Below are positions 1 through 28,866 of a stretch of 28,866 nt of DNA, in pieces. Positions within the stretch are counted from its first letter, which is position 1, and every line of letters begins with the position of its first letter. The stretch is taken from positions 1 to 28,866 of the forward strand of contig PJAB01000362.1 in the NCBI GenBank assembly GCA_002887195.1. Reading direction: 5' to 3'. The notes under the pieces were generated by a model. That model was given only the letters and a program-made list of their open reading frames with translations, ran no database searches and was not told the DNA's origin. Source of the stretch: Chrysochromulina parva. Its lineage: Eukaryota > Haptophyta > Prymnesiales > Chrysochromulinaceae. The translations under genes were made by a program, and so were the position numbers.

Positions 1-1
1 G

Positions 2-151
2 GTCAAGACCTTCAAGCTCAACGCCGAGCGCCAGAACGGCCGCGCGGCCATGATGGGCATCACCGGCTGCCTCGTCCACGAGCTCCTCGGCGTCGACGCC
101 CTCTACCCGACCGGCGGCCTTGGCGGCGCCGCGCCCCCGACCATCTTCTAA
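2..151 (+). CDS. Light-harvesting chlorophyll a/c-binding protein, C-terminal 49 residues (5' truncated by the window)
   Basis: The open frame enters from the left edge and ends at TAA 149-151. The visible residues include AERQNGRAAMMGITG, the hallmark of the third transmembrane helix of the LHC superfamily, in which E and R form the inter-helix ion pair and N/Q/H side chains ligate chlorophyll. The tail continues with LVHELLGVD and a Gly/Pro-rich end, as in fucoxanthin-chlorophyll or chlorophyll a/c antenna proteins of haptophytes and stramenopiles. In the cell it would be a thylakoid antenna protein feeding photosystem I or II. The subfamily cannot be assigned because the N-terminus and helices 1-2 are outside the window. 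A TGTAA motif at 250-254, 99 nt past the stop, is a plausible poly(A) signal. Confidence 0.9.
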   Translation, partial: VKTFKLNAERQNGRAAMMGITGCLVHELLGVDALYPTGGLGGAAPPTIF

Positions 152-618
152 GCAAACGGCGGCCCCCTGGAGCTGAGGCGAGGGAACATACATGACCTTG
201 CCATCCCCTTAATGCGCTAAAGTAAAGAGACCCGTTTTGTTGTGGGTTTTGTAAAGGCACGATACTGAATTCTACTCGGCACTGCGTGCCGTGCGCGTGG
301 CCCGCTAGGGCGATGAGTTATCTGCACCTGCTGCGCCCTGCCGTCTCCCGCGCGCCCCGCGGACGTACGCCCAACGCCGGAACCGCACCACTAAGGGCCA
401 ATTAACTACCGCCTAACGCCCCCGGGTGGGGTTCGGCAGTCGGCACAAACATGGATTCAAACGACAATTATTCGCTCGCTCTGCGCCGTGCACGCTCGAG
501 AATTGGAACGCGATCGTAGGTACTAGGCGCCGCGGCTCTCTTCCCGGTTCCCACGTACGCGCGCGACCGAGCCGCGCGCTTATCTTCTGGACTTCTAATA
601 GTTGTTAGTTCTCTCTCT
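152..618. other. Intergenic region between convergent gene ends
   Basis: These 467 bp lie between the stop of the LHC gene and the stop of the minus-strand proline-rich gene, so they should hold two 3' UTRs. TGTAA at 250-254 fits a plus-strand poly(A) signal. I see no convincing coding frame, RNA gene or repeat. The short overlapping frames here have no recognisable protein features. Confidence 0.6.
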
Positions 619-2019
619 TCACCGCGCCCGACCGGCATACACCCCGGCGGGCGGCCCATCTCCGTGCTCATCTCCTGCCCAGACGGGCTGCTCGCGGGCT
701 CCCTCGCGTGCCGCCCTCGCCACGGCGCTCACCACGGCGCCGGACGCCACGGTTGTCATGCGGATCGGCGCCGACGACGCGCCGTCCTCAGAGCCCGTCT
801 CGTCCTCGCACCCCTGGCGTAGGTGGTGCAGCGCGCCGAGCGCAGAGCTCGACTCGAGCCAGTCCGGGCTCCGACTGAGCGCGCACAGGCACCGGCGCGT
901 GTTAGGGTATGCCCGCAGCCGCTCCGCAAGCGTCGTGTCGAGCGCGAGGCTCTGGAGTGCGCCGGCTGCCGCCCACGGCACGATCGATGGCTCGAGTCGA
1001 CTTGAGCGGAGCGCGCGGCTCGGCCATGGGCCACTCGAGCCTGCCTCAAGCGCAGAGGCTCCCACGGGCCCCTCGCACGAGTGGCGCACGAGCACCTCGA
1101 GTACTCGCGGCTGTTGTCCGATCAGAGTGCGCGTCTGGGCCGCGTCGAGAGTCAGGGCGCTCGTCGGGGCGAGCGCCACGGCTGCACCCTGCTGCCAGCG
1201 CCACAAGCAGCGGCCATCGGCGGAGGCGCAATATGACGCACTGAGGCTGTGCAGCGCAGCGGCGGCCCACATCGACATACGTGCGGGCGTCTGCACGCCG
1301 AACGCATCGCGCGCGGTCAGCGCGCCCGCGAGCGCCTGTACCGCGCCGCCCGCAACGAGCGCTGCGTGGTTGCTCGGGGAGTCGAAGCTCAGGGTCCAGA
1401 GCGCCTCGGCGGCGGCCTCAGCGCCCAGGAAGCGTTCGGTGGCTGCCGACGGGTTGGTCACGTTCGGGTCGATGGCCGCAGCGTAGCGCCAAGCTTCATC
1501 CACAAGCCCGACAAGCGCCCTCACCAACCCTGGAGAGTTGCCCAGGCGCGCACGCATCGGCGAGTCGTCGATAGCGAGCAGCGCGACCAGCTCGGCGGCG
1601 AAGGCGCGCTGCTGCGGCGGCAGGCTGATGTCGACGCCGTGCGGATCAAACGAGTCGCGTAGCTCGCTCAGGATCCCGTCGATGCTGGCAAGCGCCTGCG
1701 GCTCGCGCCGTCGCCTCGCAGTCACGCTGCTGACCGTCGTGCGTACGCAGCGCAAATCTCCGGCGCGCAGATGCTCGAGGAGCATTGGGCTCAGCAACGA
1801 GTCGGTGCTCGCAGCTCCAAATTGTGCACGCAGCTCCAAAATGCGCCGCAGCGGCGGCGGCGGTGTCCACTGAGGCGGTGGGCTTGGCGGCGAAGCTGGC
1901 GGCTCGGCAGGCGGTGGGCTTGGGATTGGGCTTGGAGGCGGTGGGCTTGGAGGCGGTGGACTTGGGCTTTCGCCGGAGCTCAGTGCTGTCGCAACGAAGA
2001 CCACAAGGATCGCCCGCAT
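619..2019 (-). CDS. Secreted proline-rich protein with armadillo-like helical repeats
   Basis: This is a 466-residue protein starting at ATG 2019-2017. Residues 1-17 (MRAILVVFVATALSSGE) form a plausible cleavable signal peptide. Residues about 18-57 are a Pro/Ser tract (SPPPPSPPPP style) like the hydroxyproline-rich linkers of algal cell-wall or extracellular proteins. The remainder is alpha-helical with spaced hydrophobic segments such as AAEALWTLSFDSPSNHAAL, followed by GGAVQALAGAL, which matches the armadillo pattern in which a residue run 'N...A/G..L' closes each repeat. Armadillo proteins usually bind partners in the cytosol or nucleus, so the signal peptide and wall-like linker are unusual. 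The start is shared with a divergent promoter for eIF3g, 163 bp away. Function is unknown; the armadillo call is moderate because the repeats are weak. Confidence 0.72.
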   Translation of the reverse strand: MRAILVVFVATALSSGESPSPPPPSPPPPSPIPSPPPAEPPASPPSPPPQWTPPPPLRRILELRAQFGAASTDSLLSPMLLEHLRAGDLRCVRTTVSSVTARRRREPQALASIDGILSELRDSFDPHGVDISLPPQQRAFAAELVALLAIDDSPMRARLGNSPGLVRALVGLVDEAWRYAAAIDPNVTNPSAATERFLGAEAAAEALWTLSFDSPSNHAALVAGGAVQALAGALTARDAFGVQTPARMSMWAAAALHSLSASYCASADGRCLWRWQQGAAVALAPTSALTLDAAQTRTLIGQQPRVLEVLVRHSCEGPVGASALEAGSSGPWPSRALRSSRLEPSIVPWAAAGALQSLALDTTLAERLRAYPNTRRCLCALSRSPDWLESSSALGALHHLRQGCEDETGSEDGASSAPIRMTTVASGAVVSAVARAAREGAREQPVWAGDEHGDGPPAGVYAGRAR

Positions 2020-2182
2020 GAACGCGTGCGGATGGCCGGGCGGGCGGGCCGATCGCCGGGCAGCCGGGACACAAAAAATCTACTCTCCCGTCGCATTCTG
2101 TGTCGCCAGCCCGCCTCGAAAATAGTCAACCAGCACGTTCACATTCACACGGACCGCCAACAAAGTGGAGGAGCGAGGCACG
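2020..2182. promoter_or_regulatory. Divergent promoter region, proline-rich/armadillo gene and eIF3g
   Basis: Only 163 bp separate the ATG of the minus-strand gene (2019) from the ATG of eIF3g (2183), so both 5' UTRs and core promoters must share this segment. No TATA box or known motif stands out; the call rests on gene orientation. Confidence 0.5.
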
Positions 2183-3211
2183 ATGCCGTCTTGGGGAGAG
2201 GACAAAAACGAGCCGCTGCCCGACCTACCCCAAAGCCACGAGACGGAACCCGACATCAACGGCATCAAAACGATCACCACCTACCGCAAGAACGAACTCG
2301 GCCAGACGATCAAGGTCACGCAAAAAGTCAGGGTCTCGAAGCACACGGTCAAGGTCTCGAAGCCTGTGCTCGCGCGCCGACAGTGGGCCAAGTTTGGTGC
2401 GTGCCAGGGCAAGCCCAGGGGCTACCACGGCGCAGGCTACCAGGATGCGGCGACGACCACCATCGATATCTCGGAGCAGGTTCTTGAGATGAACCCCAAG
2501 GAGCAGGTCAAGGAGGAGAAGAATGAGTCGGCGCAGCGTGCGTTCGAGAAGATGAACGCGATCGCGTCCGAAGCGTGGCGTCCGAAGCAGCGCGACACGA
2601 GCCTCGCGGCGGCGGCTGAGTGGGCCGAGGCCAACGGCCTTGCCAGCGCCACGGGTGACGACAAGCGCATCCCCGACGGCGCGGGATTGGGCTCGCTCGC
2701 AGCGCTCGCAAGCCGCCAGGGGGCCGGCGGTTACGTGCCCCCGAGCCTGCGCAACGCGGACGGGTCGCGCAACGCGGCGATGGCGGAGCGCGATGACAGC
2801 TGCACCGTGCGCGTCTCCAACCTATCCGAGGACGTCAAAGACTCGGACCTGCGAGAGCTCTTCCGCCGTTTTGGTGCGATTCAGCGCATCTATCTTGCCA
2901 AGGATCGCGAGACGCATCAGTCTCGTGGGTTCGCCTTCATCAACTTCTTCTCGCGCGAGGACGGGCAGCGCGCCATCGACAAGCTCGACGGCCACGGCTA
3001 CGACCATCTCATCCTCTCCGTGAGCTGGGCAAACCCGAGCGCCGGCGGCGATGGGCCCAAAGCGGCACCGCCCACAGGCGCCGCCTTCGGTCCTGCCCTC
3101 GGCAGCGGTGGGCCTGGCGGGGGAGGCGCAAGCCGCTTCGAGGGCCGCGGCAGCATTGCCGACCGCTACGACAAGCAGGTCTTTGACTCGGGGCTGGACC
3201 GCTTCCGGTGA
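2183..3211 (+). CDS. EIF3G: Eukaryotic translation initiation factor 3 subunit G
   Basis: This 342-residue protein begins at ATG 2183 (MPSWGEDK); an in-frame GTG upstream at 2165 is not a likely start. The N-terminal half has the eIF3g domain: TYRKNELGQTIKVTQKVRV, then a basic ARRQWAKFG segment. Residues about 207-285 are a canonical RRM, with RNP2-like VRVSNL and RNP1 RGFAFINF (from residue 248). A Gly-rich linker and a short C-terminal tail ending in DRFR follow. eIF3g is an RNA-binding subunit of eIF3 that works in 43S scanning and reinitiation in the cytoplasm. The central zinc-knuckle cysteines seen in many homologues are not present: only one Cys occurs in the ACQGKPRGYHG segment. TGTAA at 3320-3324 lies 109 nt past the stop. 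Confidence 0.93.
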   Translation: MPSWGEDKNEPLPDLPQSHETEPDINGIKTITTYRKNELGQTIKVTQKVRVSKHTVKVSKPVLARRQWAKFGACQGKPRGYHGAGYQDAATTTIDISEQVLEMNPKEQVKEEKNESAQRAFEKMNAIASEAWRPKQRDTSLAAAAEWAEANGLASATGDDKRIPDGAGLGSLAALASRQGAGGYVPPSLRNADGSRNAAMAERDDSCTVRVSNLSEDVKDSDLRELFRRFGAIQRIYLAKDRETHQSRGFAFINFFSREDGQRAIDKLDGHGYDHLILSVSWANPSAGGDGPKAAPPTGAAFGPALGSGGPGGGGASRFEGRGSIADRYDKQVFDSGLDRFR

Positions 3212-3484
3212 GCGAGCGGTGACACAGTGGTTTGGGCCGCGCGTCGGCGGTCTCCGCCTTCGGACGAGACACGCGACGGGTTCGACGTGGGTGCATGCGC
3301 GGCGCCGGTGTGAGGCGCGTGTAAGGAGATGTGCGAGTAAATCACAAATTGACACTACTTAAAGCGCATTTATCAAGACACGAGTCACCTCGCTCGGACG
3401 TGTCACGCTCTCGCTCACCATTGTATCGCGGTCACACCGACAGCCGCGAGCTCGAGCTTGAGATCTTGAATACGTGAGCTTGCG
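3212..3484. other. Convergent 3' region of eIF3g and the PUB-domain gene
   Basis: The 273 bp between two convergent stops contain TGTAA at 3320-3324 for the plus strand. No gene or RNA was recognised. No TTACA (minus-strand UGUAA) was seen for the PUB gene. Confidence 0.5.
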
Positions 3485-4117
3485 TCATTGGGCCGACTTC
3501 GGAGCCGCTTTCGGGTCGGTGCTTCGGTGCGCCAGGCGGGCCTGCTCTCGACGCTCGGCCTCATCCTCCTTGATCTGCATCAGAATTTTCTGCCGCTCAT
3601 CATTTGCTCCCGCCAGCTTCTGTTCACGCACCTTGGCGAGCCGATCGATCTTGATCTGCTCGAGGTCGCGGTAGTTTTGGAGCACCACGGCCGACTCCGC
3701 GAGCGTACGTATGAGCACCGGCGTCTCATCGGCCACCCAGTGCTCCTCGAACTCGACAACCTTTGTACGGAAGCCAAGGGCGAGAAGCACGTCCTGCCCG
3801 CCGGGGCAGCGCAGGATGGCCTGCCGTATCTTTGGATTATTGCTGCGGAACTGGCGGTATTTCGGTTCGTCCGGGTTGGCGATGATATTGTTGGTCAGCT
3901 TGAGCAGCAGCTCGATTGCTGCCATCGCAGTCGCTGAGTCCTGTTGCGACACCTTTGTGTCAAGAGCGCGTGCGACGAGCTTGCGATTCGCGGACACAGT
4001 CTCGTCCTCGGCGGTTGGCAGTGTGATCTTCGGTGCCGCATACGGCACCGCGGCCGACATCGAGGGAGCGCTGCTGGCCGCTGCGGGCCCGTCGGTCGCC
4101 GCTGATTCAGGCTCCAT
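3485..4117 (-). CDS. PUB-domain protein with C-terminal coiled coil (UBXN6/UBXD-like without UBX)
   Basis: The first ATG in the frame is at 4117 (MEPESAATDG), giving 210 residues; longer readings would need a TTG start. Residues about 62-128 match a PUB domain: AAIELLLKLTNNIIANPDEP, KYRQFRSNNPKI, and DVLLALGF. PUB domains bind the C-terminal tail of the AAA ATPase p97/Cdc48 and occur in PNGase, HOIP and UBXN6. Residues about 150-210 form a charged helix with ILMQIKEDEAERRE, resembling the segment that precedes UBX domains in UBXN1/UBXN6-type proteins, but the protein stops there and no UBX fold follows. A role as a small p97 adaptor in protein quality control is inferred. It is divergent from the glutaredoxin gene, with 163 bp between ATGs. 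Confidence 0.82.
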   Translation of the reverse strand: MEPESAATDGPAAASSAPSMSAAVPYAAPKITLPTAEDETVSANRKLVARALDTKVSQQDSATAMAAIELLLKLTNNIIANPDEPKYRQFRSNNPKIRQAILRCPGGQDVLLALGFRTKVVEFEEHWVADETPVLIRTLAESAVVLQNYRDLEQIKIDRLAKVREQKLAGANDERQKILMQIKEDEAERREQARLAHRSTDPKAAPKSAQ

Positions 4118-4280
4118 GGGAGAGAGAAGCGCCGCGCAGCTTCGACACCAGCGCGGTCTCTTCACATGAAGTCCATGAAGTTTGCGACTAGGGGCTCTGA
4201 CCAAGTTTTTCTCTCAAACTATGCACGAAGTGCCCCTCAACAAGTGTCCCTCTCACTTTCAGGAAATCTTCATCGGGATC
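4118..4280. promoter_or_regulatory. Divergent promoter region, PUB-domain gene and monothiol glutaredoxin
   Basis: The 163 bp between two outward-facing ATGs must contain both 5' UTRs and core promoters. No specific motif is claimed. The spacing is the same as that between the proline-rich gene and eIF3g. Confidence 0.45.
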
Positions 4281-4842
4281 ATGCTCGCGCGCTCGCTGCG
4301 CCTCGCACCGCGGCTCGCTGCCACCGCGGTCGCTCGCCGTCCGTCGGTTCTGCCGCGGCTTCTGCCGCACGGCGTGCGCGCGCTCTCGGACTCGGGCATA
4401 CACGACGACTTCAAGCCAAAGAAACGCGCCTACGCCACCGAGGGTGGCGACGTGCACGCGCAGATCAGCAAGGACATTGCGGAGAACAAGGTGGTTGTGT
4501 ACATGAAGGGCGTGCCCAACGCACCGCAGTGCGGCTTCAGCAATGCCATCGTGCAGGTGATGAAGGCGGAAGGCGTCGAATTCAAGGGCATCAATGTGCT
4601 CGCAGATCCCGACCTTCGGGAGGGCATCAAAACCTTCACCAGCTGGCCGACCATCCCGCAGGTGCGTGCATTCCGCGTATGGGCGCGGCGGCCTGATCGC
4701 ATCTGAGGCCGCAACGTGCACTGTGCTCACGTCGTCACAGGTATTCGTCAAGGGTGAGTTCATCGGCGGCTGCGATACGACGATGGAGATGTACAAGTCG
4801 GGCGAGTTGAGCACCATGCTCAAGGCGGCTGGTGCGAAGTAA
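4281..4842 (+). CDS. GRX5: Mitochondrial monothiol (CGFS) glutaredoxin, Grx5 type, two exons
   Basis: Exon 1 is 4281-4661 and exon 2 is 4741-4842, joined at a phase-0 GT-AG intron, giving 160 residues. The join restores [18 protein letters not shown], an invariant stretch of monothiol glutaredoxins; reading through instead gives a premature stop near 4706. Residues 1-36 are Arg/Ala/Leu-rich without acidic residues, a good mitochondrial transit peptide. The active site is CGFS at residues 84-87, with the preceding K66-type lysine context [10 protein letters not shown], followed by the TSWPTIPQ and GGCD glutathione-binding motifs. Grx5 carries [2Fe-2S] clusters in mitochondrial iron-sulfur assembly. 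TGTAA at 4990-4994 lies 148 nt after the stop. Confidence 0.95.
4662..4740 (+). other. Spliceosomal intron of the Grx5 gene (79 bp, GT-AG)
   Basis: The donor is CAG|GTGCGT and the acceptor is TCACAG|GTATTC. Removal keeps frame and rebuilds the conserved TIPQVFVKG motif, while retention introduces a stop. It is the only intron I can place with confidence in the window. Confidence 0.9.
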
Positions 4843-5073
4843 GCACTTGATCTTCCAGGCGGCATGAATCGCGGTCTGGACACGTCGGTGCAGCGACCGA
4901 TGGCACTTCCAATCGCTATATGCATGTGGCTCAGCTCCTGTTGACGAGATGTGCATGGTGGGTGGTGCATGGTGGGTGCGAGGGCGTGATGTAAACGTGG
5001 CCAGTAGCCGCAGAGAAGCCTTTTAGTTTACGCTGCTAAGTGCCCGCACGTTCTCAATCTTCACCAACTTATA
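4843..5073. other. Convergent 3' region of Grx5 and the DUF2256 gene
   Basis: The 231 bp contain TGTAA at 4990-4994, a candidate poly(A) signal for Grx5. No gene is recognised. The segment around 4940-4980 contains a short direct repeat (GTGCATGGTGGGTG twice, slightly overlapping) of no known role. Confidence 0.5.
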
Positions 5074-5451
5074 TTATACAATGTGTTCAACACTCCCTGA
5101 GTGATGAGTTGTACATTTACTCTCGGACATTGCCCCGCTGGCAGGAATTACAATCACACTGCAGTCAAACAGCACCGTGTCCTCTAATCTACCGGCAGCC
5201 GACCTGGCTGCAGCAATGTGCAATCGTTGTGAGATCCGATTGTTGCGGCGTCCATCTGTCCGACAGCGATCACTGCAGTATTTCACCGTGTCCCAGGATT
5301 TCTCCCACGACCTGCGCCACGTCATCTGCTGTCCGCAGGTGCAGCACACCTTAGCTCTCTTCATCTGCCCGCGATCCCACACCATGAATTCAGCAGCTGG
5401 TGTTGCATCCGCTGGCTCATTGTCGCGTGCGCTGGCTGGCCGACGATCCAT
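5074..5451 (-). CDS. DUF2256-like small zinc-binding protein
   Basis: A 125-residue frame starts at ATG 5451. Residues 34-64 carry AKVCCTCGQQMTWRRSWEK and WDTVKYCSDRCR, matching the DUF2256 signature C-x2-C-G...W-x2-W...VKYCS-x2-C. C36/C39 and C59/C63 are the probable zinc ligands. DUF2256 proteins are short and of unknown function, widespread in bacteria and in algae, sometimes near or fused to cryptochrome/photolyase genes. The N-terminal 33 residues and the C-terminal 55 residues lack recognisable features; the tail may be divergent, or a splice site may have been missed. It faces away from the NLR-like gene across 279 bp. Confidence 0.78.
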   Translation of the reverse strand: MDRRPASARDNEPADATPAAEFMVWDRGQMKRAKVCCTCGQQMTWRRSWEKSWDTVKYCSDRCRTDGRRNNRISQRLHIAAARSAAGRLEDTVLFDCSVIVIPASGAMSESKCTTHHSGSVEHIV

Positions 5452-5730
5452 GCAAGTCTGAACGCGTTGCGGCCGGGAAGCGGGGAAGAAATCTCCGGGA
5501 ACTGCGCTGCCTTAACTTAACTGCCCTCGCACGCCCCTCCACGAATGTTTTAGGTGCGCGTCGCGTGATCTCGCTAGTCGATTCTCCAAACTTTCTTCCC
5601 CCAAGTTCACCTTTTTTTAGACTTCGCCTGGCCTCGGCCACTGTCGTCTACACTCTTCCGCGCGGAGAGCTCAACCCCGCTCGCCCACGCGCCCACGCGG
5701 CAGTGCGTGGCAGCAGCATCGAAGTGTTGC
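5452..5730. promoter_or_regulatory. Divergent promoter region, DUF2256 gene and NLR-like gene
   Basis: The 279 bp between the two ATGs are more AT-rich around 5550-5620 than the flanking genes (tracts such as CTTTTTTTAG). No specific element can be named. An in-frame GTG at 5707 precedes the chosen NLR ATG, and an upstream 5' exon cannot be excluded. Confidence 0.4.
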
Positions 5731-8700
5731 ATGCCAACGGCTGCAACATCGAAGCCGGACGCTCCAAATGCAAAAGCGCGGCGTCCTGCGCTTGCCGGCG
5801 CCAAGAAGCCGACCCAGCTGACTGGTCCTTCTCCACCAGGAGCTAGCTCGCAGCGGCTGTCCAGCGCACAAAACAGCGCAAGGGCAGCCACGGCACCTCC
5901 CAATGCCTCACCGGCGGCCAGTGGCGGAAACCCGTTCGAGTTCGGCGCGAGGCGCGGTGTATCGCCTCGAACAGCTCTGCCACGACTGTCTGCAGCCGGG
6001 ATGCCGAGCCAACCTAAGACAAAGAGTGCCGTCGAACGACGGCCTGGGCGCACCAGCAAGCCAAGCTCCGGCAAGGACGATGCAGCTGCTGCGCAAGCTA
6101 CAGCAGAAGGCAGCACGGGCACTGCGACCGGGCACGGTGCATCTTCAGCATCGTCTGTCGACGAAACGGCCCACTTAGAAGCACGTGAGCGCATGGCTCG
6201 CCGCCGGTCTCTCGTGGTCGATCAGCGTGGCTGGAGCCCAGCGCTCCAGGATTACGCATCACCTAAACAGCTCGAAGCGTGGCTCATCGCACATGGCGTC
6301 AACACAGCTGGCTGGACCGGCAGTAGGCTAGCCTCGAGCGGTGGCGCGGCCAGCAGCACCCCAGAGATGAGTACGGCGACGCGCACTGTGGAAGAGCTCT
6401 TCAGTGAGCTTCAGAACGGTGAGAGTGAACTCAACGTGCAAGGGTCTAAGGGCGTACTGCTTCAGCAACGCATCGTCGAGGTGCGCCTGGCGCAAGCAGC
6501 CGCGTCAGAGAGCCCACGGGTAATCACGACGGGGCACGCGGCAGCAGCTGCCGCCGCCCAAGTCAAGGGACCACAGAGTGCTCGTACCGAAGGGTTGGGC
6601 GTGCTCGTGCCGAGGATGCAAACCGGAGGTGGCAATCTCGTCGAGGTCATGCAAATCATGCCCAACGGCCGGCAGCGCGCTCACCGCGCCCCACTCCAAG
6701 TCACCCTGCTCGGTGGCGAGCGCCCTCTCGACGGCGCCGAGCGATGTCTCACGACCTATGTTGTGTCGGCCATCCCCATGGAAGCTGTGAGCATCGACAA
6801 GTCCTCCCTGGCCGAGTCGGAGCGTACCTTCTATTCCTCAAGTTACCCCGGTTTGCTCACGCGCGAGCGTCGGTACACCGTGCGTGCGCGGGTGCAAGCT
6901 TCCGCGTTGGGGACACAGCCCGGTTTCACGACCGACGAGGTGAGCGCCGATGGCGCGAACGTGCTCTATCGGCACGTATGGGCGTGGCAGCCGCGCGTCG
7001 AAGCTTCGAGCGAGGTGGGCCTGTCTGATACGAACTTCACGCTATTGGCCTGGCTACTCGAAGGGTGCTCGCGCGTCGTCGTAAGGCTGATACGCGGTGG
7101 GCGACGAGAGAGCTCCCTCCTGCTCTCGTGCCACACGTACGATGAGAAAGGACAGCTCGAAGAGCCGCTGGTGTGCCGCATCGATGATGCCGCAGCACTC
7201 AAGCACGAGAGCCAACGTCTCGACGACATGTGCAAGCTTACCGGCGGTGCGGGAATTACCAAGGTTTCGCGAGGGCCTTATTACCTCAATGGTTGCGGGG
7301 CGATGCTGATCGACATGGTAAATGCGTGCTGGGTGCTGCCCGAGTTTTACGACCAGCAGGAAGGCGTCTTACTCACTACGCTCAAGTCGCGCCTCGGCGC
7401 GACGATCCTGCAAACGTCCCTGCAAGAAAAGGAAATCACCCTCGACACAGCCGCTGCCAACGCCCTTAGCAAGGGTGCTGCCACGCCCCGCGGAGGCGAT
7501 CCAACGCCACGCGTCACCAAGGGCAAAGACAAGGAGAGCAAAGACAAGGAGGGTAGAGACAAGGAGAGCAAAGAAAAGAATGCGAAACCGCGCCGCCGAG
7601 ATCCCAATGGTGCCGATGCACTGGCCGCTAGCGCAAAGGACGACGTGCCAACGGACCTGTGGTGTGCGGACGTGTTGAAGGACCTGTTCTCGGCGGGATC
7701 GCCGCTCTCGGTGCTCTCGCTCGAAAGTGCAGAGCGGGAGCACCTGTTTTCGTGCTCCATGGGCGGCCGCATCGAGCGTTTCATCCGTGACCTCGGCATC
7801 CTGATCAGTACTGTCTTCCTGCCGCCGCCGCCTACAAACCCGTATGGCATCTCCGACTACCCCGGGTACGATCCGCCAGCGCCGCTCAAATCCGTGGTAG
7901 CGATGCTCAGCAAGCGACTTGACGGCGTCATTGTGCGAGATCACGTGAAGCTTTTCAAACATTCCTTCGTCCACGTCCCGCGGGCTGCAGAGTTCTACAA
8001 GGTGCCTGTCGACTCCAAGAGCGGCCAGTCTCTCGCTGACCTGTGTAGCTTGCTCGTTGACCTTCTCAAGCCCATCTCGCGGCCCGCGGGTTTCGTCAAC
8101 CACAAGCCGCTCGTCGCGCAACAGCATGGCTCGCTTACCCTAGAGAATATTCTCATCGACCTGCGCAGCACGGTGTGGCTCGTCGACGTGGCTGCCAGCG
8201 CGAAAACGATGCCAACCGAGCCCCTCAGCGACGCGGCCAACATGCTCGCGACCCTACTCTTCCGTCACTTTCCGCTGAGCTTCACGATCGATGACATCAA
8301 GCTGATCAATCTCGATGAGCCCAACCTTCTCATAGACGTCATGGAGGTGCCCATGCCGATCGCCGCGCGACTTCATGAAGCTGCGATGAACCACACGACC
8401 AAAGACGAGGTGTACAAATCGCTCCACAAATCGCTCCAGACGTGCACGCCTCAGGCGCACAGCGAGGTGAGCGCGGCGCTCAAGCTTCTCGTGCACGTCG
8501 CGCGCGACGAGGCGGAAGCGCGGTCGCGCGTCAGTGAGGCGTGCGCTGTCTTCGATGCCATGCTCGGATGGACGGGTGAGCCGCCAGAGCTGTGGCAGAT
8601 CGCCACGCGACAGGCGAAGAACCACTGGTCCGCAGTGTCGAAACTCATCTTCCAATTGTGCACGACAATAATTCGGGTCGCCTATGAGCTGCTCCTGAAG

Positions 8701-11700
8701 TGCACGCAGAAAGTTGCGGAGAAGGAGAACGGTAGTTCTCGGAGAGAAGGAGACGACGAGGAGGCAGAGCCTTCGGAGGGGGCAGGTCCGCCCACGCCTG
8801 CAGCAAATGCAGACCTGCACATTTCGAATCTGCTGATGCCGTTGCTCTTGTGGTCACTCAAGGCTCTGCACAACCCCGAGCTCTCTCGCTGGCACAAAGC
8901 GCTCGCATGGCATGCGACGCTCAGCCTGGCGAATACTCTGCAAACAGCCATCCCCCGGGCACCCTCGCAGCCACCGCGCCCGCGCGTCGAACCACGACAA
9001 ATGCTGCGCCTTACCAGGGGACAGCTGGTTCAGAAGCTTGCCGCGAGTAAGGCCGAGCGACTGCTCGGCGGCGAGGGCGAGCTTCAGCTTGGCATTGTCG
9101 GTCTCGACTCTGATGCGAGCCAGAACTTCGACGCGATTTCGCAGGTGGTGCTGCCATGGAGGGCCCCGGGCGTGACACAGCAGGGCAATTTGGATTTCAA
9201 TCAGATCATCAAGGAGCCGTTCAATGCATTGAAAGAGGTGCCGCTGCTCCTCAGCCTGCCAAATCAGATGGATTTCCGAGACACGTTTGCCAGCGAAATC
9301 GAAGGCGCCGCAGAGAAACTGAAACGCAAGCTCGACAACTTCCACGCGCTTCTCAAGGAGACGACTGACGAGGCTCTGAAGCTCATCGATCAAGCTTCTG
9401 CCAAGTGGGTGTACGCGCGACAAGCGGCTAAAGACAAAATGGAGAAGACGGACGCTGAGATTGCAAGCGCTGAGCTTCGACTTGCGCAGGCAACGAAGGA
9501 CAAGGAGCGCGCTGAGAATCGTCAGGCTGGCGATCGCCAGGACGGCATCGACAAGGCTAATAAGGAGCTCAAGAACGCAACACGCAATCTTGAACACATC
9601 TCGGGAGCACGAAGCCAGGAAATCAAGCAGATCTCAGAGGCGAACGAGATCCTTGTGACCGAGCTCAAGCGCGCAGTCACCTTCGACCCTGTACAGGTAG
9701 AAGAGAGCCTCGGACGCGCGGCGCCGCTGTGGTCATTCACAAAGCATCGGCAGTTGAATGCCTGCGGGCTTCGTGTCTATGCCAAAGAACAGCAGCTCTT
9801 CGTGCTCTGCTCGGGCAAGTGGCGCGACGTCGTGGTGCACGAGTCGTATGAGGGCTTGGCGCGCCATGTGCTGCGCGATAGCATGCAGAAGATGTACGAG
9901 GCGGATCTTTCGCCCTGGAACCACGCGCCGTGCCAGCTGGAAGAAGCCGACTATCGCGCACTCTCACGTCGCTACTTGCAGACGCTCCGCGCAAAGCACG
10001 CCTCGATTTTCGATGCCCTCTCTGGCAAGCGCCTGGACGTGTTTGACCAGACCGTGCCGATCGAGGTGGCTGCCGCCAATGGCGCGCCACCCGGTAACGA
10101 TGACTCGCTCGGGGACATCAAGGATGTGGCGGGTCTGTACGCTTTCCTGCAGAGGTCGTACGAGCAACGTGTGCGCCATTCGATGGCCAACAGCAAAGCA
10201 TGCATCCTGCTCACCGGCCCTCCGGCGGCCGGTAAGACGTGCCTCATGTCGCAACTGATCATGCACTCTCTCGGGCGGGAGCAGAAGGCGAAGCCAGCAC
10301 GTACAGAACCAGACTCAGCTCGTTCAAAGGATGCAATCAAAGGCTCAGGCGTCGCCTCAGCCGACCCGAGCCGCACGTACACTCTCTTTCCCGTGCTCAT
10401 CAAGGTGCAAGAGCTGCAACGCCTGCTCCTCATCAAGGATAACAGCCACATCTTTGCGGGCGCGTGGAACTGGATTGACGCGTACCTCAGGTGCAAGCAC
10501 GGGGCCACAGACGAGACGTACCTTATGATGCGGCAGACGCTCATGGCGCGTCGTGCAATGATCCTTCTGGACGGAATCGATGAGGGTGGCAAGATGCGCG
10601 AACAGATCGAAAGGCACGTCACTGAGGTGCTCGCGCCGCAAGGCCACGTGATGCTCGTTACCTCCCGGCCAGCGGGTCTGAACGAGAGCGCCTTTGATAT
10701 TTATTTCCATCGATTGCAGATGAAGCCTCTGCGTGAGGACCAGCAGCAGACGGTGATCAAGCAACGTGTCGACAAGGAGCACATCGGCATGCTCTGGACG
10801 TACGTCCGCGAAAAGGTCCCGCTAGATACGGAGACTGGCCAACGTATCACAGGCAACCCTCTGATGCTCTCGATGATCATCTCGATCTTCACCATCCGAC
10901 TAGGCGCTAAAGGCGAGGGACTGCCCGCGATGCCCGAGACCATCTCGGAGTTGTACGCGACGGCCGCTACCACGATGATCGAGCGTGTCAACCGGCGAGA
11001 GCGTGGCGCCGCCGTGGCAGCGGCTGCAGGGCTCGAGGAGACGCGCCTTGTAGAGGCAACCTTTTTTCAGGCGCATGCGTCATTGCGGCGCGTCATGGAG
11101 GAAGACCATCTCGCAGCGGCGGCACTCCAACTCTCGGTGCCGGAAAAGTTAGCCAACGCATCAAAGGTGCCAATCTTCTCGAACAAGGACCGCGCACGCG
11201 AAGGCCATGTAGTCGAAGTCGTCGGCCTTGGCATGAGCCGGCGCGGCGTGTGCATCCGTGACAATGGCTCTCAGACTCCATTCAAGGTTCGCTTCTTCGA
11301 CGACGGCAAGATCACAGATTGGCTGAAGCAAAAGAATGTCATGACATCCAAGCTATCCGAGGACGAGTTCGAAGCCGAGTATGGCGATGAAGCACGGAAG
11401 CGCGCCATCGCGGACGCGGTGACCTTCATTCCGGAGTCGATGCGCGAAGCGATGTCCAATGTGCGCAGTCGAGTGATTCAAGACCGGTTGCCGCTCGTGA
11501 GCCTGTTGCAGGGCGATCCGCTGCAGATGCAGTCGTCTCATCTTTCGTTCCAGGAGTTCTACGCAGCCCAGTCCGTCTGCAAGGGCTCACGACTACCTGG
11601 CGCGCCACCGTGGCAATGGTCTGCCTGGTGGTCCAACTCACTGAAGCTCGGCATTGAAATGGGCGATGTGTTCCGAGAGGGGCTGCTCGAAGCTTGTGGA

Positions 11701-14100
11701 GCAGGTGGCAAGAAGTCGCTCGATCTGCGCCAAAAGATTGGCGGTGATCGGCCCACTGCGTTCAAGGCCATCGCCCAGCTGATGCTAGTTGCCACATCGA
11801 TCGACTTATCCGAGAACCGCATCGACATGACGGAATTCGCGATCATCGAGCCTTCCATACGTGAGTCACCCACGCTCACTGAGCTCAACATAGCAAAGAA
11901 CCGCTTAGGCCCCAAAGGTGGCTTTGTGATTGCTAAGGCCGTGCGAGCTTCGACGTCCATAGCAAAGCTCAGTCTCGATGGTGCCTCTCTGCCCATTCGA
12001 CTCCTGAAGATCGAAGCTTATAAGGCCGACAAGGAGAAAGAAAGGCTCGAAAAAGAGAAGGCGGAGAAAGAGAAGGCGGAGAACGCCACTAAGCCCGAGA
12101 AGCCCGCGAAGCCCGAGAAGCCCGCGAAGCCCGAGAAGCCCGAGAAGCCCGAGAAGCGCGACGAGGCAGAGAAAGCTGATGAGGCTTCGTCGCGAAACGG
12201 CGAAGAGAAACACCAGAAGCACGGCAAGAACAACAAAGCTGAAGGCGGCTTAATGGTCGACCTGAGCAGAAAGGCACTCGGCTCGGCTTCAGGAATCGTG
12301 CTCTCCATGCTGTTGCCAGACGCCCTCCACGTGACAGAGCTCGACACGCGGTATTCTGGCATGGAGGGCGAGGGTGCTCGGCTGCTGGCCGAGGCTGTAA
12401 TTAGGAGCTCATCTCTCAATAAGTTCTCGCGGATCCCACTCAGAGAGCTTCGCGCCAACGAGGCACCTACGCTCTCGTTGGTAGACACTGGACTCGGCAC
12501 GACGGAAGGCTGGGTGCTGTCCGCAATAATTGGTCTGAGCTCGTCGCTCACGGAGCTCGACGTACGGTCCAACCTCATTGGGGCCGTCGGAGCTGAACAG
12601 CTTGCCAAGGCCATTCTCGCATCGGCATCCATTCGGCGGCTCTCCGAGATTCCGCTAGCCGAGCTTCGTGAGAATCAGATCTCTGAACTCGACCTGTCCA
12701 ACAAGTCGCTTGGACCGACAGAGGGCCGTGTGTTGGCTACAATTCTGATGCTTTGCACCTCACTTGAAGAGATCAACCTTCTCGGAAATTGCTTCGACGA
12801 CGAAGCGACCTCAATGCTGCTCGGGGTCAAAGAGGAAGCGGCAAGAGCCGCCAAATTGGCCGAAGGATTGAGCAGAGAGGAAGCGGAACGCGAGCGTGAG
12901 AGGGTGAAGGCCGTCACCGATGCGATCAACGTGAAATCAGCGGCAAAGGAACGGCGAAAAGGGCTCAGCGGCGGCGATGAGGCCAGCGGCGAAGGTTCGA
13001 TACCAGTGGACACTCATAAGTCTGCGGCAGTGCCGGCGGAGGATGGGAATTTCCATGCGCCCCAAAGAAAGACTGTCAAGCTCATCATTCCCGACTATGG
13101 GTCAGACCCGGAGGAGGAGGAGGAAGAGGGAGGAAGGAAGAGGAGGGGGTCGCTCGAAGACGAGGAGGAGGAAGAGGGAGGAGCATCCAAGGCGTCGGAC
13201 CACTGGGAACGTGGTATCTTGCGGGGTGAAGATCGCCCGAAGGTGGCCTCGGATAGCACCGAAAAGGTGCTGCTGCGGCTCAAGACGCTCTGCGGGCTCA
13301 AGCACGGCCAACCACACATAACGTTCAAGCATCTGAGTGCCTCGTGTGCACGGCTGCTTGCAGCCGACATCGTCACCTCTTCCTCGGTGACGCAGCTCAA
13401 CCTGCAGGAAAACACCCTCGGCTTCGAGGGCGGCCGCGCTATCTCGCTCGGTATTCGAGCCAACACGTCGCTTGTCGAAGTCAATGTGGAGGGCTTCGCA
13501 CTGCCCGTTTTGCAGCTCAAAGGCCTCGAGCCGGTGCCAAATAATAAGCTCGACCTCTCGTCCAAAAAGCTAGGGCAAGCGTCGGCGGTGCTGATTGCCT
13601 CCGTAATCGGCGCCGAGGCCACCGCGTTCAACGCACTCCGAGTTCTCAACCTGCGCAACAACGAGATCGACGACATTGGCTTATCGGCCCTCTCGGGAGC
13701 AGTCGCCGACGGCGCGATGGTGTGGCTCGAGCGGCTCTTCCTCAACAAGAACCATATTGGAAACGTCGGCCTCGCGGCCTTTGCAGAGGCGATCAAGGCG
13801 AAGCGCATGAACATGCTCAAGGAGCTCGGCATTTCCCTGAATCGCATCGGGGACCCCGGGCTGCACGCGCTCATCACCGTGATCAAGGCGGGCATGCTCC
13901 CGTGCCTCACAGCCATCGAGGTCTTCCCCAATCCGGCCAGCTCCGAGGCCCAAGAGGGGCTCGCGAACTTTGTGAACAAGAAGAAGCGGATGCCGAAGCT
14001 TTCGCCGCGCAAGCTCGGAAGTGGCGATCCAAGTTACCTCAGCCACCGCTCGGGCACGGAAGGCGCTCTGAGCCACCGTTCGGGCACCTCAGCAGGTTAG
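5731..14100 (+). CDS. Giant NLR-like protein: degenerate APH/TCAD9-type kinase-like module, coiled coil, NACHT, LRRs
   Basis: This single 2789-residue frame starts at the first ATG (5731). Residues 1-220 are disordered. About 415-840 form an APH/choline-kinase-like module: VCRID with Arg483 where the lysine is expected, the YLNGCGAMLID and CWVLPEF segments, then HGSLTLENIL (799-808) and VWLVDVA with Asp819. HGS replaces HGD, so catalysis is doubtful. It resembles what has been called TCAD9 in NTPase conflict proteins. About 1190-1320 is a coiled coil. The NACHT has Walker A GPPAAGKT (1496-1503), Walker B ILLDGIDE (1611-1618), the sensor TSRPAG and GNPLMLSMI. An SH3-like insert lies at about 1823-1870, and HLSFQEFYAAQ follows near 1940. 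LRR blocks lie at about 2021-2075, 2172-2370 and 2523-2743, separated by Lys/Pro/Glu and acidic linkers. Such proteins sense a ligand with LRRs and oligomerise through NACHT; an immune or signalling role is inferred. Confidence 0.9.
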   Translation: MPTAATSKPDAPNAKARRPALAGAKKPTQLTGPSPPGASSQRLSSAQNSARAATAPPNASPAASGGNPFEFGARRGVSPRTALPRLSAAGMPSQPKTKSAVERRPGRTSKPSSGKDDAAAAQATAEGSTGTATGHGASSASSVDETAHLEARERMARRRSLVVDQRGWSPALQDYASPKQLEAWLIAHGVNTAGWTGSRLASSGGAASSTPEMSTATRTVEELFSELQNGESELNVQGSKGVLLQQRIVEVRLAQAAASESPRVITTGHAAAAAAAQVKGPQSARTEGLGVLVPRMQTGGGNLVEVMQIMPNGRQRAHRAPLQVTLLGGERPLDGAERCLTTYVVSAIPMEAVSIDKSSLAESERTFYSSSYPGLLTRERRYTVRARVQASALGTQPGFTTDEVSADGANVLYRHVWAWQPRVEASSEVGLSDTNFTLLAWLLEGCSRVVVRLIRGGRRESSLLLSCHTYDEKGQLEEPLVCRIDDAAALKHESQRLDDMCKLTGGAGITKVSRGPYYLNGCGAMLIDMVNACWVLPEFYDQQEGVLLTTLKSRLGATILQTSLQEKEITLDTAAANALSKGAATPRGGDPTPRVTKGKDKESKDKEGRDKESKEKNAKPRRRDPNGADALAASAKDDVPTDLWCADVLKDLFSAGSPLSVLSLESAEREHLFSCSMGGRIERFIRDLGILISTVFLPPPPTNPYGISDYPGYDPPAPLKSVVAMLSKRLDGVIVRDHVKLFKHSFVHVPRAAEFYKVPVDSKSGQSLADLCSLLVDLLKPISRPAGFVNHKPLVAQQHGSLTLENILIDLRSTVWLVDVAASAKTMPTEPLSDAANMLATLLFRHFPLSFTIDDIKLINLDEPNLLIDVMEVPMPIAARLHEAAMNHTTKDEVYKSLHKSLQTCTPQAHSEVSAALKLLVHVARDEAEARSRVSEACAVFDAMLGWTGEPPELWQIATRQAKNHWSAVSKLIFQLCTTIIRVAYELLLKCTQKVAEKENGSSRREGDDEEAEPSEGAGPPTPAANADLHISNLLMPLLLWSLKALHNPELSRWHKALAWHATLSLANTLQTAIPRAPSQPPRPRVEPRQMLRLTRGQLVQKLAASKAERLLGGEGELQLGIVGLDSDASQNFDAISQVVLPWRAPGVTQQGNLDFNQIIKEPFNALKEVPLLLSLPNQMDFRDTFASEIEGAAEKLKRKLDNFHALLKETTDEALKLIDQASAKWVYARQAAKDKMEKTDAEIASAELRLAQATKDKERAENRQAGDRQDGIDKANKELKNATRNLEHISGARSQEIKQISEANEILVTELKRAVTFDPVQVEESLGRAAPLWSFTKHRQLNACGLRVYAKEQQLFVLCSGKWRDVVVHESYEGLARHVLRDSMQKMYEADLSPWNHAPCQLEEADYRALSRRYLQTLRAKHASIFDALSGKRLDVFDQTVPIEVAAANGAPPGNDDSLGDIKDVAGLYAFLQRSYEQRVRHSMANSKACILLTGPPAAGKTCLMSQLIMHSLGREQKAKPARTEPDSARSKDAIKGSGVASADPSRTYTLFPVLIKVQELQRLLLIKDNSHIFAGAWNWIDAYLRCKHGATDETYLMMRQTLMARRAMILLDGIDEGGKMREQIERHVTEVLAPQGHVMLVTSRPAGLNESAFDIYFHRLQMKPLREDQQQTVIKQRVDKEHIGMLWTYVREKVPLDTETGQRITGNPLMLSMIISIFTIRLGAKGEGLPAMPETISELYATAATTMIERVNRRERGAAVAAAAGLEETRLVEATFFQAHASLRRVMEEDHLAAAALQLSVPEKLANASKVPIFSNKDRAREGHVVEVVGLGMSRRGVCIRDNGSQTPFKVRFFDDGKITDWLKQKNVMTSKLSEDEFEAEYGDEARKRAIADAVTFIPESMREAMSNVRSRVIQDRLPLVSLLQGDPLQMQSSHLSFQEFYAAQSVCKGSRLPGAPPWQWSAWWSNSLKLGIEMGDVFREGLLEACGAGGKKSLDLRQKIGGDRPTAFKAIAQLMLVATSIDLSENRIDMTEFAIIEPSIRESPTLTELNIAKNRLGPKGGFVIAKAVRASTSIAKLSLDGASLPIRLLKIEAYKADKEKERLEKEKAEKEKAENATKPEKPAKPEKPAKPEKPEKPEKRDEAEKADEASSRNGEEKHQKHGKNNKAEGGLMVDLSRKALGSASGIVLSMLLPDALHVTELDTRYSGMEGEGARLLAEAVIRSSSLNKFSRIPLRELRANEAPTLSLVDTGLGTTEGWVLSAIIGLSSSLTELDVRSNLIGAVGAEQLAKAILASASIRRLSEIPLAELRENQISELDLSNKSLGPTEGRVLATILMLCTSLEEINLLGNCFDDEATSMLLGVKEEAARAAKLAEGLSREEAERERERVKAVTDAINVKSAAKERRKGLSGGDEASGEGSIPVDTHKSAAVPAEDGNFHAPQRKTVKLIIPDYGSDPEEEEEEGGRKRRGSLEDEEEEEGGASKASDHWERGILRGEDRPKVASDSTEKVLLRLKTLCGLKHGQPHITFKHLSASCARLLAADIVTSSSVTQLNLQENTLGFEGGRAISLGIRANTSLVEVNVEGFALPVLQLKGLEPVPNNKLDLSSKKLGQASAVLIASVIGAEATAFNALRVLNLRNNEIDDIGLSALSGAVADGAMVWLERLFLNKNHIGNVGLAAFAEAIKAKRMNMLKELGISLNRIGDPGLHALITVIKAGMLPCLTAIEVFPNPASSEAQEGLANFVNKKKRMPKLSPRKLGSGDPSYLSHRSGTEGALSHRSGTSAG
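12085..12160 (+). repeat. In-frame AAGCCCGAG/AAGCCCGCG repeat coding for a Lys-Pro-Glu/Ala linker
   Basis: About eight units of a 9-bp repeat encode KPE/KPA triplets in the linker after the first LRR block of the NLR-like protein. It probably expanded by slippage and forms a flexible, charged spacer. Confidence 0.85.
13102..13190 (+). repeat. Purine-rich GAG/GGA tract coding for two acidic runs
   Basis: Two GAGGAG-type runs code for EEEEEEGG, then for EDEEEEEGG, separated by a short basic stretch (GRKRRGS). They lie in the linker before the last LRR block of the NLR-like protein. The all-purine strand is a typical slippage-prone tract. Confidence 0.8.
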
Positions 14101-14314
14101 AGAGCTTCTCCCTATATTGGGGGCGTGATCCTGTGCTAGTGTGCTTCCTGGTCGCGCGGTCGAGACCCTCGTCTCCCTTTCAAGACGTAGTTACAACATA
14201 GGACGTAAGATGTAGTTACACGGTGTGCGCACTACATGATCAAACAAGGGACGATTTATTGTACCGCTTTTTTATTGTAAGATGTAACTACATAACGATC
14301 GTCGTAGTACCGTA
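14101..14314. terminator. Shared 3' region of the convergent NLR and nucleotidyltransferase genes, with mirrored UGUAA signals
   Basis: The plus strand has TGTAA at 14276-14280 and 14283-14287, 176-187 nt past the NLR stop. The minus strand has TGTAA (read as TTACA) at 14191-14195 and 14216-14220, about 95-125 nt past the nucleotidyltransferase stop. The element GTAGTTACA occurs at 14187-14195 and 14212-14220 and inverted as TGTAACTAC at 14283-14291. UGUAA is the known poly(A) signal of green algae. If used here, the two transcripts would overlap at their 3' ends by about 100 nt. Confidence 0.5.
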
Positions 14315-17300
14315 TTATGAAACACGCCGAGCGCAAGCGCGCTGGAGTTCTGCGCTGCTCCAGCGTACGGAAAAATCCGCTTCCGCATCTGACAATATAA
14401 CCGGGGGTACGGAGAAAGCGTTCTTGGAGTCGAGCTGCACAGAGCGCTCAAACAGTGTGCGACCTTTGACGATCAGATCCGTAGGACTCGCAGCCGCCCC
14501 GTTTCGTGCCAATGTGCACCCGCGCAACGTAAGCCGTGCTTGCGGTGGTACTCCGCTGATCAGAACCCCGCTTTGCACATTGTCGAGCGCTGTGCAGTCG
14601 AGCAAGAGACCACTACCGAAGTAGATAGCCACGCCGTGGCGGTTGTGGTTGAACTTACACGAATCCAGCAATGCCACTGCTGCGGTCTTCAGCTCTCCAG
14701 ACTTCTCCGAAGCCTGCAGCACGATCGCCTCCGCATCATGGTTCTCCAGCGTGCATCGTCGCATGATCAGCGAGCCACACTCAGCAAGCACGGCGGATTT
14801 ATTCGGATGCTTGCCGCAGCGACGCAACACGCAGTCGTACAGCTCGAGTCTAACGCCCCCAGCATACAAGACAACCGCCTGCTGGGCACATTTCAGCAAG
14901 TGGCAGCTGCGCAGCACTGCGCGTGCGCCACTTCGAACCTCCACAGCGCATTTTTGGAGCTTGGAGAAAGTGCATTCATCACACTCCAGTGAGGCATTGT
15001 CGACGGCGAGTGCAGCAGCACTGGATTCGTGGCGCACGAACACACGCTTGAGCGACAAATAGCTTCCTGCATCGGTGACCGCAAAGACGGGCGAGTCGGG
15101 CGTGCGTGCTTGACAGTCGATCACACGTACGGCAGCGCCCTGTCTACACAGAACACAACTGCCAGTGTCTGTGTGCGGTGCGCCAGTTGGTTGCACCAGT
15201 TGCAAACCCTCCACGCAAAAATCAGCCTCAGTACCCGTCGCAGTGATTAGCACATAGCCCGTCAAACCCGATGCCTTTGGGCCTCCACTTGAGCGGAACC
15301 GGTGGACAGCTTGAGCGTCGGTTGACATCCGTATTTCGGCACCTCGCCTCCCGGATTGCGTACTTATCCAACCCAGCAGTTGAACCCGAGAGGCTTCAAT
15401 GTGCAGCTGCTCCGTGTAAACGCCCGGAAGCAGGATTAGTGTCACGCCGGGGCTGTGTGGCAGTGCCGTTAGCTGCTGCAGCGCATCTGCAATGCAAGCA
15501 AATGCAGCGCCACCATCCGCGCACACCACATGCATGTTGTCTTTGTAGGCTACGCGCTCCCATAGCTGCGGATAAGAGCGCACGTCAGGCAGCGACTTAG
15601 CGCCGCTCTGAGCCGATTTGAGTGTCAGTGCCTCCTCAAGCAGTCGCCTGATGGCAACGTCGTCAGGCAGCAACGTCGCGGCGGCACTTGCCGCCGCCGT
15701 CGCAGAAGCTCCGTCTCGCCTTCCCATGTGCGCCTGCGCAACCCGGTATTGAGCCTTTGCCCACCCAGGTCGGGTGATCAACGCCGCCCTCGCGTCATCA
15801 GCGGCGGCGGTGAACCAACGCAGTCGACGACGAGCTGCGGCTCGATTGCAGAGTAGCTCCGCATTCTCTGGTTCCAGATTCAAAGCTTTCGAGTAGAATT
15901 CATCCGCCATGGAGAAGTCGCATGTGGTAAACGCTTCGTTACCGCGCGTCCGTAGTACGTCGGCTCTTTCCATCCCATCTGCCGGTAGCCCAGTCAGTAC
16001 CTCTTCCATCCGCTCCTTTGGTACAAAGCCATCGGCTGCGCGCGCCTCATGCATGCGCATGATAAGAAGTGCCTCATCCCGAGCATCACAGCTTTCTCCT
16101 TCAAACATTGGAAGCCTGTTTGCCTCCGCAGCCTGTGCTGCGCGCACTGTAGCAAAAAAGTCTGCATCAAAAAAGTCTGCATCAAGCACCAAGTCTGCAT
16201 CAAGCACCTGCCGCCCGTACCGACCACCGTTGGCCTTTAGAAATGCGAGTTTGGCCTGTAGCATTGCGATTTCAAAGAGCGCCTGGCTCACTTTTCGACC
16301 CTCGGGGGACGCCCCTGCTAAAAAGCGGCGGAATGACGAGATGGCTAAGGCTGCTTCGGTTGCACGATTGGTCTCACTCGTAGTACCTAGAAGTCTGTCC
16401 CGTGCAATCGCCATCCAATAGTGGAACATGGGCTCCTCTGGGCAAATCTGCAGGCAGCGTTCAGAGCCCTCCAAAAGACCCCGCCAGTCGCCATTGTTGC
16501 CGCGCAAATTTGCGCGCATGCAAAGCGCACCGCGAGCATCGGACGGCGAATGATGCGCGACGAGCGTATTCAGAACCTCCTCTGCGTCCGGCAGCCTTCC
16601 AAGACGTCGAAGTGCCCATGCACGCAACAACATGGCATCTCCATGGCAGGGATCGCGCGACAGCACCTCAGCAGCGCAGGTGATGTACGGACTAGTATCT
16701 GACTGTCCATACTGGCCGCCGCCGCTGAATGGGTCGCCGTCGGAGACTGAGTTGCGCATCGAGGAGGCGAAGCACCCAGTAGCGCGAACACAGTCTCCTT
16801 GCACCAACGCCTGCTCGCCCATGAGCCACAAAAAGCGGCTTTCAAGCATGCGCGCCGCCACCATCGAACCTTTTTCCTTCAAGTCTTGCAACTGTGAAAT
16901 CTCGCTCGACGCCGGCACGCTCGCTCGCATCACACTTGCTCGTAGCACATCAATTGCCACTCCTGCTTGAATGTAGGAGGCCAGTGGTGTGGCGAGCATC
17001 AGCCGAAGCGAGTTTTCTGAGTCCAGAACCAAGTCCTCGATCGCAAATCCAGATTCGACGCCTGGATCCAACTGCGAGCCATCCACGCCATCCTCTGTGC
17101 CGTCCTCCGTCCTCTCACCTTCCGCGAAGATGGAGAAAGTGGGATCAACCGCTCGCTGCTGTGCAGAAGTGCAGAACAGCCAGCCAGGTACCAACCCCGC
17201 AATTGTATTCTGAGCTGCCCACGGGTGGCAACATCCACGAGTCAGCCACACTCGCACCTCTGCGGCTGTGCGGAAGCAGCCGCCGGGCAGCAGTGCGCGA

Positions 17301-18385
17301 GACACAGCAAAGACGTGAAGTGTCGCTTGTGCGCGTGCAGCCAAGCTGGATCGCGTCAGCTTATCCAGCCGCGTGGCCTCGCACAGCACGCCACCATCGC
17401 CGCCGCCGTCTGCGACAGCCTGCAGCACAGACACGCACAGCTGCATCGCGCCATCGCCAACTGTCGCGCTGTTGGGCTCGCTTCCCCGGCAGTGCAGCGC
17501 CAGTGTCTCGAGTGCGTGGCCGGGTATCTTGCGACTGTCCTTGGCCGCTTGCTCAGCCCAGAGCTTGAGGGCACACGCGGTGCTAGAAATCACAGGATCG
17601 AGCGCCACGCGCTCATCCACAGGCGGACGTGCTCCGTATTCCACTGTGTCAGCGCACACGATGTCGCAGTCGACGCCGAAGAGATTTGCGTGGATGGCCA
17701 GCTTACCGAGTTTCACATGCGCTGGATTGGCAGATGGATGCGCCTTGAGCAGCGCTTCAAGCGCCTGCACTTGCTCTAGTGTTGCAGGAGCTGCGCTGTG
17801 CACCAGCAGATCCACGTCACTCTTCCTCACATACGTCTTCTTCTTCACCGACCCAGCAATGGTTACAAGGACGCCCGGCCCAAATACCGAGAGAGCTGCT
17901 CCACGCACGGCAGATAATACCATGTCGAGATATAGGCGGAGATCAATATTCAGCGCGCGCTCAGATCTAACGATGTGCGCAAAGGCGAGCGCCTCGCTCG
18001 AGCGAACATAGGTGGAAAGTCGGACGGCAGGCTGGATGGCAGGCCGGTTGAGTGGAATCGTGCAACCAGAGCCCGATACGTCCGAGATTGCAGCGGTTGC
18101 TTTCATAGCGGCCACTGTTGAAACATTCGCCGCGACCACGGCGGCTGGATTTGGTGGGTTTTGTGCTGGATTTGGTGCCGCTCTCACCAGACAGGCGTCG
18201 ATCGTCTCGGACCCTGGTTCGGCAACGTTCACGTCTTCGGGTACTGCCTCAGAGCCTGGCTCGACAGCGAGAGGTGATGACGATCCCGAAGGGCCCTCCA
18301 GGTCCCGGATGAATGGCTCGGCTTGTGCGCGAGGCTTGCTCGCGGTGCTGCCGCCCCATCGGATGCGCACCATCCATTTTTTCAT
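14315..18385 (-). CDS. OAS/CD-NTase-like nucleotidyltransferase fused to TPR and right-handed beta-helix domains
   Basis: The first ATG is at 18385, giving 1356 residues; a longer reading needs a TTG start. After a disordered N-terminus, about 130-300 is a polymerase-beta-type nucleotidyltransferase: AGSVKKKTYVRKSDVDLLV (G178, S179, D190, D192), the third acidic strand FGVDCDIVC (D239 or D241), and IPGHALETLALHC, which resembles the helix after the catalytic domain in OAS-like enzymes. All three metal-binding acidic positions appear intact. About 584-690 are TPR-like helices, and 810-915 are clear TPRs (RTRGNEAF, FYSKALNLEP). About 950-1335 is a parallel beta-helix, opening with LILLPGVYTEQLHI and repeating short strands (LRSCHLLKC, LYDCVLRRC, MRRCTLEN). 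It could make a nucleotide signal or tail an RNA; the product is unknown. Confidence 0.85.
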   Translation of the reverse strand: MKKWMVRIRWGGSTASKPRAQAEPFIRDLEGPSGSSSPLAVEPGSEAVPEDVNVAEPGSETIDACLVRAAPNPAQNPPNPAAVVAANVSTVAAMKATAAISDVSGSGCTIPLNRPAIQPAVRLSTYVRSSEALAFAHIVRSERALNIDLRLYLDMVLSAVRGAALSVFGPGVLVTIAGSVKKKTYVRKSDVDLLVHSAAPATLEQVQALEALLKAHPSANPAHVKLGKLAIHANLFGVDCDIVCADTVEYGARPPVDERVALDPVISSTACALKLWAEQAAKDSRKIPGHALETLALHCRGSEPNSATVGDGAMQLCVSVLQAVADGGGDGGVLCEATRLDKLTRSSLAARAQATLHVFAVSRALLPGGCFRTAAEVRVWLTRGCCHPWAAQNTIAGLVPGWLFCTSAQQRAVDPTFSIFAEGERTEDGTEDGVDGSQLDPGVESGFAIEDLVLDSENSLRLMLATPLASYIQAGVAIDVLRASVMRASVPASSEISQLQDLKEKGSMVAARMLESRFLWLMGEQALVQGDCVRATGCFASSMRNSVSDGDPFSGGGQYGQSDTSPYITCAAEVLSRDPCHGDAMLLRAWALRRLGRLPDAEEVLNTLVAHHSPSDARGALCMRANLRGNNGDWRGLLEGSERCLQICPEEPMFHYWMAIARDRLLGTTSETNRATEAALAISSFRRFLAGASPEGRKVSQALFEIAMLQAKLAFLKANGGRYGRQVLDADLVLDADFFDADFFATVRAAQAAEANRLPMFEGESCDARDEALLIMRMHEARAADGFVPKERMEEVLTGLPADGMERADVLRTRGNEAFTTCDFSMADEFYSKALNLEPENAELLCNRAAARRRLRWFTAAADDARAALITRPGWAKAQYRVAQAHMGRRDGASATAAASAAATLLPDDVAIRRLLEEALTLKSAQSGAKSLPDVRSYPQLWERVAYKDNMHVVCADGGAAFACIADALQQLTALPHSPGVTLILLPGVYTEQLHIEASRVQLLGWISTQSGRRGAEIRMSTDAQAVHRFRSSGGPKASGLTGYVLITATGTEADFCVEGLQLVQPTGAPHTDTGSCVLCRQGAAVRVIDCQARTPDSPVFAVTDAGSYLSLKRVFVRHESSAAALAVDNASLECDECTFSKLQKCAVEVRSGARAVLRSCHLLKCAQQAVVLYAGGVRLELYDCVLRRCGKHPNKSAVLAECGSLIMRRCTLENHDAEAIVLQASEKSGELKTAAVALLDSCKFNHNRHGVAIYFGSGLLLDCTALDNVQSGVLISGVPPQARLTLRGCTLARNGAAASPTDLIVKGRTLFERSVQLDSKNAFSVPPVILSDAEADFSVRWSSAELQRACARRVS
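16154..16208 (-). repeat. Compound 15/18-bp tandem repeat within the TPR gene
   Basis: On the plus strand AAAAAAGTCTGCATC occurs twice (16154-16168, 16169-16183), then AAGTCTGCATCAAGCACC occurs twice (16173-16190, 16191-16208), overlapping the first pair. In the protein it gives the run LDADLVLDADFFDADFF between TPR blocks. The repeats keep frame, so they look like recent slippage in a tolerant linker. Confidence 0.85.
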
Positions 18386-18656
18386 CGACACTTGTGTTTC
18401 GTCACGCGGATCAGGGAGCTTACCTGCCCTGTCAAGAGCGCTCGTCTTGAGCGGGAAGTATCGATTCAATTAAGCGCCCAAAAGGACGCTGGCCATCCCC
18501 GCGGGGTCCGACCAAAGCCGATCGGCACGATTGTGGCCGACGCCTCGATGAGCATTTGTGAGGGCTGAGGCTCCAAGCCCGAAACGCACGTACTTTACAT
18601 CACCTCCGTACGACCGTACCGATAACGCACATTCGACGCTCGGTGGCCGGGTCATC
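18386..18656. promoter_or_regulatory. Intergenic region: 3' end of the IQ/EF-hand/WW gene and promoter of the nucleotidyltransferase gene
   Basis: Both flanking genes are on the minus strand, so this 271-bp segment should hold one 3' UTR and one promoter. TTACA at 18595-18599 reads TGTAA on the minus strand, 58 nt past the upstream stop. A good splice donor (CAG|GTAAGC on the minus strand near 18421) could mark a 5' UTR intron of the nucleotidyltransferase gene, but no exon can be proven. Confidence 0.4.
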
Positions 18657-21600
18657 TCACTCCCCGCCAACTCCGGAATCATCGAGGAGCCGCATGACGA
18701 CGCCCGCGAGAAAGCTGAGCTGCGGCGCCTCCCACTGCGTCCACCCACACGCGGGCTGCCAGAAGTAGCGGTCGCAAACGTCGGGCCGTTCGCACACGAG
18801 CCAGCCGGGCGGCGGTGGCATGCTCAGGGCCAGGTGAGCGAGCCAGAGCAGATGCGGGTGGGTGGTCGGCTCGATACCGAGGTACAGAGCAGTCTGGAGG
18901 ACGCTCTCGAGCGAGCAGGGATGCTTGGCCAGCTGTGCCGCACGTGCTACCTGAGGAGCCCCATGCCATAACTCAGCTTCGGCCGTCCGAAGCAGCTCCA
19001 CGCCGCTCAGCCCAGGCCAGAAGCTCGTGGCGGTCGCCGCCGCCAAGCGCGCCGCGCTCGTCTCGAGAGCGACGCGCGGGAGCACGCACTTGGTGAGCGA
19101 GGCGCGCGCCGTCTCGGGCAGCAGGCATTCGTGCCGTGTACCCGTCGCAAAGTCGAAACAGTACAGGCCGCCCGTGGGCGACGGCGCTCCGCCTGCAGAG
19201 CCCGCGCCCGCGCCCGCATCGGCGTCGGCAAAGACGACAAACGAGTCGGTGAACCGAGGGCGAAGGTGGCGCGGGTGGGCCATAAGGCGATCAAAGAAGG
19301 GGGCGAGGAGCGCCGACAAAGGGTGGCCGGTGGCCGTGGCGCCGGTGATCGCGTGCACGTACGTCGGCTGTTCTCTGGAATCATCCGAATTCGTCAATTC
19401 TCTGGAATCGTCCGAATTCGTCAACGTCGTCAGGCTCCAGTTGGGCGGCAGCGGCGCGCGCGCCAGCTCGATGACGAGCGGCAGCACGCAGCAGGCGAGA
19501 GCGTCCGCCTGGTGCGGCGCTCCAAGCTTCAAACCGACGGATTGGCCAACGGCGACGACCCACGCGGGCGTGAGAGGGCCCTGACGCAGCCGCGGCTGCG
19601 AGCTCATCGACTGCAAGGCTCGCAGCTGACTCCACGTGCCTCCGCCGGCCGCTGCCTCTGCCGGTGCACATGCGGCCGCCAGACGTTTGGCGAGGCGCTG
19701 CGCGCCAAAGATGCGCGGTCGCTCGAGCGCATGCCATGCATCGCGCCGTCCACTTCGGCTGGGTTCGGGTGGCGGCGGTGGCAGCGAGGGCGGCGGCGCG
19801 CACAGGCCGCGCACGACATTGTGCGCACCCGAGAGGCGGATCATCATCTCTTTGGCCCGAGTACGTGCGAGCGAAGCGGCTGCTGACGCAGGTGCTGCAG
19901 CTAGTGGTGGCGCAGGTGCTGCAGCTAGTGGTGGCGCAGGTGCTGCAGCTAGTGATGGCGCAGGTGCTGCAGCTAGTGCTGCAACTGGTTCCGGCGCTCG
20001 TGCTGGTGCCGATGCAGACCCGAGGGAGGGCGGTGCGCCATGCTGGGCGAGCTGTCTCTCGATGCGCTGGCACACACTATCGACGGCTTCCTGCAAAGCC
20101 GACGCGTCAAACTCGGGCGCATTGGCGCGGATGCGTTTGGGGCAGATGAGCATGTGATGGTCGGCGCGCACGGGCTTGGCGAGCGATGCGCAATAGTAGC
20201 AAAAGTGTCCGCTCGTGTCCGCAACTGAGTGCGAGGGGCGGCGCGAAGACGGCGAGGAGTTGAGGAAGACGTCACCTTCCTCAGCAGGCGTCCTCGGCCT
20301 CGTCGTCGTCGTCGTCGGCGGCAGACCCACATTCCAACGGATGTCCACCTTTACAGTGGCCTTGCCAGGCACGGCCACCTCAGGCCAGAGTGCGCACGTC
20401 TCCTTCAGTGCGCCGATCAGCATCAGCTTCCCCCGCGCACGAGCCCTCGCCGTTCGCAGCTCCTGCCGCTTCGCCTTCAGAGCAAGCGCCGTGCGAGCAT
20501 TCAGGCCTGGCACGTCTTGCACGCCGAGGAAACGGCCAAGGGAACGGCCCGTTGGCTGCTCGGCAGCAGCCACTGGAGCGTGAGCTGCAGCGTCCTCGGC
20601 CGTGGCACCGGCGGCCTCCGGCGGCCTCCAGATCGCCCTCTGCAGCTCCTGGAACTCGATGGCACCGCCGCCGTCGCGGTCATATGACTCGAAGAGACGA
20701 TCGACCTCGTGCGAAGGCACATCGATCCCGAGCAGGGCGACCGCCTTGCGCAGCTCCGCCTTGCGCACCTTGCCGTCACCGTTGGTGTCCCACTGCTTGA
20801 ACTGATCGAGCAATTTGGCATGGTTCTCGACGAGCACGCTCCGTAATTGCTGCTGGACGGTGACGAGGGCGTCCGTGGCGTCAAGGCGAGGGGAGGCTTG
20901 GGGCGAGGCCGGCGATGGCCGTTGGCCCCACGTAAGGGTCTCGAGGCTGCGCTGCAACTCGGAAGCCCCTAGACGGCGAAGGTAGGCGAGGCGGCCTGGC
21001 TCGAGGGTACGCTTCTGAGCGCACAGGGAGGCCAGCGCAGCCTCGGCACTCGCTATCGTCTCGCGCGCCTCCGACTCGAGACACTCGAGGCTCGGCCGCT
21101 CAAAGGTCGTCTTCTGAGCGGCGCTGATGACGTGGCGCACGACCGCCCGTGCACCGGAGCGCCCTTGGCGCAGAGGGCCCGAGGACCTTGCCAGAATCTC
21201 GCCGAGCTTGCCGTTGGACGCTGCCTCGGAGAGGTTTTGGAGCACTTCGGCTGTGGAAGGCTCTCCATCCTTTTCGCGCCGCACCGCGAGCACGAGCTTT
21301 GCGGTCGGGTGCTCGCCGAAGCCGCTGGCTCCGCTGCTGCCGGCTGAGCTCCTGCCGCCGCCGCTGCTTCTGCCCTGCGCGGCCGTCGCCGCTGCCGCCG
21401 CTGGCCCTGCCGCTGCCTCCACCGCGGCCGCCTCCTCGTCGGTGAGGAGCGACACCTCCTTGACGTACAGTCGGGACTCGGGCACCATGGTGTTGAGCAC
21501 CTCCGAGAGGAGGTCGGCCGTCTCGTCAAGCACGTTCTCGCGTGCGGCTTTGCCCTCGTCCGAGTCCATGGCGGCCAGCACCTCGTCGTATGCGAGCGGG

Positions 21601-24600
21601 TGTGCTGGCTCTGACGAGACTGACGAGACCGACCAGACCGAGCTGCTCAGAGGGGGTGCGCCGTCGCTCGAGAGGCGCCGCCCAAAGGGGGAGGGGATGC
21701 CCCCCCTGTCCAAGCTAGCGGCGGGGGCATTACCCTCCCTGTCCGAGCTACCAACCCAGGTAGTGCGCCTCGTGCCTCGCGGACTGTGGTTTGGCGCAGC
21801 GCGCGCCTCGGTGAGGACCGCGGAGAGCACATCGGCGGCCGAGGAGGCCACGCCGGGCGCGACGAGGGGGGAGACGGCAGTCACCGAGCGTCGCCACGAT
21901 GGTGACTCATGTTTGGACAGCTCTGGAGGCCGACGCAGGAAGAGCGTGATGGCGCCATCTACGTGGGTCGTCGCATGCACAGGCATCGTGCGCAACTCAT
22001 TTGCGAGTTGCCTCGCCGCGTCGAGCTCCAAGCTGAGAAGACGGCACGCCTTTGCCGCGCGACGCTCTGCGGGCTTCAGACTGAGCAGCACGCGCTGGAG
22101 CCGGCAGCGCCGTGCCGCCAGTCGCCGGTCAAGCGACTCCCACGCCGTGCAGTGTATGGCGCGCCAGGTGCGCACCGAGCCTTCGGCGGTGAGCCACTCA
22201 TCAAGGTCGCAAGTGATGTCCAAGCCACGCCAGCCAAGCTTGCGGATCGCCTCACTCCAGGTGTCTATCGAGTGGAGGACCGCACCCACCGACTTCGAAA
22301 ACGCCGTCGCCGCCGCCGCCGCGTCCTTCGCAGCCTTGCTGACCATGCTCGACGCGCCGGAGTCTCCTTGTGCGGCGCTCGCGGTGGCTGCGCGCACGAG
22401 GGCCACGGCCGCGACGGCCGCGCTCGCCGCTCCCTCCGCGGCGGCGACGCGCCGAGCGGCGCTCGCGCGCTGCGATGCAAGGCTGTCTTCTGCCTCTGCG
22501 AGCTCCACCTGCGCCTCGAGCTCCGCCACCGCTTGCTCACATGCCGCGAGCTGCACGTTCAGAGCATAGGCCGGCAGGACGCCCCAGGCTCTCGCCGCCT
22601 GTAGAGCGCTGACGGCGCCGCGGCTGAGTGCGACCCTCTCGCCGAGCTCCGCCGCACTGATGCCGGCCGTCTCATTGCCCAACGCAACCTCGGCATGGAT
22701 CTTCACCTCCACTTCGGCCGCAGCGGCAGTGGCCGCTTGCACCGCTTCCTTTGCCTTCTCGGCCGCGGCCGCGGCGGCCTCGGCTGTGGGCACGTCCTCG
22801 TGCACAGCCTCCCACATGGCCGCTTCGATCTCGGATCGGGCGGCGGCGAGGGCCGCGCGCTCCCTTGCCACTCGAGCGCCCCGGAGCATCGTCAGCACAT
22901 CGACCTGTGAGAGCCGCCCGCCCAAGGCGATCCTCTCGGGCCTTGCGCGCCAGTAGGAGTCGTCAGCTGGGGAGGCCATGCTCGCTGCGGCCGCCGCTGC
23001 CTCGTCAGTCGCACGAACGACCACCTCGCTCCACGCGCCGGAGTGGGCACCACGCGCAGCTCCGGCAGCCCCACCGGTGATGGCCGCCTCGAGGCTGGCC
23101 GCAGCCCGGTTGGCAATCTTGATCCCCAGCCCTCGCTGCTTCTCGTCCGCGGCGCACGCGGCTGGGAGCAGCCGCGACAGCAGCGGCGCATGAAGGGTAC
23201 CATCCGGATCGTCCTCGTCATCCTCGTCCACCTCCTTCTCCCCGTCCTCAGCGTTCACGTTCACAGCGTCCCCTGACGAACCCCTCCCTAGGAGCGCCGT
23301 ATCGGGCGTGACGAGGCTCGGCCGGTTCACGTTCACAGCGTCCCCTGACGAACCCCTCCCTTGGAGCGCCGTTTCGGGCATGACGAGGCTCGGCCGGCTG
23401 CTGCTCGCCTCGCTCGCGTGCGTGAAGGCTCGCCAGAGCACCTGACGCAGCTCGCGCTTCCGTCCGAGGAGGCCACGCACTGCCATTGCGACGCGTGCTG
23501 GCAAGCGCTCGAGGTGCTCATGGGCCCTCGCCTTGAGCTCCTCGCGCTCGCGACGTTGTCGTTTCACCTCCATCCGCGCAGTCGTGACGCGGGCTTTGCG
23601 CTGGATCACGCCTGTGGCGGCCTGTTGTCGCCGGCGAGTGTCGCGCCTCTCCCGATTCGCCACCAACTCGCTCGCAATCCGCGCCTGGCGCTCGGTCATT
23701 TGTCGCTGGCGAGTGTCGCGCCTCTCCCGATTCGCCTCCAACTCGCTCGCAATCCGCGCCTGGCGCTCAGTGGGCTTACGAGTGGGGCTTATGCGCCCAT
23801 TGGGATGTGGTCCATCATCACCGATGATGCCGCCGCCGCCGCCGCCGCCGCCACCGCCGCCGCCGCTCGTGAGAGCCGCAATCTGCTCCGCCGCAAACTT
23901 CTCGTCGATGACCAGCTGGCTTGCAGTGCGAAGGAAGAAGCCGCGCGCGATCGCCTGGACTTTGATGACGGCAAACAGCTGCTTTTGCTCGATTTCCTTG
24001 CGGTGGCGCTGCACGAGCGCGCGCTGCACGCGCACCATCTTGCGCGCGAGCCGGTTGCGGTACGCGCGCTGCACGAGCTCGCACGCCGCCGTGAGGTGCA
24101 GCGCCTCGACACAGCTCTGCTGGTAGCGCAGCAGCTTCGAGTAGCACTCGCCCCCGTACAGGATGACCTGAAGCGCCGCCCACTGCCATCGGCTGGATAG
24201 CCGTCCGTGCTTCGCCCTCTCTGCTGCGGCGCGTGCGAGGCTGCTGCTCGAGCTCGTGAGCGAGCAGCGCTGGCACTCTTCCAGAAGCATATGCTGGGCG
24301 GCCTGCACCGCGGAGAGGTACTCGGGATCGGAGTCGGGTGGCGGGTCGAAGATCGAAGCGAGCTCCGTCGCCGCCCGTCCGAAGGGCAGCGCCTGGAGCG
24401 AGTGCACCGAGCTAAAGAGCCACGGGACCTGCTCCCCGAACCAGCCGAGCAGCAGAGGGTTGAGTTGTAGGGGCAGCGGGAGCACGGCGAGGTCGGTCGT
24501 CATCTTGAGCAGGTACGAGACGCCCTGCCAACAAAAGGGGAGTTCGCGCGCAGGAAGGAGTTGCAGCTCCGCCGAGCCGCGTCGCATCGCCGCTCGCCAC

Positions 24601-25553
24601 TCGGCGATACCGGTACAGATGGCGACCGACTCGGAGCGGAGGGCGCGTAGCAGTGAGGCGAGACGCAGCCGAACGCCGTTGAGCGCCACGTCGTCGCGCA
24701 ACCAGCGCTGCGTCGCCGCATCGCGTGCCTCAGGCCCCTCGGGCAGAGGCAGAAGCATGCGCAGCTGAGCGACGAGGCTCTCGCGAACCTCGATGCGCTC
24801 CGAGAGACGCTGGCGCAGCGCGGCCGCCTCGACGGCCGCCTCCACGGCCACACGCACGGGCGGCGGCGGCGGCAGCGGCTGCAGCTGCGGAGCGGCCGGC
24901 GGTTGCACTCCGGTGAGCAAGTACTGCAGTCGCTCCGCGTTGGTCATCAGCCGGCGGCTCGCGTAGATCGGGCCGTCGAAGACGGTCGTGTAGCTCGCTG
25001 GCAGCTTGATGACTCGCGCGGGCCGCTGGTTCAGGCTGCCGCGCCCGCTCCCGAGCGTGGTGTTCGTCATGTTTGTCGTGTTCGTCGTGTTCGACGGCCC
25101 GCCGTCCAATGGATCGAGGTACTCGTCCTCCATGGTCTCACTGCCACCATAGAAAGAGTCGACCGCCACCTGCGAGAATTCGGACCCTGAGAGCAGTGAG
25201 GCGCCCGCGGCCTCATCGCCGTAGGGCACGTCGCGCACCCACCAGCGAGGCCGGTGGCGGTGTAGCTTGCGGTGGAGACGAGGAGTTGAGCCAGAAACTG
25301 TCATCGGCCTCGGCGGCTGAACCGGCGGCAGCTGCGTGGTCGAATCAGTGGCGAGCGGCTCCAAATGTGCCAGATGCACCTGCATGCGCACCGGACCTTT
25401 CAGCAGAAGCTTCCGCCGTCGGCGTGGCGGGATCACGCTGCTGTCCACGCCATTGAGTATCCGCCGCTTGTAGAATTCGCCATCTAATATGGATAGTGCC
25501 GGTCCCACTATCAATCTTTCCGGCGGTGGACCTACGGGCGGCCGAGGTATCAT
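18657..25553 (-). CDS. Giant IQ / coiled-coil / EF-hand / zinc-finger protein with C-terminal CEP164-like WW modules
   Basis: A 2298-residue intronless frame starts at ATG 25553. IQ-like helices lie near 490-545 (VIKVQAIARGFFLR) and about 640, followed by Arg/Glu-rich coiled coil. A 12-Gly run is at about 562-574. Two canonical EF-hand loops follow: DTNGDGKVRKAE (1589-1600) and DRDGGGAIEFQE (1625-1636). A C-x2-C-x12-H-x4-C finger is at about 1782-1810. The C-terminus has WW-like modules at about 2010-2090 and 2225-2285; the last, LGIEPTTHPHLLWLA then PPPPGW and WTQWEAP, resembles the N-terminal module of the centriolar protein CEP164 and of several flagellar proteins. IQ motifs and EF-hands suggest calmodulin or calcium control. 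A basal-body or flagellar role is inferred. The family as a whole was not recognised. Confidence 0.82.
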   Translation of the reverse strand: MIPRPPVGPPPERLIVGPALSILDGEFYKRRILNGVDSSVIPPRRRRKLLLKGPVRMQVHLAHLEPLATDSTTQLPPVQPPRPMTVSGSTPRLHRKLHRHRPRWWVRDVPYGDEAAGASLLSGSEFSQVAVDSFYGGSETMEDEYLDPLDGGPSNTTNTTNMTNTTLGSGRGSLNQRPARVIKLPASYTTVFDGPIYASRRLMTNAERLQYLLTGVQPPAAPQLQPLPPPPPVRVAVEAAVEAAALRQRLSERIEVRESLVAQLRMLLPLPEGPEARDAATQRWLRDDVALNGVRLRLASLLRALRSESVAICTGIAEWRAAMRRGSAELQLLPARELPFCWQGVSYLLKMTTDLAVLPLPLQLNPLLLGWFGEQVPWLFSSVHSLQALPFGRAATELASIFDPPPDSDPEYLSAVQAAQHMLLEECQRCSLTSSSSSLARAAAERAKHGRLSSRWQWAALQVILYGGECYSKLLRYQQSCVEALHLTAACELVQRAYRNRLARKMVRVQRALVQRHRKEIEQKQLFAVIKVQAIARGFFLRTASQLVIDEKFAAEQIAALTSGGGGGGGGGGGGIIGDDGPHPNGRISPTRKPTERQARIASELEANRERRDTRQRQMTERQARIASELVANRERRDTRRRQQAATGVIQRKARVTTARMEVKRQRREREELKARAHEHLERLPARVAMAVRGLLGRKRELRQVLWRAFTHASEASSSRPSLVMPETALQGRGSSGDAVNVNRPSLVTPDTALLGRGSSGDAVNVNAEDGEKEVDEDDEDDPDGTLHAPLLSRLLPAACAADEKQRGLGIKIANRAAASLEAAITGGAAGAARGAHSGAWSEVVVRATDEAAAAAASMASPADDSYWRARPERIALGGRLSQVDVLTMLRGARVARERAALAAARSEIEAAMWEAVHEDVPTAEAAAAAAEKAKEAVQAATAAAAEVEVKIHAEVALGNETAGISAAELGERVALSRGAVSALQAARAWGVLPAYALNVQLAACEQAVAELEAQVELAEAEDSLASQRASAARRVAAAEGAASAAVAAVALVRAATASAAQGDSGASSMVSKAAKDAAAAATAFSKSVGAVLHSIDTWSEAIRKLGWRGLDITCDLDEWLTAEGSVRTWRAIHCTAWESLDRRLAARRCRLQRVLLSLKPAERRAAKACRLLSLELDAARQLANELRTMPVHATTHVDGAITLFLRRPPELSKHESPSWRRSVTAVSPLVAPGVASSAADVLSAVLTEARAAPNHSPRGTRRTTWVGSSDREGNAPAASLDRGGIPSPFGRRLSSDGAPPLSSSVWSVSSVSSEPAHPLAYDEVLAAMDSDEGKAARENVLDETADLLSEVLNTMVPESRLYVKEVSLLTDEEAAAVEAAAGPAAAAATAAQGRSSGGGRSSAGSSGASGFGEHPTAKLVLAVRREKDGEPSTAEVLQNLSEAASNGKLGEILARSSGPLRQGRSGARAVVRHVISAAQKTTFERPSLECLESEARETIASAEAALASLCAQKRTLEPGRLAYLRRLGASELQRSLETLTWGQRPSPASPQASPRLDATDALVTVQQQLRSVLVENHAKLLDQFKQWDTNGDGKVRKAELRKAVALLGIDVPSHEVDRLFESYDRDGGGAIEFQELQRAIWRPPEAAGATAEDAAAHAPVAAAEQPTGRSLGRFLGVQDVPGLNARTALALKAKRQELRTARARARGKLMLIGALKETCALWPEVAVPGKATVKVDIRWNVGLPPTTTTTRPRTPAEEGDVFLNSSPSSRRPSHSVADTSGHFCYYCASLAKPVRADHHMLICPKRIRANAPEFDASALQEAVDSVCQRIERQLAQHGAPPSLGSASAPARAPEPVAALAAAPAPSLAAAPAPPLAAAPAPPLAAAPASAAASLARTRAKEMMIRLSGAHNVVRGLCAPPPSLPPPPPEPSRSGRRDAWHALERPRIFGAQRLAKRLAAACAPAEAAAGGGTWSQLRALQSMSSQPRLRQGPLTPAWVVAVGQSVGLKLGAPHQADALACCVLPLVIELARAPLPPNWSLTTLTNSDDSRELTNSDDSREQPTYVHAITGATATGHPLSALLAPFFDRLMAHPRHLRPRFTDSFVVFADADAGAGAGSAGGAPSPTGGLYCFDFATGTRHECLLPETARASLTKCVLPRVALETSAARLAAATATSFWPGLSGVELLRTAEAELWHGAPQVARAAQLAKHPCSLESVLQTALYLGIEPTTHPHLLWLAHLALSMPPPPGWLVCERPDVCDRYFWQPACGWTQWEAPQLSFLAGVVMRLLDDSGVGGE
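19371..19424 (-). repeat. 27-bp direct repeat, two copies
   Basis: Copies at 19371-19397 and 19398-19424 differ by one base (ATCATCC versus ATCGTCC). They encode LTNSDDSRE twice in the first WW-like module of the giant minus-strand protein. Near identity indicates a recent duplication. Confidence 0.92.
19888..19980 (-). repeat. 24-bp tandem repeat coding for Pro-Ala-Pro-Pro-Leu-Ala-Ala-Ala
   Basis: About four units of GCAGGTGCTGCAGCTAGTGG-type sequence, period 24 bp, encode the PAPPLAAA spacer after the zinc-finger region. The units are almost identical, so the array is probably length-variable. Confidence 0.88.
23253..23396 (-). repeat. 72-bp tandem repeat, two copies
   Basis: Units at about 23253-23324 and 23325-23396 encode a 24-residue segment twice (RPSLVMPETAL... 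and RPSLVTPDTAL..., each ending GRGSSGDAVNV). They lie in the disordered region after the IQ/coiled-coil block. Confidence 0.88.
23630..23772 (-). repeat. 75-bp tandem repeat, two copies, in the coiled coil
   Basis: Two near-identical units encode TERQARIASEL followed by ANRERRDTR, period 25 residues. The period extends an Arg/Glu-rich helix without changing frame. Confidence 0.9.
23829..23868 (-). repeat. GCC-type trinucleotide run coding for 12 glycines
   Basis: A CCG/GCC trinucleotide tract encodes twelve consecutive glycines in the giant minus-strand protein. It is a likely polymorphic microsatellite. Confidence 0.9.
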
Positions 25554-26018
25554 CGACCGAAGTCGCGACGGGGTGCAATAGGATGCCGATGCAGCCGAGC
25601 CGACTGCAAGGTCATCCCGTGGAAGACGTTCGTTTCAGTTTCTGGAAAAGAAGGTGACGAAACCCGAGCTCGTGTCGTGAGCGACTCACGATGGCACATC
25701 GCACGTGCATACCGTTACACAGCCAAGTACACAGCACAGACTCCAGGTGGAGTTGCGCAAGCATGGCACGCGAAGCGGCGTTCCTAATACAATGTAGGGC
25801 GGGGCACCGCGTGTCCTTGTCGCCCTTCGGGCGAGTACCCGCTCGACGCGGTCGGCAAGCTCGCCGGTCGGCGCGACGCACGGCTCCGTGGGGCGGCCGC
25901 TGCGCAGCACCAGCACCTTGGACGGAAGCGCATCGAGCACCCGCGCGCGGCACGGCGTCCAGCCTGTATTCCTACTCCCTTCTCCAAGACATGGTAAAAA
26001 CGAGAGAAGCACCGAAGT
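25554..26018. other. Intergenic region with a coding-like segment on the minus strand
   Basis: These 465 bp hold the promoter of the giant minus-strand gene and the 3' end of the small hypothetical gene. TTACA at 25715-25719 (TGTAA on minus) is 300 nt past that stop. From about 25963 down to 25820 the minus strand reads VLDALPSKVLVLRSGRP and GELADRVERVLARR with G or C in nearly every third codon position, like the real genes here. No start or flanking homologous sequence was seen, so this may be a lost exon or gene relic. Confidence 0.4.
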
Positions 26019-26408
26019 TCATCTTGCCCAGGGCGCCAGGTGCGTGTCCGTCAACAGTCCGTGCTCGCACATGTACTCGTCAACGGTCTGACCCGCTGAT
26101 GCTGCTTTAGCCTCGAGGGAATTCAGCGTCGCCGTGGCTGTCCGAACTGCTTGCATGTAATCCTGCTCGATACGATCTTGATTGCGTGAAGCGAGGGTTT
26201 CATCGAAAGCATCTTCCTGAGGGTACGTGTACTTGAAGTATCTGCACGGCATAGAATCCGTGGCGCACATGAACTGCTCAACAGACATGTCGTTAAGTGC
26301 CGCATTTTGCTCCATGACCCGCTGGCGAAGGGTCGCAGTTTGTGCCGCCTGCAGATGGTCGGCCGATATGCGATCGAGGCTCTCCATGTCCGATTCGTCG
26401 AAGACCAT
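26019..26408 (-). CDS. Hypothetical small protein with a duplicated motif
   Basis: From ATG 26408 (MVFDESDMESL) the frame gives 129 residues; in-frame ATGs at 26456, 26453 and 26588 are possible longer starts, up to 189 residues. The family is not recognised. Two halves share the pattern DRI-x2-D-x2-QA-x2-TAT ... V-x3-MC: residues about 12-48 (DRISADHLQAAQTATL, VEQFMC) and about 78-114 (DRIEQDYMQAVRTATA, VDEYMC). Between them is CRYFKYTYPQEDAFDETL. The duplication argues that the frame is translated. It is divergent from the cyclophilin-like gene. Cysteines at the end of each motif could form a pair, but this is speculative. Confidence 0.55.
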   Translation of the reverse strand: MVFDESDMESLDRISADHLQAAQTATLRQRVMEQNAALNDMSVEQFMCATDSMPCRYFKYTYPQEDAFDETLASRNQDRIEQDYMQAVRTATATLNSLEAKAASAGQTVDEYMCEHGLLTDTHLAPWAR

Positions 26409-26689
26409 GGCAGCTGTCGGGTAGATTTTGGGCGATGTGCACTGGCCATGCATCATGATCGCGCAGGCAGGCGTAGGCCGATCGGCGAGATGAGCGTGCC
26501 GAAGTGCGCCAAGCTTTTGACGATGTCGAAGCCCGACGATGACGAAACGAGTTCGGAATTGAGATGAGGCGCGCTTAGACTGTAGCATACAAGGTTGTGT
26601 GGGATGTGGACAGCATGGCACACGAGTTTGTTCCACGCTTTTCTAAACTTGAAAACGGATGGATTCCTGGTGGTAAGATTCGGCAATCT
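26409..26689. promoter_or_regulatory. Divergent promoter region, small hypothetical gene and cyclophilin-like gene
   Basis: The 281 bp lie between the ATG at 26408 (minus) and the ATG at 26690 (plus). If the hypothetical gene uses an upstream ATG (26456 or 26588), the shared promoter shrinks to as little as 101 bp. No motif is assigned. Confidence 0.35.
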
Positions 26690-27643
26690 ATGTCGAGCGT
26701 CAAGGCCGTCTTCGTCCTCTCCTTGCTCATCATCGCGACGACTTGGAGCTTACGTTCACCATTTGTGCCGAAGACGCACCAAGCAAATACCCCCAAGGAC
26801 GCGCTGCGCGACCCATGCTGCTATGAGATGCAACAGCGCTCACCGGCGGTCTTCACACTGCGATGGGAAACCACGTACGGCCCATTCTCCGCAACGTGCG
26901 AGCGTGCACGCGCACCAGTGTGGGTGGACCGCATCTGGAACCTCGCTCGCCTGGGATATTACGATGACAACTTCTTCTTGCGCGTCATCTTCTCCGAGCG
27001 TCTGAAGATTGTGCAGTTTGGCACGAACGGCGACCCATCCGTGAGTTCCGTGTACCAATACACGCACACGACGAGCAAGTGTGCCATTCTCGAACCACAG
27101 CCACCCGATATGGCGTATTGCATGGCAGAGCCAGCCGTCGAGCCAGACCCGATGTACGACTGCACGGCGCCTGGCATGCAAGGCCTGTCAAACACTTTTG
27201 GTACGCTGGCGATGAGCACCTCCAGTACGAGCACGCCCAAGTACCCGAACGGCGTGACGTGGAACGTGACGGCCGAGCTCTTCATCAACACTGGTAACAA
27301 TACTCGGCTCGACCCTTTTCTATTCGTACCCGTGTGCACCATCGACGAGGTCGGCATGAAGGCGGTGCTGCGATTCCCGTCCTTTGGAGAACTCTCTGAG
27401 TTGGGTGGACCAGGGCCAAGCCTCGATCGGCTCTACGCGGAGGGCAACAAGTACATTGAGAGCAACTCCTCGTGGAGTACGATGGCAAAGTCTCAGGCTG
27501 TCCGTGTGCACGAAGGAGTAGCGGGAGTCTCCTATGGACACGCCGCTGCAGCGGCCGCCGGACCGAGGCCTCCCTTGAGCGAAGGCGGGGCAGGGACGAT
27601 GCAGCGGCGCGCGGTGCACGCGCGATCTCCGGTGTCGGCGTGA
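26690..27643 (+). CDS. Secreted or ER cyclophilin-like peptidyl-prolyl isomerase
   Basis: ATG 26690 opens MSSVKAVFVLSLLIIATTWS, a good signal peptide or anchor; the frame gives 317 residues, and reading from 26597 would place the hydrophobic segment internally. Residues 54-120 match the start of a cyclophilin fold: TLRWETTYGPFSATCERA, RIWNLARLGYYDDNFFLRVI with Arg98 at the catalytic Arg position, then IVQFGTNGDPSV in place of the usual QGGD strand. Later WNVTAELFINTGNNTRLD and the DRLYAEGNKYIES tail match a divergent algal cyclophilin subgroup. A Cys-rich, proline-rich insert (about 130-175) separates the two halves. It could assist folding in the secretory pathway; activity is uncertain because several active-site positions differ. 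It lies 123 bp upstream of the peroxiredoxin on the same strand. Confidence 0.8.
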   Translation: MSSVKAVFVLSLLIIATTWSLRSPFVPKTHQANTPKDALRDPCCYEMQQRSPAVFTLRWETTYGPFSATCERARAPVWVDRIWNLARLGYYDDNFFLRVIFSERLKIVQFGTNGDPSVSSVYQYTHTTSKCAILEPQPPDMAYCMAEPAVEPDPMYDCTAPGMQGLSNTFGTLAMSTSSTSTPKYPNGVTWNVTAELFINTGNNTRLDPFLFVPVCTIDEVGMKAVLRFPSFGELSELGGPGPSLDRLYAEGNKYIESNSSWSTMAKSQAVRVHEGVAGVSYGHAAAAAAGPRPPLSEGGAGTMQRRAVHARSPVSA

Positions 27644-27766
27644 ATTGTTAGGAAAAAAGCCGAGAGTTTCGTCCGAAATTTAATTAATGCAATCACACAG
27701 TCATTCACGTGAGAACTCCTCGCGCGGCCACTCTCCTCTCTCGGTGTGCCGACGGCCGCGGTTCTG

Positions 27767-28210
27767 ATGGCAATTGCGATCGGCTCGGCCGCCCCAACTT
27801 TTGAGTGCCAAAGCCACACTGGCGCAACTTTGAAGCTCGCTGACTATGCTGGCAAGAAGTTGTTGATCTGGTTCTACCCGCGCGCATGCACCGGAGGATG
27901 AACTGCGGAAGGGAACGCTTTCCAGGCAGCGCTCCCGGAGTTTGAGGCCAAGAATGTGGCCATCGTCGGCTGCTCCAACGACGATGTGACGCTAAACAAA
28001 AAGTTCGCTGAAGAGCAGGGCTTCACGTATCCGCTCCTCTGCGACACGACGCTCGCCGTGGCCGTTGCTTATGGTGCTGCTGCGGACTCTTCAGCAGGTA
28101 AGGCTGCTCGCATCGCCGCACTGATCGATGAGACGGGCATGCTGATCAAATACTGGAATCCAGCTGGCAAGGGTGAGTTTCCCGGCCAGGTTCTCTCGGA
28201 GCTTGCATAG
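27767..28210 (+). CDS. PrxQ/BCP-type peroxiredoxin, predicted selenoprotein (in-frame UGA at the catalytic position)
   Basis: From ATG 27767 to TAG 28208-28210 the frame gives 147 residues if TGA 27899-27901 is read as selenocysteine (residue 45). Upstream is IGSAAPTFE, then LADYAGKKLLIWFYPRACTGG; downstream is TAEGNAFQAALPEFE, VAIVGCSNDDV, NKKFAEEQGFTYPLLCD. This is the PrxQ/BCP pattern FYP-x-x-x-T-x-G-C-T-x-E with the UGA exactly at the peroxidatic cysteine. The usual resolving Cys five residues later is absent (Asn50); Cys41, Cys69 or Cys92 or an external thiol may resolve. It would reduce hydroperoxides using thioredoxin- or glutathione-type donors. An in-frame stop at 27710-27712 limits upstream extension, so no targeting peptide is visible. 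Both sides of the UGA are intact, which argues against a pseudogene. Confidence 0.87.
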
Positions 28211-28364
28211 ACTCGCCACGAGGCAAACATGGTCACTGGACGACGCCAATCACAGTCTTCACAGGCTCGTCTCACTTGGACGGCCGGTGCTTGTGAGGCC
28301 GTATCTATGATGAGGCCTGTCCATGGGCGCCCGACCACAATGGCTGCTCGTGTACATGCTGTAG

Positions 28365-28456
28365 CTAGCCCGTCCAGCAGAATGATGCCGCCTTTCACCA
28401 ACTGCTTGCACTGGGCAGTGGAGGGCAGCGGACCGCGGAGGCAACCTGGACGCTAG
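28365..28456 (+). promoter_or_regulatory. SECIS element candidate in the 3' UTR of the peroxiredoxin
   Basis: This starts 155 nt after the stop. Helix I pairs CTAGC (28365-28369) and GTCCAG (28372-28377) with CTGGAC (28446-28451) and GCTAG (28452-28456). The non-Watson-Crick quartet is UGAU (28383-28386) opposite GGAC (28430-28433), with tandem G.A pairs. Helix II pairs GCCGC (28387-28391) with GCAGC (28425-28429, one C.A mismatch) and CTTTCAC (28392-28398) with GTGGAGG (28418-28424). The unpaired AA is at 28400-28401, and CTGC/GCAG (28402-28405, 28415-28418) can form a mini-stem sharing one base, as in form 2 SECIS. The folding was done by eye. Confidence 0.75.
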
Positions 28457-28866
28457 TTCTGCACTGCAGGCAGGAGCTCAGGACCGGTGAAGGGGTTGAA
28501 ACCCCTCGCGCTGAGCAGCCCATCATGTGTATCATTAAACGGTTTTTATAAAAAGATCAAGTTTCCAGTTTTTGAGTGGCGAGAACGGGGCCGCGTCTCG
28601 AGCTTGCTCGTTGGTCTCGAGAGACGAGACGCGCATGCGAGACGGTCGTTTCCTGGGAACGCATTCATCGGGGGCTGTCAGAAACTCCCCCATCGCATCA
28701 GTCTCTCGGGCGCCCTGTCCGCAGGTGAGCGGGAAGCATGGTCTCCTGTGCGGAGACGGATTGGCGGGTGTGGCGTGAAGCTGCAACGCCTGAAGGGCGA
28801 AGTGGATGACCCAATCCCCCCTTCGTTTAACATGGGCGATGTCACACAGTGTGAATTCACAGTGCA
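28457..28866. other. Right-edge region without a supported gene
   Basis: Apart from the hairpin at 28491-28506 and a 9-bp inverted repeat (CGCGTCTCG at 28592-28600, CGAGACGCG at 28625-28633), I see no gene. An ATG at 28832 opens a plus-strand frame (MGDVTQCEFTV) running off the window; it could be the start of the next gene but is too short to judge. Confidence 0.4.
28491..28506. other. Small perfect hairpin AGGGGTTGAAACCCCT
   Basis: Six or seven base pairs close a TGAA or GA loop, 35 nt after the SECIS candidate. The sequence does not fit the histone-mRNA stem-loop consensus. It may lie in the peroxiredoxin 3' UTR or just beyond; role unknown. Confidence 0.5.

Follow-up and report, generated by a model that had tools for sequence, protein, structure and literature searches.

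A PrxQ/BCP-like peroxiredoxin gene of the haptophyte Chrysochromulina parva with an in-frame TGA at the peroxidatic position

The locus and the peroxiredoxin frame

The window, i.e. the whole stretch of 28,866 nucleotides analysed here (contig PJAB01000362.1, Chrysochromulina parva), carries several open frames upstream of the gene of interest. An eIF3g gene at 2165–3211 has 218 homologues. Among the 120 listed, the nearest named ones belong to Haptolina brevifila (66%), Prymnesium sp. (63%), 'Scypho...' (taxon 418940; 62%), Emiliania huxleyi (56%) and Pavlovales sp. (53%), a pattern that fits a prymnesiophyte haptophyte. A PUB-domain protein on the reverse strand (3485–4204) overlaps head to head with a forward-strand glutaredoxin frame (4182–4706) containing a CGFS motif, presumably of the monothiol type. 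Positions 5707–14100 of the forward strand form an open frame of 2797 residues that ends in leucine-rich repeats at its C-terminal side and matches NPHP3_N below the cut-off, features reminiscent of NACHT/LRR receptors, and the reverse-strand frame at 14315–18469 (1384 residues) combines TPR and right-handed beta-helix domains; its N-terminal part resembles what we take to be a nucleotidyltransferase, a motif absent from the Pfam output.

The peroxiredoxin frame occupies 27767–28210 of the forward strand, from an ATG at 27767 to a TAG at 28208–28210, and encodes 147 residues when the TGA at 27899–27901 is read as selenocysteine (Sec45, motif TGGUT). This TGA is the sole internal stop of an otherwise open frame, and the coordinates given for frame and TGA in the initial annotation, which had proposed selenocysteine (Sec) in place of the catalytic Cys, proved exact. 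Its claim that homology continues on both sides of the TGA without a frame change also held, as a single AhpC-TSA domain (Pfam; residues 5–126, E 9.6e-28) runs across residue 45; the Redoxin match of the read-through protein reached 1.8e-21. Both the homologue alignment and solved BCP/PrxQ relatives place residue 45 opposite the Cys of TPGCT. Peroxiredoxins carry their peroxidatic Cys in the first turn of a long helix, and in an AlphaFold2 model built from a 22-row alignment (pLDDT 94.9) residue 45 falls in the first turn of helix 43–61; the TGA lies on the peroxidatic column, as had been proposed.

Family placement and predicted catalysis

The best NCBIfam match was the BCP model PRK09437, at 76.7 bits against an equivalog cut-off of 140, and we therefore use the label PrxQ/BCP-like. 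Among solved structures, those closest in sequence are BCP/PrxQ proteins, and the best fold matches of the predicted model are likewise BCP and PrxQ, with AhpE slightly lower. PrxQ/BCP proteins combine an AhpC-TSA domain with a peroxiredoxin fold whose long helix begins at the peroxidatic residue, and the window protein shows both, the fold in its predicted model. An identity with PrxU, likewise a peroxiredoxin family with Sec members, was dropped: model NF040737, which we take to bear the name of the Sec peroxiredoxin of E. acidaminophilum, represents another subfamily and gave 40.9 bits against a curated cut-off of 270.

Fold and peroxidatic position are shared with the Cys-type PrxQ of Xanthomonas (PDB 5iiz, 3gkk), from which the window protein differs in carrying Sec for Cys and in lacking a resolving Cys both at +5 and at the place of Xanthomonas C84, where it has Asn50 and Ala81, respectively. 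Members of PrxQ/BCP without a resolving Cys exist. The initial annotation had called the motif CTGGU without a Cys at +5 unusual for the family; the residue at +5 is indeed Asn50, but the motif itself has to be seen otherwise, for C41 is not conserved, being Cys in two of 12 rows with the FYP motif (the window protein and a near-identical piece) and Ser, Gly or Asp in the remainder, whereas TGGUT is a conserved and published motif.

Because neither usual PrxQ position for a resolving Cys holds Cys, an outside thiol reductant is proposed. The ribosome would insert Sec at the UGA by means of a SECIS element in the 3' UTR, the selenolate would attack hydroperoxides and become a selenenic acid, and an outside thiol system, either thioredoxin or glutathione with glutaredoxin, would reduce the latter. 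The predicted enzyme is a Sec peroxidase that depends on an external thiol for its reduction. Alternatively, C92 (in LLCD) or C69 might act as an internal resolver; among the 17 alignment rows covering both positions, Cys occurs in 12 and 11, respectively.

Recoding signals, homologues and rival readings

The 3' flank contains a candidate eukaryotic SECIS at 28382–28433 of the forward strand, comprising ATGA (28382–28385), 14 nt, AA (28400–28401) and GGAC (28430–28433). The presumed helix I is formed by GTCCAG (28372–28377) and CTGGAC (28446–28451), both on the same strand, which pair in the minimum free energy (MFE) and centroid folds. The candidate lies 171 nt past the stop, and that of a paralogue in the same genome (L002) 62 nt past its own. 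Their scores of 30.0 and 32.5 were each matched by none of 300 dinucleotide shuffles of the respective flank, the scoring script having been written after both UTR candidates were spotted by eye and its range widened once to admit L002. Over the whole window and both strands, 28382–28433 is the top-scoring site, the next two reaching 27.75.

Within 900 bases, 13 of 14 TGA loci reached a score of at least 20; of the 11 AhpC-TSA or GPx loci lacking a TGA none did, their highest score being 18. Scanning the full flank with any NTGA core brought one of these 11 controls to 20 (L021, 21.5, GTGA core); with the core restricted to ATGA...[GT]GA the counts were again 13 of 14 and none of 11. The single TGA locus below 20 (L005) shows, in a looser scan, an ATGA site that lies 105 nt past the stop but lacks AA. 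As a background, the window was divided into 64 tiles of 900 bases, of which 11 reached at least 20 with the NTGA core and three, the UTR tile included, with the ATGA...[GT]GA core; two tiles reached 25, and the UTR tile was the one reaching 30.

Other results count against the candidate. Rfam SECIS_1 had no match in the 3' flank of the window gene or in the whole genome, and the fold energy was no better than that of shuffles (z -0.87; +0.29 on a longer stretch). The MFE fold of the window candidate lacks the expected SECIS core, UGCC pairing instead with GGCA past GGAC, and its 3' internal loop ahead of helix I measures 12 nt; in the MFE fold of L002, helix II follows immediately after ATGA. 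The candidates suggest a SECIS layout in the C. parva genome that the Rfam model misses.

The genome searched (45 Mb, 2199 contigs) contains a tRNA-Sec (70.7 bits) and SepSecS (418.9 bits); eEFSec was not identified among the best three of 21 matches to TIGR00475 (selB), which proved to be EF-Tu, IF-2 and GTPBP1. One TGA interrupts four of four Rdx, eight of 11 GPx and two of 13 AhpC-TSA matches, the last two being the window gene and L002. The twelve further one-TGA matches (L004–L011 and L013–L016; four Rdx, eight GPx-like) have in 11 cases a downstream SECIS-like ATGA-N(10-15)-AA...GA that Rfam SECIS_1 does not detect. C. parva thereby adds a haptophyte with many selenoprotein-type genes.

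A protein search with the window peroxiredoxin returned 47 homologues. Sixteen are N-terminal pieces that stop exactly at TGG, one codon ahead of the TGA. The split homologues thus all break at a single shared codon, and stops or frameshifts elsewhere, which would mark decaying genes, did not appear. Ten are C-terminal halves beginning past the TGA, with varying starts, and together with P0006, P0046 and P0047 they make up the 13 that lack the FYP motif. The remaining 18 read through, with TPGC in 14 (P0007 and P0022–P0034), SPVC in three and TGGW in one (P0002). The Cys or Sec that had been expected in the TGA column of relatives is thus found, as Cys in the 14 TPGC homologues and in six of 18 bacterial loci, and as a TGA at the same codon of L002, which is 49% identical to the window protein. 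Viral contigs yielded no relative.

A conserved gene broken by one in-frame stop formally resembles a fresh nonsense mutation, and a pseudogene or sequencing error in an ordinary Cys peroxiredoxin would look much like the frame described here. This account is nevertheless very unlikely: the paralogue shares the TGA, 16 of the 47 homologues halt at the same place, a TGA also occupies this position in 11 of 18 bacterial loci, P0003 matches the C-terminal half with 96% identity (across 57% of the query), and the frame has no second stop or frameshift. Translation termination at a true stop, with a second small protein restarting near 27956, would fit the halves that gene callers list (P0003, P0004, P0014–P0020). 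Such splitting had been anticipated in the initial annotation and does occur, but each half would lack part of one compact peroxiredoxin domain, the C-terminal pieces do not agree on a start and a SECIS candidate lies downstream of the gene, which makes two separate products extremely improbable.

Removal of the TGA by splicing, or its decoding as another amino acid under a reassigned code, finds a point in its favour in P0002, an environmental full-length protein, 62% identical, which shows Trp at the Sec column exactly as a TGA-to-Trp translation would give; perhaps its source annotation rendered TGA as Trp. Frame and profile, however, continue without a gap at the TGA, the genome encodes tRNA-Sec and the other TGA matches found in it belong to the Sec-using families GPx and Rdx (SelT/SelW), so we give this possibility very little weight. 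The best explanation remains Sec insertion: the TGA stands at the peroxidatic column and recurs in the paralogue and in many environmental relatives, the 3' flank holds a SECIS candidate, and the genome encodes tRNA-Sec and SepSecS. A PrxQ/BCP-like peroxiredoxin with Sec at 27899–27901 is therefore strongly supported, homologue columns, paralogue, SECIS candidate and Sec machinery all agreeing with the replacement first proposed, and we consider it very probable that this is a nuclear haptophyte gene in which Sec is the peroxidatic residue. Reading the codon as Sec repairs a gene model that loses its active site when gene callers split it.

Published relatives, bacterial counterparts and origin

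As described in excerpts of a 2020 survey, 'The algal selenoproteomes', a Sec form of AhpC_a with the motif TGGUT occurs in Aureococcus anophagefferens, Emiliania huxleyi and Symbiodinium minutum, and E. huxleyi has 96 selenoprotein genes (PMC7539508). The AhpC-TSA domain and TGGUT that characterize this form in those excerpts are both found in the window protein. Since the Sec form is already published there, the window gene is a further member of a described Sec-peroxiredoxin family, differing in coming from another genome, with two copies; the likeness is one of domain and motif description. Our literature search on the motif TGGUT gave that survey as its sole relevant source, and one joining selenocysteine, 'peroxiredoxin Q' and SECIS found none. 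Peroxiredoxin selenoproteins are also noted, in the portion consulted, for Ostreococcus and Thalassiosira (PMC2375036), and a bacterial selenoprotein peroxiredoxin of COG1225 (Bcp) with the motif TxxU is given in extracts of PMC9312934 (same entry, PMC13188914). The consulted extract of PMC8318568 names the Latescibacter- phylum just as a reconstructed genome and makes no mention of a peroxiredoxin.

To the bacterial Sec-Bcp proteins the window protein is related by domain and Sec column. The 18 bacterial loci came from a scan in which the Cys relative P0007 served as query; besides those with TGA or Cys they include one, L052, that lacks the motif. One of the TGA loci, L037 from Latescibacteria, reads FYPRASTGGUTAEG and is 52% identical to the window protein, the upper end of the identity shown by Latescibacterota forms that share TGGUT. 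In its phylum, 53 of 64 genomes searched gave matches. Thirty loci of the Latescibacterota phylum were read, with TGA in 21 (one each from 21 genomes; 16 TGGU, five TPGU), Cys in eight and one not recovered; the 21 are those among the loci read, a few weaker TGA matches lying outside. PrxQ/BCP-like bacterial genes with TGA in this column comprise L037 and L058–L073, from the phylum of genome G001, as well as L036, L038, L043–L048, L050, L074–L076, L078 and L079. The TGGUT form is seen in 16 Latescibacterota-phylum genomes and TPGUT in other bacterial TGA genes, L047 being a TPGU example. SelB scored above cut-off in three of five Sec-peroxiredoxin genomes examined, the Latescibacteria one included.

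Bacteria insert Sec by means of a hairpin located within the coding sequence, immediately downstream of the UGA, in contrast to the window gene, with its SECIS candidate in the 3' flank. In the window gene, L002 and L037 alike, a hairpin directly after the UGA did not surpass shuffles. The TGGUT Sec forms of Latescibacterota hint at inter-domain transfer and raise the question of whether a Sec gene might pass between domains despite differing insertion signals. It is conceivable, though on balance doubtful, that the algal TGGUT gene came, Sec codon included, from a bacterium of the Latescibacterota type, the in-frame signal being replaced by a 3' UTR SECIS while Sec was kept throughout.

Trees were built with P0002, P0007, P0022, P0023, P0028 and P0034 from the 47 homologues, omitting L051 (frame broken), L052, L058 (same gene as L037) and L083 (frame not recovered); eukaryotic Cys PrxQ is absent from both. 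In the full-alignment tree (52 rows), the three eukaryotic rows fall inside a TGG set of 20 (100/95), beside L037 (91/73). With 14 motif columns masked, the bacterial TGGU rows group separately (89/88), and a topology that keeps the eukaryotic rows among them is neither recovered nor rejected (p-AU 0.237); this tree carries a long-branch warning, above all for L002. The grouping of the algae with bacterial TGGU forms thus rests on the active-site motif columns. A single clade of all Sec rows, a group named after the first tree was seen, was rejected (p-AU 0.018), so Sec and Cys have probably changed more than once.
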